Assembly: GCF_014287515.2 (NCBI RefSeq)
Contig: NZ_CP092473.1
Location: forward strand, 2,693,001-2,757,000
Source: Roseburia rectibacter
Lineage (GTDB): Bacteria > Bacillota > Clostridia > Lachnospirales > Lachnospiraceae
Direction: 5' to 3'
DNA: 64,000 bases
Shown: one piece after another, positions 1-64,000 of the stretch
Layout of the letters: each line of letters begins with the position of its first letter
Position numbering within the stretch: the stretch's first letter is position 1
Notes under the pieces: generated by a model
The model's database searches: none
What the model saw: only the letters and a program-made list of their open reading frames with translations
Told to the model about the DNA's origin: nothing
Program-made: the position numbers and the translations under genes

Positions 1-912
1 ATCTGCGGTAGCTCCCTCTAAAGTCGTCACATCTTTTCCGGTTGCAAGTGCGATTGCTGCATAAACAGCACTCTCACCCTGTCCAACTGCGGACTGGTAT
101 ACGGTAAAGTCCATCTTTCCATCTTCAATCGCTTTGCATCCGTCTGCAGTCGCATCGATTCCAAGTACCGTCACATCACTGATTCCTGCTGCATCACAGG
201 CATCAATGATACCAAGTGCCATAGAGTCGTTGTTGCAGACAGCAACGTCACACTTCTGTCCTGTCTTTAAAAATATATTGAACATCTCTTCCGCACGGTC
301 CTGCTCCCAGTCGGCGTTATCTTCAAAGACATAATTGATCTTTTTCCCTGATGCATTTAAAGTATCCTTTAATGACTCAGATCTTCCTTTTGTCGCGGAA
401 TGTTTTTTCGGTCCTTCTAACAACACCACATTGATCTCATCCGCAGAAGCAAATTTATCTAGAATATACTCTGCCTGATACTGTCCTGCCACATATTCAT
501 CCGATCCAACATAAATATATTTCCCAGCCTGAAGTCTCGACTCATCCGGGCAGCTGTTAAAAAATACGATTGGTATATCACCTGCAAGCGCTTCTAATTC
601 GAATGCCGTATCAGCATCAACCGGTCCGCATAAAATCACATCATAATTCTCACTGACCGCCTTTTTGATATGTTCCACCTGGTTTTCAATGGAATTTTCT
701 GCATCAAATACATCCAGCTGAGCCCCACACTCTTCCGCCGTCTGCTGTGCCTGTGCCACAAGTACATTTCGGAAAGTATCTGCCTGTGATAATGACAGAA
801 GAATCTTTAATCCTTTACCATCTATTGAACCTGTCTGTGTATTTCCACCACATCCGGCAAGGCATCCTACGAGCAATGCCAGACACATGATAGTACTTAT
901 TAATTTCTTCAT
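1..912 (-). CDS. Sugar ABC transporter substrate-binding lipoprotein (partial)
   Basis: This is a periplasmic-binding-protein-like lipoprotein of the Peripla_BP_4 (ribose/galactose-type) family, which delivers a small ligand, probably a sugar, to a membrane ABC importer or a receptor. The first ~21 residues are a lipoprotein signal with a LAGC lipobox. They are followed by the typical alternating Rossmann-like pattern, including [33 protein letters not shown] and LGIDATADG. The ATG at 912 has GAGGAGA just upstream. The frame is open to base 1, so only the first 304 residues are present and the C-terminus lies outside the window. It starts 15 bp after the chemoreceptor gene stops, so the two are very probably co-transcribed. 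The ligand cannot be told from sequence. Confidence 0.85.
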
Positions 913-927
913 CGCACGATCTCCTCT

Positions 928-2910
928 CTATATCCGGAACTGTTTTACCTGATCTGCAAGCTGATCTGCAGAAACGGCAAGGTTATCTGCTTCCTGTTCT
1001 ACCTGGTCACTGTTCTTTGAAATATTCTTTGCCTGCTGTAACATGGATTCTGATGTTGCAAGAATCTCATCGGAACTTGCCGCCTGCTCTTCCGAAATAG
1101 CTGCAACATTCGTAGCAACCTGATCTACCTGATTGATCTTATCAACCACGTTGCCGATCAGCGTGCTCGTTTCCTGAATATTTTTAAAGATCGTATCAAA
1201 TGTATCGACTGCTGTGTGGATCAATTCTGCACTGCCTGAAATATCCTGTGCACTGTTTCCTGCCTGTCTGACAGCATCTTCTACTAACGTATTGATTTCT
1301 GTGATCAGCTCTGTGATATGTGCTACCGAATCCGCACTGTTCTTTGCAAGTGTACCAATCTCAGCTGCAACAACTGCAAATCCTCTTCCTGCTTCGCCTG
1401 CGCGTGCAGCCTCAATCGATGCATTTAAAGATAACAGGTTCGTCTCGTCAGCAATATCACCAATCAGTTTGATGATCTGCACGATCTCGCCGGAAGCGGT
1501 TCCTACCTTATTAACAGCCTCTTCCAGATTGTGAATGGAAACTTCGATATTTGAGAGTGCCTCACCAACGCGCTCCATATCCTTACGTCCTTTTTCAGAA
1601 ACAGCAACTGTCTCCTGCATCTTGCTTTCAACCATATCACTGTCGCTCTTGGTATCTGCTGCCACACCTGCAAGCTGTGTTGCATTTTCCGCGATCTCAT
1701 TTACAGATACAGACAACTGATCAACCGTCGCGTTCAACTCACTCATGGACTGTGACTGGATTCCCGCTGCCGAACTCATCTCACCGGAAACACCCTTACT
1801 TGAGTCAGCCTGATTCTTCAACTTGCCGGAAACATTTCCCATCTCGGAGATCATCTGTTTCATGGAAGCAATAAACTTCTCCACACTTTGGCTCATGACT
1901 GCGATCTCATCATTGCCTTTTGTCTTAATAGAAACCGTAAAATCACCGGAAGTCATCGCTGTGATCACTCTTGTCATTTCCTTGACAGGTTTGATTACAA
2001 CATGAGTTACACGTTCGATCAGTACACAGAGCAATGCAATACAGATCACACTGATTACGATCATAATATTACGAAGCTGTGTCAGATCAGAAAGTACAAT
2101 GCTTGTAGGAATGTAAGATACTAAAAGCCAGTTTGTTCCTTCTACTTCCTGAAATACCGTCATATTTCCATCAAGTGTAGCAAAATTATAGTCTTTCTCT
2201 GCAGCTTTCTCTGCCGTAAGCTGGTAAAAATGACTCTGTCCTTCTGCCCCGAGTGTCTGGGAAATAAGAGATGAATCACGGTTTGCCAGGATCACACCGC
2301 TGGTTTTATCAACCAGAAATGCTTCCGCGTCGTTCATCTCGATAAAAGAATTTACAATAATTGCAATCCGGTCTAATGTCATGTCTGCTGAAATGACACG
2401 TACTTTATCAGATCCATCATTTAAAATGCCAGAAGCACTGATCACGTCCACACCATCTGCATTCTGATAGGCAGAACCGACTGCCATATTGACTCTGGAA
2501 AGACCTTCTTTATACCATGTACTGTTTGTTACATCGGATTCCTTTTTTGTCGATTCGGATGCCGTTATAAGCTGTCCTGTGGAATCTGCCACATAAAGTC
2601 CATCCGGATAATTGCTGTTATATCCATAGTAACTGTCCAATATGGTCTTTAGTTCCTCATCATCCGGTTTTAAATTCTCGATCGTAGTCTTCGCCATCTG
2701 AAAAGAAGCAAGATTCTCATTCAGCCACGCTTCAATCTGGGACGCCTGATTCTCTACCGAAGACTGCAGTAAATTCTGTGAATATTTCTTGATAATTCCT
2801 GCAGATATCTGATAAGCAACCACAACAAGTACCACAACGATTGCAATTACGACCGGTATAATGACACCAAGTAACTTTGCCTTAATCGACACCGTCTTTT
2901 GCTTTTTCAT
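928..2910 (-). CDS. Methyl-accepting chemotaxis protein (dCache sensor)
   Basis: A transmembrane chemoreceptor of 660 residues that signals through CheA/CheW. A transmembrane helix at about residues 12-34 is followed by a large extracellular dCache_1-type sensor (about 38-280), a second helix (about 283-304), a HAMP linker and a cytoplasmic signalling coiled coil. The conserved hairpin tip is clear: ASIEAARAGEAGRGFAVVAA followed by EIGTLAKNSADSV. The start has GAGGG 7 nt upstream. It is the first gene of a pair with the downstream sugar-binding lipoprotein gene, suggesting either indirect sensing through the binding protein or shared control of uptake and taxis. The terminal CheR-binding pentapeptide of enteric receptors is absent, as is usual in Firmicutes. 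The ligand is unknown. Confidence 0.93.
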   Translation of the reverse strand: MKKQKTVSIKAKLLGVIIPVVIAIVVVLVVVAYQISAGIIKKYSQNLLQSSVENQASQIEAWLNENLASFQMAKTTIENLKPDDEELKTILDSYYGYNSNYPDGLYVADSTGQLITASESTKKESDVTNSTWYKEGLSRVNMAVGSAYQNADGVDVISASGILNDGSDKVRVISADMTLDRIAIIVNSFIEMNDAEAFLVDKTSGVILANRDSSLISQTLGAEGQSHFYQLTAEKAAEKDYNFATLDGNMTVFQEVEGTNWLLVSYIPTSIVLSDLTQLRNIMIVISVICIALLCVLIERVTHVVIKPVKEMTRVITAMTSGDFTVSIKTKGNDEIAVMSQSVEKFIASMKQMISEMGNVSGKLKNQADSSKGVSGEMSSAAGIQSQSMSELNATVDQLSVSVNEIAENATQLAGVAADTKSDSDMVESKMQETVAVSEKGRKDMERVGEALSNIEVSIHNLEEAVNKVGTASGEIVQIIKLIGDIADETNLLSLNASIEAARAGEAGRGFAVVAAEIGTLAKNSADSVAHITELITEINTLVEDAVRQAGNSAQDISGSAELIHTAVDTFDTIFKNIQETSTLIGNVVDKINQVDQVATNVAAISEEQAASSDEILATSESMLQQAKNISKNSDQVEQEADNLAVSADQLADQVKQFRI

Positions 2911-3051
2911 AAACTGCCCTCTCTTTTTACATAAATTTTACAATATAAATTATAAAATCATTGCCTTTTTTCGTCAATATGTATCATATATTGTTTCCGC
3001 TAATTTTTACATTGTATACATGTATTTTTCAAGAAATTACATGATCTTTTC

Positions 3052-3079
3052 TTGAAAATGAGGTCTGCTGTGCTATAAT
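3052..3079 (+). promoter_or_regulatory. Sigma-A promoter of asnA
   Basis: TTGAAA (3052-3057) and a perfect TATAAT (3074-3079) are separated by 16 bp. They lie about 98 bp upstream of the asnA start. The 266-bp divergent region between the chemoreceptor gene and asnA otherwise holds AT-rich DNA and no recognised riboswitch or T-box. Confidence 0.75.
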
Positions 3080-3176
3080 AACTTAGTGTGTCAATTTCAT
3101 TTTCATACATATACAAGGCACATGGGATTGGTATTATGCCGCAATATGTGGTTTATACCAGAGAGGAGAACCTTAG

Positions 3177-4187
3177 ATGGAACATTTAATTATTCCAAAA
3201 GATTATCATTCAGAACTAAATCTGCACGATACGCAGATTGCAATCAAAACAGTAAAAGATTTTTTCCAGAACCTGCTTGCACTTCGCCTGAATTTATCCC
3301 GCGTTTCTGCTCCGCTTTTCGTTGATCCGTTATCCGGTCTCAACGACAACTTAAACGGTATTGAACGCCCTGTTACTTTTGATATCAAAGAACAGAATGG
3401 AAAAGAGGCAGAAGTCGTACAGTCTCTCGCTAAATGGAAACGTTACGCATTAAAAAAATACGGTTTCGATTACGGTGAAGGACTGTATACCGATATGAAT
3501 GCTATCCGCAGAGATGAGGATACCGACAACATCCACTCTATTTTTGTAGATCAGTGGGACTGGGAAAAGATCATCCATAAAGAAGAACGTAATATTGAGA
3601 CATTAAAAGAAACCGTCACCACTGTATACAACTGCCTGCGCAAGACGGAAAAATACATGGCGATCCAGTATGATTATATAGAAGAGATCCTTCCACATGA
3701 TATCTTCTTTATCACAACCCAGGAATTAGAGGAGATGTTCCCGGACAATACACCGAAGGAACGTGAATATTACATCACCAAAACCAAGGGTGCCGTATGT
3801 ATCATGAAGATCGGTGATACCTTAGAAAATGGAGAGCCTCATGACGGACGTGCCCCGGACTATGATGACTGGTCTTTAAATGCAGATATCGTTGTCTACT
3901 ATCCGGTACTTGACATTGCACTTGAGATTTCCTCCATGGGTATCCGTGTTGACAAGAAAGCACTTCTCTCCCAGCTCAAAAAAGCAGGCTGTGAGGATCG
4001 TGCAAAACTTCCTTTCCAGAAAGCAATCATCAACGAAGAACTTCCTTATACCATTGGTGGTGGAATCGGACAGTCCCGTATCTGTATGTTTTTCCTTCGT
4101 AAAGCACATATCGGAGAAGTACAGTCTTCTCTGTGGCCGGATGCAGTCGCAAAAGAGTGTGAGAAAAACGGGATTCAGCTTTTATAA
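3177..4187 (+). CDS. asnA: Aspartate--ammonia ligase (asparagine synthetase A)
   Basis: AsnA makes asparagine from aspartate, ammonia and ATP in the cytoplasm. It is a class II aminoacyl-tRNA-synthetase-like enzyme of about 330 residues, and this protein is 336. Hallmarks seen: the N-terminal TQIAIKTVKDFFQ helix, SAPLFVDPLSGLNDNLNG, ERPVTFDI, FVDQWDWEK, and the C-terminal motif TIGGGIGQSRICMFFLRKAH of class II synthetase folds. The ATG at 3177 follows GAGAGGAGA. It is a single-gene transcription unit with its own promoter and a strong terminator, on the strand opposite to its neighbours. No asparagine T-box leader was recognised in the short 5' region. Identification is secure. Confidence 0.97.
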   Translation: MEHLIIPKDYHSELNLHDTQIAIKTVKDFFQNLLALRLNLSRVSAPLFVDPLSGLNDNLNGIERPVTFDIKEQNGKEAEVVQSLAKWKRYALKKYGFDYGEGLYTDMNAIRRDEDTDNIHSIFVDQWDWEKIIHKEERNIETLKETVTTVYNCLRKTEKYMAIQYDYIEEILPHDIFFITTQELEEMFPDNTPKEREYYITKTKGAVCIMKIGDTLENGEPHDGRAPDYDDWSLNADIVVYYPVLDIALEISSMGIRVDKKALLSQLKKAGCEDRAKLPFQKAIINEELPYTIGGGIGQSRICMFFLRKAHIGEVQSSLWPDAVAKECEKNGIQLL

Positions 4188-4234
4188 TTCAGCATACAGT
4201 TTTTGTAGCTGTTCTGCTATCTTATATGATACAT

Positions 4235-4294
4235 AAAAACACAGGTACATTTTTAATCTCTGCTGTGAGATTTTAAAATGTACCTGTGTTTTTT
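4235..4294 (+). terminator. Rho-independent terminator after asnA
   Basis: A long hairpin with arms ACACAGGTACATTTT and AAAATGTACCTGTGT closes a ~20-nt loop that itself contains an AATCTC/GAGATT stem. It ends in a T-run. The A-run on the 5' side makes it potentially bidirectional. Confidence 0.85.
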
Positions 4295-4311
4295 ACGAAT
4301 AAGTTTTCCCT

Positions 4312-5337
4312 ACAAATGCTGGTTTGTTGTTTTGAAATGAACTGTGCGGCAAATGGTGTGTCGTAGGCTTATGAGTGGCGTCTTGCGCAAAGCCAGAGTA
4401 ATTTTTGTTCCGTTGTACGAAAATAAGAAAAGTCTAGGTATGCCTGAATTAGATTTTCTTAGAGTGACGTGAACGGCAACAACGAGTCATCCATGACTCG
4501 ATGCTGCCTTGTTCTGCCATCCGTGGCAGAACATCACTGTGTGTAGGCAGGCATACCAAGATTTTCTAATTTTCTCCCAAAGTCACAAAATTAGCTTCGG
4601 CTTTGCGCAAGATGCCAGTCTTCAGGTTGTGAACACCATTTGGGTGGGCGGTTCATCTCAAAATTTGGGGGCGTAAGTGTGGATTTTTGATATTCGCACG
4701 AATGGAAATATGCTTAAAATCCTAAGGTGTTGTATCATTGATATTCAGCCTAATGACTTCCCAGAATTTCCATCTGCTACATTGTACTACATGAATTGTT
4801 TCGTAAATTGTCAGACCAATAACACAAAATATTCTTCAAATGTGTATGGCAATAAACATGAGCATAGTGGAATATATTGAGGTTTTTGCCAGCGTTATCA
4901 AACAAATAATAAACTATTGAATATAGTTATTTGGAAATATTTCTTTATCAGATTCAGACACAAAACACTAAAAATTTACGCACTTCCAAGGGTGTAAAAT
5001 GAGTTCCCCGACGAAGGGTGGTTCACAACCTTGCGGCTGGCAAATCGCATCAAGCCGGGACTCGTTTTGTGACTTTGGAAGAAAATTAGGCAATCTTAGT
5101 CTGCCTGTTCGTAACACAGTGTTGTGCTGCCACGGACGGCAGCACAAGTCCTAATGTGCCCGGATGGCACATTTAGGACGCACACGTCACTCCACCACAA
5201 CCTAAGCAGGCAGACCTAGATTGCCTTATTTTCGGACAACGGAACAAAACAGTCCCGGCTTGATGCAATTTGCCAATCGAAAACCCCGGAACCACCCTTC
5301 ACCGGGGAACTCAAGCTAACCACAAACCATCATTTAT
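4312..5337. repeat. Long-inverted-repeat element, copy 1 (~1.03 kb, MITE-like)
   Basis: This is the first of two direct copies of a composite palindromic element; the other is at 7476-8445. The ends are inverted: ACAAATGCTGGTTTG on the left and the complement of ATAAATGATGGTTTG on the right. The left arm (about 4312-4676) and right arm (about 4976-5337) are inverted relatives. Each arm folds into a long hairpin (4377-4616 and 5039-5274) with smaller perfect hairpins at the tip, for example CGAGTCAT-CC-ATGACTCG at 4483-4500 and GTTCTGCCA-N4-TGGCAGAAC at 4511-4532. The ~300-bp centre is also homologous between copies. No transposase is encoded. It fills the space between the asnA terminator and the 3' end of the broken fic gene. 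I do not recognise the family. Confidence 0.85.
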
Positions 5338-5344
5338 CGTTTCT

Positions 5345-6021
5345 TCATTTGAATCGATATTTTCCTTTTCCCTGCCCTCTAACAGGCTCTATGACATCAT
5401 TTTCTAACATTAATTTTATGATTTCTGATGCCCTTGTAGATTTCAAACCTGTTATTCTCTCAACACCAGAACGTCCAAATACATTATTCCTTCCGCACTC
5501 TTCATATAAAGCAGTCACATGCATAACTGTTTTATTTTCGATAACATCATCAATATTCGTCAAAATTTTTTCAATGTCCGCTTTCAATGAGCCACTTATA
5601 TGCATTGAACGATTGTGGAGTTCATTCTTCTCCTCTAAAAGCAATAATCACATATTTTGCCTGCATGCTTATAAATCCCAACAAACAATTTCTTGTGGAT
5701 TGATATATATTCATTCGGAGTAAAGCTAAATGCTTTTTCAGATAAAATTTTGGCAATTCTAAGTGCAACCTTATCCGCTTCCTCCGTTCTGTCATCATTT
5801 TCCGTCTTAGGATTTTCCTCATAATAACTGTTTAATAATTCACTGGCTTCATCTATTGAAATATCACCTTCAATATTTCTAATTGCAGTATCAACTAAAT
5901 ATTGCGAAGTTTTTAATCCATCCACAGCCTGCAGACCAATTGCAGTATGCCATGCATATCCTTTAACTCTCTTTTCAGGCTCTGATTCTTTTATATATTC
6001 TTTGAATGGATCTTTGTTCAT
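5345..6021 (-). pseudogene. Fic-family protein, internally deleted and frameshifted
   Basis: Two overlapping reading frames give the two ends of one Fic (AMP-transferase/toxin-type) protein. The 5' part (6021-5635, 128 codons) has a VbhA-antitoxin-like inhibitory helix, TAIRNIEGDISIDEASELL, and the beginning of the Fic fold, SIHKKLFVGIYKHAGKI, where CDYCF replaces the expected RDYN. The 3' part (5644-5345) begins at NELHNRSMHISG, the C-terminal end of the Fic fold, and continues into a winged-helix region ending VEPVRG-like (VIEPVRGQGKGKYRFK). The catalytic HPFxxGNGR loop and about 100-150 codons around it are missing at the junction, where the frame also shifts by 10 bp overlap. The start has GGAGG upstream. 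The protein is therefore non-functional as an AMPylator. It lies 29 bp upstream of the aguB stop and directly beside repeat copy 1. Confidence 0.8.
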
Positions 6022-6050
6022 ATTGCAGCCTCCATCATATACTCAATAAA

Positions 6051-6929
6051 TTACATACCTGCGATAATTCCATAACATTCCGGTCTTCTGTCCCGGAAAA
6101 GTCCCCACTCCAGTCTTTTTTCCCGAAGTTCATCCAATTCATAAGTCTGACTTAAGATTTCTTCTTTATCTCTTGAGGCACTGACCAGTAACTCACCTGT
6201 TTCATCTGTCAGAAACGATGATCCATAAAATTCCAATGCTGACTTCTGTCCGCCATTTTCATCACAAGACTCTACTTCTTCCCTGCCAATACGGTTTGCC
6301 GCAATCACCGGCATCAGATTTGTTGCCGCATGTCCCTGCATGCAGCGTCTCCAGTGCGGCATACTGTCACATTCTAAGATCGGTTCAGAGCCGATCGCCG
6401 TCGGATAAAATAATAATTCTGCACCAAGCAGTGCCATCGCACGCGCCGTCTCCGGGAACCACTGATCCCAGCAGATTCCGATACCAATGCAGCCATATTT
6501 CGTATCAAATACTTTAAATCCGGTATCTCCTGGTGTAAAATAAAACTTTTCCTGATAATAATGATCATCAGGAATATGTGTTTTCCGATACACACCAAGG
6601 ATTGTTCCATCCGCATCAATACAGGCAATCGAATTATAAAGATTATTGACATCACGCTCATAAAAGCTGACCGGCAGCACCACGCCTAATTCTTTTGCAA
6701 GGCGTACTCCCATTGCTACAGCCTCGCTCTCTTTCACGGGTTTTGCATAGCTGTAAAAATCATATCTGCGTTGCTGGCAGAAATATTCTCTTTCAAAAAG
6801 TTCCGGCAGTAAAATGATATTTGCACCTTCCGCTGCAGCCTTGCGGATCATTTCTTCTGCCTTCTTCAAATTTTTTTCCTGCTCTGGTTCACATTTCATC
6901 TGAACTGCGGCTACTTTTACCTGTCTCAT
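6051..6929 (-). CDS. aguB: N-carbamoylputrescine amidase
   Basis: A nitrilase-superfamily amidase that converts N-carbamoylputrescine to putrescine, CO2 and ammonia, the last step of the agmatine route. The Glu-Lys-Cys triad is visible in LLPELFEREYF, GVYRKTHIPD and GICWDQWFPE. The HIPDDHYYQEKFYFTPGDTG segment is characteristic of plant/bacterial AguB. I chose the ATG at 6929 (MRQVKVAAVQMK, 292 residues) because AAAGGA lies 8 nt upstream; the frame stays open for 20 more codons. It is separated from aguA, its functional partner, by repeat copy 2 and two small ORFs, an unusual interruption of a normally adjacent pair. It probably acts with AguA and the nearby decarboxylase. Confidence 0.93.
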   Translation of the reverse strand: MRQVKVAAVQMKCEPEQEKNLKKAEEMIRKAAAEGANIILLPELFEREYFCQQRRYDFYSYAKPVKESEAVAMGVRLAKELGVVLPVSFYERDVNNLYNSIACIDADGTILGVYRKTHIPDDHYYQEKFYFTPGDTGFKVFDTKYGCIGIGICWDQWFPETARAMALLGAELLFYPTAIGSEPILECDSMPHWRRCMQGHAATNLMPVIAANRIGREEVESCDENGGQKSALEFYGSSFLTDETGELLVSASRDKEEILSQTYELDELREKRLEWGLFRDRRPECYGIIAGM

Positions 6930-7026
6930 GTGTATGTCCTTTCTGTTCTTATTTTTTACTGTAAATTTTCTTTTTGGTGGAAGTGGCATAAAAATCTTTT
7001 CGTTTCACAATCAGATTTTTTCTTCA

Positions 7027-7182
7027 TCACATATATTCATGAGCACATAATACTCCCAAACAATTTTTATCTTTGCTTTTTTCTTTTATCCACTCCAGAC
7101 ATTTCAACATATTGTCCGGATTATATAAAGATCCCGGCAAAATTCCTTTCGGAAGTTTCATACCGTGCAATCTGATTGCCAT
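7027..7182 (-). pseudogene. Possible gene scrap (51 codons, C-terminal fragment)
   Basis: An open frame reads MAIRLHGMKLPKGILPGSLY and then continues with a charged helical stretch to CLGVLCAHEYM. The frame extends a few codons upstream (SFVTGQYRR) without a good start or ribosome binding site. It reads like a coding fragment rather than random sequence, but I cannot name the parent family. It sits between the small membrane protein gene and aguB inside the segment bounded by the two repeat copies. Confidence 0.25.
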
Positions 7183-7225
7183 TCTTCGATATTGTCCGGT
7201 AACAAAGCTATCTTAAAATTGAAAG

Positions 7226-7435
7226 TTATGAATACATATTTAAAATTCTTTTGTATTTTTTGTACATAACATAAATTCCAAGCGTACAGTCAAGACATAT
7301 CAGTATTATTCCCACAATGGGCATCACCATAACTCCAGCCCCGGTAATGAGAAATGCAATGGAACATTGTTTATACAATAAAAAAGGGATTGCACACATA
7401 ACACATGCTATCAGACCTACGATTCTTTTCACCAT
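7226..7435 (-). CDS. Small hypothetical two-helix membrane protein
   Basis: A 69-residue hydrophobic protein. The ATG at 7435 has a perfect GGAGGT 6 nt upstream, which decides the start over an upstream GTG in frame. It shows two probable transmembrane helices, roughly residues 5-22 (IVGLIACVMCAIPFLLY) and 27-50 (AFLITGAGVMVMPIVGIILI), and a basic tail (MYKKYKRILNMYS). No family was recognised. It begins about 40 bp from the left end of repeat copy 2 and is oriented with aguB. The strong ribosome binding site argues that it is translated; function is unknown. Confidence 0.6.
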   Translation of the reverse strand: MVKRIVGLIACVMCAIPFLLYKQCSIAFLITGAGVMVMPIVGIILICLDCTLGIYVMYKKYKRILNMYS

Positions 7436-7475
7436 AGTAATACCTCCATATATTCTGATATTCACTGGTTACGCA

Positions 7476-8445
7476 ATAAATGCTGGTTTGTTGAGGTATG
7501 CGTCGCCCACTCAAATGGTGTGTCGGAGGTTTGTGAATGGCATCTTGCGCAAAGCCGGAGTAATTTTTGTTCCGTTGTACGAAAATAAGAAAAGTCTAGG
7601 TATGCCTGAATTAGATTTTCTCGGAGTGACGTGAACGGCAACAACGAGTCATCCATGACTCGATGCTGCCTTGTTCTGCCATCCATGGCAGAACATCACT
7701 GTGTGTAGGCAGGCATACCAAGATTTTCTAATTTTCTCCCAAAGTCACAAAATTAGCTTCGGCTTTGCGCAAGATGCCAGTCTTCAGGTTGTGAACACCA
7801 TTTGGGTGGGCGGTTCATCTCAAAATTTGGGGGCGTAAGTGTGGATTTTTGATATTCGCACGAATGGAAATATGCTTAAAATCCTAATGTGCTGTATCAT
7901 TAATATTCAGCCTGATGACTTGTCTGAAGTTTCATCTGCTATGTTGCATTACATTAATCATTTCGTAAATTACCAGACTAATAATGCAGATTATTATTCC
8001 AAGTATGTATGTTTAAAAGCATAGATATAACAGATTGCGTCGAGATTTTTCAACCTTTTTGAAATGAATGTTACAAAAATTTACGCACCCCCAAGGTTGT
8101 AAAATGAGTTCCCCGACGAAGGGTGGTTCACAATCTTGCGGCTGGCAAATCGCATCAAGCCGGGATCCGTTTTGTGACTTTGGGAGAAAATTAGAAAGTC
8201 TTTGTATGCCTGTTCACAATACAGTGTTGTGCTGCCACGGACGGCAGCACAAGTCTTAATGTGCCCGGATGGCACATTTAAGACGCACACTTCACTCCGC
8301 CACAATATAAATCAGGCATACTTAGACTTTCTTATTTTCGTACAACGGAACAAAACGAGTCCCGGCTTGATGCAATTTGCCAATCGAAAACCCCCGGAAC
8401 CACCCTACACGAGGAAACTCATGTCACCCGCAAACCATCATTTAT
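7476..8445. repeat. Long-inverted-repeat element, copy 2 (~0.97 kb, MITE-like)
   Basis: Second copy, in the same orientation as 4312-5337. The terminal inverted repeats are ATAAATGCTGGTTTG at the left and the complement of ATAAATGATGGTTTG at the right. Left arm hairpin is at 7539-7778 and right arm hairpin at 8144-8381. The left arm is nearly identical to that of copy 1. The right arm differs at several paired positions in a compensatory way: the stem 8194-8201/8324-8331 is GAAAGTCT/AGACTTTC here but GGCAATCT/AGATTGCC in copy 1. The right end overlaps the last two codons and stop of aguA. No transposase is present. A GTG-initiated ORF in the centre (7839-8024) has a relative in copy 1, but substitutions are not concentrated at third positions, so I do not call it a gene. 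Confidence 0.85.
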
Positions 8446-9772
8446 CGGAGGAACTCACGATATATGCAGGGATCTGCTGTGTAATGCAGTGAATGTTTCC
8501 TCCACCGGTCAGTATATCCCTTGCATACACCGGTATGATTTTTCTCTCCGGGCATAGTTCTACCATAATCTGCTGTGCCCGCCTGTCACTTTTTTCATTT
8601 TCCCCGCCAAACGCCGGCATGACCACGGCATTATTGGAAAAATAAAAGTTCACATAGGAAGCTGCAAGCCGCTCTCCCACTTCCCTTTTATCCTCGCCTT
8701 CCTCAAATTCATATCCTTCGAGCTCCTCTTTTGTGATACAAACCGGGGTATCCGGGATCGGAAGTTTGTGAATGATCAGTTTTCTGCCCTTTGCATCATA
8801 CTCCGAACTTAAATAATCAAAACTCGCTTTTGACAATGCATACTGCGGATCGTTCTTATCGTCTGTCCATGCAAGGACAACCTCTCCCGGTCTTAGAAAT
8901 GCACAGACATTGTCCACATGTTCATTTGTTTCATCCTGATAAATACCACGAGGCAGCCATAAAACTTTTTCGGCACCCAGATAACTTTTCAGTTTTTCCT
9001 CAATCTGTTCTTTTGTGAGTGATGGATTTCTTCCTTCACTGAGCAGGCAGGACTCCGTAACGAGCAGTGTTCCCTCACCGTCACTGTGAATCGAGCCACC
9101 CTCTAACACAAACGGTCTGGCATCATAACAGGTAAAGCCAAATTTTTTACAGAAATTCCATGCAAACGCATTATCTTTTTCATAAGAGGCATACAATCCA
9201 TCCACCGTACCGCCCCATGCATTAAAGTTCCAGTTTACGCCACGTATACACAGATTTTTCCCCGTATGAATCTCCATTCCTGTGCTGTCTTTTTCGCATC
9301 TTATGTTGGTACCAGAACACAAATCCTGTATATAAACCTTCTTATTTTTCACACAATCTGCCTGCACAGACATCTGATTGTCTGCCGTCAATGCAATAGA
9401 ATTTTTATTTACATTTTTTACCAGAAAAGTCGGTGCAACATCTCTTGCCCAGGAATCATCCGTTTCCATCTCAAAAACGATCACCGGATACAAGTTTTCT
9501 TCTTCTTTTAAACTTTGTGCAAATGCCTTTGCGTGACCGATCCCTTTTTTTCCTGCAGCAACATACACCGTTTCACTCTCTGCAATCGCGCGGATCACAG
9601 CAGAAAATGCTGCTTCTGCTTCTCTTGCACCATTTCGCCAGGAGCCTGGGCGCTCCGGCCAGATCATGATACACCCCTGATGTCTTTCAAATTCTCCCGG
9701 CATATAAAAACCATCCTGCGCGGGATTTGTCTCTTTTATCATTTCAGGACAATCTGCCTTTGAAATCCTCAT
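8438..9772 (-). CDS. aguA: Agmatine deiminase
   Basis: Converts agmatine to N-carbamoylputrescine and ammonia. It is a peptidyl-arginine-deiminase-fold enzyme, here 444 residues, somewhat longer than the ~370 typical of the family. Seen: MPGEFERHQGCIMIWPERPG at the N-terminus, DDSWARDVAPTFLV (substrate-binding Asp/Arg), NFNAWGG, LEGGSIHSDGEGTLLVTESC, TNEHVDN (catalytic His) and GGGNIHCITQQIP with the nucleophilic Cys near the C-terminus. The start at 9772 has AAAGGAG 7 nt upstream and lies inside the 3' end of the decarboxylase gene (29-bp overlap), so translation is probably coupled. The stop and final Asp-Lys codons are supplied by the end of repeat copy 2. It works with AguB at 6051-6929. 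Confidence 0.95.
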   Translation of the reverse strand: MRISKADCPEMIKETNPAQDGFYMPGEFERHQGCIMIWPERPGSWRNGAREAEAAFSAVIRAIAESETVYVAAGKKGIGHAKAFAQSLKEEENLYPVIVFEMETDDSWARDVAPTFLVKNVNKNSIALTADNQMSVQADCVKNKKVYIQDLCSGTNIRCEKDSTGMEIHTGKNLCIRGVNWNFNAWGGTVDGLYASYEKDNAFAWNFCKKFGFTCYDARPFVLEGGSIHSDGEGTLLVTESCLLSEGRNPSLTKEQIEEKLKSYLGAEKVLWLPRGIYQDETNEHVDNVCAFLRPGEVVLAWTDDKNDPQYALSKASFDYLSSEYDAKGRKLIIHKLPIPDTPVCITKEELEGYEFEEGEDKREVGERLAASYVNFYFSNNAVVMPAFGGENEKSDRRAQQIMVELCPERKIIPVYARDILTGGGNIHCITQQIPAYIVSSSDK

Positions 9773-10877
9773 AACCAAACTCCTTTATCATATCCACATT
9801 GCCATCTTCTCTTAAGACGGCAATTCCAGGCAGCGGCATACCATTAAACGTGTTGTTTTTCACCATGGAATAAATTGCCATATCCTCAAAGACAAGACGA
9901 TCTCCCACCTGTTTTTTCTGTGCAAAGCTGTAATCACCGATCACATCCCCTGCAAGACAGGTCATGGAAGAAAGACGATATGTATACGGCTTTTCGCCCG
10001 GCAGGTAACCGTCTTTTAACGGAGGTCTATAAGGCATTTCTAGCACATCCGGCATATGACATGCCGCCGATGCATCCAGGATCAGAATGTCCATTCCATT
10101 ATGCACGATATCCATAACTTCCGTAACCAGATATCCCGCATTAAGTGCAATCGCTTCACCCGGTTCTAGGTAAACTTCCACACCATATTTTTCTTTGATT
10201 TCGTGTATCAGGTTCTTTAAGTCATCCAGCTTATAATCTGCTCTTGTGATATGATGTCCGCCGCCTAAATTCAGCCACTTTACCTGTTTTAAATATCTTC
10301 CAAACTTCTCTTCAAACGCATGCCATGTCGTGATCAGATCATCCACATTCTGCTCACAGAGCGTATGAAAATGCAGTCCCTCGATCCCATCCGGCAGTTG
10401 TCCCGGAAATTCGCCATAAATCACGCCAAGTCTTGAACCCGGTCCACACGGATCGTAGATCTCATGCCCCTCCTGTGTGGAACACTCCGGGTTCACGCGG
10501 ATTCCTGCGCTTGCCATACATTCCGGCTGCAAAAAGTAATTCTGGTACTTTTCATACTGTGCAAAGGAATTAAAGATAATATGATCACAGATTTTAACCA
10601 GCTCCTCCATATCTTTTTCCTTATAAGCCGGCGCAAACACATGATTTTCTTTTCCCATCTCTTCTTTTCCGAGACGTGCTTCAAAAATCCCGCTCGCTGT
10701 CGTTCCGCTGATATACTGCCCGATCAGCGGATACAGTGAAAACATGGAAAACGCCTTCTGCGCCAAAAGCACATGGCAGCCAGTTTCCTGTTCCAGGTTT
10801 TGTAATATTTTTAAATTCTGTTTTAATTTCTTTTCATCTACCACATAACATGGGGTAGGAATCTCCTGCCATTTCAT
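9744..10877 (-). CDS. nspC: Carboxynorspermidine/carboxyspermidine decarboxylase
   Basis: A PLP-dependent, alanine-racemase-fold decarboxylase that removes the carboxyl group from carboxyspermidine (or carboxynorspermidine) to give spermidine (norspermidine). Seen: TPCYVVDEKKLKQNL at the N-terminus, the PLP-lysine region LLAQKAFSMFSLYPL, the substrate-loop LHFHTLCEQNVDDL, the phosphate-binding LNLGGGHH and the C-terminal CLAGDVIGDY containing the catalytic Cys. The start MKWQEIPTP at 10877 has AAGGGG 6 nt upstream; another ATG directly precedes it and a TTG lies further upstream. The 377-residue length fits the family. It follows the dehydrogenase gene and overlaps aguA, forming the non-SAM spermidine module. 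Confidence 0.94.
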   Translation of the reverse strand: MKWQEIPTPCYVVDEKKLKQNLKILQNLEQETGCHVLLAQKAFSMFSLYPLIGQYISGTTASGIFEARLGKEEMGKENHVFAPAYKEKDMEELVKICDHIIFNSFAQYEKYQNYFLQPECMASAGIRVNPECSTQEGHEIYDPCGPGSRLGVIYGEFPGQLPDGIEGLHFHTLCEQNVDDLITTWHAFEEKFGRYLKQVKWLNLGGGHHITRADYKLDDLKNLIHEIKEKYGVEVYLEPGEAIALNAGYLVTEVMDIVHNGMDILILDASAACHMPDVLEMPYRPPLKDGYLPGEKPYTYRLSSMTCLAGDVIGDYSFAQKKQVGDRLVFEDMAIYSMVKNNTFNGMPLPGIAVLREDGNVDMIKEFGYEDFKGRLS

Positions 10878-10959
10878 CATAATCCCCTTCTTGCACAGCT
10901 TTTCCAATGAATTTTTTCATTTACATCTTAAGCCTGTATGTCAGCACAAATCCCATTTT

Positions 10960-12219
10960 TTATTCTACTGTCTGCGGATTTTCATCCACGATCCACGGCA
11001 GACCATACTGGTTTAACATATCCATAAACGGGTCCGGATCAAATTCCTCAATGTTAAATACACCATCTTTATCCCAGACTTTATCAACAACCAAAGCTGC
11101 ACCGATCATAGCCGGTACACCAGTCGTATAAGAGATTGCCTGGGAACCTACTTCTTTATAACACTCCTGATGATCACAGACATTATAGATATAGATTGTC
11201 TTTTCTTTTCCATCTTTCTTTCCTGTAAAAATACAGCCGATATTCGTTTTACCGACAGTGCGCGGTCCTAATGATGCCGGGTCCGGAAGCAGTGCTTTCA
11301 AAAACTGGATCGGTACGATCTCCCTGCCCTCATATTCAATCGGTGAAGTAGAAAGCATTCCAACATTCTCTAAACATTTCATATGTGTCAGATAGCTCTG
11401 TCCAAATGTCATAAAGAAACGGATTCTCTTTACTCCCGGCACATTTTGGGCGAGAGACTCAATCTCTTCATGATGCAGCAGGTACATATCTTTCTCACCG
11501 ACCTGCGGGAAATTATATTCTCTTTTAATTTCCATCGGTTTTGTTTCCACCCAGTGACCATTCTCCCAGTAGGAACCATTTGCAGAAACCTCACGCAGAT
11601 TGATCTCAGGATTGAAATTCGTTGCGAACGGATAACCATGGTCGCCGCCGTTGCAGTCTAAAATATCGATTGTCTCGATCTCATCAAAATAATGCTTCAA
11701 TGCATAAGCTGTAAATACGCTTGTTACACCCGGATCAAACCCACTTCCAAGAAGTGCAGTGATTCCTGCCTCCTTAAATTTTTCACGATATGCCCACTGC
11801 CAGGAATAATCAAAATATGCGGTAAATCCTTCTTCTTCGCAGCGTTTTTCATAGATAGCACGCCATTTTTTATCATCGGTATCTTCCGGTTCGTAGTTTG
11901 CAGTATCAATATAGTCTACCTTACAGGCAAGACAGGCATCCATAATCGTTAAATCCTGATATGGCAATGCTACATTTAATACAGCATCCGGCTGATACTC
12001 TTTGATCAGGGCGATCAGCTCCTCTGTGTTGTCCGCATTTACCTGCGCTGTTGTGATGACGGTATCTGTTGTTTTCTCCAGTTTTTCTTTTAATGCATCA
12101 CATTTTGATTTTGTTCTGCTCGCAATACAGATCTCTGTAAAAGTTTTGCTGTTCTGACAACATTTGTGAATCGCAACTCCTGCTACTCCGCCACATCCGA
12201 TAATTAATAATCTTCCCAT
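10960..12219 (-). CDS. Carboxyspermidine dehydrogenase (saccharopine dehydrogenase-like)
   Basis: Reductively condenses aspartate semialdehyde with putrescine (or diaminopropane) to carboxyspermidine (carboxynorspermidine) using NADPH. The N-terminal Rossmann motif is LLIIGCGGVAGVA, followed by a saccharopine-dehydrogenase-type body with DACLACKVDYIDTANYEPE, LLGSGFDPGVTSVFTAYAL and DCNGGDHGYPFATNFNPEIN. The length, 419 residues, is typical of CASDH. The start at 12219 has AAAGGAG upstream. It is positioned between speE and the decarboxylase gene, the usual CASDH-CASDC pairing in gut Firmicutes. Substrate choice between putrescine and diaminopropane cannot be set from sequence; the adjacent agmatine route favours putrescine. 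Confidence 0.93.
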   Translation of the reverse strand: MGRLLIIGCGGVAGVAIHKCCQNSKTFTEICIASRTKSKCDALKEKLEKTTDTVITTAQVNADNTEELIALIKEYQPDAVLNVALPYQDLTIMDACLACKVDYIDTANYEPEDTDDKKWRAIYEKRCEEEGFTAYFDYSWQWAYREKFKEAGITALLGSGFDPGVTSVFTAYALKHYFDEIETIDILDCNGGDHGYPFATNFNPEINLREVSANGSYWENGHWVETKPMEIKREYNFPQVGEKDMYLLHHEEIESLAQNVPGVKRIRFFMTFGQSYLTHMKCLENVGMLSTSPIEYEGREIVPIQFLKALLPDPASLGPRTVGKTNIGCIFTGKKDGKEKTIYIYNVCDHQECYKEVGSQAISYTTGVPAMIGAALVVDKVWDKDGVFNIEEFDPDPFMDMLNQYGLPWIVDENPQTVE

Positions 12220-12353
12220 TTTGATCTCCTTTCTTATGTGTGAAAATCCTTATTTTCACTCTGACCGCAATTTCCATGCCTTTTATATCTTTAATTTTCT
12301 TATCGTCTGAATCTAACTAACATACTTTACGTTATTGGCAATTTTTGTATATT

Positions 12354-13217
12354 TTATTTCTTACGGCCTTCCTCTTCCTCTAACATATCCTCCACATACC
12401 GTGGCAGCATAAACGCTCCCTTGTGCAGGTTGGTCGTATAATACCATGTCTTTATCTTCCGCTCTTTCCAGCGCTTCACATCCAGATCATCGAGCGGATG
12501 ATATTTCTTTGAAGCAAATCCGAACAGCCAGTAACCGGAGGAACACGTTGGTATGTGTGCCTGATAAACACGGCTGATCGGGAAACTGTGACTTGCCTTT
12601 CTGTGCATTCCACGGCAGGATTCCTCATCTTCATCGTAAAAAGGACTTCCATGCTGATAGACCATGATTCCGTCATCCTTTAAGGCACGGAAACAGTTTC
12701 CGTAAAATTCCTTGGTAAACAACCCTGCTGTATGCCCAAGCGGATCGATTGCATCATTGATGATCAGATCATACTCGTCATGTTTCATCCGCAAAAACTT
12801 AAGTCCATCCTCATAGTAAACTGTCACACGCTCATCCGATAAACCACATGCGTTATCCGGGAAAAATTCTTTACATACCTCCACGAACACACGATCTGGT
12901 TCCACCACATCGATCTGTTCTATTTCATCGTAGTATCCAAGCTCACGCGCCACACCACCGTCACCGCCACCGATGACTAACACTTTTTTTACATGCGGAT
13001 GTACTGCCATAGGAACATGTACGATCATCTCATCATAGACAAACTCATCTTTTTCTGAAAAAACAATACTTCCATCCGAACTTAAAAATCTTCCAAACTC
13101 GTCCGAATCAAACACATCGATCCGCTGAAACTCTGTCTGAAGTCCGAATAACTGTTTCTGCACCTTAATAGATACCTTTACTTTTTCTGTATGGTAATCT
13201 GAAAACCAAAGCTCCAT
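12354..13217 (-). CDS. speE: Spermidine synthase-like aminopropyltransferase
   Basis: A 287-residue member of the spermidine synthase family, which transfers an aminopropyl group from decarboxylated S-adenosylmethionine to putrescine (some homologues use agmatine or other amines). Seen: LWFSDYHTEKVKVSIKV, the acceptor-domain FQRIDVFDSDEFGR, the nucleotide-binding signature VIGGGDGGVARELGYY and the NDAIDPLGHTAGLFTKEFY motif with catalytic Asp. The ATG at 13217 has AAGGGAG upstream. The gene follows the decarboxylase gene by about 30 bp. No speD (the source of decarboxylated SAM) is in the window although the carboxyspermidine route is, so its donor and acceptor here are uncertain. Confidence 0.9.
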   Translation of the reverse strand: MELWFSDYHTEKVKVSIKVQKQLFGLQTEFQRIDVFDSDEFGRFLSSDGSIVFSEKDEFVYDEMIVHVPMAVHPHVKKVLVIGGGDGGVARELGYYDEIEQIDVVEPDRVFVEVCKEFFPDNACGLSDERVTVYYEDGLKFLRMKHDEYDLIINDAIDPLGHTAGLFTKEFYGNCFRALKDDGIMVYQHGSPFYDEDEESCRGMHRKASHSFPISRVYQAHIPTCSSGYWLFGFASKKYHPLDDLDVKRWKERKIKTWYYTTNLHKGAFMLPRYVEDMLEEEEGRKK

Positions 13218-13246
13218 GATTACTTCTCCCTTCTTCTGTCCGATTT

Positions 13247-14713
13247 CTAACACATCTTTGGTTCATGTGCAAGCACCTTCAGATTTTCAACTTCGGGATC
13301 TTCCGTTCCCTGCATGGAACATCCTTTTTCTTTCGCATAAACAATGTACTCAATGATCTCCGGCGTGATCATCTCGCCCGGCGCTAAAATCGGGATTCCC
13401 GGTGGATAGCACATGACAAATTCACCACAAATTCTTCCGGCCGTCTGTCGTACCGGCAGAGATTCCTTTTGGGAATAAAATGCCACCTGCGGCGACACCA
13501 GAACTTTCGGGTTGATATATTCTGTGTTTAACATCTTTGCCGGATCTTTTGAATACAGCCGCTTGATATCTGCAAGCGCCCCGACAAGCCGCTCGATGTC
13601 CTGTATCCGGTCACCAATGGAAATATAGGCAAGAATATTCGCAATATCCCCCAGCTCGATCTGGATATCATATTCATCCCGCAGCAGATCATAGACTTCG
13701 ATGCCTGCAAGTCCGATATCTCGCGTATAGACTGACAGTTTCGTCACATCAAAATCATAGACACTGCCGCCATTGATCATATCTTTACCATACGCATAAA
13801 ATCCACCGATGGAATTGATCTCATCTCTGGCGTATTCTGCCATCTGTGCTACTTTTGCAAATGATTCCTTTCCTCGCAGTGCAAGATTTCTTCTCGAAAT
13901 ATCAAGACTTGACATCAAAAGATAAGACGCACTCGTCGTCTGTGTCAGATTGATGATCTGGCTGACATATTCCCAGTTCACGCCCCGTCCGGTCAGAAGA
14001 AGCGAACTCTGTGTCAGACTTCCTCCCGACTTGTGCATGGAAACAGATGCCATATCTGCACCGGCATCCATGGCACACACCGGAAGATTCTCCCCAAAAT
14101 ACAGGTGTGTTCCATGCGCTTCATCCACCAGCACCAGCATATTGTGTGCATGTGCCACTTTTACAATGGAACGCAGATCAGAGCAGATTCCATAATAAGT
14201 TGGATTGTTGACCAGTACTGCCACTGCATCCGGGTTCTCCAGAATCGCACGTTCCACTTCTGATACCTGCATGCCAAGCGAAATGCCAAGTTTCACATCC
14301 ACTTCCGGGTTGACATAAACCGGAATCGCTCCACAGAGTACAAGTGCATTGATCACACTCTTATGCACATTGCGCGGCAAAATGATCTTATCCCCTGCCT
14401 TGCAGCAGGAAAGCACCATACCCTGAACAGATGAAGTGGTTCCTCCTACCATAAAAAATGCATGTTCTGCCCGGAATGCCTCCGCTGCAAGTTCCTCCGC
14501 CTCCTTGATCACAGAGACCGGATGACAGAGATTATCAAGCGGCTTCATGGAATTGACATCTAAGCTGACACACTTTTCTCCCAACAGCTCCACTAACTCC
14601 GGATTTCCCCTTCCTCTCTTATGTCCCGGCACATCAAACGGTACCACTCTTCGTTTTTTTAACTTTTCTAATGCTTCATAAACCGGCGCATGCATCTGCT
14701 GCTCTTTGTCCAT
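13247..14713 (-). CDS. speA: Arginine/lysine/ornithine decarboxylase (PLP, fold III type)
   Basis: A 488-residue Orn/Lys/Arg decarboxylase of the aspartate-aminotransferase-fold type, related to Bacillus SpeA/YaaO. The PLP lysine lies in SVSMHKSGGSLTQSSLLL. Other marks are VPFDVPGHKRGRGNPE near the N-terminus, FMVGGTTSSVQGMVLS, VDEAHGTHLYFGE and the C-terminal YPPGIPILAPGEMI. The start MDKEQQMHAPVYEAL at 14713 is preferred because the homologous domain starts there and AGGGGG lies 12 nt upstream; an upstream in-frame ATG at 14803 would run into a terminator-like hairpin. As first gene of the aguA/aguB-associated cluster it most likely decarboxylates arginine to agmatine. Lysine or ornithine use remains possible. 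Confidence 0.92.
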   Translation of the reverse strand: MDKEQQMHAPVYEALEKLKKRRVVPFDVPGHKRGRGNPELVELLGEKCVSLDVNSMKPLDNLCHPVSVIKEAEELAAEAFRAEHAFFMVGGTTSSVQGMVLSCCKAGDKIILPRNVHKSVINALVLCGAIPVYVNPEVDVKLGISLGMQVSEVERAILENPDAVAVLVNNPTYYGICSDLRSIVKVAHAHNMLVLVDEAHGTHLYFGENLPVCAMDAGADMASVSMHKSGGSLTQSSLLLTGRGVNWEYVSQIINLTQTTSASYLLMSSLDISRRNLALRGKESFAKVAQMAEYARDEINSIGGFYAYGKDMINGGSVYDFDVTKLSVYTRDIGLAGIEVYDLLRDEYDIQIELGDIANILAYISIGDRIQDIERLVGALADIKRLYSKDPAKMLNTEYINPKVLVSPQVAFYSQKESLPVRQTAGRICGEFVMCYPPGIPILAPGEMITPEIIEYIVYAKEKGCSMQGTEDPEVENLKVLAHEPKMC

Positions 14714-14808
14714 GACTTCTAAAAACCCCCTCATCTTCCATAAAAATACGGTATGTCTGCCTTTATATGCTTGCGCCTTTCTGATAAATTCATTAATATC
14801 CAAAAGTA

Positions 14809-14840
14809 CAAAAAAGAACAGGCATCCATCACCTGTTCTT
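14809..14840 (-). terminator. Rho-independent terminator upstream of the polyamine cluster
   Basis: AGAACAGG and CCTGTTCT pair around a 9-nt loop and are followed on the minus strand by TTTTTT. It lies about 95 bp before the decarboxylase start. It either ends transcription of the decayed region upstream or acts as a leader attenuator for the polyamine cluster. I favour the former, since I found no alternative antiterminator fold. Confidence 0.65.
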
Positions 14841-14869
14841 CTATCGTCGTTATCATCATAGTCATACTT

Positions 14870-15345
14870 TATGTAATCTGTCTACATTCTGCAAAAACTA
14901 TTTTCTCCAGAGTCCGCGTTGGGTTACTGTTCAGTCGTAAGCTTGACACTTGCTGTCAAGCTGTGCGCCAGAAACTAGATAATGCCAAATTACAGCCCCA
15001 TGCATCGAAGATGCATTTAAAATGGGCTGTAATAGTTGCTGCTCACACAGTATGTGTGAACAGCAACTGCGTTGGCACCATCGCCAGCAAATATTTGCGT
15101 ATACTACTCTTATTGACCGTTTCACAAGTGATATTGGATTCCGGGATATCCCCGTAATCAACTTATAAAATTTGAGCTTCTAACTCAATCAATAACGCGG
15201 CTTACACCGCAATCGGCAGTTGCCCCGCCTGTCCGTATGGGCTTAACCAATCTCTTGGTGGGCAAACAATAGATCTGTTTCTTCTCTATTGTAACGAATA
15301 TTTGCATGAAAACAATTTTCGCATTCATGTGATTTGAAGTATAAC
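14870..15345 (-). other. Structured intergenic region; possible TnpB-type RNA scaffold remnant
   Basis: No convincing ORF lies between the polyamine cluster and 15391. On the minus strand, 15268-15174 reads GCCCACCAAGAGATTGG, then a GGCGGGGCAACTGCC hairpin, a TGCGGTGTAAGCCGCG hairpin, GTTATTGA and AGAAGCTC. From memory this layout resembles the 3' scaffold of IS200/IS605 TnpB-associated (omega/reRNA) transcripts, but no tnpB is present. Downstream are three perfect hairpins in a row: 15067-15034 (16-bp arms), 15032-14990 and 14961-14941 (GCTTGACA/TGTCAAGC). The last is about 100 nt before the terminator at 14809-14840. It may be the wreck of a mobile element or an unknown RNA gene. Confidence 0.35.
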
Positions 15346-15390
15346 ACACGCATCTGGCAAATGCAATAAATATCTGCTTTTCTTCATATT

Positions 15391-15897
15391 TTATTTTGCT
15401 TTAAATGAAATTTTTTTATTGCCATCCTTTTTGGAATCGAGCCATCCACCATAGTAGCAGTCCTGTAACACATAGGTTTTACCCTTTGTCAGTTTCTTTG
15501 TTTTGATTGTAATCTTATTGCTTCCAACTTTGGCAGTTGCGGTTGCACTTATAGTCTTTCCATTTCCTTTCAGTTTGATCTTAAACTGGCAGGTATTCCC
15601 CTTTTTGATGGTGGACTTATAATCTTTTCTTGTAGTGCAGGCAAGACCAAACAACTGATCTGCGGTCACTTTTGATTTTAATGTGATCGTTGCTGTTGTT
15701 CCTTTTCCGGTAACTGAATTAATTTTGAACATCTTGCTGCTGCGTGTTGACAGCGGATTTGCAACACTGATGGCAGCAGAAGATAAACTGGAATATCCAC
15801 TAGTTGACAGATAACCATAATAGGCATATGTCTTTCCTGTCTTGGATGCTGATACATAATCTCCAATATAGAGATCCTCCAGTCTCCACCTGGACAT
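15391..15897 (-). CDS. Hypothetical surface-protein-like fragment
   Basis: An open frame of 168 codons. From about residue 14 it reads as a lysine/threonine/serine-rich beta-strand protein (SASKTGKTYAYYGYLSTSGY, then TATITLKSKVTADQLF, ISATATAKVGSNKITIKTKK and LTKGKTYVLQDCYYGGW), the style of Lachnospiraceae secreted or Ig-like domains. There is no signal peptide, and the first 13 codons (MSRWRLEDLYIG) are read out of frame through the junction with an ftsH fragment. I think it is the 3' part of a secreted-protein gene joined to foreign DNA, so it may not be expressed. No specific family was recognised. The strong lysine bias without a membrane anchor is also unlike the neighbours. Confidence 0.4.
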   Translation of the reverse strand: MSRWRLEDLYIGDYVSASKTGKTYAYYGYLSTSGYSSLSSAAISVANPLSTRSSKMFKINSVTGKGTTATITLKSKVTADQLFGLACTTRKDYKSTIKKGNTCQFKIKLKGNGKTISATATAKVGSNKITIKTKKLTKGKTYVLQDCYYGGWLDSKKDGNKKISFKAK

Positions 15898-16039
15898 CTC
15901 CGATATTCTTATCGTCGATCATTTTCATGAATGTTCCATAGTCAACTTCTGTTACCTGCCTCTTGATCAGAAGTGGTGTCACAAAAAGGTTAAATACAAA
16001 CAGAACGATCGGTACGATACCGTAGTAATAAAATAACGA
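15885..16039 (-). pseudogene. ftsH 5' fragment (membrane protease N-terminus only)
   Basis: In one frame, 16039 to about 15885 encodes LFYYYGIVPIVLFVFNLFV followed by TPLLIKRQVTEVDYGTFMKM and IDDKNIGDVQVE. This is the first transmembrane segment and the start of the extracytoplasmic domain of an FtsH-type AAA protease. The true start codon is missing (an in-frame stop lies just upstream) and homology ends abruptly at VQVE, after which the frame runs into unrelated sequence and stops at 15800. The AAA and zinc-protease domains are absent. This is a dislocated scrap, probably carried here by recombination, since a complete ftsH should exist elsewhere. Confidence 0.6.
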
Positions 16040-16082
16040 TGTCTTTCAATATACAATCACATTCTTTTGTATATACAGATAT

Positions 16083-16910
16083 TTATTTGGTCCACTCCCG
16101 GACTAAATGTATCTCTCTTTTATATCCCTCATCATCATTCGGTGTCTCTAAAATAAACGGTCTTCCCTCTAAAAGCGGGTGCACTGCCACATGACGCATT
16201 GCCTCTGCGCCGATCTTTCCCTCTCCGATCCTCGCATGGCGGTCCTTGTGGGAACCACAGTCATTCATGCTGTCGTTAAAATGAACCGCCTTTAAACGGT
16301 CAAGCCCGATCACCCGGTCAAACTCCTTTAATACACCCTCTAAATCATTCACGATGTCGTAGCCGCCATCCCATACATGGCAGGTATCAAGGCAGACTCC
16401 CATTTTTTCTTTTAATTCCACACGGTCTAAGATCTCTCTTAATTCCTCAAAATTTCTGCCAACCTCAGTTCCTTTTCCTGCCATCGTCTCAAGCAGAACT
16501 GTCGTTGTCTGATCCGGTTTTAATGCCTCATTTAACGCTTCTGCGATCAGTTCAATTCCAGTATCTGCCCCCTGTCCCACATGGGAACCCGGATGAAAAT
16601 TATAATAATTGCCCGGTGTATACTCCATGCGTCTTAAATCATCGAATAACATTTCCTTTGAAAAAGAACGGACATCCTCTTTCGCTGCACAGAGATTCAT
16701 CGTATACGGCGCATGTGCAACGATCTTGCCAAATTCATGCTCCTTAGCAAAATTTAAAAACTTTTCCACGTCTTTTTCATCAATTTCTTTTGCCTTTCCA
16801 CCACGTGGATTTCTGGTAAAAAAAGCAAATGTATTGGCATCTAACGCTAACGCTGCCTTTCCCATTGCCGCATAACCTTTCGATGCGGATAAATGATTTC
16901 CTATTAACAT
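16083..16910 (-). CDS. nfo: Deoxyribonuclease IV (AP endonuclease)
   Basis: Endonuclease IV cleaves 5' to abasic sites in base-excision repair. It is a TIM-barrel enzyme with three zinc ions. The metal-ligand motifs are in order: [88 protein letters not shown] (split over about 24 residues) and [10 protein letters not shown]. The start at 16910 has GAGGA at good spacing and matches the family N-terminus; the frame remains open 17 codons further up. The length, 275 residues, is normal. It follows fbp by about 80 bp and may be co-transcribed with it. Confidence 0.96.
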
Positions 16911-16993
16911 ATCAATCCTCATTTCTGCACTGTGCTTCGCGCATCTTAAGTTTACACACAATAATACTCCTGTCTGTATGCGCGCATGCTCTT

Positions 16994-18958
16994 TTATTCT
17001 GCCCGGTTCTTCTCCACGATCGTACCTGCCCTGTATGCTGCGAGCAGTTCTTCAAGATCATGGATCGACTCTTTTAAGCCTTTTCCGATATCCGTATCCG
17101 CAACTGTTTTTCTCCGTACAACCTGCTGCACGAGTACGGTGTGGGAGACAATATCGCTTCCATCCTGCACCGCTTTTTCCACCGACTCAAACGGCTCATG
17201 CGCCGCAAGCACCAGACCATACGAATTATAGATCAACGTATAGCCTGCAATTCCGGTCTTTGGCTGGTATGCTTTAGAAAAACCGCCGTCAATGATCAGA
17301 AGTTTTCCATTACATTTAACCGGTGACTCTCCTTTTTTTGCCTCCACCGGAATATGACCGTTGATAATGTGTGCCTCCGCACCTTCAAGTCCGAATTCCT
17401 CTAATATACGGTTGACCACTTCCTCTTTTTCAAGCAGCCTGTAGTATGGATTTTTCGGTTCCTGATGTGTCGTTTTATCCGCGATAAAATAACGTTCAAA
17501 CGTTGTCATCTTTGCCTTGCCAAACACCGGGGAATTCTGGTTTTCCCAGATAAACCATAAAATATCCTGTCCCTTTTTCTTTTCCTTCGGGTCGATCGCA
17601 TAATAACCTTTTCTCGCATAGCCTTCTAGCACATCATAAAGCTCTTTTCCGGTATATTCTTTTCCGAAAACATTGACTTTCGTGAACGTGCCATCCTCAT
17701 TTAACGGCACACAGCCATGATAGAGAAGATTGCCATTGTATACTTTGTAGAGGCTTCCCTGTGTATACAAAAAACGTACATGACGCTGCAGCTTTTCACA
17801 ATTTGTAAATGCCGCCACCAGACGCTCCATCACATCTGCTTCATCCTCCGAAAGGCGATATGGATCTTTCCAGTCGATTGTCGGAAAGTTGACATCCTTG
17901 AGCGGATATTCTTTTCCTTCCACACACACCGTTCCCTTTTTAATATCAATCTTGTCAAGCAGAAGCCTTTTTTCCATCTCAAATTCCGGGTGTTCTTTGA
18001 TCAGCTGTCCTTCCAGCTTAAACTGCATGATTGTGATCGCCTTGTGCATTTTTTCATCTAAAAATGCGTCATGTACATCATACTCATCTTCCCTGTAATC
18101 CAGTTTAAAACAATCACAGGAATCCTTGTCATACCATTTCATCGCAAATCTTGCCAGCGGTACAAGATTAATTCCATAACCATCCTCTAACAGATCGAGG
18201 TTGCCGTATTTTGCGGAAATGCGGATCACATTGCAGATGCACGCAGCACTTCCAGACGCTGCTCCCATCCAGTATACGTCGTGATTACCCCACTGGATAT
18301 CCACAGAATGATGCTCCATCAGCGTATCCATGATCAGATTCGGATATGGTCCCCTGTCAAAAATATCCCCGACTACATGCAGATGATCCACGACAAGACG
18401 GCGGATCAGATTACAGAACGCAGTCACAAGTTCCGCAGCCCTTCCTGTACGGATGACCGACCGGATGATTTCATTATAGTATGCTTCCTGATCAGATACT
18501 TCCTGTCTGCCGGTCAGAAGTTCCTCGATCACATAGGCAAAGTCTCTCGGCAGTGCTTTGCGCACCTTTGATCTTGTATACTTGGAAGATGCACTTTTAC
18601 AGATGCGGATCAGGCGGTACAAAGTCACCTTGTACCAGTCCTCTAAATTATCTTCCGTCTTTAAAACCTGTTCTAATTTCTGTTCCGGATAATAAATCAG
18701 TGTGGCGATTGCTTTTTTCTCCGCCGCACTGATTGCATTGCCAAATTCATCTTCTATTTTCCGCTTAATAGCACCGGAACCGTTTTTTAACACATGTAAA
18801 AACTGGTCATACTCCCCATGCACATCTGTGATAAAATGCTCCGTTGCCTTTGGCAGGCTAAGAATTGCCTGTAAATTAATGATCTCCGTTGCCGCTGTGG
18901 CAATGGTTGGATACTGGTTTGATAAACTTTTTAAATAACGCAGGTCGGTCTGCCCCAT
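16994..18958 (-). CDS. fbp: Fructose-1,6-bisphosphatase, class III
   Basis: Hydrolyses fructose-1,6-bisphosphate to fructose-6-phosphate in gluconeogenesis. This is the large Firmicutes-specific FBPase (654 residues, usual ~640-670), unrelated to the class I enzyme and built on a calcineurin-like phosphoesterase fold. Metal-binding motifs are visible: [43 protein letters not shown] and, late in the protein, [15 protein letters not shown] and [11 protein letters not shown] chose [12 protein letters not shown] at 18958, with GAGGA upstream, over an ATG 10 codons earlier. It appears to begin a transcription unit that continues into nfo. Confidence 0.96.
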
Positions 18959-19054
18959 AGTGTTCCTCATTTCTTTCTGCACGTTCATTTGCTGCTTTTT
19001 ATCTTAGCACAGGAAATGAACCGGGGCAACCAACGTTAATTTATTGTCAATACA

Positions 19055-19822
19055 CTACGCGATCGTAGCCTTGATCACATCCCCCATATCATAGAAACCA
19101 GCCGGTTTACCGGATAAGAATTTTGCTGCCTGAACAGCTCCTTTTGCAAATACACTTCTGGAATATGCAGTATGCTTAAACTCGATCACCTCATCAAGTC
19201 CTGCAAAGATCACTTCATGCTCTCCTACGATGCTGCCACCACGCACTGCTGAAATACCGATCTCTGTTTTTTCTCTCTTTTTACGCTCTTTGCTGCGGTC
19301 ATAAGTATAAGTATATGCATTGTCAAGTGCTTCATTCATGGAATCAGCAAGTGCAAGTGCCGTACCGCTCGGTGCATCTAATTTCTGATTATGGTGTTTT
19401 TCAACAATCTCCATATCAAAACCTGCCGGTGCTAAAATGGTTGCTGCCTGTTTTAATAATTCCATTAACATGTTGATTCCAAGGGACATGTTGGCAGATT
19501 TTAATACGGCAACTTTTTTCGATGCCTCGTCCACCTTTTTTAACTGCTCCTCAGACAGTCCTGTTGTACAGAGTACTACCGGGATCTGCTTGTCCACACT
19601 GTATACTAAAAGATCATCCACTGCCTTTGCGTTGGAAAAATCAATGATCACATCCGCTGCCACATCGCACACAGAAATATTCGGGAATACCGGATAATCG
19701 TTCTTAATGCCATCGTACAGGTCGATTCCTGCCACGATTTCAATATCTGCATCTTCCTTACAGATTCCGGTAATCACCTGTCCCATTTTTCCGTTACATC
19801 CACTCATAATTGCTCTTATCAT
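19055..19822 (-). CDS. dapB: 4-hydroxy-tetrahydrodipicolinate reductase
   Basis: Second committed step of lysine/diaminopimelate synthesis, reducing the DapA product with NAD(P)H. Residues 1-12 carry the dinucleotide-binding motif MIRAIMSGCNGKMGQ. The family signature is seen as VEKHHNQKLDAPSGTALALAD, and EIGISAVRGGSIVGEHEVIF follows. The ATG at 19822 has GAGAGG upstream; longer readings would include the intergenic hairpin and are rejected. The length of 255 residues is typical. It follows dapA by about 100 bp with an intergenic inverted repeat (19858-19893) and is probably co-transcribed from the lysine-riboswitch-controlled promoter. Confidence 0.97.
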   Translation of the reverse strand: MIRAIMSGCNGKMGQVITGICKEDADIEIVAGIDLYDGIKNDYPVFPNISVCDVAADVIIDFSNAKAVDDLLVYSVDKQIPVVLCTTGLSEEQLKKVDEASKKVAVLKSANMSLGINMLMELLKQAATILAPAGFDMEIVEKHHNQKLDAPSGTALALADSMNEALDNAYTYTYDRSKERKKREKTEIGISAVRGGSIVGEHEVIFAGLDEVIEFKHTAYSRSVFAKGAVQAAKFLSGKPAGFYDMGDVIKATIA

Positions 19823-19854
19823 ATTGTTTTTTCCTCTCTTTTCTATGTTTAAAG

Positions 19855-19893
19855 CAACACCGGAAACGCTGCCCCCAACATTTCCGGTGTTTT
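19855..19893. promoter_or_regulatory. Inverted repeat between dapA and dapB
   Basis: AACACCGGAAA and TTTCCGGTGTT form a perfect 11-bp stem around a ~14-nt loop. On the minus strand, the coding direction, no T-run follows directly, so it looks like an intercistronic processing or stabilising hairpin rather than a full terminator. A TTTTT follows on the plus strand. Confidence 0.5.
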
Positions 19894-19924
19894 TATCAAT
19901 CTGGCTGTCTGATGTTTTTATCAC

Positions 19925-20815
19925 TTACGCCAGCTTAATCCCATAATTCTTCATTACTTCCGCAAGTTTTGCTGCATTTGCATCTGTCATCTCTGTGAGT
20001 GGGGAACGAAGCGGTCCTGCTTCCATACCCATCAGATTCAGTGCTTTCTTGACCGGTATCGGGTTAACCTCTGAAAACAGTGCCTCAATGAGCGGCTGTG
20101 CCTTTAACTGGATCTCCATTGCTTTTTTCGTATCGCCATCAAAGAATGCCATACACATATCATGTACATCTTTCGGTGCAACATTTGACCATACGGAGAT
20201 CACTCCGATCGCTCCGATGGACATAAGCGGTACCACGATTCCATCCTCACCGGAATACAAATCAAGTTTTCCGTCCGTTAAATACATTGCTTTTGCTGCC
20301 TGTGCAACGTTTCCGGTTGCTTCTTTGATCGCAACGATGTTCTCCACATCACGATACAATGTTGCGGCTGTTTCTGGAAGAATATTGCATCCGGTACGGC
20401 TTGGCACATTGTACATAATAATAGGAAGTTTTACAGAATTTGCAATCTCTGTGTAGTAGCGGATCAGACCGCCCTGTGTTGCCTTATTATAATATGGAGT
20501 TACACAGAGTAATCCATCTACGCCCGCCTTTTCTGCTTTCTCAGAAAGATGGATTGCTTCTCTTGTACAGTTTGAACCGGTTCCGGCAACAACCGGGATA
20601 CGGTGTTTTGCAAACTGGACTGCGGCTTTGATCACGTCTGCATGCTCCTCTGTCGTCAATGTAGAGCTCTCACCGGTTGTACCTGCAATAATGATACAGT
20701 CCGTTCCCTGATCGATCTGATACTCGATCATTTCCTCTAATCTGTCATAATTTACTTCCTCATTGTTTTTCATTGGTGTTACGATCGCCACACCGGCTCC
20801 TTTAAAAATAGACAT
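19925..20815 (-). CDS. dapA: 4-hydroxy-tetrahydrodipicolinate synthase
   Basis: Condenses pyruvate and aspartate semialdehyde at the start of the lysine/DAP branch. It is a Schiff-base TIM-barrel aldolase. Seen: GVAIVTPMKNNEEVNYD, the IIAGTTGESSTLT loop, IIMYNVPSRTGCN with the catalytic Tyr, and IVAIKEATGNVAQ with the Schiff-base Lys. The start MSIFKGAG at 20815 has GGAGG upstream. Length is 296 residues, as expected. An L-box lysine riboswitch and terminator precede it, so expression should fall when lysine is plentiful. Aspartate semialdehyde made for this pathway is also a substrate of the carboxyspermidine dehydrogenase nearby. Confidence 0.97.
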   Translation of the reverse strand: MSIFKGAGVAIVTPMKNNEEVNYDRLEEMIEYQIDQGTDCIIIAGTTGESSTLTTEEHADVIKAAVQFAKHRIPVVAGTGSNCTREAIHLSEKAEKAGVDGLLCVTPYYNKATQGGLIRYYTEIANSVKLPIIMYNVPSRTGCNILPETAATLYRDVENIVAIKEATGNVAQAAKAMYLTDGKLDLYSGEDGIVVPLMSIGAIGVISVWSNVAPKDVHDMCMAFFDGDTKKAMEIQLKAQPLIEALFSEVNPIPVKKALNLMGMEAGPLRSPLTEMTDANAAKLAEVMKNYGIKLA

Positions 20816-20915
20816 ACTAACAATCCTCCTGCTTCCTGTATTATGATACGTTAGGATACACTGCTTTGTGCACACGGTATTTTATTTATTCATAGGACAT
20901 AATTTCCCTTTGAAT

Positions 20916-20946
20916 TAAAAAAACCGACTCTGATGAGCCGGTTCGT
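20916..20946 (-). terminator. Riboswitch expression-platform terminator before dapA
   Basis: AACCGGCTC and GAGTCGGTT pair and are followed on the minus strand by a run of seven T. It lies between the lysine aptamer and dapA, as expected for a transcription-termination platform. Confidence 0.85.
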
Positions 20947-20977
20947 AAATTCTAATCATATGTATTACTCAGTATAT

Positions 20978-21166
20978 GTCGAATCCGATAGCGCCCCATC
21001 TTTCTGCTTTACAGCTTAAGATGACAGTCATAAGGCTCTTTACCTTATGCCCAGGAACATATCTGCAGCAAATATACTCCTTCGGCGTCCTTTCCTTTCA
21101 TTTTCCATCCACTGTCTCTGCCACATCCGTAAAAACTACTCTTAAAGCACGCAACCTCTATCAAGC
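20978..21166 (-). ncRNA. Lysine riboswitch (L box)
   Basis: On the minus strand the core segments appear in the right order: ATAGAGGTTGCG, AAGAGTAG, GGACGCCGAAGGAGT, CCTGGGC, GACTGTC and GGGGCGCTATC. These correspond to the conserved junction nucleotides of the L-box aptamer. The aptamer is followed by a terminator (20916-20946) and then dapA, giving control by lysine-induced termination. Conservation was judged by eye; a covariance-model search would settle exact borders. Confidence 0.9.
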
Positions 21167-21184
21167 AATATGTATCTTTTAGCA

Positions 21185-21213
21185 ATCATAGCACCATCTA
21201 TTTCTACTGTCAA
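21185..21213 (-). promoter_or_regulatory. Sigma-A promoter for the lysine riboswitch/dapA
   Basis: TTGACA (21213-21208) and TATGAT (21190-21185) are 17 bp apart on the minus strand, ending about 20 bp before the aptamer. The TGA stop of the upstream ssb-like gene lies inside the TTGACA. Confidence 0.75.
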
Positions 21214-21845
21214 TCCAATTCCTCTAAAAAATCAATTTTGCTGACGGACACCTCATAGGCGACTCTCTTTTCCGTCTGCGTCTCCGACAGTTTTTTAACA
21301 TATTCCCTGCTCTGTATCCTGCCCCAGATCTGCACATGTCCGCCTACATCAAATCCGGATGCAAATCTCGCATTTCTGCCCCAGCAGATACATGGGATAT
21401 AATCTGATTTTCCGTAGGAGCGGTTGACTGCGATCAAAAGATCTGCGATCTCTCTTCCAAGCGGCGTTTTCCGGTAAATCGGTTCCTTACATACATAACC
21501 ATCCAGAAAGATCTGGTTGCTTTTCACGTCATCATCGATCTCATCTAAAAATTCCAGTTCTCTCACGAACACAGAAAGCACCAGCCTGTTTTTCTTTTCC
21601 TCGTGCCTGTTAAATGAACGGAACTGCCCTGTCACATAAATATTCTGTCCGACCATATCTTCATTGACATCAATCAGCCGCTCTGAAACCATAAGTGGTA
21701 TATAATCCATATAATTGCTGAGACGGTTGACTGCCACATCGACCATATAAAATCCCTCTCCGTACACTTCGTGACTGAACCGGAAATCTGATACGATCTC
21801 CCCCACGATTGACACCTGGTTGTTTTCAAACATTTTATCTGCCAT
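21210..21845 (-). CDS. Single-stranded DNA-binding protein-like, two OB folds
   Basis: A 211-residue protein with two successive OB-fold, SSB-like halves. Residues ~8-100 (NNQVSIVGEIVSDFRFSHEV through FVRELEFLDE) and ~108-211 (NQIFLDGYVCKEPIYRKTP, then DLLIAVNRSYGKSDYIPCIC, WGRNARFASGFDVGGHVQIW and SKIDFLEELD) each show SSB strand patterns. Only the second half keeps the canonical LAVNR..YIPCICWG pattern. The acidic C-terminal tail of canonical SSB is missing, so this is likely an accessory Lachnospiraceae SSB paralogue rather than the replicative one. The ATG at 21845 has AAGGGAG upstream. It diverges from typA. Confidence 0.75.
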   Translation of the reverse strand: MADKMFENNQVSIVGEIVSDFRFSHEVYGEGFYMVDVAVNRLSNYMDYIPLMVSERLIDVNEDMVGQNIYVTGQFRSFNRHEEKKNRLVLSVFVRELEFLDEIDDDVKSNQIFLDGYVCKEPIYRKTPLGREIADLLIAVNRSYGKSDYIPCICWGRNARFASGFDVGGHVQIWGRIQSREYVKKLSETQTEKRVAYEVSVSKIDFLEELD

Positions 21846-22028
21846 GAATTTTCTCCCTTCCTTACGGCCATACACCTGTATTTTTTGTACTTTTTTTACC
21901 GTTTCTTTCTCGTATGACCTGCCTGACATATTATTTTTACCATGTATCACATTCAAATTTTCATGGAACATGTCGATAAGAAAACGAATGTAATGACAAC
22001 TTTTGTCAGGTTTTTGTTGAAAAAAATC

Positions 22029-22056
22029 TTGCAGAATCCCATAAATATGATAAAAT
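22029..22056 (+). promoter_or_regulatory. Probable promoter of typA
   Basis: TTGCAG (22029-22034) and TAAAAT (22051-22056) are 16 bp apart on the plus strand, about 70 bp before the typA start. They lie in the ~280-bp divergent region shared with the SSB-like gene. Confidence 0.5.
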
Positions 22057-22124
22057 GTATAGGTTGGTTTTTTAACCTTATGTTACAGTTAATTCATTTC
22101 ACACAGGAAAGAGAGATTTTGTAT

Positions 22125-23963
22125 ATGAAAATGAAACGTGAAGATGTCCGTAATATTGCCATTATCGCACACGTTGACCATGGTAAGACAACACTGGTCG
22201 ATGAGCTGTTAAAGCAGAGCGGCGTATTCCGCGCGAATCAGGAAGTTCAGGAACGTGTCATGGACTCTAATGATATCGAGAGAGAACGTGGTATCACGAT
22301 CCTTTCAAAAAACACTGCCATTACCTATAAAGGCGTAAAGATCAATGTCATTGATACTCCTGGTCATGCAGACTTCGGTGGTGAGGTTGAGCGTGTCCTT
22401 AAAATGGTAAACGGTGTTATTCTTGTCGTTGACGCATTCGAGGGTGTTATGCCTCAGACGAAATTCGTACTGATGAAAGCGTTAGAGCTTTCTCTTCCGG
22501 TTATCGTATGTTTAAATAAAGTAGACCGTCCGGAAGCCCGCCCGAACGAAGTTGTCGATGAAGTGCTTGAATTATTCATGGACTTAGATGCTTCCGACGA
22601 ACAATTAGACTGTCCATTCCTTTTTGCATCCGCAAGAGACGGTTACGCAGTACGCGAGATCGGTGATCTTGTAAATAACAAAAAAGATATGACACCTCTG
22701 TTTGAGACGATCATTGATTATATTCCTGCTCCGGAGGGTGACCCGGATGCAAACACACAGGTACTCATCAGTACGATCGATTACAATGAGTACGTTGGAC
22801 GTATCGGTATCGGTAAAGTCGACAACGGCTGCTTAAAGGTAAATCAGGAAGCTGTTGTAGTAAACCATCATGAACCGGACAAACAGAAAAAAGTCCGCAT
22901 CAGCAAATTATATGAATTTGACGGTTTAAATAAAGTAGATGTTGCAGAGGCAAAAATCGGATCGATCGTTGCGATTTCCGGTATCGCTGATATCCATATC
23001 GGAGATACGATCTGTGCTCCGGAAAATCCGGTTGCGATCCCGTTCCAGAAAATTTCCGAGCCGACACTTTCCATGAACTTTATGGTAAATGACAGTCCGC
23101 TCGCCGGACAGGAAGGAAAATTCATCACTTCCCGTCATTTAAGAGACCGTCTGTTCAAAGAGTTAAATACCGATGTTTCTCTGCGGGTAGAGGAAACAGA
23201 GAGCCCGGACTGCTACAAAGTATCCGGCCGTGGTGAGCTTCACTTATCCGTATTAGTTGAGAACATGCGCCGTGAAGGATATGAATTTGCAGTCAGCAAG
23301 GCTGAGGTTTTATATCACACAGACGAAAATGGTAAAAAGACAGAGCCTATGGAGATCGCTTATGTCGATGTTCCGGATGAATTTACCGGTACAGTTATCG
23401 ATAAGTTAAGCCAGCGTAAAGGTGAGCTTGTCAACATGAAACCGATCACCGGTGGTTATACCCGTCTTGAGTTTAACATTCCATCCCGCGGTCTCATCGG
23501 TTACCGTGGAGATTTCATGACTGATACAAAGGGAAATGGTATCATCAATACTATTTTCAATGGCTATGCTCCATACCGTGGAGAGATCGCTTACCGTAAA
23601 CTTGGTTCCCTGATCGCATTTGAGTCCGGTGAATCTGTAACCTATGGTCTTTTCTCCGCCCAGGACCGTGGTACCTTATTTATCGGACCGGGTGAAAAAG
23701 TTTATGCCGGTATGGTAATCGGTTCCTGTGCAAGAGCCGAGGATATCGAACTTAACGTTTGTAAAAAGAAACATCTTACAAACACACGTTCTTCTTCCGC
23801 TGACGAGGCTCTGACATTGGTTCCTCCAAAAGTTTTAAGTTTAGAGCAGGCACTTGATTTTATTGATGTCGATGAGCTTCTCGAAGTAACACCGGAGAGT
23901 CTTCGTATCCGTAAACGTATCTTAGACCCGACACTTCGTAAACGTGCTAATATGAAAAAATAG
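22125..23963 (+). CDS. typA: Ribosome-associated GTPase TypA/BipA
   Basis: A translational GTPase related to EF-G that supports ribosome assembly and stress growth, especially in the cold. GTPase motifs: AHVDHGKTTLVDELL (G1), ERGITILSKNTA (G2), DTPGHADFGGEVERV (G3), CLNKVDRPEARP (G4) and FASARDGYA (G5). These are followed by EF-G domain II/III/V-like segments and the BipA-specific C-terminal domain with LRIRKRILD. The start at 22125 (MKMKREDVRN) has a purine-rich GGAAAGAGAGA upstream; translation from further upstream codons would add an unrelated extension. Length is 612 residues, as in other Firmicutes. Confidence 0.96.
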   Translation: MKMKREDVRNIAIIAHVDHGKTTLVDELLKQSGVFRANQEVQERVMDSNDIERERGITILSKNTAITYKGVKINVIDTPGHADFGGEVERVLKMVNGVILVVDAFEGVMPQTKFVLMKALELSLPVIVCLNKVDRPEARPNEVVDEVLELFMDLDASDEQLDCPFLFASARDGYAVREIGDLVNNKKDMTPLFETIIDYIPAPEGDPDANTQVLISTIDYNEYVGRIGIGKVDNGCLKVNQEAVVVNHHEPDKQKKVRISKLYEFDGLNKVDVAEAKIGSIVAISGIADIHIGDTICAPENPVAIPFQKISEPTLSMNFMVNDSPLAGQEGKFITSRHLRDRLFKELNTDVSLRVEETESPDCYKVSGRGELHLSVLVENMRREGYEFAVSKAEVLYHTDENGKKTEPMEIAYVDVPDEFTGTVIDKLSQRKGELVNMKPITGGYTRLEFNIPSRGLIGYRGDFMTDTKGNGIINTIFNGYAPYRGEIAYRKLGSLIAFESGESVTYGLFSAQDRGTLFIGPGEKVYAGMVIGSCARAEDIELNVCKKKHLTNTRSSSADEALTLVPPKVLSLEQALDFIDVDELLEVTPESLRIRKRILDPTLRKRANMKK

Positions 23964-23984
23964 TCATTCTACTATCATGAATAA

Positions 23985-24029
23985 CAAAAAAGATGATCCG
24001 CACTGTCACCGTTACGGATCATCTTTTTT
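23985..24029. terminator. Bidirectional terminator between typA and the GGDEF gene
   Basis: AAAAAAGATGATCCG and CGGATCATCTTTTTT flank a 14-nt loop, with A-run and T-run suitable for both strands. The right arm encodes the last codons and stop of the converging GGDEF gene (MKKDDP). Confidence 0.9.
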
Positions 24030-25688
24030 CATTCCGGCATCATAAAATGCCCTGCTGTTCTTTCCGTTTTTCTTTACCTCATACATAGCATGATCTGCCG
24101 CCGCGATCACTTCTGTACTGTTCTTTCCATCTTTCGGATAAATTGCAATCCCGATACTGGATGCCAGATACTGCTCACCACCGGCAATCTGATATGGTAT
24201 TTTAAATGTATCTAAAATCTTCATCGCATAGGTATCTATGACTTCTGTCTGACCGCTTGCCACAATCGCGACAAATTCATCCCCCGCCAGCCTGTAAACC
24301 TCAAATACATCATCTACAAGTGTACCAGCACGCACTGCCATTTCCTTAAGTACCGCATCTCCTTCATTGTGTCCGTAGACATCATTGATCCGCTTAAAAT
24401 TGTCCATATCAAACATGATCAGACCAAATGGTTTTCCTTCCCTGATCCGGTACTGCAGCTCCTCCATGAACACACGACGGTTTAAAAGCGATGTCAGTGC
24501 ATCATAACGCGCCATAAAATTCAGCTTTTTATTGAGTGAACTGATTGTTTCATTTACCTTTCTTTTATGCATATTATCCCGCACAAGCCAGATAATGGAT
24601 AAAAGCAGTATCACACCAATCACAGATGTAACACGGATTACTTTTCCATATTGTTCCATAAATGTCTCTTTATGATTGATAATTTTTGCATTATCCGGCA
24701 GCATACTGCGTGATATATCAAAGCGCTTCATAACATTTTCATCAAAACAATATATCATCGGTGAGTCCTGCACCACAGCCATACTTTCACAGACTCCGCC
24801 ATCCAGAATTTTTGATGCCATCTGCCCGGCAATCTCCCCCATCTTTTCATGTGAGACGATCTTTCCGCCAAGCAATCCCTGTCCCATACCGATTGCAATT
24901 CCGGAAAACACCGGAATACGGGCACGGCTGCTTAACATCTGCACAGATTCTGCTGATGCATATACATTTCCATCCTTATCATTACTGCACAAAATATATA
25001 ACAGAATCGAGCTTTGATCCAAAGACTCTACACGCCCGATCAGATCTTTTTGTGAAAGTTCTGATGCATTAATATCATGAAATTCCAGATCAGGAAAAGA
25101 ATCCTGACAAGAATAAAATTCTTTTCTTGCACTGAGTCCTGTTACTGTATTATCAACAATTGCCACGATACGCGTAGCCTGGGGACATATTTTTTTTGCA
25201 AGTTTTATGGTATCTTCATAGGTCTGGTTTTCTATCACACCTGTAACATCCGGTTCCTGATTCAGCTCCAATGCTTTTTCTGAATTATTGACACCCTCAA
25301 AAACAATCGGCGTATCTCCAAATAATTTTTTCCGGTACGCAAGTGCAAAATTAAACGCGGCATCATCTCCCACTATAACCACATCATAAGCCGGAACCTG
25401 ACTCAGATAATAACTCAGGCTTTTGTAAAACAGATGTACATTTTCCGCTGTATCAACGTTTTTTGTATCCATAAACTTATAGTCAATCGTCACTTCATCC
25501 CCAAGTGCCCGCCTGATTCCCTCAACCTGTTGCGGAATCGTCTCCCATGCATAGGAATAAGAACTGATAAACAACACACGTCCCCGCTCTTTTTCTTTTG
25601 CATGAACCGGAGAACTTATGCCTGAACACAGCAGCACAAAAAGAATCGCTGCTATCATGCAGCTTTTTTTTATTTTATTTTTTTTCAT
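24012..25688 (-). CDS. Membrane diguanylate cyclase with ABC-substrate-binding-like sensor
   Basis: A 558-residue sensor-cyclase. A signal peptide (~1-30) is followed by an extracytoplasmic ABC_sub_bind (PF04392)-like domain (about 38-330: RVLFISSYSYAWETIPQQ, GDDAAFNFALAYRKKLFGD, VIENQTYEDTIKLA). A single transmembrane helix lies near 352-370, then a GGDEF domain with YDALTSLLNRRVF, MFDMDNFKRINDVYGHNEGD and a signature reading AGDEF. First-position Ala is common in active cyclases. The inhibitory RxxD site is not seen at its usual position. It probably makes cyclic-di-GMP in response to an external small molecule. The start has GGGGGA upstream. Confidence 0.9.
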   Translation of the reverse strand: MKKNKIKKSCMIAAILFVLLCSGISSPVHAKEKERGRVLFISSYSYAWETIPQQVEGIRRALGDEVTIDYKFMDTKNVDTAENVHLFYKSLSYYLSQVPAYDVVIVGDDAAFNFALAYRKKLFGDTPIVFEGVNNSEKALELNQEPDVTGVIENQTYEDTIKLAKKICPQATRIVAIVDNTVTGLSARKEFYSCQDSFPDLEFHDINASELSQKDLIGRVESLDQSSILLYILCSNDKDGNVYASAESVQMLSSRARIPVFSGIAIGMGQGLLGGKIVSHEKMGEIAGQMASKILDGGVCESMAVVQDSPMIYCFDENVMKRFDISRSMLPDNAKIINHKETFMEQYGKVIRVTSVIGVILLLSIIWLVRDNMHKRKVNETISSLNKKLNFMARYDALTSLLNRRVFMEELQYRIREGKPFGLIMFDMDNFKRINDVYGHNEGDAVLKEMAVRAGTLVDDVFEVYRLAGDEFVAIVASGQTEVIDTYAMKILDTFKIPYQIAGGEQYLASSIGIAIYPKDGKNSTEVIAAADHAMYEVKKNGKNSRAFYDAGMKKDDP

Positions 25689-25849
25689 TTGTATCCCCCA
25701 TTTTGTGCAGCATCTCTTTATTTTTATAATTTTATGTTCCGCCCGGCAATACTCCGCAATCCCGTAATGCCTGCTTTCTTTAAGCTTACTCTAAATTTTC
25801 CACCCAATTATGAAAAAAGTCAATACAATATGTCATTTTCATCAAAAAA

Positions 25850-26932
25850 TTACCTATTTTTATTATTTTTTCTTTCACTTTGCACATTTTCACCCTGTGT
25901 AATTTCTTTCATATCAAAAGTCCGTTTCCATTCCTTTGTGCCTTCCACTTTATGTACCTCGGAACGGTTTTTATACAAAAAACGCGTCAGATTATAACAG
26001 TCCACCCATATCTCATGACCATTCTCTCTCCACTCCTCATCAAAGATCAGTTCTAATCCATAATGAAGATGCACGGTATCGATATTGTTAACATTTTCCT
26101 TTGTACTGTAGCCGGTGTGCCCCATATAACCGATCACATCCCCCGCTGTCACAAAATCTCCTTCTTTCAGCTTTGCCTGATAGGGATAATCCTGCCGCAG
26201 ATGTGCATAGTAATAGTAACGTTTTTTATCCAGGCTGCGGATTCCCACCCTCCAGCCTCCGTACTGGTTCCAGCCGAGTGCCTCCACATATCCCGACTCA
26301 ATACAGATCACCGGCGTTCCGATCTGTCCCATCATGTCATGCCCTAAATGCTGCCTTTTATATCCATAGCTTCTTGATACACCAAAATCATCATAATCGC
26401 TGTATGGAAATCCTTTTGCGATCGGTGAAAATGCCTTCAGTCCATATTTTTTCACATAAGGGCCGCCTTCGCTCTCCTGTATCTCATAATCACCGACCAG
26501 ACCTCCCAGTACCGCAGAATATGCCTCTTTATAATAGGAAAAATACTTAAGCTGCTCTGCCGCCTCATCAAATGTCAGTTCTTTTTTCTTCACCTTTTCT
26601 GCTGCCTGATTCAGCTCCGACACTGCGGATGTACCAAACTCCCCGCCATTTTTAGCTGCCACATAGGAAAGCAGATCGATCCAGTCAATATGTATCTCTT
26701 TTCCATATGTTCCCACATCATATTCATATGCCTTGCACAATGCCTCGTAGGATACATTAAAATCTACCCAGCGGATCGTCCCATCCGATGTTGCAGCGAC
26801 CGCATTTTCTCCTGCTCCGGCTGTATTTTTACATAAAATAAAAGCAGCCACAAGAAGGATGGCTCCCTCTAAAATAATGGCTGCTCTTACTCTCTGACAC
26901 CAGGTTTTCTTTCCGATCGACGTCATATGCAT
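25850..26932 (-). CDS. M23-family (LytM) peptidase, membrane-anchored
   Basis: A probable peptidoglycan endopeptidase or LytM-domain regulator of 360 residues. One N-terminal transmembrane helix (~16-34, AAIILEGAILLVAAFIL) puts the rest outside the membrane. A ~110-residue helical region precedes the LytM domain, whose zinc motifs are visible as HLGHDMMG (HxxxD) and the later VHLHYGLEL (HxH). All the usual ligands are present, so it may be catalytic. The start was taken at 26932, where GGAGG is 9 nt upstream; the run of ATGs there leaves several alternatives within 10 codons. It lies between the cyclase and Fur-type genes and shares no obvious operon partner. Confidence 0.88.
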   Translation of the reverse strand: MHMTSIGKKTWCQRVRAAIILEGAILLVAAFILCKNTAGAGENAVAATSDGTIRWVDFNVSYEALCKAYEYDVGTYGKEIHIDWIDLLSYVAAKNGGEFGTSAVSELNQAAEKVKKKELTFDEAAEQLKYFSYYKEAYSAVLGGLVGDYEIQESEGGPYVKKYGLKAFSPIAKGFPYSDYDDFGVSRSYGYKRQHLGHDMMGQIGTPVICIESGYVEALGWNQYGGWRVGIRSLDKKRYYYYAHLRQDYPYQAKLKEGDFVTAGDVIGYMGHTGYSTKENVNNIDTVHLHYGLELIFDEEWRENGHEIWVDCYNLTRFLYKNRSEVHKVEGTKEWKRTFDMKEITQGENVQSERKNNKNR

Positions 26933-27052
26933 GATGATCATCCTCCCCCGCCATTCTTTTTCATTATATGAATACAGCAGGAGGAATATCATATTTTTCG
27001 TTATAACATATCTTTATTTTTACGACAGATTCCAAAAATCATTCCTGATATT

Positions 27053-27469
27053 TCATTCTTCTTTTTCCTGGCACGCACTGCACATTCCATACAAAATTGA
27101 ATTCTTACACTGCAGCCGGAATCCGTGATCTTTTAAAATATGTTCCGAGATTTCGTCCATAAATTCACACTCCAGATGAATGATCTTTCCGCATTTTACA
27201 CACTGTAAATGGAGATGTTCCTCACAATGATGCCCCAATTCTACGTACTGGTATACTGCCTGATTCCCTTTTTCAGCAACATATTTGATCACCGTGCCGT
27301 CCTTTGCCAGTTTATCTAAATAGCGGTAAATGGTGGTGATGTTTACCTCGCAGTCCTGCGTCCTCAGATAATGGTCGATATCTGCTACCGCCACTGTCCG
27401 GTCACTGTTTTTCTTTAAAAATTCCAATATTTTTTTACGGCTGATCGTCGCATAACCACTTCCCGGCAT
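27053..27469 (-). CDS. Fur-family metal-responsive repressor
   Basis: A 138-residue Fur/Zur/PerR-family regulator. An N-terminal winged helix (residues ~8-72, including the recognition region ITTIYRYLDKLAKDG) is followed by a dimerisation domain with a HHCEEHLHLQC metal site and two CxxC pairs (CVKC and CSAC) for structural zinc. The HLHLQCVKCGKIIHLECE pattern is closest to Zur-type proteins, but the metal cannot be decided by eye. The ATG has GAGGAAGA directly upstream. It lies downstream of and in the same direction as the ArsP_2-like permease gene, which has an iterated operator-like array in its promoter, suggesting regulator and target are neighbours. Confidence 0.9.
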   Translation of the reverse strand: MPGSGYATISRKKILEFLKKNSDRTVAVADIDHYLRTQDCEVNITTIYRYLDKLAKDGTVIKYVAEKGNQAVYQYVELGHHCEEHLHLQCVKCGKIIHLECEFMDEISEHILKDHGFRLQCKNSILYGMCSACQEKEE

Positions 27470-27554
27470 TCTTCCTCGTACCTTCCTGTTTTCTCAATTT
27501 TATAATGTTACGGTGCAAACGCATAACATACTTTGATTGCTCACTGACTTATCA

Positions 27555-28409
27555 TTAAAACACAATCCCGCATGCTCTTATGACAATGCCCCAGAATACA
27601 CCAAGTGCATACAACGCTGCGACGATTCCAAGGTTCTGCTTCCAGTCACGGTTTAAACGGAATAATACCAGAAGTCCGACACCGGCATTGACTAACAGTC
27701 CAGACATCATAGCACCCGCTCCGATAATGCCGCTTAAATAAAGTTCTGTAATCACAACCGAAGATGCACAGTTCGGGATCAGTCCGACTAACGCTGCGAC
27801 AGCCTCACCCGCGAGCGGCATCACTGTAAAAAATCCTGCCAGTGTATCTTCCCCGATAATTCCTATCACAACATTCAAAAGGAAAGAAATGATCAAAATA
27901 TACAAAAAAATCTTTAATGTGTGCTTCAGTGCGGAAAGTAAAATTCCATCCTCACAGCTGCAGTGTTCTTCCTCACAGACCACATGGATGTCCATTTCTT
28001 TTTCATGCTTTTTCATCACACCTACATATAAAAATTCCACCACAAGACCGGAAATCATAGCAATCACTACTTTGGCAGCAAGGATCTTAACGATCACTGC
28101 CGGCGCTACTGCCTCTGAAATCATGATCGGGAGCATCTCATCGGAGGTCGACAGAAAAATCGCAAGCAGTGTTCCGACTGTGATCACACGCCCTGCATAA
28201 AGGCTTGATGCTGCGGCAGAAAAACCACACTGCGGTATCACTCCAAGCAACGCGCCCCATACTGGTCCGCTTTTTCCGGCATTTCTGATCCGGTTTTTTG
28301 CCTTTCCTCCGGTTTTATGCTCTAATGTCTCCATCAGAAGGTATGTTACAAACAAAAAAGGCAGTAATTTTACACTGTCTAATAAAGTATCTAAAATAAT
28401 ATCTAACAT
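27555..28409 (-). CDS. Putative heavy-metal/arsenical exporter (ArsP_2, 10-TM family)
   Basis: A polytopic membrane protein of 284 residues with about 8-10 hydrophobic helices, matching the ArsP_2 / putative 10TM heavy-metal exporter family. Repeated halves show the sequence GVIPQCGFSAAASSLYAG and LVGLIPNCASSVVITELYL, each with a conserved Pro-x-Cys that could bind metal. A central cytoplasmic loop carries a cysteine/histidine-rich stretch (HVVCEEEHCSCEDG). The start at 28409 has GGAG 6 nt upstream. Its promoter contains an array of TGCAA repeats and the downstream gene is a Fur-family repressor, so metal-controlled expression is likely. The transported ion is not known. Confidence 0.8.
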   Translation of the reverse strand: MLDIILDTLLDSVKLLPFLFVTYLLMETLEHKTGGKAKNRIRNAGKSGPVWGALLGVIPQCGFSAAASSLYAGRVITVGTLLAIFLSTSDEMLPIMISEAVAPAVIVKILAAKVVIAMISGLVVEFLYVGVMKKHEKEMDIHVVCEEEHCSCEDGILLSALKHTLKIFLYILIISFLLNVVIGIIGEDTLAGFFTVMPLAGEAVAALVGLIPNCASSVVITELYLSGIIGAGAMMSGLLVNAGVGLLVLFRLNRDWKQNLGIVAALYALGVFWGIVIRACGIVF

Positions 28410-28422
28410 ATGGCACTCCATT

Positions 28423-28468
28423 CCTGCAATTATTTTGCAATCGTTTTGCATTTGCAACTTGTTTGCAT
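28423..28468 (-). promoter_or_regulatory. Iterated TGCAA operator-like array
   Basis: On the minus strand, immediately downstream of the -10 box, TGCAA occurs at offsets 0, 11, 17 and 28, and TGCAG at 39. The spacings are 11, 6, 11 and 11 bp, close to one helical turn. Such phasing is typical of cooperative repressor binding. The adjacent Fur-family gene is the natural candidate for the binding protein, though the motif differs from classical Fur, Zur or PerR boxes. Confidence 0.5.
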
Positions 28469-28472
28469 TTTT

Positions 28473-28500
28473 ATTATACGCAGAAATATCTGAATGTCAA
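28473..28500 (-). promoter_or_regulatory. Sigma-A promoter of the exporter gene
   Basis: TTGACA (28500-28495) and a perfect TATAAT (28478-28473) with 16 bp between them on the minus strand, about 65 bp before the start codon and abutting the TGCAA array. Confidence 0.8.
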
Positions 28501-28541
28501 GAAAATTTTCGTATTAACATTTGAATATTGTTATTTAGAAA

Positions 28542-29873
28542 TTAATTGTGCTGTGAACCAAAATAATGCCGGTAAAAAAGAATTGCAAGCACCGCCGTCA
28601 GAAAATCTGAAACTGCCTGCGCTGCCAATACTCCGGTATAGCCTGCCAGATGGGATGCAGTCAATATCACAACAGCAAAGATAAGTCCCTGTCTGCTGAC
28701 CGACAGCCAGAACGCTCCCCATGCCTTTCCGGCAGACTGGAATGTACAGGTCGTCACAAGAACGATCGCTACAAATAACATTCCCATCTGCTGGTATTTA
28801 AGCATTTCCACGCCGGAATTTACAATCTGTGCATCATCCATAAATACCCGTATCAGCGGTTTTGCTGCAAGTGACAGGGCTGCGGCAAGGATCACGGCAA
28901 GACTGCACTCAAATTTATAACAGAATGCCAGAATTTCTTTTAACCGTTTCTTATTATCTGCTCCATAATTGTACCCAATGAGCGGCTGCGCACCAAATGC
29001 AAATCCAACTAATACCAGCACAGCGATCATATTTACTTTCATAACGATTCCCATTGCAGCCACTTTTTCATTGCCGTAAGGCAGTAAAAAACGGTTTGTC
29101 AGTGCCATTCCAAAACTCTGCATCAGATTTGTGATCGATGCAGGGATTCCGATGGCAAAAATCGGCTTCAGTTCATCAGCCGAAATATGAAATCCCACAG
29201 GGTTTACAGACAATTTCTGGCTTCGTTTCAGTAAAAACCACAGAAAATAAAGATCTGCACATATATATCCGATGACCGTTGCGATTGCAGCTCCTGCTGC
29301 CCCAAATCCAAGCAGAGAAATAAATACCGGGTCTAACACCATATTCACAACTGCACCCAATATCGTTCCTACCATAGACGCCTTCGCAAAGCCTTCCGTA
29401 CGGAGCAGGTTTGATGGTGTAAAGGATAAAATAATAAACGGTGCTCCGATCACAATACCCGTATAATATGCAGACGCATAACACAATGTATCTTCATCTG
29501 CTCCCAGCATATGGAGAATTGGCATGCGAAAAGCCAGCATTATGATAATCACCAGAATACCACATAAAATTGCAGCATAAAAACAGAATACGCTCATCCT
29601 TCTTCCGTCGTCATCCTGTTTTTTCCCAAACATTCTTGAAATAACAGAGCTTCCTCCAAGTCCAAAGATATCTCCCAGTGCGATCATCAGCGTAAAAACC
29701 GGTGCTCCAAGTGATACACCCGCCACAAGATCAGTATTTCCTGTCCCTGCAATAAAATAAGTATCCACCATATTATAGATCAGCGATACCACCATGCTGA
29801 GCACTACCGGAAGTGCCATTGTAAAATAAGCCTTAGATACCGGTGCTTTTTCAAAAATTTCGTTTTCTTTCAT
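28542..29873 (-). CDS. MATE-family multidrug efflux transporter
   Basis: A cation-coupled antiporter of the MATE family (443 residues, 12 predicted helices). Seen: the N-terminal ALPVVLSMVVSLIYNMVDTYF, the loop GLGGSSVISRMFGKKQ, the mid-protein PSNLLRTEGFAKASM and the second-half GIPASITNLMQSFGMALTNR and GAQPLIGYNYGA. MATE proteins export drugs and cationic metabolites. I set the start at MKENEIFEK (29873); an upstream ATG overlapping the dnaJ stop by 11 bp (29906) is an alternative and neither has a strong ribosome binding site. It directly follows dnaJ and may be a tail gene of the heat-shock operon. Confidence 0.92.
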   Translation of the reverse strand: MKENEIFEKAPVSKAYFTMALPVVLSMVVSLIYNMVDTYFIAGTGNTDLVAGVSLGAPVFTLMIALGDIFGLGGSSVISRMFGKKQDDDGRRMSVFCFYAAILCGILVIIIMLAFRMPILHMLGADEDTLCYASAYYTGIVIGAPFIILSFTPSNLLRTEGFAKASMVGTILGAVVNMVLDPVFISLLGFGAAGAAIATVIGYICADLYFLWFLLKRSQKLSVNPVGFHISADELKPIFAIGIPASITNLMQSFGMALTNRFLLPYGNEKVAAMGIVMKVNMIAVLVLVGFAFGAQPLIGYNYGADNKKRLKEILAFCYKFECSLAVILAAALSLAAKPLIRVFMDDAQIVNSGVEMLKYQQMGMLFVAIVLVTTCTFQSAGKAWGAFWLSVSRQGLIFAVVILTASHLAGYTGVLAAQAVSDFLTAVLAILFYRHYFGSQHN

Positions 29874-29895
29874 TTTTCTGTTATCTGCCCTATTT

Positions 29896-31074
29896 TTAGA
29901 TATCATCTAAGGATTCTTTGATCTTATCCATGAATCCCTTTTTCTTTTTCGGCTTTTCTGCTGTTCCTGCGCTCTCTGCCGACTTGTTTAAAGTATTACC
30001 TGTCGCCTCATCAAATTTACGCAGTGCCTCTTTTGCTTCTGCATTTAAAGATGTCGGAACCTGTACCACCAAAGTTACGTAATGATCACCACGCACAGCT
30101 TTATTGCGAAGAGAAGGCACACCTTTTCCTTTCAGACGTATTCTCGTATCTGTCTGAGTACCTGCTTTCACTTCGTATAAAACATCACCATCCACCGTAT
30201 TAATGCGAACTTCTCCGCCTAATGCCGCCTGTGCAAATGAAATCGGTACCGTAGAATAGATATTCATATCCTGGCGCTGGAAGATCGGATGACGAGATAC
30301 TACTACCTCTACTAACAGATCTCCACGCGGTCCGCCATTGATGCCAGGTTCACCTTTTTCACGGATTCTGACACTCTGTCCATTGTCAATTCCGGCAGGA
30401 ATCGATACCTGAATTTTCTTTTTACTTGAAATGTATCCGGTTCCACGGCAATCAGGACATTTATCCTTGATCACCTTTCCGGAGCCGCCACAGTCCGGAC
30501 AGGTCTGTACATTCTGTACTGTCCCAAAGAAAGACTGCTGGGTAAAAACCACTTTACCTTTACCACCGCATTTTGTACAGGTCTCCGGTGTTGTTCCAGG
30601 TTTTGCACCTGTACCATGGCATTTCTGGCACTCATCCTTTAAGACCATCTCGATCTCTTTCTCACAGCCAAATACAGCTTCCTCAAATGTAATGCGGACG
30701 CTGGTACGCAGATTCTGACCTTTCATCGGTCCATCATTGCCACGTCTTCTTGATCCACCGCCGAAGAAATCTCCGAAAATATCCCCAAAGATATCTCCCA
30801 TATCCATACCGGAAAAATCAAATCCGCCTGCTCCACCGGCACTGCCATCAAATGCCGCATGACCAAACTGATCATACTGTTTTCTCTTCTCTGCATCACT
30901 TAGCACTGCATATGCTTCCTGTGCCTCTTTAAACTTTGCCTCCGCTTCCTTATCTCCGGGATTCATATCCGGATGATACTTTTTGGCAAGTACACGGAAC
31001 GCTTTCTTGATCTCAGCATCTGTTGCCGTTTTACTCACGCCTAAGACTTCATAATAATCTCTCTTATCTGCCAT
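29896..31074 (-). CDS. dnaJ: Chaperone protein DnaJ
   Basis: Type I Hsp40 co-chaperone that stimulates DnaK ATPase and delivers unfolded proteins. Domain order is complete: J domain ([20 protein letters not shown] and KKYHPDMN with the HPD motif), Gly/Phe-rich linker, four CxxCxGxG zinc motifs ([42 protein letters not shown]) and the C-terminal peptide-binding domain. The start MADKRDYY at 31074 has GAGGA upstream; length is 392 residues. It is the fourth gene of the hrcA-grpE-dnaK-dnaJ unit and is preceded by an intergenic hairpin after dnaK. Confidence 0.98.
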
Positions 31075-31099
31075 AACGTTTTCCTCTCTCAAACTGCAT

Positions 31100-31132
31100 A
31101 CAGGGTTTCCGGGAAAACCCCCGGAAACCCCG
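31100..31132. promoter_or_regulatory. Hairpin between dnaK and dnaJ
   Basis: CAGGGTTTCCGGG and CCCGGAAACCCCG form a long GC-rich stem. No T-run follows on the coding (minus) strand; the T-run is on the other side. This suggests an mRNA processing/stability element or partial attenuator lowering dnaJ relative to dnaK rather than a full terminator. Confidence 0.5.
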
Positions 31133-31156
31133 TTGTATTTTTATTATTTCTGATGA

Positions 31157-33064
<1,908 letters not shown>

Positions 33065-33075
33065 CTATGAAATAC

Positions 33076-33711
33076 TTAGTTTGCTACTTTTACCATACTG
33101 TGTCTTACTACAGTATCTCTGTACATATATCCCTTCTGGAGTTCTTCTGCTACTACATTTTCTCCTAAGGTTTCATCCTCCACATGCATTACTGCGTTGT
33201 GGAAATTCGGATCAAATTCTGCACCGACTGCTTCGATCGGTGTTACACCTGCTTCCTCTAATACGGTAAGCATCTGGCGGTAGATCTTATCCATTCCGAC
33301 AACAAAAGCATCTTCTTTGCTTTCTTCCGGAACAGCTGCAAGACCACGCTCGAAGTTATCAATTACCGGCAGGATCTTTTCTACGATCGTTTTGGCTCCC
33401 ATATCGTACATCTGTGATTTTTCCTTTTCTGTACGCTTACGGAAATTATCGAACTCTGCCATCTGTCTTTTGACTTTGTCAGTAAGCTCTTCGATCTGCT
33501 CATCCTTTTTATCTTTTTTCTTTTTGAAAAAAGATTTCTTTTTATCTGAATCTTCAGAATCCGTATCAGCATTTTCTGCTTCTTCCGTATCTGCTGTCTC
33601 AGTTGTCTCTTCCGTGGATGTCACATTTTCATCCGTCTGGGTTTCAGAAGCATTTTCCTCTGTGGAATTCTCCATTGCTTCGTCTAATACCTCTTCATTC
33701 ATCTCTGACAT
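33076..33711 (-). CDS. grpE: Nucleotide exchange factor GrpE
   Basis: Releases ADP from DnaK. It has a long acidic, low-complexity N-terminal tail (residues 1-60, Glu/Asp/Thr/Ser-rich), then a Lys-rich patch, a long coiled coil (EQIEELTDKVKRQMAEFDNF, RKRTEKEKSQMY) and a C-terminal beta domain with the family signature FDPNFHNAVMHVEDETLGE. Length 211. The start has AAAGGTGG upstream. It lies between hrcA and dnaK with 15- and 35-bp gaps, so co-transcription is nearly certain. Confidence 0.98.
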   Translation of the reverse strand: MSEMNEEVLDEAMENSTEENASETQTDENVTSTEETTETADTEEAENADTDSEDSDKKKSFFKKKKDKKDEQIEELTDKVKRQMAEFDNFRKRTEKEKSQMYDMGAKTIVEKILPVIDNFERGLAAVPEESKEDAFVVGMDKIYRQMLTVLEEAGVTPIEAVGAEFDPNFHNAVMHVEDETLGENVVAEELQKGYMYRDTVVRHSMVKVAN

Positions 33712-33726
33712 CTATGAACCACCTTT

Positions 33727-34779
33727 CTATGTCTGTTCCTTATCCTTGTTTAAAATTCCATCTAAGGAATTTTTCAAGGTTTTCAGGTTATCCATTACTT
33801 TCTCATAATCCATTCGCTTCGGTCCGACAATTCCTATCGTTCCACGAACGCCTTCGCCCAATTCATAAGTTGCTGTCACAACACTGCAGTCCTTCATGGT
33901 CTGTATCGGGCTTTCATTTCCTATATAAACCTGAATCCCTGTATTATCATCATCTAACAGGTTTTCAGTTACAAGGCTCGCTAACTGCTGTTTCTCCTCA
34001 AATGTGGAGATCAGCTCACTCGCTTTCTCCGAATCACTTAACTCCGGATATTTAAAGAAGTTGGTTGTTCCGCTTGTATAAATGCGGATGTCCTCATCCT
34101 GTCCCATCGTCTCTGCCACAGTATCAAGCACATCACTGATGATGTCACTGTGAATGCCTGCCTGCTCTTTCAGCTTTGCAATGGTTCCAAGATTGATCTC
34201 CTGCAATGCAAGACCATTTAAATTCGCATTTAACAGGAAATTCAGTTTTAACATCGTCTCATTATCGATTGGTTCACTGACCGGAATAATTTTATTCTTG
34301 ACCAGATTTCCTTCGGTAACGATCGTTGCTAAGATCTGTTCTTCATTCATATTGGATAACTGGATGAACTTTACTTTATTCTTATGGAACGTCGGTGCTG
34401 TTACCATCGTTGCATAATTGGTATTGTTCGCCAATATCTTTGCCACTTGCTGCAACACCTGATCCATCTTCTCCGTGTGTTCGATGACGAAACTCTTCAT
34501 CTCATCGACCTCACGTTTTTTCTCTTCCATCAGATGATCCACATAAAAGCGGTATCCTTTGTCAGAAGGAATCCTGCCGGCTGAAGTATGCGGCTGTAAA
34601 ATGTATCCAAGTTCTTCCAGATCTGCCATCTCATTACGGATCGTTGCAGAGCTTAAATTCAAATCGGTATACTTGGATATCGTTCGTGATCCAACCGGTT
34701 CGCCTGTCTCTAAATAGTTGCGGATGATTGCATCAAGAATTTTCGTTTTTCGTTCGTCTAACTCGAATTCCTCGTCCAT
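33727..34779 (-). CDS. hrcA: Heat-inducible transcription repressor HrcA
   Basis: Represses class I heat-shock genes by binding CIRCE; its own activity depends on GroEL. An N-terminal winged helix (LDERKTKILDAIIRNYLETG, EPVGSRTISKYTDLNLSSAT, IRNEMADLEELGYILQPHTS, AGRIPSDKGYRFYVD) is followed by a GAF-like domain. The start MDEEFELDERK at 34779 with GGAG 6 nt upstream gives 350 residues; two ATGs just upstream are possible. A perfect CIRCE element overlaps its leader, so the operon is autoregulated. Confidence 0.97.
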   Translation of the reverse strand: MDEEFELDERKTKILDAIIRNYLETGEPVGSRTISKYTDLNLSSATIRNEMADLEELGYILQPHTSAGRIPSDKGYRFYVDHLMEEKKREVDEMKSFVIEHTEKMDQVLQQVAKILANNTNYATMVTAPTFHKNKVKFIQLSNMNEEQILATIVTEGNLVKNKIIPVSEPIDNETMLKLNFLLNANLNGLALQEINLGTIAKLKEQAGIHSDIISDVLDTVAETMGQDEDIRIYTSGTTNFFKYPELSDSEKASELISTFEEKQQLASLVTENLLDDDNTGIQVYIGNESPIQTMKDCSVVTATYELGEGVRGTIGIVGPKRMDYEKVMDNLKTLKNSLDGILNKDKEQT

Positions 34780-34859
34780 TCTCTTCTCCATCTCCATACT
34801 CTGTAACTCTCTGTAAGAATCTGGCATCTGCCTTAGTTCCCAGTTACTTTTTATATCTG

Positions 34860-34886
34860 TTAGCACTCGTTATTGTGGAGTGCTAA
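34860..34886. promoter_or_regulatory. CIRCE operator
   Basis: Perfect TTAGCACTC-N9-GAGTGCTAA inverted repeat, the HrcA binding site. It lies just downstream of the heat-shock promoter and about 80 bp before hrcA. Confidence 0.97.
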
Positions 34887-34899
34887 CATCTATGTACTT

Positions 34900-34928
34900 A
34901 AAATAGCACCATCATATTCTTTTGTCAA
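34900..34928 (-). promoter_or_regulatory. Sigma-A promoter of the hrcA-grpE-dnaK-dnaJ operon
   Basis: TTGACA (34928-34923) and TATTTT (34905-34900) 17 bp apart on the minus strand. CIRCE follows about 14 bp downstream, so repressor would block transcription. Confidence 0.8.
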
Positions 34929-34965
34929 CACTAATTTTTATAATTTCTGCGGTTTTATATTTTTT

Positions 34966-36012
34966 TTATAATTTTACGGTTTTATTCCTTTTTCTTCCTA
35001 TATATATGAGGATTAATCCGATCAGAACACTGCCACTAACAACCACCAGATAACGCACCAGATGATTTCCTGCATCCAGTCCCAGACTCTCCATAATCTT
35101 TTTATACCAGAAATATACCAGCATGTGTAAAAGAAAAATCTCAGTCGAGAGTTCACGCATAATCTTTGCCATTGCTCCCCGCTTATCGCTTACCGGACAA
35201 AAAGCGGCTGCCAGAAAAAGATTTGCCGTGACAAGAGGTGTCATTAGATACATATCATGGGATGATTCGCCAATTTTCTGAGTGACGATCCACTCTTCTA
35301 ACATCATGAGTGCCAGAAAAACTATCGTATGCCATCCATAATCATTTTTTCTGATCCGGTCTGCCTTTACCCGGAACAAATATCCCATCGTCACAAACGG
35401 GAATCCAAAAAACAGGCCATTTCTTGCGGTGGCAAATACAGAAAGATACCATCTGATCTCATTTGCAGCCAGAGAAAGATCATCAAAAGCATGATGATAA
35501 GTGTTATGGCAGACTCCAGCCAGATATAATAGTACGGCAGCCACTACAATTCTTTTTACACTCCACTGAAAGTGCGTTGCAAGAAGATACAATAACAGTA
35601 CCGCCACAACCGTTGCAAGAAGATACCATAGCTGTATATAAGAACCGATCAGAAAAAATCTTCTCGCCAGTTCTGACAAATTTCCGGCAGCACTTCTTTT
35701 TTTCTCCCAGAACCGGTCAATGATCGGAATCAGATATAACAGACTCCACCATACATACATCTTTATAATATGGAAAAGATATTTTTTTACCCTGCCTTTG
35801 TCCGCTATTTTTTCTCCCATAAAATATCCGGTACATACAAAAAAGAACGGCACTGCCATCCGGCAGATTACCTGCTGAAATTCGTGTGAAAATACCGGAG
35901 CAGCCTCTTCAAATGGTGGAATGTGAATGGCAACAACTAGAAATGCTGCTGCAAATTTCAGAAAATCAAGTGCCCTGTATTCATTTTTTTCCGATAGATA
36001 TATCGTAGACAT
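34966..36012 (-). CDS. Acyltransferase family 3 membrane protein
   Basis: A polytopic (about 10 helices) acyltransferase_3 protein, which typically O-acetylates surface polysaccharides or peptidoglycan. Seen: EYRALDFLKFAAAFLVVAIHIPP with the conserved catalytic-region His, RMAVPFFFVCTGYFMGEK and later hydrophobic segments. The start at 36012 has AAAGGA upstream, 1 bp after the stop of the YfhO-like gene, so the two are translationally linked. Length 348. The acceptor is unknown; the pairing suggests modification of a glycopolymer that the YfhO-type protein helps build. Confidence 0.88.
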   Translation of the reverse strand: MSTIYLSEKNEYRALDFLKFAAAFLVVAIHIPPFEEAAPVFSHEFQQVICRMAVPFFFVCTGYFMGEKIADKGRVKKYLFHIIKMYVWWSLLYLIPIIDRFWEKKRSAAGNLSELARRFFLIGSYIQLWYLLATVVAVLLLYLLATHFQWSVKRIVVAAVLLYLAGVCHNTYHHAFDDLSLAANEIRWYLSVFATARNGLFFGFPFVTMGYLFRVKADRIRKNDYGWHTIVFLALMMLEEWIVTQKIGESSHDMYLMTPLVTANLFLAAAFCPVSDKRGAMAKIMRELSTEIFLLHMLVYFWYKKIMESLGLDAGNHLVRYLVVVSGSVLIGLILIYIGRKRNKTVKL

Positions 36013-36013
36013 C

Positions 36014-38770
36014 TTAGATCCTTTCTTTCGTCCTGCCCTGTTCTTTTTTTCTCTTATCACCCGTTCTATATCTGAAAACAGCAATCCCGATCACCGACAG
36101 GATTCCAAGACCGCTCAAAACAGCACCCGTTTTTAAATACGGTGTACAGTAATAAAATTCGATCTGATGTATTCCCTCCGGCACATCAATTGCCATATAC
36201 ATCGTATCTGCCTTTAAAACATCTGCTTCCTTGCCATCAATATACGCCCGCCATCCACTGCTGTATGGGACCGTCAGACAAAACAATTCTTCCTGATCTG
36301 TCTCAAGAGTACCGGATATCCGGTTGGTATCCATGACGACCCCTTTTAAAACATTCTGTTTCAGTTTTTTTGCCAGACTATCAACCTGCTGCATCGGCTG
36401 ACATACGATCTGCATCTCATCAAACCGGTAAGTCCCCTTTTCATGAAATGTCAGTGTAATTTCATCTGCTTTTTCATCACGATAGCCGGTATTGATCAGA
36501 TAATCATCCACACCACTGTAAAAATTATTCTTTCTGGTAAGGAATGTAATCATCTTTGTAATCTTTCCACAGGTCACATCAATGTGCAGACGGCTCTTCG
36601 ACTGTGTTAAGGTTTTTCCTTCCTCCGAAAACCCAAGTCCCTTTAATATAAAGTATGTTTCGCTCTCCGGCATCCCCTCAAAGGAAAGTGTGACCGACGC
36701 TTTCTTTTCTGTCGCTGTAAATCCCTGGTCTGTCAGTTCCACGTTATGCATATCCGTAATCTCATAAGAAATCTCTTTATCTGTAAATTCCATTCCGGTT
36801 TCCTTCTGAGCTAATGCAGCCGGAACCTTATCATCCTCCACAATGATTCCCTGTAAAAGTGCCTGCTGTTTTTTTGTTACATCCAGCTTTTCATAGATAC
36901 TCCGTGGAATTACTGCACTGCCTGCGAATCCGACCGGCAGTACGGAATCATTCTCATAGGCATCGCATTTCACTTCATACTGTCCCCCCGCGCCAAGTGT
37001 TCCACGATTGATACAGACGTTGTAACCATATGGACGCAGTCCTTTATTCCCGGACGGCACCACATAATAACGCACGCCGGAAAGTACTTCTAACATCGTG
37101 CGCGCATCAAACCCGGAATAACAGAAATCCCTGGTCTGATTGATGTACATTTCTCTCTGAAACTGGTTGATATCCGGGTTTGCAAGACTGAAATAATAGG
37201 AAGTACCATTAATTCCAAGCTGCATTGCCGTGTTTTTCCACTCCTCAGACTGCAGGGACTCATAGCGGTATGTCGTATCTTTCGCATGATTTTTCACAAG
37301 GTTTCCAGCCGCACCCTTTGTCAGCATGGAAAGTGCCTCCCCCTGTGTGGCAAATTCCTCCACATAACCGCCCGCCTGTGGCGCATATTCTGCCCATCCC
37401 TGATAGATCAGTTCCAGCATCACGACCACTAACAATGCCGCTTTAAAAACAAATTTTTCTTTCGTCTTTTTCCCGGTTCCGACAATGAGGACTAACAGCA
37501 CGGAAAATAATAATAATGCCACTAATACATACTGTTTCTGATGCTTTCCAAGCACCTCCAAGCACAGGCAGATATAGGTGATCCCCGCCCAGAAAAGTGC
37601 TATTTTTTTCTTAAAATGCATCTCCATCATCTGTGGATACATTTTTACCGCAATAAAAGACACGAGCATAGAATATGCCCACATGTAACGGTTTACCACA
37701 TAACTTCCACCATTCAACATTTTTCCCGCAAATGGGAACAACAGTAACAGCGTCATAAGTACAAATCCGGCACGCAGTCCCCTGTTTTTTCTTCGCCCAA
37801 GAAGAAGCAGCAGCACTGCCAAAAGGACGATTCCCGTATATCCCAGTTCACTCCAGTAGGTCGAACCTCCGATCAGGAATCCATAAAATAATTTCCGATA
37901 ATAAGATAACGGATAAAGCAATGAAAACGTATGCTGTGCTCCTGCCCTTCCTGTAGATAATGTCATGGCAACAACCGGAAGCAGAATAATAGAAACAGAT
38001 GACAGCGTTACAAACGAGTATGCCGCAAAACGCCATACCCAGTACCATACCGTCTTAAAAACCGGTTTTCCAAACAGCATCAGGTAACGAAGCAGGGCAT
38101 AGATGGCAACAAAGATACAGATCATATAGGTAAAATAAAAACTGCTGACCGTTGCCACCGCAAGCATTCCCATATATAACCATGGTTTCTGTTTTTTATA
38201 AATTTTATCCACACCAATCAGGATCAACGGCAGATAAATCATCGGATTTAAAAAATACGGATGGCGCACCGCAATGATAACCCAGAAGCAGAAATCATAT
38301 ACCATTGCCCCAAGCAGCGTAGAATAAGGTTTCTGTCCGTGATACCTGCAATATGCAGAAAATGCCAGTCCGGCAAAATAAATCCTTACCAGAACCATCG
38401 CATTGTAAAAAAGTTCCATATACTTTTCATCCGGCACAAACACCGATAAAAGATTGAGTGGATCACCGATCACATAATAATGAAGCGTCGTCAGCACATC
38501 TGAGCCAAGTCCGATATGCATGTCCCACAGCGGAACCGAAAGCCTGTGTTCTGTAATAAGCGTATCTATGATCGATAACAGCCAGGAACGGTAATAAAGC
38601 AGCGCATTGAAATGCTGCTGCAAACCGTCTGGAACCCATATAAAACTCTTTTTATTTATGATAAATACGGAGAATACCGCCCCCGCAATGATTGTAAAAC
38701 ATATGGTATATGCCAGAGCAAACCAGACTTTTTTACTGACGTTACCATTTTTATTCCGTAGGAATCCCAT
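36014..38770 (-). CDS. YfhO-family membrane protein (GT-C-like)
   Basis: A 918-residue integral membrane protein. After one N-terminal helix it has about a dozen hydrophobic segments in residues 10-450 (for example PDGLQQHFNALLYYRSWLLS, MVYDFCFWVIIAVRHPYFLN and VVNRYMWAYSMLVSFIAVKM) and a ~420-residue extracytoplasmic region before a final helix near 890-905. These features match YfhO, a GT-C-fold family that transfers sugars from lipid carriers onto teichoic acids or similar polymers. The C-terminal VPYSSGWRAYIDGKEADV is a typical YfhO segment. It is co-transcribed with the acyltransferase gene. Confidence 0.88.
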   Translation of the reverse strand: MGFLRNKNGNVSKKVWFALAYTICFTIIAGAVFSVFIINKKSFIWVPDGLQQHFNALLYYRSWLLSIIDTLITEHRLSVPLWDMHIGLGSDVLTTLHYYVIGDPLNLLSVFVPDEKYMELFYNAMVLVRIYFAGLAFSAYCRYHGQKPYSTLLGAMVYDFCFWVIIAVRHPYFLNPMIYLPLILIGVDKIYKKQKPWLYMGMLAVATVSSFYFTYMICIFVAIYALLRYLMLFGKPVFKTVWYWVWRFAAYSFVTLSSVSIILLPVVAMTLSTGRAGAQHTFSLLYPLSYYRKLFYGFLIGGSTYWSELGYTGIVLLAVLLLLLGRRKNRGLRAGFVLMTLLLLFPFAGKMLNGGSYVVNRYMWAYSMLVSFIAVKMYPQMMEMHFKKKIALFWAGITYICLCLEVLGKHQKQYVLVALLLFSVLLVLIVGTGKKTKEKFVFKAALLVVVMLELIYQGWAEYAPQAGGYVEEFATQGEALSMLTKGAAGNLVKNHAKDTTYRYESLQSEEWKNTAMQLGINGTSYYFSLANPDINQFQREMYINQTRDFCYSGFDARTMLEVLSGVRYYVVPSGNKGLRPYGYNVCINRGTLGAGGQYEVKCDAYENDSVLPVGFAGSAVIPRSIYEKLDVTKKQQALLQGIIVEDDKVPAALAQKETGMEFTDKEISYEITDMHNVELTDQGFTATEKKASVTLSFEGMPESETYFILKGLGFSEEGKTLTQSKSRLHIDVTCGKITKMITFLTRKNNFYSGVDDYLINTGYRDEKADEITLTFHEKGTYRFDEMQIVCQPMQQVDSLAKKLKQNVLKGVVMDTNRISGTLETDQEELFCLTVPYSSGWRAYIDGKEADVLKADTMYMAIDVPEGIHQIEFYYCTPYLKTGAVLSGLGILSVIGIAVFRYRTGDKRKKEQGRTKERI

Positions 38771-38787
38771 TTTTTAATTTCTCCCAT

Positions 38788-38823
38788 AGAAAAAGACCAA
38801 AGCACATTGTCTCTGGTCTTTCT
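38788..38823 (-). terminator. Terminator after glyS
   Basis: GAAAGACCA and TGGTCTTTTTC pair around a ~14-nt loop and end in a T-run on the minus strand, 20 bp downstream of the glyS stop. Confidence 0.8.
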
Positions 38824-38842
38824 CCTGATCATATCTTTTCTT

Positions 38843-40240
38843 TTACCAGTTGAACTTCTCTGCGAAATAAGCATCCAGATCCTCGATCTTAATACGCTCC
38901 TGCTCCATGGTATCACGGTCACGAACCGTTACGGCACCGTCATTTTCAGACTCGAAATCGTAGGTTACACAGAACGGAGTACCGATCTCATCCAGTCTTC
39001 TGTAACGCTTTCCGATATTTCCTCTGTCATCAAATTCACAGTTATATTTGTGTGAAAGCTGCGCGAATACTTTCTCAGCACCTTCATTTAACTTCTTGGA
39101 TAATGGAAGTACACCGATCTTAACAGGTGCTAAAGCCGGATGGAAATGAAGAACCGTTCTCATATCCGGTTTTTCCTCTGTTCCGATATTTTCCTCGTCA
39201 TAAGCAGCACATAAAAATGCTAAAACAACACGGTCTGCTCCAAGTGAAGGCTCAATAACATATGGAAGATATCTCTCATTCTTCTCATCATCAAAGTAAG
39301 TAAGATCCTGACCGGAAGTCTCCTGATGACGTCCAAGATCATAATCGGTTCTGTCAGCAATACCCCAGAGTTCGCCCCATCCGAATGGGAATAAGAACTC
39401 GATATCCGTTGTTCCCTTGCTGTAGAATGCAAGCTCAGCCGGATCATGGTCACGCAGACGCATCTCATCCTCTTTGATTCCAAGGGAGATCAGCCAGTCA
39501 CGGCAGAAACCTCTCCAGTACTGGAACCACTCTAAATCAGTACCCGGCTCACAGAAGAACTCAAGCTCCATCTGCTCAAACTCTCTGGTACGGAATGTAA
39601 AGTTACCCGGTGTAATCTCATTACGGAAAGATTTTCCGACCTGTCCGATACCAAACGGAATCTTTTTACGGGATGTTCTCTGTACATTCTTAAAGTTTAC
39701 GAAAATACCCTGTGCTGTCTCAGGTCTTAAGTATACGGTATTCTTTGCATCCTCAGTAACACCCTGGAATGTCTTAAACATCAGGTTAAACTGACGGATA
39801 TCTGTGAAGTTGTGTTTGCCGCAGGTTGGACATGGAACCTGATTTTCCTCGATGAAATCACGCATCTCTTCCTGTGTCCATCCGTCTACGGAGCTCTTTA
39901 ACTCGATTTTTTTCTCCTCTGCAAAATCCTCGATGATCTTATCTGCACGGAAACGCTCATGACATTCTTTACAATCCATCAGAGGATCTGAAAATCCGCC
40001 AAGATGTCCGGATGCAACCCAGGTCTGCGGGTTCATTAAAATGGCACAGTCCACACCTACATTGTATGGATTCTCCTGAATAAATTTCTGCCACCATGCT
40101 CTTTTTACGTTGTTCTTTAATTCAACGCCAAGATTACCATAATCCCATGTATTTGCAAGACCACCGTAAATCTCAGATCCCGGATATACGAAACCCCTTG
40201 ATTTTGCCAGTGCTACGATTTTGTCCATTGATTTTTCCAT
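38843..40240 (-). CDS. glyS: Glycine--tRNA ligase, dimeric class II
   Basis: Charges tRNA-Gly. This is the single-chain alpha2 (eukaryote/archaeal-like) glycyl-tRNA synthetase of 465 residues, also called glyQS. Motifs: [20 protein letters not shown] at the N-terminus, ARG-type motif 2 region [20 protein letters not shown] and motif 3 [20 protein letters not shown]. An anticodon-binding domain forms the C-terminus. The start has GGTGAGG upstream. I found no glycine T-box in the short upstream interval, which instead holds a small GGCAGT/ACTGCC hairpin at 40268-40281. Confidence 0.98.
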
Positions 40241-40293
40241 AAATAATTCCTCACCTTTCTATAAAATGGCAGTGGACTGCCTCTTTTGTATGT

Positions 40294-41031
40294 TTACTTA
40301 TAAATAATGTATGTGTAGACATCTGTTTCAAATGCCCCATCATCTTTTACATAGGCTGTGTCATCATTGACATCCGTGTCAGATATCTCTGTTGAACCGC
40401 CAACATTCTCTGTTCCGCCAGAAGCATTTTCATCTGAAACATTATCACTGTTTAAACTGTAACCATCCCGTATGGAAACACTGTCTGCCCCGGTCAGCTT
40501 TACATTTTCTGTGGAAACATAACAGATCGTTCCATCTACTTTGACATCTCTGTTTGCCTTGATGATGACTGCTTTTAAATCATCCCCGGAATAAATTTCT
40601 TCCTTCGTCGCTGTTCCGGTCACCTTTCCATCTTCTACACTGACAAAATCTGTGTTGAAATCATATCCTGCTGCCAGTGCCTTAACAACCTTGCCCTCAT
40701 AGAGTTCAATGCCATTAAATCCTGTATAATCTTCCGGTGTTTTATATTTCATCTTAAGCGTTGCCGTACTCTCTTTCACAGAAAGTCCTTCCAGTTTTAC
40801 CGTATTCTTTCCATGTTCTTCCGTATAAGCAGAAACAGCATCTGTCACATAATCCTTTAGTTCTGTCTCATCATAATAATCTTTATCCAGTGTCTCAACA
40901 TCTACTGTGAGTACGGTTCCGTTTTTCTGTACATATACCGTATCCGTATCTGCATTCAGAGATTTTCCACATCCAGCCAGCATCGAAATGCCAATCAGTA
41001 CGCCAATACCTGCCATACATGCTTTTCTCAT
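40294..41031 (-). CDS. Hypothetical lipoprotein
   Basis: A secreted lipoprotein of 245 residues. The signal peptide ends in a SMLAGC lipobox at residue ~21. The mature part is acidic, with a repeated beta-strand feel (VYVQKNGTVLTVDVETLDKD, KLEGLSVKESTATLKMKY) and a low-complexity Ser/Asn/Asp/Gly linker around residues 195-225. No catalytic motif or known domain was recognised. GGAG precedes the ATG. It lies between recO and glyS, a position often filled by unrelated lipoproteins in this family. Function unknown. Confidence 0.8.
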   Translation of the reverse strand: MRKACMAGIGVLIGISMLAGCGKSLNADTDTVYVQKNGTVLTVDVETLDKDYYDETELKDYVTDAVSAYTEEHGKNTVKLEGLSVKESTATLKMKYKTPEDYTGFNGIELYEGKVVKALAAGYDFNTDFVSVEDGKVTGTATKEEIYSGDDLKAVIIKANRDVKVDGTICYVSTENVKLTGADSVSIRDGYSLNSDNVSDENASGGTENVGGSTEISDTDVNDDTAYVKDDGAFETDVYTYIIYK

Positions 41032-41097
41032 TTTTACAAGTCTCCATTCGTCTTACATATCCAATGTTTTACATTATACTATTTCCGATTCCCGATT

Positions 41098-41862
41098 TCA
41101 ACCAGTAAATAGTCCCTCTAACATTTTAAGAGACTGAAATGTGTGATCCAGATAAACTGCACGATAACTTTTCATAATTGCAAGCAGCTGCCTTAACACA
41201 CTGTCACTGACAGAAAAAGTATATAATTTTTCCACCCTTGCTGAAATGATATACTGCATCGTATAAAGAGTTGATTCATCCAGGAAAAACCTGCCGCTTT
41301 CCTCCGTGGACGCTTCTTTTTTTTCACAGGGATCACAGACACAGCCACCCCGTTTTGTTACAAACCAGTTCAGTTCTTCTTTTTTTCCACATTTCAGACA
41401 GGCAAATACATTCGGTGCTTCACCGTTTACCGACATTGCCTTTAACTCAAAAATAAAACGGACCAGTCTCTTATCATATGCACTGCTTGTCAATGCCCGA
41501 AGTGACTGATAAAGCAGCTTTAACATCTCGCGTTCATCATTGTTTTCCTGACAGTAATAATCGGCAAATTCCAGAAAATAACATCCATAATATGTAGCTT
41601 CAAGTTCTTCCTGAACTTCCCTGAAATAGTTCTGAATGGAAGCCCTCACCACCGTATAGGAGCTTCGCCCCTCAAACATTTCAAATTCACCAAAGGAAAA
41701 GGGGGTTGCCGCAGCAACAAGTGCACTGTTTGGTCTTCTTGCACCTTTTGCAAATGCGGTGATCTTGCCCCTTTCCTTCGTCAGCAGTGTGATTCTTCTG
41801 TCATAATCGCCAATCGGCATTACCTTTAAGACCATCCCGGTCACTACGATATTCTGTCCCAT
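41098..41862 (-). CDS. recO: DNA repair protein RecO
   Basis: Recombination mediator that loads RecA with RecR. An N-terminal OB fold (VVTGMVLKVMPIGDYDRRIT, LLTKERGKITAFAKGARRPN) is followed by a helical domain with a zinc-ribbon (CLKCGKKEELNW and CVCDPCEKKE). Length 254. The ATG at 41862 has only a weak purine stretch upstream, but its first codons lie inside the yqzL-like gene, so coupling probably compensates. It follows era in the order M16-era-yqzL-recO. Confidence 0.96.
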   Translation of the reverse strand: MGQNIVVTGMVLKVMPIGDYDRRITLLTKERGKITAFAKGARRPNSALVAAATPFSFGEFEMFEGRSSYTVVRASIQNYFREVQEELEATYYGCYFLEFADYYCQENNDEREMLKLLYQSLRALTSSAYDKRLVRFIFELKAMSVNGEAPNVFACLKCGKKEELNWFVTKRGGCVCDPCEKKEASTEESGRFFLDESTLYTMQYIISARVEKLYTFSVSDSVLRQLLAIMKSYRAVYLDHTFQSLKMLEGLFTG

Positions 41863-41980
41863 CCGGTCTATTTTCCCATCCTCTCCCTGTGGTATCAAAG
41901 CTGCCTTTATGCGACTCTTTGTATTTTAAATAATCGGTTACTCTTCCTGTTGTCATAAAATTGCTCCAGGCTTCATCCAT
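41801..41980 (-). CDS. yqzL: YqzL-like small protein overlapping recO
   Basis: A 59-codon gene preceded by GGGAGGA. It begins MDEAWSNFMTTGRVTDYLKY, matching the pattern of Bacillus YqzL (a short W..F..TG....YL.YKE protein encoded just before recO). The C-terminal half is hydrophilic (GRGWENRPDGTEYRSDRDG). Its 3' 62 bp overlap the recO start in another frame, suggesting coupled translation. Function is not established in the family. Confidence 0.7.
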   Translation of the reverse strand: MDEAWSNFMTTGRVTDYLKYKESHKGSFDTTGRGWENRPDGTEYRSDRDGLKGNADWRL

Positions 41981-42064
41981 AATCTCATCCTCCCATCATC
42001 CATCACTTGATAATGTTAGGATTTCCTCAGACAGCTTCCCTTATACCAGCAAAAAAATGGTAAG

Positions 42065-42973
42065 TCAGATCTCGTCCTTATTATAGCCAAAGTTCTTCAT
42101 CATGGAATCGCTGTCACGCCAATCTTTTTTGACCTTTACCCAGAGTTTTAAATTGACCTGCTCCTCTAACAGACGTTCAATCTCATAGCGCGCGTTTGAA
42201 CCGATCTTTTTTAACATGGCTCCGCCTTTTCCGATCACAATACCCTTATGGGAATCTCTCTCACAGACAATCGTTGCCTCAATGTCCATGATATTTTGTC
42301 CTTTCCGCTGTTTCATGCGGTCAATGCAGACTGCGATTCCATGCGGTATCTCATCATCTAATGCATGAAGTGCTTTTTCACGGATGATCTCCGCAACGAT
42401 CGCACGCTCCGGCTGGTCTGTGATCGTATCTTCATCATAAAACTGCGGTCCATACGGCAGATATTTAAAGATCATATCCAATACGGTATCAAGATTCTGT
42501 GCACGCAGTGCGGATGCCGGAACGATCTCGGCAAAATCGTATACCTTGCGGTAAGTATCGATAAATTCCAATATCTTATCCCGGCTCACCGTATCTACCT
42601 TATTAATAACAAGGATCACCGGTGTTTTTGTCTTCTTTAACTGCTCGATGATATGCTGCTCGCCTGCTCCGATAAAGTTTGAAGGTTCCACTAACCAGAG
42701 GATCACATCTACTTCATTTAATGTGTGCTCCGCGGTGTTTACCATATATTCGCCCAGCTTATTTTTTGCCTTGTGGATTCCCGGTGTATCCAAAAATACG
42801 ATCTGTCCACGCTCCATATCCGTATAGACTGTCTGGATACGGTTTCTGGTTGTCTGCGGTTTATTTGATGTGATTGCGATCTTCTGTCCGATCAGATGGT
42901 TCATCAACGTTGATTTTCCAACATTTGGTCTGCCGATAATTGTGACAAATCCTGATTTAAAATTTTCTTTCAT
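42065..42973 (-). CDS. era: GTPase Era
   Basis: Essential Ras-like GTPase for 16S rRNA maturation and 30S assembly. G1 GRPNVGKSTLMNHLIGQK, switch PQTTRNRIQ, G3 FLDTPGIHK, G4 VINKVDTV and G5 SALRAQN are present. A C-terminal KH domain follows, with the family signature VIVGKGGAMLKKIGSNAR-like text (IVIGKGGAMLKKIGSNAR). Length 302, as expected. The start has GGAG upstream and lies 18 bp after the M16 protease stop. Confidence 0.98.
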   Translation of the reverse strand: MKENFKSGFVTIIGRPNVGKSTLMNHLIGQKIAITSNKPQTTRNRIQTVYTDMERGQIVFLDTPGIHKAKNKLGEYMVNTAEHTLNEVDVILWLVEPSNFIGAGEQHIIEQLKKTKTPVILVINKVDTVSRDKILEFIDTYRKVYDFAEIVPASALRAQNLDTVLDMIFKYLPYGPQFYDEDTITDQPERAIVAEIIREKALHALDDEIPHGIAVCIDRMKQRKGQNIMDIEATIVCERDSHKGIVIGKGGAMLKKIGSNARYEIERLLEEQVNLKLWVKVKKDWRDSDSMMKNFGYNKDEI

Positions 42974-42991
42974 TTGTACTCCATTCCAAAA

Positions 42992-45922
42992 TCATTCATA
43001 TAAATTTTTCAACTGCATAAACATATCACTCTGACTCTTTAAGTTTTCTTCATTTCCGATGACACAGATATTTTTCTCATCCAATACGGATGCGATCAGA
43101 TCCTTTAAGGCACGGATATCATCTTCTGTTGCACCGATCACCTGATCACGCTCTTTCTGGATATCCGCAAAATCCAGTCCCTGTAAATATGCGGTCATGG
43201 AACGCGCTCCCTTCGCACTCGGATTCATCGGCGTATCCATATCGCTGATCGTACCGATAATGTATTTTGTCATCTCACGCTCGTCCGCCTTAAAATCAGC
43301 CAGATACTGTGGAATGCCATCATAGATCTCATCTGTTTTCTTTAAGTTCGGATCACGGTAAGATACAAAATAAGTATCTCCATTTCGCATATAGCTGTTC
43401 ATGCATCCATAGGCACCGCCTTTGACACGGACGTTGATCCAGAGATAATCATATCCCATAATGACTTTCAAAATACGCAGTGCCCCGTGATACGAAAATC
43501 CGTGACGCGCATAATTGCCGGCTCTTGCCACATACTGTACCTGCGATGCATCCATAAATCCCTCATTTTTCTTTTCCAGATGAACCTTTGGCAGCATCCG
43601 CTCTTTTACAGTCTCTTTTGACACATACAGATTCTTTAACAGAAAGGCAATCTGTTCTTCCACCGCCTGATAATCAGCCTCTTCACAGACAACACTGACT
43701 AACATACGTTCCGGCACAAATATCATCTGTACCAGCCGCATAAGCCTTGCGATCAGTTCGTCCTTTTTCTCATCGAAATGTTCATCTAAATCGGAAACCA
43801 GCTCATAGAACGAAATACCTGCTGTTGCTTCCTGATAATATGCCGCTCTTGAAAAATAAGACAATGCACGCATGGATGCCACCGAGTGACCGGAACCGTC
43901 AAATGCTGCCTCGATCCTGGAACGCAGCTGGGCTATGATCTCACGCAGACGCTTTTCATCGGAAATCTTTGTTGTCATTAAGATCTCGCGTAAAAGATCC
44001 ATTGCCTGAGGCAGTTCTGATGCCAGTGTTTTCACACGCAGTTCAAACATAAACTGCATGTCATCCTGCTTTTTCACATGCGGATATACACCGGTACTTG
44101 CGGATATCCCTCCGGTATGAATGTTGATCTCATTTGCCAGCTCTGAAAATCCATACCGCTCTGTGTCCATATATCCAAGAATGTATTTCAGTATTCCAAC
44201 ATATGGAAGATCCTTTATCTCCATATCACGGATATCAAAAAGGATGCGCAGATAATCGATGCCATTTGAAAACATCTCATGATGCACGATCGTCGTGTCA
44301 CCACATTTCTTTATCTTATTATAAAGTGGTGCTGCTTCGCGCTTCATGTCTTCGCGTTTTAACATCGGGATCTTTTCTAAATCTTCTTTTGGTGATGATT
44401 CTTCCTGATACTGTTTTAAATGCTTTGTATCCTCGATGAGCTGTTTTATCTCATCTTTATTCAGGCTTTCCTTATATGCAGCAAGTTTCTCTGCCAGTGC
44501 CTCATCACGTTTTGCATTTAATCCTCGTTCCGGTTCGATCACAACGACCGATGCATGTGGATTATGAATCAGATACTTGTCGATCAGTGCCTCAAAATAT
44601 CCTGTTTCAACCTGCTCCCGTAGAAAACGGTAGGTATCTAATGCTTCCACATGCATAAACGGCTGCCTGTCATCATAAAGCCAGCTGTCTAAACACTGGA
44701 TACCGTATAAAAGTCCCTTCGGGAACTGCCCAAAATCAGCCTCGCGATAACGGAACTCCGATGCACTGATTCCTGCAAGCAGCGCTTTCCTATCCACTCC
44801 GTCTTTTACCTGATGTTTTAAAACGTTCTGTATCGTCTCAAGGAATTTTTCTTTATCTGTGCTGTTTGCATTTTTGGCAATAATGGAAAATACCGGCTGC
44901 ATGGTACTGCTGTCATAACCACCAACGATATCTTTTCCGATCCCCGCATCGATCAGTGCCTGTTTTAACGGTGCCCCCGGTGCACCAAGCAATGCATAAT
45001 CCAGAACATCAAATGCCAGATAAAGTTTCTTATCTAAAATATCTCCTACGACCAGATTATAGGAAAGATACGTGTTATCTTCCTCTGGTTCTGCAGAAGA
45101 AATCGGGTATTTCTTTGTGATCTCCACCGGTTTTTCGAATGTTTTCTGTGCCTTTACGGCCGAATCAAGTTCAATCTCTTCATAATGGCTTAAATATTCC
45201 TCATCCATCCAGCGAAGTTTTTCTGCCACATCCATATTTCCATACAGATAAATATATGAATTGCACGGATGATAATATCTTCTGTGAAAATCAAGGTAAT
45301 CCTCATATGTCAGATCCGGGATGTGTTCCGGATCTCCACCGGACTCATTGCTGTATGTGGTATCCGGGAACAGGGAATTTAAAATTTCCCGCTGCAGCAC
45401 ATCATCTGCAGACGAAAAAGCTCCCTTCATCTCATTATATACAACACCATTGATGGTGACCGGTGCATCTTCGCTCTCAAGCTCATAATGCCAGCCTTCC
45501 TGTTTGAAAATCTCCTGATGTTTATAGATATTTGGATGAAATACGGCATCCATGTAAACACTCATCAGGTTCTGAAAATCTATGTCATTGCAGCTTGCCA
45601 CAGGATAGATCGTTTTCTCAGGATACGTGATCGCATTTAAAAATGTATTCAAAGATCCCTTGACCAGCTCCACAAAAGGATCTTTGACCGGGTATTTATC
45701 AGACCCACACAATACTGTGTGTTCTATGATATGTGGTACACCTGTAGAATCCTCTGCCGGCGTACGGAACCCGATATAAAATACCTTGTTATCATCATCA
45801 TTTGAAATTACCGCAACTCTTGCACCGCTTTTTTTATGGCGTAAAATAAACCCTTCGGATTTCAAATCACGCAAAGGGCACTGTTCTAAAATCTCGTATG
45901 CTTCCAAATCAGTCAGTTTCAT
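42992..45922 (-). CDS. M16C insulinase-family metalloprotease (PreP-like)
   Basis: A 976-residue zinc protease related to presequence protease and falcilysin. The inverted zinc motif HIIEH is seen in VPHIIEHTVLCGSDKYPV, with the distal ligand region GVVYNEMKGAFSSADDV. Four M16 repeats fill the protein, the third and fourth being inactive. Family members degrade short unstructured peptides in the cytoplasm. The start at 45922 uses GGAGG 6 nt upstream. It is followed closely by era. No signal peptide is present. Confidence 0.94.
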   Translation of the reverse strand: MKLTDLEAYEILEQCPLRDLKSEGFILRHKKSGARVAVISNDDDNKVFYIGFRTPAEDSTGVPHIIEHTVLCGSDKYPVKDPFVELVKGSLNTFLNAITYPEKTIYPVASCNDIDFQNLMSVYMDAVFHPNIYKHQEIFKQEGWHYELESEDAPVTINGVVYNEMKGAFSSADDVLQREILNSLFPDTTYSNESGGDPEHIPDLTYEDYLDFHRRYYHPCNSYIYLYGNMDVAEKLRWMDEEYLSHYEEIELDSAVKAQKTFEKPVEITKKYPISSAEPEEDNTYLSYNLVVGDILDKKLYLAFDVLDYALLGAPGAPLKQALIDAGIGKDIVGGYDSSTMQPVFSIIAKNANSTDKEKFLETIQNVLKHQVKDGVDRKALLAGISASEFRYREADFGQFPKGLLYGIQCLDSWLYDDRQPFMHVEALDTYRFLREQVETGYFEALIDKYLIHNPHASVVVIEPERGLNAKRDEALAEKLAAYKESLNKDEIKQLIEDTKHLKQYQEESSPKEDLEKIPMLKREDMKREAAPLYNKIKKCGDTTIVHHEMFSNGIDYLRILFDIRDMEIKDLPYVGILKYILGYMDTERYGFSELANEINIHTGGISASTGVYPHVKKQDDMQFMFELRVKTLASELPQAMDLLREILMTTKISDEKRLREIIAQLRSRIEAAFDGSGHSVASMRALSYFSRAAYYQEATAGISFYELVSDLDEHFDEKKDELIARLMRLVQMIFVPERMLVSVVCEEADYQAVEEQIAFLLKNLYVSKETVKERMLPKVHLEKKNEGFMDASQVQYVARAGNYARHGFSYHGALRILKVIMGYDYLWINVRVKGGAYGCMNSYMRNGDTYFVSYRDPNLKKTDEIYDGIPQYLADFKADEREMTKYIIGTISDMDTPMNPSAKGARSMTAYLQGLDFADIQKERDQVIGATEDDIRALKDLIASVLDEKNICVIGNEENLKSQSDMFMQLKNLYE

Positions 45923-45979
45923 CATCATCCTCCAAAATATGATCTTATGTCTATTAGTATACCATATTTTACACAACTT

Positions 45980-46013
45980 AAAAAGGGAATGTATTATTTA
46001 CACTCCCTTTTTT
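45980..46013 (-). terminator. Terminator after the cold-shock gene
   Basis: AAAAAGGGA and TCCCTTTTT pair around a ~16-nt loop with a T-run on the minus strand, separating the cold-shock gene from the M16 protease gene. Confidence 0.8.
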
Positions 46014-46036
46014 GGTACTTATGGAATAATCCGCTA

Positions 46037-46240
46037 TTATGCGATACGGCTTACATTGGCAGCCTGAGGTCCCTTTTCTCCCTCAGTAACCTCGAACTCT
46101 ACACGCTCGCCGTCTTTTAACTCCTTAAATCCATCCATGTTCAGTGCGGAAAAATGTACGAATACATCATTCCCCTGCTCGTCCGAAATAAATCCGTAAC
46201 CCTTTTTGGCATTAAACCACTTTACAGTTCCCTGCTGCAT
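46037..46240 (-). CDS. Cold-shock protein (CspA/CspB family)
   Basis: A 67-residue single cold-shock domain protein, an RNA/DNA chaperone. RNP1 (KGYGFISDE) and RNP2 (VFVHFSAL) motifs are intact, in the frame [21 protein letters not shown] started it at 46240, where the fold begins, with GGAGG 13 nt upstream; upstream codons read through the leader and are rejected. The ~100-bp leader is likely the temperature-sensing 5' UTR usual for csp mRNAs. Confidence 0.96.
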
Positions 46241-46421
46241 AACTCTTTCAAGACCTCCTAATACATGCAAAACTTTTGTTTCTTCCACATCGGAATATTC
46301 CGTGTGTACTGTGCTGTCCAAACGATGAAATTTATAACAACACCATGAGTCGAATTTAGCATATATTACTTATTTTGTCAATCTTATTTTATAATTATTG
46401 TGAAATATGCACATTTTGCAG

Positions 46422-47336
46422 TTACTGTTTTATCTGCACATCCATCTGCGGATATGGAATGGAAATATTATGATCATCAAGTGCATATTTGATATTCTCA
46501 GTCAGGCGCCACTTTGCAGTCCAGTAGTCCTCTGTTTTTACCCAGATACGCACACCCATATTTACTGACGAATCTCCAAGTTCATCCACAAATACAAGAA
46601 TCTCTTCTTCCGGCAGTCTTGCCTCCTCCGCTTCTGCAACAGAATACAACACTTCTTTTGCAGTTCTGATATCCGCTTCATATGCAATACCTACTACCAG
46701 ATCCACACGGCGTTTTTCCATGGTGGAAACATTTGTGATGCTGCTGTTAGAGAGTGTACCATTTGGTACCATGACCACTTTGTTATCAATGGTGAGCAGT
46801 TTTGTATAGAAAATGGAGATCTCTGTTACCGTACCCTCTTTCCCGCCGGAATGTTCTATAATGTAATCTCCGACACGGAAAGGTTTTAACAGTAAGATCA
46901 GCACACCACCCGCAAAATTTGAAAGGCTGCCCTGCAGTGCCAGACCGACTGCCACGCCAGCAGAACCAAGCACTGCCACTGCCGAGGTGGTTGCAATTCC
47001 AAACAGTCCCATGATAATAAAGATCAGTACCAGATATAGTGCGTATTTGATCAATGGCAGTACAAACTGTCTGACACCGGTATCGACATCTCTGCGTTCC
47101 ATGGATTTGCGGAACATTTTTAAGATCAGACCAATGATCTTGCTTCCAACAATATAAATGATAATCGCAACTACGACCTGAAACGCAAAGTTCAAAAGAT
47201 CCGGTATCAGTCCCTGCAGCCATGTGCCTACGATTCCCGGGTTCTTCGCAACCTCCTGTAAGTTTTCCTGCGCCTGGTTTAACATTTCGACGGTCTCGGT
47301 TGCATTAGCGATTCCTTCTACATTTTCTGCCAGCAT
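46422..47336 (-). CDS. mscS: Small-conductance mechanosensitive channel (MscS)
   Basis: Opens on membrane stretch during osmotic downshock. 304 residues with three transmembrane helices in about residues 47-140; TM3 carries the Gly/Ala-rich pore pattern (VLGSAGVAVGLALQGSLSNF). The beta domain follows with GVLILLLKPFRVGDYIIEHS, KVVMVPNGTLSNSSITNVS and the cytoplasmic cage. GGGAG precedes the start. It lies downstream of the DUF1015 gene with a 156-bp gap and may be independent. Confidence 0.95.
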   Translation of the reverse strand: MLAENVEGIANATETVEMLNQAQENLQEVAKNPGIVGTWLQGLIPDLLNFAFQVVVAIIIYIVGSKIIGLILKMFRKSMERRDVDTGVRQFVLPLIKYALYLVLIFIIMGLFGIATTSAVAVLGSAGVAVGLALQGSLSNFAGGVLILLLKPFRVGDYIIEHSGGKEGTVTEISIFYTKLLTIDNKVVMVPNGTLSNSSITNVSTMEKRRVDLVVGIAYEADIRTAKEVLYSVAEAEEARLPEEEILVFVDELGDSSVNMGVRIWVKTEDYWTAKWRLTENIKYALDDHNISIPYPQMDVQIKQ

Positions 47337-47492
47337 ATATGGCTCCCTTCGTTTTTATTCGAATTTGAATTTAAAAAAAACTCATCTTTAGGCTATGAAT
47401 GTTGTGAACCTGGCACAGTTTCACAACTTCCTCAGTTCTTTATAAGTTTTCAAAATTCCATTTCTCATTTTGTCCTGCTCTAAGGAATTTCC

Positions 47493-48743
47493 TTATTCTA
47501 AGGAATGAATGAACAGACCGCTGCGGAGTTTTGGTTCAAACCAGGTAGATTTTGGCGGCATGAGTTTTCCGGCATCTGCGACGGAGAAGAGCTCTGTGAT
47601 CGAGGTCGGATACATGGCAAATGCAACGGAACAGTCTTCCTCACAGCGTCTGACCAGTTCGTCCATGCCGCGGATTCCTCCTACAAAGTCGATTCTTCCA
47701 TCTGTTTTCGGATCTCCGATGCCGAGTACCGGATGAAGCAGAAGGTCTTGTAACATTGATACATCCAAACTTTTTACCGGATCATCTGCCACTGCGGCAA
47801 GATCGTCCTCCCGGAACTTACAAAGGAACCAGTGTCCTTCCATATACATGGTAAAGCTGCCTTTTTCCTGTGGTCTTTTTTCTTCCTGATCTGTGATCTC
47901 TGTCACGTCAAAACGTTTTTTTATTTCCTTGTAAAAGCTCTGAAAAGAATATCCGTTTAAATCTTTCACTACACGGTTATAATCCATGATCATAAGCTGG
48001 TCATCCGGGAATAATACAGACAGGAAATAATTAAATTCTTCCGTTCCATCGTAACCCGGATGTTCTTCTCTTCGTTTTAAACCAACCTTTACAGCCGAGG
48101 CTGCACGGTGATGACCATCTGCGATATAGATATCTGCCATGTTTTCAAATGCCTGTGAGATTGCTGCAATTTTATCATCGTCACTGATCACAAACACACG
48201 GTGTCTGATTCCATCCTCCGATGTAAAGTCATACTCTGCCTCTCCTGCTTTGACTTTCTCCACGATCTCATTGATCACCGGATTCGAGCGGTATGCTAAA
48301 AAGATAGGTCCGGTCTGCGCATTACAGGCATCCACATGCTGAATACGGTCTGCTTCCTTTTCTGCTCTGGTGTTCTCATGCTTTTTGATGACGCCATTTA
48401 AATAATCATCGATCGATGCACACGCCGTAATCCCTGTCTGTGTGCGTCCATTCATCGTAAGTTCATAAATATAGTAACATTTTTTCTGATCGCGGATAAA
48501 AGAACCATCCTCTACCATCCCCCACAACAGATCATGTGCTCTCTGATACACCTTTTCATCATACATATCCACAGAAAGCGGATAGCCTGTCTCCGCACGA
48601 TCAATCTTTAAAAAAGATTCCGGATTTTTCTCCACTTCCACAGTTGCTTCTTTTCTGTTATAAACATCATAAGGGAGGGCAGCGATCTTAGCTGCCTTCC
48701 CTTTTTCTGGTCTGATGCTCATAAACGGTCTGATATCTGCCAT
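47493..48743 (-). CDS. DUF1015 family protein
   Basis: A 416-residue cytoplasmic protein of DUF1015 (SerB-like/kinase-associated family). Conserved segments: IRPEKGKAAKIAALPYDVYN, HENTRAEKEADRIQHVDA and the signature IYIADGHHRAASAVKVGL. The family is often encoded next to serC and serA, as here, and it was proposed to take part in serine metabolism, but the biochemical role is not settled. The start has GAGGTG upstream. It follows serA by 132 bp; a weak hairpin lies between. Confidence 0.88.
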   Translation of the reverse strand: MADIRPFMSIRPEKGKAAKIAALPYDVYNRKEATVEVEKNPESFLKIDRAETGYPLSVDMYDEKVYQRAHDLLWGMVEDGSFIRDQKKCYYIYELTMNGRTQTGITACASIDDYLNGVIKKHENTRAEKEADRIQHVDACNAQTGPIFLAYRSNPVINEIVEKVKAGEAEYDFTSEDGIRHRVFVISDDDKIAAISQAFENMADIYIADGHHRAASAVKVGLKRREEHPGYDGTEEFNYFLSVLFPDDQLMIMDYNRVVKDLNGYSFQSFYKEIKKRFDVTEITDQEEKRPQEKGSFTMYMEGHWFLCKFREDDLAAVADDPVKSLDVSMLQDLLLHPVLGIGDPKTDGRIDFVGGIRGMDELVRRCEEDCSVAFAMYPTSITELFSVADAGKLMPPKSTWFEPKLRSGLFIHSLE

Positions 48744-48815
48744 TTTTGCTGCACCTCATCTTATTCTTCTGAATTAAGTTACCATTTTCCTTAAAGTTCT
48801 TTCCTATGCCGATCT

Positions 48816-48856
48816 AGGAAACAATAGAATGTACCTTTCTTAAACACTCTATTGTC
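48816..48856 (-). terminator. Hairpin after serA, probable weak terminator
   Basis: ACAATAGA and TCTATTGT (extended by GTG/CAT-type pairs) bracket a loop after the serA stop, followed by TTTCC on the minus strand. The T-run is short, so read-through into the DUF1015 gene is likely. Confidence 0.5.
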
Positions 48857-48875
48857 ACAAATCACCGTCAGATTT

Positions 48876-50039
48876 CTAGCAGATCTTGCGAACTTTTAAG
48901 ACACCCTCTGTATTCTTTAATTTTTCAAGTACATCCTCCGGAACAGAAGTGTCTAAATCCAAAAGTGCATATGCATAATCGCCTTTTGATTTGTTTGCCA
49001 TTCCGTCAATATTGATTCCTGCATCACCAAGGATCGTTGTATATAAACTTAACATACCTTTGACATTGCGGTGTAAGATTCCGATACGTCCTGCAGTTGT
49101 GCATGCTCCCATGCTGCAGTCCGGGAAATTTACAGAATGGACAATATTACCATTTTCTAAGTAATCACGGATCTCACGCACTGCCATAATCGCACAGTTA
49201 TCTTCTGACTCTGCTGTGGAAGCTCCAAGGTGAGGTGTTACGATACAGCCCTTTGCACCAACAGTCGTTGTGTTCGGGAAATCAGATACATATTTGTGTA
49301 CTTTTCCTGCTGCAAGTGCATCCACCATTGCTTCTTCATCCACAAGCAGATCTCTTGCAAAATTTAATACGATCGCAGTTGGTTTCATCATAGCAATTGC
49401 GTCTGCACTGATCATTTTTTTCGTAGAATCCAGAAGCGGCACATGGATCGTGATGTAGTCACACTCACGGTAGATATCTTCTACGTTGCTGATGTGCTTA
49501 ACACTTCTTGATAAGTTCCATGCTGCTGCAACAGAGATATACGGATCATATCCATATACTTCCATTCCCATATGGATTGCTGCATTGGCAACTAACACAC
49601 CGATCGCACCAAGACCGATGACACCTAATTTCTTTCCGGAAATTTCGGTTCCTGCAAAGTTCTTTTTCTGCTTCTCAGCTGTCTTTGCGATATTTTCATC
49701 GTTCTGGTTCTCTAAACACCATTCGATACCGCCTACGATATCACGGGATGCGTAAAGCATACCTGCAAATACAAGCTCTTTTACACCATTGGCATTTGCA
49801 CCAGGTGTATTGAATACGACGATACCCTTTTCTGCACATTTATCAAGTGGAATATTGTTAACTCCGGCTCCTGCTCTTGCAACTGCCTCTAAAGTATCCG
49901 GCAGTTCCAAATCATGCATTGCAGCACTTCTGACTAAAGCAGCCTGTGCATCTTTTAACTCATCTACTTTTTCATACTGATCCGAAAACAGATCCAGACC
50001 GACTGCTGCGATCGGATTTAAGCAGTTATACTTAAACAT
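48876..50039 (-). CDS. serA: D-3-phosphoglycerate dehydrogenase
   Basis: First step of serine synthesis, oxidising 3-phosphoglycerate with NAD. A 387-residue short form: catalytic domain, the Rossmann motif KLGVIGLGAIGVLVANAAIH, then active-site VPLLDSTKKMI, ATIVLNFAR-like and TPHLGASTAESEDN, and a C-terminal ACT domain (NIDGMANKSKGDYAYALLDL) that normally senses serine. Start and serC stop overlap by one base (TAATG), with AGGAGG upstream. It is co-transcribed with serC. Confidence 0.97.
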   Translation of the reverse strand: MFKYNCLNPIAAVGLDLFSDQYEKVDELKDAQAALVRSAAMHDLELPDTLEAVARAGAGVNNIPLDKCAEKGIVVFNTPGANANGVKELVFAGMLYASRDIVGGIEWCLENQNDENIAKTAEKQKKNFAGTEISGKKLGVIGLGAIGVLVANAAIHMGMEVYGYDPYISVAAAWNLSRSVKHISNVEDIYRECDYITIHVPLLDSTKKMISADAIAMMKPTAIVLNFARDLLVDEEAMVDALAAGKVHKYVSDFPNTTTVGAKGCIVTPHLGASTAESEDNCAIMAVREIRDYLENGNIVHSVNFPDCSMGACTTAGRIGILHRNVKGMLSLYTTILGDAGINIDGMANKSKGDYAYALLDLDTSVPEDVLEKLKNTEGVLKVRKIC

Positions 50040-51121
50040 TATGCATTCTCCTCCTCAAACTTCTTCATGAACTCTACTAATTTTTCAACGCCCTCTTTTG
50101 GCATCGCATTGTAGATAGATGCTCTCATACCGCCAACAGTACGATGTCCTTTTAAATTTACAAATCCGGCTTCGGTTGCTTCTTTTACGAATTTGGCATC
50201 CAGATCGGCATCTCCGGTTACGAATGGAACGTTCATCAGGGAACGGTCCTCCGGTACAACAGTTCCTTTGAATAATTTGCTCTGATCTAAGAAATCGTAA
50301 AGGATCTTTGCTTTTTCTTCATTGCGCTCTTTCATGACAGAAAGTCCGCCCATCTTCTTTAACCATTTGAATACTTTTCCGCAGATATAAATGCCGTAGC
50401 ATGGCGGTGTATTGTAAAGAGAATCTGCATCTGCATGTGTTTTGTATTTTAACATGGTAGGTGTTCCCGGTAAGGTATCCTCTGTGATCAGATCCTCACG
50501 GATAATTACGATAACAACACCGGCAGGTCCGACATTCTTCTGAACACCGCCATAGATCACACCATATTTGGTAACATCTACAGGCTCTGATAAGAAGCAG
50601 GAAGATACATCCGCTACTAATGTATGTCCTTTTGTATTCGGGAGTTTTTTGTATTTGGTTCCATAAATTGTGTTGTTCTCACAGATATATACATAATCAA
50701 GATCATCCGGAATATCAAGATCGGAGCAGTCCGGTATGTAAGAAAATGTCTTATCCTCGGAAGATGCAAGTTTGATTGCCTCACCGTAAATGGATGCTTC
50801 CTGATATGCTTTCTTTGCCCACTGACCTGTTACGATATAACCTGCTTTTTTATTTTTCATCAGGTTCATCGGGATCATGGCAAACTGCTGGGATGCTCCA
50901 CCCTGTAAAAACAGGACTTTGTAATTATCCGGAATATTCATCAGGTCTCTTAAATCCTGCTCTGCCTCTTTGATGATATTGTCATATACTTTGGAACGGT
51001 GGCTCATCTCCATAACGGACATTCCGCTTCCTTTGTAATCCAACATTTCATCTGCTGCCTCTTTTAATACTTCCTCCGGTAATACAGCCGGTCCTGCAGA
51101 AAAATTATACACTCTGCTCAT
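50039..51121 (-). CDS. serC: Phosphoserine aminotransferase
   Basis: PLP-dependent transamination of 3-phosphohydroxypyruvate to phosphoserine. 360 residues. Seen: RVYNFSAGPAVLPEEVL at the N-terminus, LQGGASQQFAMIPMNL, ADVSSCFLSEPVDVTKYGVI with the PLP Asp, and GGVQKNVGPAGVVIVI containing the PLP-binding Lys. GAGGAAG precedes the start. It lies 20 bp downstream of ilvB, so serine and branched-chain amino acid genes form one unit, an unusual but plausible layout. Confidence 0.98.
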   Translation of the reverse strand: MSRVYNFSAGPAVLPEEVLKEAADEMLDYKGSGMSVMEMSHRSKVYDNIIKEAEQDLRDLMNIPDNYKVLFLQGGASQQFAMIPMNLMKNKKAGYIVTGQWAKKAYQEASIYGEAIKLASSEDKTFSYIPDCSDLDIPDDLDYVYICENNTIYGTKYKKLPNTKGHTLVADVSSCFLSEPVDVTKYGVIYGGVQKNVGPAGVVIVIIREDLITEDTLPGTPTMLKYKTHADADSLYNTPPCYGIYICGKVFKWLKKMGGLSVMKERNEEKAKILYDFLDQSKLFKGTVVPEDRSLMNVPFVTGDADLDAKFVKEATEAGFVNLKGHRTVGGMRASIYNAMPKEGVEKLVEFMKKFEEENA

Positions 51122-51141
51122 CTTAAACTTCCTCCTCTGAT

Positions 51142-52830
51142 TTATGATTGTTGTTTTTTTGCTAAGTCTTCACCGGTAAATGAAGAACTGATTGCCTCTC
51201 CCGGTGCAACCATCGGCCACACCTTGTCATCACAGTTGATGATACAATCAATTAAAACCGGTACCTCTGATTCAAGTGCTTCCTTAAAAGCCTCTTTGAA
51301 CTCTTCCTGGCTGGTCACGCGATATCCTTTCGCCCCCATTGCCTCTGCTAATTTTACAAAATCCACACCGTCGTCAAGAACAGTTGCGGAATAACGTTTT
51401 TCATAGAACAGATCCTGCCACTGGCGTACCATTCCAAGGACATGATTGTTGACGATTACTTCGATCAGCGGCAGTTTTTCGCGCGCCGCGGTTGCGATTT
51501 CATTCATGTTCATTCTGAAACAGCCGTCACCTGCAATGTTTATCACCTGTTTATCCGGATTGCCGATCTGTGCACCGATCGCAGCTCCAAGTCCATAACC
51601 CATCGTTCCGAGTCCGCCGGATGATAAAAAGGTACGCGGGTTTTTGTATTTGTAATACTGTGCTGCCCACATCTGATGCTGTCCGACTTCTGTCACGATA
51701 ACTGCATCTCCCTTTGTCGCACGGTAGATCTCCTCCATCAGATATGGACCACTGAGTCCCTCTTTCGGATAAGTGAGCGGATATTTTTCTTTCAGATCCA
51801 TGATCTCTCCGATCCATTCCGGATGACTCTGTGCATCTAATTTTTCATTGACACGGATCAGAATCTCTTTTAAATCCCCGATCACACTGGCATCCACCTG
51901 GATATTTTTATTGATTTCTGCCGCATCCACATCAAACTGTAAAATTTTTGCCTGTGATGCAAATTTCTTAGCATTTCCAAGAACACGGTCTGAGAAACGG
52001 ACACCAACTGCGATCAGAAGATCACACTCACTGACACCAAGGTTGGATGTCTTTGTTCCATGCATGCCGAGCATTCCGGTATAAAGATCATCTGTTCCGT
52101 CAAATGCTCCTTTTCCCATCAATGTATCACAGACCGGAGCATTTACTTTCCCTGCAAACTCTTTTAATTCTTCCGATGCACCGGAGATCACTGCACCGCC
52201 GCCGACAAAGATATACGGTTTCTTTGCCGCCTTTATCATGGAAACCGCTGTATCAACATCTTTTTCGCAGATTGTATCTGTGACCCTTGCGATCGGTTTC
52301 GGCTCCACCGAAGTGTATTCCGTCTTTGCCGCTGTGATATCTTTTGGGATATCCACTAAAACCGGTCCCGGACGTCCTGTCTGTGCGATCTTAAATGCAC
52401 GCCGGATCGTATCTGCAAGTTTTGTAACATCCTTTACAATAAAGTTATGCTTTGTAATCGGCATTGTGATTCCCGCAATGTCGATCTCCTGAAAACTGTC
52501 TTTTCCAAGAAGCGGTACGGTAACGTTGCAGGTAATTGCAACGACCGGAACCGAGTCCATATAAGCGGTTGCGATTCCAGTTACAAGGTTCGTTGCACCC
52601 GGGCCTGACGTTGCAAAGCACACACCGACTTTTCCAGTACTTCGCGCATATCCGTCCGCTGCATGGGATGCTCCCTGCTCATGTGATGTCAGCACATGCC
52701 GGATTTCTCCCTGATGTTTATATAATTCATCATATACATTTAAAATGGCACCGCCCGGATAACCAAAAACTGTATCAACACCCTGTTCTTTCAGGCATTC
52801 GATCACGATCTGGGCACCTGTTAACTGCAT
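51142..52830 (-). CDS. ilvB: Acetolactate synthase, catalytic subunit
   Basis: Makes acetolactate or acetohydroxybutyrate from pyruvate with ThDP. 562 residues. Seen: VFGYPGGAILNVYDELYKHQ, the catalytic Glu region LTSHEQGASHAADGYARSTG, FAD-domain SDRVLGNAKKFA and the ThDP motif GDGCFRMNMNEIATAAREKL with NNHVLGMVRQWQ. The start at 52830 has GGAGG upstream. No ilvN regulatory subunit gene is adjacent; feedback control must involve a subunit elsewhere, or be absent. Confidence 0.97.
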   Translation of the reverse strand: MQLTGAQIVIECLKEQGVDTVFGYPGGAILNVYDELYKHQGEIRHVLTSHEQGASHAADGYARSTGKVGVCFATSGPGATNLVTGIATAYMDSVPVVAITCNVTVPLLGKDSFQEIDIAGITMPITKHNFIVKDVTKLADTIRRAFKIAQTGRPGPVLVDIPKDITAAKTEYTSVEPKPIARVTDTICEKDVDTAVSMIKAAKKPYIFVGGGAVISGASEELKEFAGKVNAPVCDTLMGKGAFDGTDDLYTGMLGMHGTKTSNLGVSECDLLIAVGVRFSDRVLGNAKKFASQAKILQFDVDAAEINKNIQVDASVIGDLKEILIRVNEKLDAQSHPEWIGEIMDLKEKYPLTYPKEGLSGPYLMEEIYRATKGDAVIVTEVGQHQMWAAQYYKYKNPRTFLSSGGLGTMGYGLGAAIGAQIGNPDKQVINIAGDGCFRMNMNEIATAAREKLPLIEVIVNNHVLGMVRQWQDLFYEKRYSATVLDDGVDFVKLAEAMGAKGYRVTSQEEFKEAFKEALESEVPVLIDCIINCDDKVWPMVAPGEAISSSFTGEDLAKKQQS

Positions 52831-52938
52831 ATTATTCCTCCATTCCACTGCCATTCTCATCTGTTTTTAATTTCTACATCATCAGATGCTTCTTTTACAA
52901 CATATGACTTTTCGAATGACAACTTTTGTATTTCTTTT

Positions 52939-54615
52939 TTATTTCTGTTCTTCCGGCAATGCTAAAATAGCACCTCTGTTGCCGGAAGTTACTAACGATG
53001 CGTAGCGTTTCAGATAACCTGTCGTTACCTTTGGCTCTCTCGGCTGCCATTTTGCTTTTCTTGCTGCCATTTCTTCGTCTGAAACTGCAATCTCTAATTT
53101 CATCTCCGGAATATTGATACGGATGATATCGCCCTCTTCCACAAGTGCGATCGGTCCGCCGACTGCTGCCTCCGGTGACACATGTCCGATGGAAGCTCCA
53201 CGGCTTGCGCCGGAAAAACGTCCGTCTGTGATCAATGCTACGGATGAGCCAAGTCCCATACCTGCGATCGCTGAAGTTGGATTTAACATTTCACGCATAC
53301 CAGGTCCGCCTTTTGGTCCCTCGTAACGGATCACAACCACGTCACCGGCAACGATCTTACCGCCTTTGATCGCAGCAATCGCATCTTCCTCACAGTCAAA
53401 TACTCTCGCCGGTCCCTCATGCACCATCATCTCATCACAGACTGCGGAACGTTTTACAACGCTTCCGTCCGGTGCAAGATTTCCTTTTAATACAGCAAGA
53501 CCACCTGTTTTACTATATGGATTATCGACTGGTCTGATGACTTCCGGATTCTTATTTACCGCATTGGCAATATTTTCGCCCACTGTCTTTCCTGTCACAG
53601 TCATGCAGTCTGTATTCAGTAAACCAATGTCTGCAAGTTCTTTCATAACGGCATAGACACCGCCTGCCTCGTTTAAGTCTTCCATATAAGTAGGACCTGC
53701 CGGAGCAAGATGGCAGAGGTTCGGTGTTTTTTCACTGATCGGGTTTGCAAATGCGATATCAAAATCGAATCCGATCTCATGTGCGATCGCCGGAAGATGC
53801 AACATACTGTTCGTAGAACAGCCTAATGCCATATCTACCGTCAATGCATTTAAAATGGCATCTTTTGTCATGATATCCCTTGGACGGATATTCTTGCGGT
53901 ACATATCCATAACTGCCATACCTGCATGTTTTGCAAGTTTGATTCTCTCAGAGTAGACAGCCGGGATCGTTCCGTTTCCACGAAGTCCCATGCCGAGTGC
54001 CTCTGTCAGACAGTTCATGGAATTTGCTGTGTACATACCGGAGCAGGAGCCACAGGTCGGACATACTTTTTCTTCGTATTCTCTTACATCATCCTCCGTC
54101 ATGGTTCCTGCTGCATAGGAGCCTACTGCCTCGAACATAGAAGATAAACTTCTCTTTTTGCCCTGAACGTGTCCGGCAAGCATCGGTCCGCCGGATACAA
54201 ATACGGTCGGAACATTGATACGCGCTGCCGCCATCAGAAGTCCCGGAACGTTTTTATCACAGTTTGGCACCATGACAAGTGCATCAAACTGATGTGCAAG
54301 TGCCATGCACTCGGTGGAATCCGCGATCAGATCTCTGGTTACAAGGGAATACTTCATTCCGATATGCCCCATCGCGATTCCGTCACAGACTGCGATCGCC
54401 GGAAATACAACCGGTACTCCGCCCGCTTCTGCAACGCCTAATTTTACTGCATTTACGATTTTATCAAGATTCATATGGCCCGGTACAATCTCATTGTAGG
54501 AGCTTACGATACCGACCATCGGTTTGTTCATTTCTTCTTCCGTGAAGCCTAATGCATTAAAAAGACTTCTGTGAGGTGCCTGCTGCATCCCTTTTTTTAC
54601 ATTATCGCTTTTCAT
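52939..54615 (-). CDS. ilvD: Dihydroxy-acid dehydratase
   Basis: Fe-S enzyme dehydrating dihydroxy acids to the 2-oxo acids of isoleucine and valine synthesis. 558 residues. Iron-sulfur ligand motifs are visible ([20 protein letters not shown] and [16 protein letters not shown]) and the C-terminal SDGR-type [20 protein letters not shown]. The start has AAGGAGG upstream. It lies between leuB and ilvB in the same direction. Identification is secure. Confidence 0.98.
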
Positions 54616-54635
54616 GTAATCCTCCTTGTTTTGCG

Positions 54636-54690
54636 GAGCAAAATGCGAACCCTCTGGTGAGCAGAGGATTTTACTCCTTGTTTTGCTCCC
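54636..54690. promoter_or_regulatory. Intercistronic hairpin between leuB and ilvD
   Basis: GGAGCAAAA/TTTTGCTCC outer arms enclose an inner CCTCTG/CAGAGG stem in the 79-bp gap. No T-run suitable for full termination follows on the minus strand. It probably affects mRNA stability or partial attenuation. Confidence 0.5.
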
Positions 54691-54694
54691 TATA

Positions 54695-55795
54695 TTAAAT
54701 ACGTTCGCAGATCAGATCACCCATCTGTGCGGTACCGACCTGTGTGACATTTTTCTTTTTATCTTCTTCCTGCGGCATGATATCAATCGTGCGATAACCG
54801 TCTTTTAATACCTGTTTTACGGCTGCCTCGATGGCCTCTGCCTCTTTATCAAGGTCAAAGGTATAGCGGAGCATCATTGCTGCACTTAAGATTGTTGCGA
54901 TCGGGTTTGCGATACCTTTTCCTGCAATATCCGGTGCAGAACCGCCGCTCGGCTCATAGAGTCCGAACTTCGTGTCGTTTAAGCTGGCGCTTGACAACAT
55001 TCCGATGGAACCTGTCACCATGCTCGCCTCGTCGGATAAGATATCTCCGAACATGTTTTCTGTTAAAATGACATCAAACTGTTTCGGATCTTTGACTAAC
55101 TGCATCGCACAGTTGTCAACTAACATATGCTCATAGGTGACTTCCGGATAGTCCTTTGCTACTTCCTCGACCACTTTTCGCCAGAGTCTTGAGGAATCCA
55201 GCACATTTGCCTTGTCCACGCTCGTCACTTTTTTGCGGCGTTTCATGGCAATGTCAAATCCTCTCTTTGTGATCCTGCGGATCTCTGTCTCGCTGTAAGT
55301 CAGTGTATCTGTTGCAGTCAGCACACCGTCAACTTCCTCGGTCCCTCGTGCACCGAAATATAATCCTCCAGTCAGTTCACGCATGATCATCATATCAAAT
55401 CCGTCCCCGATGATGTCGTCGCGGAGTGGACATGCCTCTTTTAATTCTTCATATAAGTAAGCCGGTCTTAAATTTGCAAATAAATTCAGAGACTTTCTTA
55501 ATTTTAATAATCCTGCCTCCGGTCTCAATTCCGGTGCCAGTTTATACCACGGAGAGGTTGCTGTATTACCGCCGATGGAACCCATAAGCACTGCATCGGA
55601 CGCTTTTGCTGCTGCGATCGCCTCATCGGTTAACGGCACGCCTGTTGCATCAATCGAACAGCCGCCCATCAAAATCGCTTCATATAGAAAACTGTGACCA
55701 TACTTTGTTCCGATCTTGTCTAATACTTTTTTTGCCTCTGCCACGATCTCCGGTCCGATTCCGTCACCGGAAATCACGCCAATCTTACATTCCAT
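54695..55795 (-). CDS. leuB: 3-isopropylmalate dehydrogenase
   Basis: NAD-dependent oxidation and decarboxylation in leucine synthesis. 366 residues. Seen: [27 protein letters not shown], the substrate loop [34 protein letters not shown] with metal-binding Asp, [15 protein letters not shown] and [16 protein letters not shown]. The start has GAGGGA upstream. leuA, leuC and leuD are not in the window. It heads the unit leuB-ilvD-ilvB-serC-serA. Confidence 0.98.
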
Positions 55796-55990
55796 GCTCT
55801 GATCCCTCTTTCTTTTCCTCTGTCAGATATGTGTAACTGATTTTTCGCCTGTCAGAAAGTATCCTGCCTTTCTGCACCATAGAATGCATACTCTGCGAAC
55901 ATCCTGCTTTATTATGAATAAAAAGAAAATCAGCGGCTGCTGTGCGCCCACACTTTATCACATTACTAACAGACAGTATGTATAATGTCT

Positions 55991-56019
55991 ATAATAATGT
56001 AATTTGTGAAACATTGCAA
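55991..56019 (-). promoter_or_regulatory. Probable promoter of the leuB operon
   Basis: TTGCAA (56019-56014) and TATTAT (55996-55991) 17 bp apart on the minus strand. The ~200-bp leader between it and leuB has no T-box core or obvious leucine leader peptide. Several short inverted repeats (for example TTTCTGACAG/CTGTCAGA-like) are present. Confidence 0.55.
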
Positions 56020-56054
56020 CCTCTGATTCTATTTTTCTTTTTTATAATATTTAT

Positions 56055-56110
56055 AACCTGGTATTATGAAAGTGCTTTCTTTTCATTACCTGGTTGTATA
56101 CCATGGTATA
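56055..56110. repeat. Inverted repeat and 14-bp palindrome at the exporter/leuB boundary
   Basis: AACCTGGTATTATGAAAG and CTTTTCATTACCTGGTT are an imperfect 17-bp inverted repeat (56055-56095), followed by TATACCATGGTATA (56097-56110), a perfect 14-bp palindrome ending 3 bp before the exporter stop codon. No T-run follows on either strand, so it is not a normal terminator. Confidence 0.55.
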
Positions 56111-56112
56111 GC

Positions 56113-57789
56113 TTAAGCGCTCATTACGGATAACAGACTGCGGAAGATTCCATCTTTCTGGATCAGTTCATCATAATTGCCGCGTTCGATGATGGCGCCT
56201 TTGGAAAATACCAGAATTTCATCATATTGTTTTAAGCTGTCTGCTTTTAACTGGTGTACGATATTTAAGATGGTCGTGTCTGACTGCAGGACGGTCTGTT
56301 CGATTTTTGCTGCCATGAGGCTGTCAAGACTGGATGTCGCTTCGTCTAAGATCATGACAGGAGTATTGCGGAGGAATGCCCTGGCTATGGCAATGCGCTG
56401 TTTTTCTCCGCCGGAGAGATTGGAACCGGATTCCTGTATGGTAAAATCAAGTCCCTTTTCGTTCAGGTAGTCTCCCATACCGGCACGGATTAATGCCTGT
56501 TTGATGTTCTCATCCGAATAGCTTTCATAAAGGGAAACATTGTCCCGCAGTGTGCCATCTAACACGACGACATTCTGATGAATGAGTGCAATGCTGCGGT
56601 AGAGTTCTTTCTTCTGGATATCGCTGATGCTCTGGCTGCCAAAACGGATCTCTCCTTCAAAATGGTTATAATAATGCATCAGCACATACATAAAGGTACT
56701 CTTTCCACTTCCGCTGTTTCCGACGATCGCATATTTTTTGCCAGGTTCAAAAGTTACGCTTAAATTATGTAAGACCTCTTCGCCCTCCTCGTAGGAAAAA
56801 CGTAGATTTTCCACTGAGATTGGCAGTGCTGTTTTTAACTTTTCCCCATGGTCTGCATCTTTCGGCAGGTTTAAGATATCCGTCACCCGCTTTAAAACCG
56901 GCTGGCTTGTCTTATAGTCTGCAAGCAGTTTTGAGATCCACTGGATCGGTGTCTGGATATAGTTCATAAGCTGTATGGTTGCGATCAGGATACCGACCGT
57001 AACGTAACCTTTTAAAACTAAAATCCCGGCAATTCCCATCATGCACACATCGATCAGGAAACCGATCCCGCCGGAGATGCTTCTTGACATGTTCTGCGTA
57101 TTGCGAACGGAAAAATGCGTCCTTTCCACTTCCCAGTTACATTTTTCATAATCGGTAAGGATCTCCCGCTCCACATGATAGCTCTTGATGACCTCATAGC
57201 CGTTCCAGATGTTTTTCAGTTTTCCGTTGTACCAGTCAAGCACATGGATGTATGATTTCTGGCGCGCTGAAATCTGTTTTCCAAACAAAAACGGCACGAT
57301 TAACGGCACCGCACAGAGCAGAATCGCCGAAAATGCCAGCCACGGTTCCATCTGGTACAACGTGACCGTCGCGATCAGAAATGTGAGGATCTGGATCACA
57401 ATGTTTGGCAGACACAGAAAATATTTTTCATCGAGCATACCGATATCATTGTTTAAGATCGATGTATACTCCGCGCTCTTGTGCAGACGGTAACTGTCGA
57501 GATCCGTGCTCACAATACTTTTACAGATGTCTTGTCTCACATCCACTAAGACTTTCTGTGAAAACTTCATCTCAAAATAGGAGCCGACATAGCCGAATGC
57601 TGCATAACAGACAACGATCACCACCCCTGCAATGCTCGTATGTAACATTTTTTGTGCATCCATGGCGGACACTGCGTCGATCATTTTCTGCATATAGAGT
57701 GCAAATAAAACTGCGGCTATGGTTTTTAGGACAGCGAAAAATACCCACGCCATAAGGTGTACTTTGTGCTTTTTGAAATATTCATTCAT
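56113..57789 (-). CDS. ABC exporter of the peptide locus (fused TMD-NBD)
   Basis: A half-transporter of 558 residues with six transmembrane helices in about residues 11-285, then a nucleotide-binding domain with Walker A GNSGSGKS (357-364), signature LSGGE (458-462), Walker B VMILDE (478-483) and switch His 512. It has no N-terminal C39 peptidase domain, so it would not cut a leader itself. It overlaps the radical SAM gene by 8 bp and has GGAG upstream of the ATG, so coupled expression with the maturase is very likely. Its GC content is visibly higher than that of the maturase gene. Probable role: export of the modified peptide, or self-protection. Confidence 0.92.
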   Translation of the reverse strand: MNEYFKKHKVHLMAWVFFAVLKTIAAVLFALYMQKMIDAVSAMDAQKMLHTSIAGVVIVVCYAAFGYVGSYFEMKFSQKVLVDVRQDICKSIVSTDLDSYRLHKSAEYTSILNNDIGMLDEKYFLCLPNIVIQILTFLIATVTLYQMEPWLAFSAILLCAVPLIVPFLFGKQISARQKSYIHVLDWYNGKLKNIWNGYEVIKSYHVEREILTDYEKCNWEVERTHFSVRNTQNMSRSISGGIGFLIDVCMMGIAGILVLKGYVTVGILIATIQLMNYIQTPIQWISKLLADYKTSQPVLKRVTDILNLPKDADHGEKLKTALPISVENLRFSYEEGEEVLHNLSVTFEPGKKYAIVGNSGSGKSTFMYVLMHYYNHFEGEIRFGSQSISDIQKKELYRSIALIHQNVVVLDGTLRDNVSLYESYSDENIKQALIRAGMGDYLNEKGLDFTIQESGSNLSGGEKQRIAIARAFLRNTPVMILDEATSSLDSLMAAKIEQTVLQSDTTILNIVHQLKADSLKQYDEILVFSKGAIIERGNYDELIQKDGIFRSLLSVMSA

Positions 57790-59008
57790 TGTTATTCTCC
57801 TTGCAGTCCGTATTTACTTGCAAATATTTTTCGCACATCTCTATAACCTGATTTCCATTAATATTTTTTATTCTATCATAGACCATTTTTGCTATTTGGT
57901 ATTCATTTTTTTCAATTAATATTGTAAATAATTGAAGAAGCTGCTCCTCATCCAATTTATTAATGTATTTTCTTGCTTGTACTAACTTATAGTTATATGA
58001 ACATAAAATATTCTCAGACTCTATCGTTCCATTTAATGTGAACCGCGAATTTGAGCATCCACCCAAACACATATCCCCATACTTGCACTCACGACACAGC
58101 CCTTTCAAATCATCTCTTTTAAAATTTCTATTCCACAAAAATGAATCCTTAGAAAACCATATATCTCGCAATGATCCATCTCTGATATTTCCCTCTATCA
58201 TTTTCTCATTTCTAATAGAAGTACATCCAACAATATCTCCATTTTGTAAAATACCAACTGATTTTTTTCCTGCCGAACATCCTGCCCAACAAGTATTCTG
58301 TTGCATACAAATTTGTTTTTTGTTGTAATAGCCTATTCCATCTGTCAGATGTATCTCTAATTGTCCTTCTTTCTTTTTATACGCAAAATCAATTATTTGT
58401 TCAATCATCCCTGGTTCAACAAATAATGTTTGTTGTTTAAGGAAATTACCCATTGGAAGTGTGATCTGTAGCTGCCAGAAATCAACCCCTATCTCCGAAA
58501 AGATATCATACATTTCGTCTAATTCTTCAATATTTTCATTGTTGATAGTAGTGGCTACCATTGTCTGTACACCATGATATTTTAATTTTTTTAACGCCAA
58601 TAAATCTTTTTCAAAAGATCCCTCTTTTCTTATTTTATCATGAGTCTCTTTTACACCATCAATACTTATTGCACAAATTGCAATTCCAGCCTGTTTTATT
58701 TTTTCTACTAAATCATCCTCCACAAACCACCCATTAGAAATTATGTTTGTGTAAATTCCAGCTTTACTTAATTTTTCCGCAATCGCATACCAATCTTTTT
58801 TTGTAGTTGGTTCTCCTCCTGTAAGTGTAACAAATTTTACTCCCATATTGATCAACTCATCACAAACATGTAAACATTCCTTCGTCGTCATTTCATCCAA
58901 ATACGGTTGCGCACATGAAGAACCACAATGTTGACATCTCATATTACAACCATGGGTCATTTCCCAAACAGCATATTCTAATTGATATTCTATTCTACTA
59001 TTTTCCAT
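57782..59008 (-). CDS. Radical SAM/SPASM peptide maturase
   Basis: A 408-residue radical SAM protein. The cluster motif CxxxCxxC is at Cys21, Cys25 and Cys28 (MTHGCNMRCQHCGSSC), LTGGEPTTKKDWY follows as the SAM-binding GGEP, and the core barrel includes AICAISIDGVKETHDKIRKE. A Cys-rich SPASM-type region (about 237-345) contains CMQQNTCWAGCSAGKKSVG, GDIVGCTSIRNE, CRECKYGDMCLGGCSNSRF and a final Cys, enough for auxiliary Fe-S clusters. The C-terminus (350-408) is helical. No RRE domain is fused. SPASM maturases typically form thioether or C-C crosslinks in short peptides. The gene is AT-rich relative to neighbours. AAGGAG precedes the ATG. Confidence 0.9.
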   Translation of the reverse strand: MENSRIEYQLEYAVWEMTHGCNMRCQHCGSSCAQPYLDEMTTKECLHVCDELINMGVKFVTLTGGEPTTKKDWYAIAEKLSKAGIYTNIISNGWFVEDDLVEKIKQAGIAICAISIDGVKETHDKIRKEGSFEKDLLALKKLKYHGVQTMVATTINNENIEELDEMYDIFSEIGVDFWQLQITLPMGNFLKQQTLFVEPGMIEQIIDFAYKKKEGQLEIHLTDGIGYYNKKQICMQQNTCWAGCSAGKKSVGILQNGDIVGCTSIRNEKMIEGNIRDGSLRDIWFSKDSFLWNRNFKRDDLKGLCRECKYGDMCLGGCSNSRFTLNGTIESENILCSYNYKLVQARKYINKLDEEQLLQLFTILIEKNEYQIAKMVYDRIKNINGNQVIEMCEKYLQVNTDCKENNNE

Positions 59009-59034
59009 TTCACATTCTCCTTATTTTTTTATAT

Positions 59035-59082
59035 AAAAAATGTCTGAGCATAGAACCTTTTCTTCTACGCTCAGGCATTTTT
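59035..59082 (-). terminator. Attenuating terminator between the peptide and maturase genes
   Basis: Arms AAAATGCCTGAGCGTAGAA and TTCTATGCTCAGACATTTT close a 7-nt loop and lead into TTTTTT on the minus strand. It lies between the peptide stop (59106) and the maturase start (59008). Partial read-through would yield many peptide transcripts per maturase transcript, the usual RiPP stoichiometry. Confidence 0.8.
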
Positions 59083-59105
59083 ACACACTATTTCTGTACA
59101 AATAT

Positions 59106-59264
59106 TTACATATTTTTTTGTTGTTCATTCTGCGCAGATCTGCATACACCATAATCAACAGCATAACCTGACGCTGCTGCCTTGCTCTGCAATTGATTAA
59201 ATTCTGATACAGAAACATATTCATCAAGTCCTAATCTTTCCATTACCTTTTCTAAATCTCTCAT
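59106..59264 (-). CDS. Candidate RiPP precursor peptide (52 aa, one Cys)
   Basis: A 52-codon gene with AAGGAAGGA immediately upstream of its ATG. The N-terminal two thirds is an acidic, helical leader-like segment (MRDLEKVMERLGLDEYVSVS followed by EFNQLQSKAAASG). The C-terminus has Tyr, Asp and a single Cys in GYAVDYGVCRSAQNEQQKNM. Position directly upstream of the radical SAM gene, same strand, a terminator in between and no overlap with any known protein make it the likely substrate. A single Cys allows at most one thioether; the aromatic residues could also be modified. A D-Y-G triplet is present, the pattern of spliceotide sites, but accessory PlpY is not encoded. Core boundary and product are unknown. 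Confidence 0.75.
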   Translation of the reverse strand: MRDLEKVMERLGLDEYVSVSEFNQLQSKAAASGYAVDYGVCRSAQNEQQKNM

Positions 59265-59296
59265 GGCATTCCTTCCTTTCATATTTTATATATCAA

Positions 59297-59309
59297 CACT
59301 TAATAAGTG
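59297..59309. promoter_or_regulatory. Operator-like palindrome upstream of the peptide gene
   Basis: CACTTA-A-TAAGTG is a perfect 6-1-6 palindrome 33-45 bp before the peptide start codon, placed where a regulator would act on the peptide promoter. It does not recur upstream of the two XRE genes. Candidate binding site for one of the TPR regulators. Confidence 0.35.
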
Positions 59310-59342
59310 CTAATAACTTTTTTACTGTAAATCACCTGTTGC

Positions 59343-59399
59343 AAAAAGACCATGTCAAAACCGGAAAAAAATTTTTTCTGGTTTTGACATGGTCTTTTT
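59343..59399. promoter_or_regulatory. Long palindrome between divergent peptide and small-ORF genes
   Basis: AAAAAGACCATGTCAAAACC and GGTTTTGACATGGTCTTTTT arms (28 bp each including the A/T centre) form a near-perfect palindrome. Each arm contains TTGACA on the outward strand. On the plus strand TTGACA at 59384-59389 is followed after 18 bp by TATAAC (59408-59413), a plausible promoter for the ORF at 59452. The minus-strand copy lacks a good -10. It may be a divergent operator/promoter or a double terminator. Confidence 0.5.
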
Positions 59400-59451
59400 A
59401 TAATATCTATAACATAATATATTTAAAATCTCAGATATGAGGTACATACAT

Positions 59452-59625
59452 ATGAAAAAAATATTACATTCCTTTCTCTTAATATTATGTCTCTTCACAA
59501 TAAATACCAATCATTCTTTTTCTTTGATTGTTAATTCCTACACGCTTATCGCTGACAAGAGCTACCCTATCATCGATACCTATAGCTTGGATTATTCTAT
59601 CTTCTCCCCAAACATTGTTTCATAA
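59452..59625 (+). CDS. Candidate pheromone pre-peptide (57 aa, signal-peptide-like)
   Basis: A short plus-strand ORF starting MKKILHSFLLILCLFTINTN, a basic n-region plus a ~15-residue hydrophobic core typical of a secretion signal. The remaining ~37 residues end in YSLDYSIFSPNIVS. GAGG lies 9 nt before the ATG, and a TTGACA/TATAAC promoter lies upstream. The 3' end overlaps the 3' end of the TPR regulator gene by 34 bp on the other strand. RRNPP receptor systems often pair a regulator with such a small exported peptide. Whether it is translated is unproven, and it could be a chance ORF in AT-rich DNA. Confidence 0.45.
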   Translation: MKKILHSFLLILCLFTINTNHSFSLIVNSYTLIADKSYPIIDTYSLDYSIFSPNIVS

Positions 59626-60527
59626 AGATCAGAAAACACCTTTTTATCTAATTCACCACTTGCTGCGGCGCTTACAAAATATGCCTGCTTATACTTTTTA
59701 CGGCAATATTCTGCCTTTTCTTCTCCCTCCATTCCACTTTCAATCATCTCATTCATATTCCATGCCATTTCCCCTAAAACAAATGTCATTATCGGTGCAT
59801 TTGCATATTTTCTCACTTTTGGCAAAATATATTCACATAATTCCATGGAATACCGATAGTTTCCAACTGCCCCATAATACTTTGAAAGATTTGCAGCAAT
59901 ACTAAGTTCTTCGATCTCCCATTCTGCCATATATCCTTCCCGCAGGCTGCGCAGCAGCATTTCACAGATTTTTATACTTTTAGGATACTCATCTATTCTG
60001 CCATATGCCACAGCCAGCCGCTTTAAAAGTGTAATCTCCTGTTCCCGGAAAGGATATATCACATCACTGTCAAGAAATTTTTTATACTGTGGTACAACTT
60101 CTTCTGCAAGCTCTTCTAATGCTTCCACAAGCTGTTCTGCTGTAATGCGCTGCATATAATAATCCAAAAAAGTACTTTCCCGGCGGATATATCTTTGTGT
60201 AGATGCGTCTTTTCCAACAAGTTTTTTCATCTGCTCCATATAAAAGTCTGCTTTTTCAAAATCATGCTTTGCCATAGCATCCTCAAAATATTCTCTTTCC
60301 TGTATCAGTTCCATATCCCTGCTGACACACACTGCATAATTTTTTTCTGTGATCTGGTACATTTTCTCCATAAGTTGCCGATATGTATCACTTTTCACTT
60401 TATGTTTTCCGTTTTCAATTCTGGAAAGTGTTTCTACAGAACAGACACCCTCACTTAATTCTTCCTGTGTCATTTTCTTTGCAATTCTTGAAAGCCGTAT
60501 CATATCACCAACATTATAATTTCCCAT
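59592..60527 (-). CDS. XRE-TPR transcriptional regulator, RRNPP-like (distal)
   Basis: An N-terminal HTH_3 (about residues 6-60: VGDMIRLSRIAKKMTQEELS, EGVCSVETLSRIENGKHKVK) is followed by ~240 residues of helical pairs in the style of TPR peptide-binding domains (for example FEKADFYMEQMKKLVGKD, IDEYPKSIKICEMLLRSL and SMELCEYILPKVRKYANAP). This architecture is shared by PlcR, Rgg and similar RRNPP receptors, whose TPR domain binds an imported pheromone. The start at 60527 has AGAGGTG upstream. It follows the second regulator gene by 13 bp. Target genes are inferred to be the adjacent peptide locus. Confidence 0.85.
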   Translation of the reverse strand: MGNYNVGDMIRLSRIAKKMTQEELSEGVCSVETLSRIENGKHKVKSDTYRQLMEKMYQITEKNYAVCVSRDMELIQEREYFEDAMAKHDFEKADFYMEQMKKLVGKDASTQRYIRRESTFLDYYMQRITAEQLVEALEELAEEVVPQYKKFLDSDVIYPFREQEITLLKRLAVAYGRIDEYPKSIKICEMLLRSLREGYMAEWEIEELSIAANLSKYYGAVGNYRYSMELCEYILPKVRKYANAPIMTFVLGEMAWNMNEMIESGMEGEEKAEYCRKKYKQAYFVSAAASGELDKKVFSDLYETMFGEKIE

Positions 60528-60540
60528 ATGGCACCTCTTT

Positions 60541-61449
60541 CTACACTCTGTCACCCGTCGTTTTTATTTTTTGCACCAGTTCCACATTGTCCATGACAAG
60601 TGCCGTATAATAAGCCATCGTAAGTTCCACCTGACATTGTTTTTGATATTCCTGCTGCATGTCCTTGTTTCTCTGCATCAGCTCTTTTAACAGTCCTGCC
60701 TTCTTAAAATGCAATTCTGCCAGCCCACGCATCGTTCTGCTTTCTTTTACCAGTGTTAATGCCTGTTCAATATATTCCAGTTCCTTTTGTGCATCTCCTT
60801 TTTCTTCCTGTATGCTGGCAAGTTCTTTCAGAATGGACATTTCAGCCTGTTCCTTGATTTTTTTCGAATCATACTTTCTTGTAAAAAGCAGCATTCTTTT
60901 CAATTCTGCCTCTTTCCATGAAATATCTTCCGAAAACTGAATCAGCCCCAAAAAAAGTTTTATCTCCATTTCACTGTATAAATCAGAAGTATTTTTCCTC
61001 TTTCCAAAAAAAGGTTTTGTCAAAAGTATCGCCTCATTTAATACAGCCTTGATTTCTTCTTTTGATGCACCACGTTTCTGTAACAGTTCTGCCTTTCCCC
61101 AGAGATAATATTGTTCATGAAGCACTTGTTTTTTTGGCATTACACTTTGATAACTCTGTAACAGTTTCTCCGCTGTATCCAGATTTTTCTCTTCTAAATT
61201 CCGATGGATATCTTTTCGTAACCGGAACAAGTTGTAATCTTTCTCATTCAATAACAATTCAAATTCAAGAACCTGCTTTCCTATTCTTGACAACAATGTC
61301 GCACTGACTAATGAATCCACCTCACGATATCCCTCTTCAATCCGGAACATCGTTGCTGGTGAACAAATTCCTTCACAAACCTGTGTCATGGACAATCCAT
61401 ACTTCTCCCGATAATACGACAATGCAATCCCTACCGTATTTAATTTCAT
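60541..61449 (-). CDS. XRE-TPR transcriptional regulator, RRNPP-like (proximal)
   Basis: A 302-residue paralogue-like regulator. HTH_3 at about residues 5-60 (VGIALSYYREKYGLSMTQVC, EGICSPATMFRIEEGYREVD), then helical repeats (NLEEKNLDTAEKLLQSYQSV, EEKGDAQKELEYIEQALTLV, MRGLAELHFKKAGLLKEL). GAGGGG precedes the ATG. The two regulators are tandem, of equal architecture but clearly divergent sequence. A pair could act as heteromer or as activator and antagonist. Located between the peptide locus and yajC. Confidence 0.85.
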   Translation of the reverse strand: MKLNTVGIALSYYREKYGLSMTQVCEGICSPATMFRIEEGYREVDSLVSATLLSRIGKQVLEFELLLNEKDYNLFRLRKDIHRNLEEKNLDTAEKLLQSYQSVMPKKQVLHEQYYLWGKAELLQKRGASKEEIKAVLNEAILLTKPFFGKRKNTSDLYSEMEIKLFLGLIQFSEDISWKEAELKRMLLFTRKYDSKKIKEQAEMSILKELASIQEEKGDAQKELEYIEQALTLVKESRTMRGLAELHFKKAGLLKELMQRNKDMQQEYQKQCQVELTMAYYTALVMDNVELVQKIKTTGDRV

Positions 61450-61518
61450 CTTCTGCCCCTCTAAAACTTTTCTGTCAGGCAGCAGAATATAAATTCCATA
61501 AATATTCTACTCCTATAA

Positions 61519-61558
61519 AGAAAAACCTGTTATGTTTTCTCATCCACACATAACAGGC
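61519..61558 (-). terminator. Terminator after yajC
   Basis: CCTGTTATGT and ACATAACAGG pair around a ~12-nt loop, followed by TTTTTCTTT on the minus strand. Confidence 0.85.
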
Positions 61559-61573
61559 TTTCTGGTACTACAC

Positions 61574-61897
61574 TTATTTCTCCATTGCTTCTTCCGGTTT
61601 CTCCACTGCGGAAATCGCAGCTTTCTGCATCGGGATACGGCAGTTCTTGTTATTACCGAACTCAACGATCACGGTATCATCTGCGATATCGATCACAGTA
61701 CCGTAAAATCCGCTTGTTGTCAGTACGGTATCGCCGACTGCAAGTTCGGACAGCATTGCATTTTTCTTCTTTGCTTCTTTCTGCTGCGGACGGATCATGA
61801 AAAAGTACATGAAACCAAATAAAACTACTAACCAGATAATCATACCGCCCCAGCCTGCTGCTGTGGATGCGGATGAAGTGGATGCTAAAATTGACAT
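61574..61897 (-). CDS. yajC: Preprotein translocase accessory subunit YajC
   Basis: Single-pass membrane protein of 107 residues associated with SecDF. A hydrophobic helix (residues ~17-36, GGMIIWLVVLFGFMYFFMIR) is followed by the RPQQKEAKKKNAML motif and the conserved LAVGDTVLTTSGFYGTVIDI domain. AGGAGG precedes the start. It lies directly downstream of tgt, the tgt-yajC order common across bacteria. Confidence 0.96.
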   Translation of the reverse strand: MSILASTSSASTAAGWGGMIIWLVVLFGFMYFFMIRPQQKEAKKKNAMLSELAVGDTVLTTSGFYGTVIDIADDTVIVEFGNNKNCRIPMQKAAISAVEKPEEAMEK

Positions 61898-61997
61898 CTT
61901 CTCAGTTCCTCCTAAATTTAATAGACATTACAATACATAATACACAAAATAGGCTTTTTAGACAAGCACTTTGCCAAATTTTATGATTAATTTATTT

Positions 61998-63152
61998 TTA
62001 GCCATTCTGTTTTTCTTTCTCGCGGTTGATCTGTCCCATACCGTACAGCTTTTCTTCCTTATAAGAATGGAATCTGCCTTCATCGATGGCATCGCGGATC
62101 TCTTCCATCATTGTATTGTAAAAATACAGATTGTGGAGCACGCAGAGTCTCATACCAAGCATTTCTTTTGCTTTTAACAGGTGGCGCACATATGCCCTGC
62201 TGTAACGGCGGCAGGTCGGACAGCCGCAGCCTTCCTCGATCGGGCGCATGTCTTTTTCATATTTCTGATTAAAAAGATTGATCTTTCCCTGATTGGTGTA
62301 TACATGACCGTGACGTCCGTTTCTGGTCGGATATACGCAGTCAAAGAAATCAACGCCGCGCTCTACGCCTTCTAAGATATTTGCCGGAGTACCGACGCCC
62401 ATCAGATAGGTCGGTTTGTGAAGCGGCAGATAAGGGACTGTCTCGTCTAAAATATGGTACATCTCCTCATGTGTTTCACCGACTGCAAGTCCGCCGACTG
62501 CATATCCGTCTAAATCCAGCTCAGCGATACGTTTTGCATGATCGATACGGATATCCGAATAGATAGCGCCCTGATTGATTCCAAATAACATCTGATGACA
62601 GTTGACCGTTCCCTCCTCGGAGTTTAGCTGCTGCATTTTTGTTTTACAGCGCTCTAACCATCTGGTTGTACGCGCCACGGAAGCCTCCACATAACTTCTG
62701 TCTGCAAGTGCGGGAGCACATTCATCAAACGCCATTGCGATCGTAGAACCAAGGTTCGATTGGATCTGCATGCTCTCTTCCGGTCCCATGAAAATTTTTG
62801 CACCGTCAATGTGGGAATGGAAATAAACTCCCTCCTCCTTGATCTTGCGCAGCCCGGCAAGGGAAAATACCTGAAATCCGCCGGAGTCCGTAAGAATCGG
62901 ACGGTTCCAGGACATGAATTTGTGAAGTCCGCCAACTTCGCGGATCAGCTTGTCTCCAGTGCGGACGTGCAGGTGGTAGGTGTTTGACAGTTCTACCTGA
63001 CATTTGATCTGCTCTAAGTCCTCAGTGGATACAGCTCCTTTGATGGCAGCAACAGTGCCGACATTCATGAATACCGGGGTTTGTATATCACCGTGGACGG
63101 TGTGAAGGATGCCGCGTTTGGCACGGCCTTCCTGTTTTAGTAGTTCGTACAT
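61998..63152 (-). CDS. tgt: tRNA-guanine transglycosylase (queuine tRNA-ribosyltransferase)
   Basis: Exchanges guanine-34 for preQ1 in GUN-anticodon tRNAs. 384 residues, a TIM barrel with nucleophilic Asp in ILTDSGGFQVFSL, the active-site GGLAVGE and VDFFDCVYPTRNGRHGHV, and a zinc site with CGCPTCRRYSRAYVRHLLKA. GGAG precedes the start. It is followed by yajC about 100 bp downstream. Confidence 0.97.
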   Translation of the reverse strand: MYELLKQEGRAKRGILHTVHGDIQTPVFMNVGTVAAIKGAVSTEDLEQIKCQVELSNTYHLHVRTGDKLIREVGGLHKFMSWNRPILTDSGGFQVFSLAGLRKIKEEGVYFHSHIDGAKIFMGPEESMQIQSNLGSTIAMAFDECAPALADRSYVEASVARTTRWLERCKTKMQQLNSEEGTVNCHQMLFGINQGAIYSDIRIDHAKRIAELDLDGYAVGGLAVGETHEEMYHILDETVPYLPLHKPTYLMGVGTPANILEGVERGVDFFDCVYPTRNGRHGHVYTNQGKINLFNQKYEKDMRPIEEGCGCPTCRRYSRAYVRHLLKAKEMLGMRLCVLHNLYFYNTMMEEIRDAIDEGRFHSYKEEKLYGMGQINREKEKQNG

Positions 63153-63292
63153 TGTTTATAATCTCCTTTTTCCTTGTTGTTTTTATGTATAAAATGGGGG
63201 CGAATTTATTTTTTTGTGGAGTTTCGCTTTGGTTATTTTTACTTGTATGAAAATATCGTCTTGCAGCAGATATTTTCCATATTCTTTGAGCA

Positions 63293-64000
63293 TTATCTGT
63301 TTTTACCAGATAACATATCCAGCAGCTCAAAATAATTCTCAAATGTTTTGCGGCAGCAGGATGGGTTATCTATCACGATTCCATCCACCTTTAAACCTAA
63401 GAGGGCAAATGACATTGCAACACGGTGATCTTCATAAGTGGATATGATTCCCGGTGCCGGAGTACCCGGCTTAATCGTTATGGCATCCGGTTCTTCGGTA
63501 CATATGATCCCGCGCTTTGTCAGTTCCTCTGACATGGCATGAAGGCGGTCACATTCCTGTCCGCGGATATGTCCGATGTGAGTTATATGCACATCGGAGT
63601 TACAAAACGGTGCGATCGCAGCAAGGGTAAGTGCCTGATCTGAAAAGTCATTCATATCTATGTCGATTCCTTTTAATTGTCCTTCCGCTGGTCCGGTCAC
63701 TTCGATTCCATCCGTTTTTTCTGTGACAGTACAGCCCATCTGTGTGAGCACATCTAAAAACTTCATATCTCCCTGGCTGTTATCCGGATGCACATGTTTT
63801 ACAAGTGCCCTGCCGCCTGTGATCGCGGCTGCTGCATAAAAATAACATGCGGCTGAGACATCCGGTTCGATCTGGTAATGCTTTTTCTGATATATGGCTT
63901 TCGGTTCTACACAATAATTTTTTCCGTCATATTTTACTTCCACACCCGCGTCCGCTAACATTTTTCTTGTGATGCGGATATAGGAACCATCTGTTTTCTT
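63293..64000 (-). CDS. aroA: 3-phosphoshikimate 1-carboxyvinyltransferase (EPSP synthase), 3' part
   Basis: The C-terminal 235 residues of EPSP synthase of the shikimate pathway. The frame is open through base 64000, so the 5' end is outside the window. Seen: YQIEPDVSAACYFYAAAAIT, FSDQALTLAAIAPFCNSDVH, HIRGQECDRLHAMSEELTKR, ISTYEDHRVAMSFALLGLKV and the terminal NPSCCRKTFENYFELLDML. These match the second inverse-beta-alpha domain. The 140-bp gap to tgt shows no clear terminator. Confidence 0.95.
   Translation of the reverse strand, partial: KKTDGSYIRITRKMLADAGVEVKYDGKNYCVEPKAIYQKKHYQIEPDVSAACYFYAAAAITGGRALVKHVHPDNSQGDMKFLDVLTQMGCTVTEKTDGIEVTGPAEGQLKGIDIDMNDFSDQALTLAAIAPFCNSDVHITHIGHIRGQECDRLHAMSEELTKRGIICTEEPDAITIKPGTPAPGIISTYEDHRVAMSFALLGLKVDGIVIDNPSCCRKTFENYFELLDMLSGKNR

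Follow-up and report, generated by a model that had tools for sequence, protein, structure and literature searches.

The window, meaning the whole 64,000-nucleotide stretch of DNA that was analysed, belongs to a Roseburia-like bacterium that probably lives in the gut. It carries a module at 56113-61449, in which all genes lie on the minus strand in the ORF map except for one small plus-strand ORF. The features of the region are the following:

55796..61573, no strand: insertion holding the whole module, lineage-specific, between leuB and yajC
56113..57789, minus: ABC exporter, 558 aa (Pfam ABC_membrane and ABC_tran)
57782..59008, minus: radical SAM/SPASM maturase, 408 aa, splicease-like, with a short C-terminal extension (Pfam, NCBIfam, tree, cysteines)
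59036..59082, minus: terminator or attenuator hairpin between precursor and maturase
59106..59264, minus: RiPP precursor, an ORF of 52 aa with leader motif EYVSVSEF and core ...SG-YAVDYGVCRSAQNEQQKNM
59148..59156, minus: predicted tyramine-excision (XYG) site D37-Y38-G39, from the sequence and from the motif in neighbours of maturase relatives
59199..59222, minus: leader motif EYVSVSEF, residues 15-22, common to the precursors of the nearest relatives
59295..59311, minus: near-palindrome AGCACTTATTAAGTGTT, speculatively an operator, directly upstream of the precursor
59343..59399, no strand: inverted repeat of 28 bp, 96% complementary, terminator-like, between receptors and precursor
59452..59625, plus: putative signalling propeptide, 57 aa, with a Sec-signal-like N-terminus and ribosome site GAGG
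59592..60527, minus: reg2, 311-aa XRE-HTH and TPR-like regulator, second of the pair (HTH_3 30.3 bits, Foldseek)
60541..61449, minus: reg1, 302-aa regulator with XRE-HTH and TPR-like helical parts, first of the pair (Foldseek, Pfam)

The genes named in the preliminary description (XRE-TPR pair, secreted-peptide ORF, 52-aa precursor, SPASM maturase and ABC exporter) are all present where it placed them, and the coordinates 56113-57789 and 57782-59008 bear out its 8-bp overlap of exporter and maturase.

The insertion and its DNA elements

leuB and yajC are separated by 33-181 bp in five of the six genomes that show both genes (12 loci; L002, L004, L008, L009 and L010), and by 752 bp in the sixth, L011. 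The GC content of the insert is mostly low (radical SAM gene 0.323, precursor 0.352, regulators 0.38); it is 0.446 in the exporter gene and 0.45-0.49 in the flanking genes. As part of the best explanation, the block would be a small operon inserted together with a signalling cassette and acquired horizontally. Mobile-element ends were ruled out, since a search of the block edges for shared repeats of at least 10 bp returned none. No plasmid copies of the module were found at megablast sensitivity, none of the 13 viral contigs with pattern matches encodes a relative, and the scan of genome contigs gave a single distant relative. Genus-level searches around G182 and G138 found no genome of the window's species, the best DNA identity being 77%.

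The near-palindrome is the sole matching site in the window, with 0 mismatches on the minus strand and 3 on the plus strand; at least two matches occurred in 2 of 100 shuffles. The inverted repeat at 59343..59399 has folding z-scores of -8.3 (minus strand) and -10.5 (plus strand), and two weak Rfam matches to mir-4659 at 59338-59404, below the gathering score, reflect merely this long hairpin. In the hairpin at 59036..59082 the arms are 20 bp long and 90% complementary, a T run comes after them, and the folding z-score is -6.6. Among the Pfam matches of the exporter there is no C39 leader-peptidase domain.

Maturase family and XYG substrates

The maturase matches Pfam Radical_SAM at 100.8 bits (cut-off 29.5) and SPASM at 38.0 (cut-off 21.5). 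Its CxxxCxxC motif is C21/25/28, and the SPASM region holds C240/244/262/305/308/314/318/336 as putative cluster ligands. Compared with family models, as the preliminary description had proposed, it falls below the cut-off in all of the best 25 of 73 NCBIfam matches, so a known equivalog was rejected; yet two families lead clearly, TIGR04103 (nif11-class maturase 3) at 217.4 bits and TIGR03913 (GDL) at 212.6, the next being at 165. With cut-offs of 725 and 591.75, respectively, the maturase is related to both families and lies outside them. TIGR04103, which we take to be IPR026482, is unspecific below its cut-off and at E up to 1e-40 also matches in Bacteroides ihuae and Methanosarcina acetivorans. 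Sactipeptide, ranthipeptide and cyclophane models are far from their cut-offs among the same best 25 of 73 matches (StsB 126/625, SkfB 100/300, DynA 93/450). In the tree, the clade of the window comprises 18 rows with support 93/98, and the branch linking it to the TIGR04103 and TIGR03913 rows is weak (72/73). The claim that no RRE protein is encoded holds: the Pfam scan of six module proteins gave no PqqD/RRE match, thus no RRE partner like PlpY, and there is no room for a PlpY-like gene, as the precursor-maturase gap is 97 bp and the maturase overlaps the exporter.

XYG is the motif of tyramine-excising spliceases and the site of PlpXY (PMC10533398, PMC11002830). Proteins bearing it (KYGVP, MYGTG, LYGIE, KYGYP) adjoin the maturase relative at 9 of the 14 clade loci with context, a count that leaves out the closest metagenomic maturases, P0010-P0012; five of the 14 have no convincing XYG substrate, L060 having one YG at chance level. 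One of these five, L022, is among the nearest relatives and is accompanied by four precursors in which the motif reads XYA or XYS. An automated test found significantly YG-rich ORFs in 6/33 adjacent and 2/86 distant cases (p 0.006). One XYG-neighbour count omits L028, which has no maturase ORF by the pattern used; L034, L023 and L059 have small precursors that the automated finder missed and that were picked by eye from ORF and six-frame output. Genes of TIGR04103 or TIGR03913 type also adjoin XYG peptides, although not at every copy (Nostoc LYGLP, Azospirillum PYGVA, Aureibacter QPYGAG). The chemistry of the locus thus likely has a close precedent in the tyramine-excising spliceases, judging from sequence, and the earlier view that it matches no named RiPP class and may be new is not supported.

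The precursor of the window carries D37-Y38-G39 in its core. A YG arises in 16% of shuffles of the 52-aa composition and is not significant alone (p 0.16), and the precursor variant P0124 has DYS at the site. Conservation of the 52-aa peptide, which the preliminary description had made a test of the system, is partial: the peptide itself recurs only as near-identical forms (17 database matches, near-identical, truncated or frame-shifted), yet the nearest relatives with context are flanked by precursors that share its leader motif and have X-Y-[GAS] in their core. The leader-motif pattern, drawn by eye from the very peptides scored, lies at residues 10-15 in all seven precursors of L034, L022 and L023, with a chance of 0.0006-0.0042 per shuffled sequence; it is missing from those of L058 and L059. 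In a local alignment with the precursor of L023, which is longer, the window precursor matches from residue 1 as far as the YGV core (p 0.006); this is one of nine pair alignments tried, whose p values against shuffles range from 0.004 to 0.80 and are below 0.02 in four.

A rather improbable alternative is that the maturase performs other radical SAM chemistry, for example a thioether at Cys41 or a C-C link at Tyr34, Tyr38 or Val, the YG being incidental. The core does contain one Cys, as first described (residue 41), and this reading draws on it as well as on the sub-cut-off family scores, the chance frequency of YG, the YA/YS precursors of L022, and the repeats of L025 (G478), whose sequence KYGYPCG places a Cys three residues past the Gly. 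However, it has to account for the XYG substrates at most clade loci, where most YG units (KYGVP, LYGIE, KYGYP, MYGTG) have no neighbouring Cys, and for the two best-scoring families being associated with XYG and not with sactipeptides, ranthipeptides or cyclophanes. The weight once given to the single Cys finds no support, as relatives of the maturase adjoin XYG-bearing substrates; the Cys41 thioether was therefore set aside as the leading idea.

A receptor pair with a convergent propeptide gene

The models of both regulators show the HTH and helical-repeat (TPR) fold of PlcR, ComR and Rgg. In Foldseek searches reg1 matches PlcR 3u3w (E 1e-4) and ComR 5juf best (model pLDDT 77), and reg2 matches PlcR 2qfc and 3u3w (E 7e-5; single-sequence model, pLDDT 66). 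PlcR ranks first for both at TM 0.47-0.53 in these moderate-confidence models, with unrelated TPR proteins (kinesin light chain) close behind and an rmsd to PlcR of 8-13 A. This ranking supports the original assignment as XRE-TPR (RRNPP)-type regulators, and reg1 and reg2 would be RRNPP-like receptors that bind peptides. The Pfam RNPP_C gathering score of 26.5 is not reached by reg1 (15.6), reg2 has no match, and a fused relative, L103, exceeds it (31.7). For reg2 the most likely start is ATG 60527, with the good ribosome site AGAGG, which would leave no overlap with reg1; the ORF from GTG 60554 is also open. The reg1 profile matches the first gene of other pairs, and the first-second order is kept in 4/4 fused proteins checked.

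ATG 59452 is the best start for the 57-aa ORF, which overlaps the 3' end of reg2 by 34 bp, tail-to-tail. Called divergent at first, it is so relative to the precursor but convergent with reg2, and the same arrangement of an adjacent secreted-propeptide gene recurs in relatives. Receptor units are paired (tandem or fused) in 27/43 cases and single in 16/43, and a convergent ORF with a Sec signal, identified solely from a simple hydrophobicity rule, accompanies 18/27 paired units (9/11 tandem, 9/16 fused) versus 4/328 control ORFs. An orientation-aware count gave 9/19 receptor loci versus 4/328. Three singles have the convergent ORF, and two of these, L115 and L117, end at contig edges. The units come from 47 of 48 listed matches in the stretches read (G341:C273 excluded; L123 yielded no unit), and are not all independent because several receptor loci share genomes (G463, G536, G452 and others). 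Units with less than 250 bp downstream were excluded; the single receptor of L101 was thus dropped despite its convergent ORF, and the other XRE protein of L101 (341 aa) counts among the 16 singles. The regulators belong to a conserved cassette made up of a receptor pair, in tandem or fused, and a tail-to-tail Sec-signal propeptide gene.

This cassette lies upstream of Pfam-verified radical SAM genes, on the same strand, in four other loci (L102, L142, L143, L148), which are radical SAM-ABC operons of other maturase types with the same order as in the window. An automated count found it before a radical SAM gene in 4/21 paired units versus 4/149 control ORFs (p 0.009), omitting L148 and including the unconfirmed L150. 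Relatives of reg2 occur in 30/299 family genomes. The expectation that the regulators are tied to this locus is therefore only half right: they occur without this maturase, yet they recur before other radical SAM peptide operons.

It is unlikely, in our estimate, that the cassette is independent of the RiPP operon and that the two came to share an insertion site by chance. Such a receptor was found in 0/21 stretches around maturase relatives, most paired cassettes that were read have no RiPP operon nearby, and a strong terminator-like hairpin separates the two parts; all of this would suit independence. Nevertheless, both lie within one insertion, and the same-order arrangement in the four other loci argues for association.

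Proposed working, related systems and meaning

We propose, at a probability of about 0.55, that the block arrived by horizontal transfer and encodes a RiPP system with a splicease under the control of cell density. The single density-controlled peptide system of the preliminary description holds in that a radical SAM RiPP operon adjoins a signalling cassette; that the cassette controls this operon we infer from their adjacency, and the reaction, the action of the pheromone and the function are likewise proposed. First, the product of the 57-aa ORF would leave the cell by the Sec route and be trimmed to a short pheromone, which at high density would be re-imported and bind the reg1-reg2 pair acting as one unit, thus turning on the precursor promoter. 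The terminator past the precursor gene would keep the precursor in excess over the maturase. Second, the maturase would recognise the leader motif EYVSVSEF and act as a splicease, excising the tyramine part (C8H9NO, about -135.07 Da) at D37-Y38-G39 and rejoining the ends; the predicted product is an alpha-keto-beta-Asp peptide minus C8H9NO, with Y34-A35 as a possible second excision site. The ABC exporter, without its own peptidase, would ship the peptide, and a separate protease would trim the leader. Being electrophilic, such a ketoamide may serve to inhibit a protease.

The RiPP might instead be the signal, with the pair sensing the modified peptide after its export and the 57-aa ORF not encoding a pheromone. 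Certain peptide systems sense their own product, and an exporter is encoded at the same locus as the precursor. We nevertheless regard this as very unlikely, because in 18/27 units the receptor pair is accompanied by a convergent gene for a secreted peptide, mostly with no RiPP operon in the stretch read, which makes the propeptide the constant partner. A decaying locus, its product lost in much of the species, is equally improbable: four clusters (P0004-P0007, 13 contigs) hold maturases that have lost 91 aa in frame across the first SPASM half, and truncated or frame-shifted sequences are frequent among the precursor matches, which points that way. In the window, however, the reading frames of precursor, maturase and exporter are intact and full-length and the maturase keeps its cluster cysteines, and some variants may be assembly errors.

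The density-controlled splicease system proposed here resembles several known ones. The PlpXY spliceotides of Pleurocapsa share a SPASM radical SAM enzyme and an XYG precursor (PMC10533398, PMC11002830), and TIGR04103, the best NCBIfam neighbour, adds to the likeness, PlpX being a member of IPR026482 (PMC11002830). In contrast to PlpX, which works with the RRE partner PlpY (PMC11002830), the operon has no PlpY/RRE gene; its leader is short and EYVSVSEF-type, not a Nif11 or nitrile-hydratase leader, its maturase has a C-terminal extension where many relatives bear TPR repeats and a sequence below the family cut-off, and its host is a Lachnospiraceae member with a quorum cassette alongside. The streptococcal Rgg/SHP RaS-RiPPs (streptide, tryglysin) also place an RRNPP-type receptor and a small secreted peptide beside a radical SAM operon (PMC13361665, PMC8092268), and in group III the SHP gene runs towards rgg and overlaps it (PMC13361665), an arrangement also seen in the window. 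Instead of a single Rgg-type receptor with an SHP, however, the window has two dissimilar receptors (tandem or fused in relatives), a longer 57-aa Sec-type propeptide and another maturase family, and XYG is not in the portion of the RaS-RiPP core-motif list that was read. The TIGR03913/DUF1843 GDL systems (Azospirillum, Aureibacter) have a related maturase and small precursors, several of them bearing XYG close to the N-terminus, but no such receptor is annotated beside them, and their YG precedes a conserved tail whereas that of the window follows the leader. PlcR-PapR and ComR-ComS share the HTH and helical-repeat fold and the adjacent secreted propeptide; these have a single receptor gene, unlike the two receptors, tandem or fused, in 27/43 units here.

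Taken jointly, these observations allow a wider, still tentative reading: an obligate RRNPP-like pair of the Lachnospiraceae (tandem or fused at ~610 aa) with one convergent propeptide may form a new class of quorum receptor, repeatedly joined to unrelated radical SAM operons, and the version in the window may gate a splicease for a density-dependent beta-amino-acid (ketoamide) peptide, probably in the gut. At its strict setting, a published detector requires a receptor length of 250-500 aa (PMC10075063) and would thus miss the fused form. The paired receptors and their convergent propeptide make up a signature by which Lachnospiraceae genomes can be searched, and this would bring quorum systems as well as RiPP operons to light. 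If the proposal is true, the 52-aa precursor and a single enzyme would provide a system for testing tyramine excision without PlpY, and a commensal would possess a density-controlled electrophilic ketoamide peptide.

An accessory block between yajC and leuB

The preliminary description had set out two receptors, a small divergent ORF, a precursor, a maturase and an exporter overlapping the maturase by 8 bp, and this gene set was borne out. Its layout in window positions is:

61574: yajC stop, flanking the block on the reg1 side
60541-61449, minus strand: reg1, XRE-HTH/TPR receptor
59592-60527, minus strand: reg2, XRE-HTH/TPR receptor
59452-59625, plus strand: putative propeptide ORF, 57 aa, tail-to-tail with reg2
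59343-59399: strong hairpin, 28-bp inverted repeat, separating receptors from precursor; unit border
59295-59311: near-palindrome directly upstream of the precursor
59106-59264, minus strand: precursor, 52 aa
59036-59082: second strong hairpin, separating precursor from maturase; unit border
57782-59008, minus strand: radical SAM/SPASM maturase
56113-57789, minus strand: ABC exporter, 8-bp overlap with the maturase
55795: leuB start, flanking the block on the exporter side

The hairpin at 59036-59082 would leave the precursor in excess over the maturase. A match to mir-4659 at 59338-59404 (Rfam, sub-threshold, both strands) is an artefact of the long hairpin.

Among twelve relatives read around leuB, yajC is visible in six; the two genes lie 33-181 bp apart in five of these, 752 bp apart in the remaining stretch (L011) and 5.8 kb apart in the window. 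The GC content is 0.32-0.38 for maturase, precursor and regulators and 0.446 for the exporter, against 0.45-0.49 for the neighbours. When six peptide patterns were run against contigs of one genome per species (84,980 species), one distant maturase relative was the only one recovered; near-identical forms of maturase and precursor are present in the protein database. Given the insertion, the low GC and the single distant relative in the species-wide scan, the block is an accessory module, and it was probably acquired. The genus name, Roseburia, suggests a gut habitat.

The maturase, its relatives and their substrates

By Pfam and its cysteines, the maturase is an intact radical SAM/SPASM enzyme. 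The comparison with family models proposed in the preliminary description places it nearest to TIGR04103 (217 bits) and TIGR03913 (213 bits), both below cut-off, before scores fall to 165; it is under the cut-off for all of the best 25 of 73 NCBIfam matches, and TIGR04103 matches below cut-off are non-specific. Relatives were found in 7 of the 397 genomes searched for the family at E up to 1e-70, and in 12 of the 391 searched for the class at E up to 1e-60. At 46-58% identity, some relatives have a C-terminal TPR region and others lack it. An 18-row clade (support 93/98) of a 35-row tree contains the window maturase; its closest rows there are the database clusters P0010-P0012, followed by L034 and L022, two stretches from relatives. 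The tree also unites this clade with a third group and the TIGR04103/TIGR03913 rows, though weakly (72/73), and a join with NirJ/TIGR04053 rows is disfavoured (p-AU 0.038). Separately, four sequence clusters on 13 contigs (P0004-P0007) hold near-identical maturases that are 91 aa shorter by an in-frame loss spanning the SPASM domain's first half; the P0003 maturase has a different in-frame loss.

XYG is the site where PlpXY removes tyramine, leaving an alpha-keto-beta-amino residue with loss of C8H9NO, according to two published reports (PMC10533398; PMC11002830). XYG-bearing neighbours stand in 9 of the 14 clade loci with context. These include an unannotated 35-aa ORF ending in PVMYGTGVRM on an Agathobacter rectalis plasmid (L034); L023, with one precursor of five YGVP units, another with CYGVP, and an exporter whose N-terminus is C39-like by eye; L058 and L059, with LYGIE/LYGIK repeats; L024, L025, L026 and L064, where several KYGYP-type repeats come after a segment reading NYGWC or AYGWC; and L061, where an I42 chagasin-type inhibitor domain (Pfam 46.3 bits, cut-off 27.2) precedes KYGVP-type repeats. 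The four precursors of L022 carry AYA or CYS where others have XYG, and no convincing substrate was seen in the neighbourhoods of L027, L060, L062 and L063. In an outer six-row group, VYGGP occurs in L065, L066 and L068 and VYAGP in L069; no neighbour stands out as a substrate in L029 and L067. In automated scoring, which overlooks very small precursors, YG-enriched proteins made up 6 of 33 next to maturases vs 2 of 86 farther away (p 0.006).

In Nostoc, the partner of the TIGR04103 gene is a Nif11 precursor with the terminal sequence ALYGLPPELF. TIGR03913-type loci pair with DUF1843 peptides, some with PYGVA or QPYGAG. XYG also occurs in the lipoproteins next to two further enzymes, one of TIGR04133 (L039, EYGSP) and the one of L001 (VYGPP).

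Several observations stand beside these. The chagasin/I42-like or similar proteins of L061 (I42 by Pfam), L024, L025, L026 and L064 carry 5 to 16 YG motifs (KYGYP, KYGVP) and sit immediately upstream of splicease relatives, as though each held many ketoamide sites. XYA (VYAGP in L069, AYAV in L022) or XYS neighbours may widen the known substrate motif. At L001:7607-9011, several VYGPP units are found in a 109-aa, lipoprotein-like protein; the radical SAM enzyme beside it clusters in the tree with the TIGR04133 row (support 94/95).

The window precursor has the core SG-YAVDYGVC. YG arises by chance in 16% of its shuffles and is unremarkable alone. Its leader motif EYVSVSEF begins at residue 15, and the pattern it represents, derived by eye from these same sequences, recurs (EFVKISEL, DFETVSEI, KYVKVEAL and others) in each of the seven precursors of L034, L022 and L023, at residues 10-15; it is absent from L058 and L059, which have another leader type. 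Aligning pairs and comparing them with shuffles gave mixed results: p 0.004, 0.015 and, for the remaining two, 0.23-0.24 with the L022 precursors, 0.006 and 0.06 with those of L023, the first spanning residue 1 to the YGV core, 0.019 with L034, and 0.64-0.80 with L059 and L058. On this combined evidence, the 52-aa ORF is most probably a true XYG/EYVSVSEF-type precursor, and D37-Y38-G39 is the likely modification site. The window operon has no PlpY/RRE gene; since the maturase also lies below the TIGR04103 cut-off, we describe it as probably working like a splicease and do not place it in the spliceotide family.

A receptor cassette ahead of peptide operons

In structure searches, reg1 and reg2 each match PlcR best; the models are of moderate confidence, and unrelated TPR proteins follow closely. 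Relatives of reg2 occur in 30 of 299 sampled family genomes (E up to 1e-8; 48 matches listed), and 47 of the 48 listed matches, read in place, make up 43 units: 11 tandem pairs, 16 fused receptors (about 580-660 aa) and 16 that stand singly. A small convergent ORF, defined by a ribosome site, a Sec-signal-like N-terminus and a stop lying at most 60 bp ahead of the receptor stop or 200 bp beyond it, accompanies 9 of 11 tandem, 9 of 16 fused and 3 of 16 single units, vs 4 of 328 unrelated ORFs. In the four fused proteins checked, the N-half is nearer the 'first' profile and the C-half nearer the 'second'; the fused L103 passes Pfam RNPP_C and holds two HTH_3 stretches. Genes fused in other places usually act jointly, and because their counterparts are fused elsewhere, the two window receptors most likely act as a single unit, with a heterodimer as the predicted form. 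It was also observed that reg1 differs by about 6% from its commoner database form (P0144), with many changes near residues 80-100, a pattern that specificity types, if they exist, would produce.

This cassette, receptor pair plus convergent propeptide gene, recurs ahead of radical SAM genes. Four further paired units precede a same-strand, Pfam-verified radical SAM gene and an ABC-like exporter, with the following order (AlbA-, PapB- and TIGR04463-likenesses are NCBIfam matches below cut-off):

L142: tandem pair, PqqD-like RRE (26.4 bits, cut-off 23.4), SPASM enzyme, 28-aa ORF, ABC
L143: fused receptor, 44-aa Cys-bearing ORF, AlbA-like enzyme, ABC
L102: tandem pair, PapB-like enzyme, 52-aa Cys-bearing ORF, ABC
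L148: fused receptor, TIGR04463-like enzyme, ABC; no precursor seen

In L155, a radical SAM gene and another gene lie on the opposite strand. An automated count, which omitted L148 and included the putative case L150, found a radical SAM gene after 4 of 21 paired units; among control ORFs the figure was 4 of 149 (p 0.009). Receptors of this kind are absent from all 21 maturase-relative stretches. As the downstream maturases are of differing types, the constant element is the cassette, not the chemistry. Genes for 'YVDKT...RPRRFG' proteins, ATPase-like by eye, lie near the cassettes of L099 and L148, in two copies in the latter.

In streptococci, Rgg/SHP systems control RaS-RiPPs, according to PMC13361665, and the window cassette with its peptide operon would follow the same logic. 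In the sources as far as consulted, the reports found of RRNPP with radical SAM concern streptococci and, less often, clostridia, and term searches of RRNPP literature gave no mention of a paired or fused double receptor; the open-access literature searched gave no report of RRNPP jointly with Lachnospiraceae. Within that reach, what stands out is the combination: chemistry of a known, splicease-like type placed in a new context, next to a receptor arrangement for which no description was found. Across L097-L156, tandem or fused receptor pairs with a convergent Sec-signal propeptide in most cases have no RiPP operon within the DNA read; the arrangement has the look of a general-purpose signalling cassette in Lachnospiraceae.
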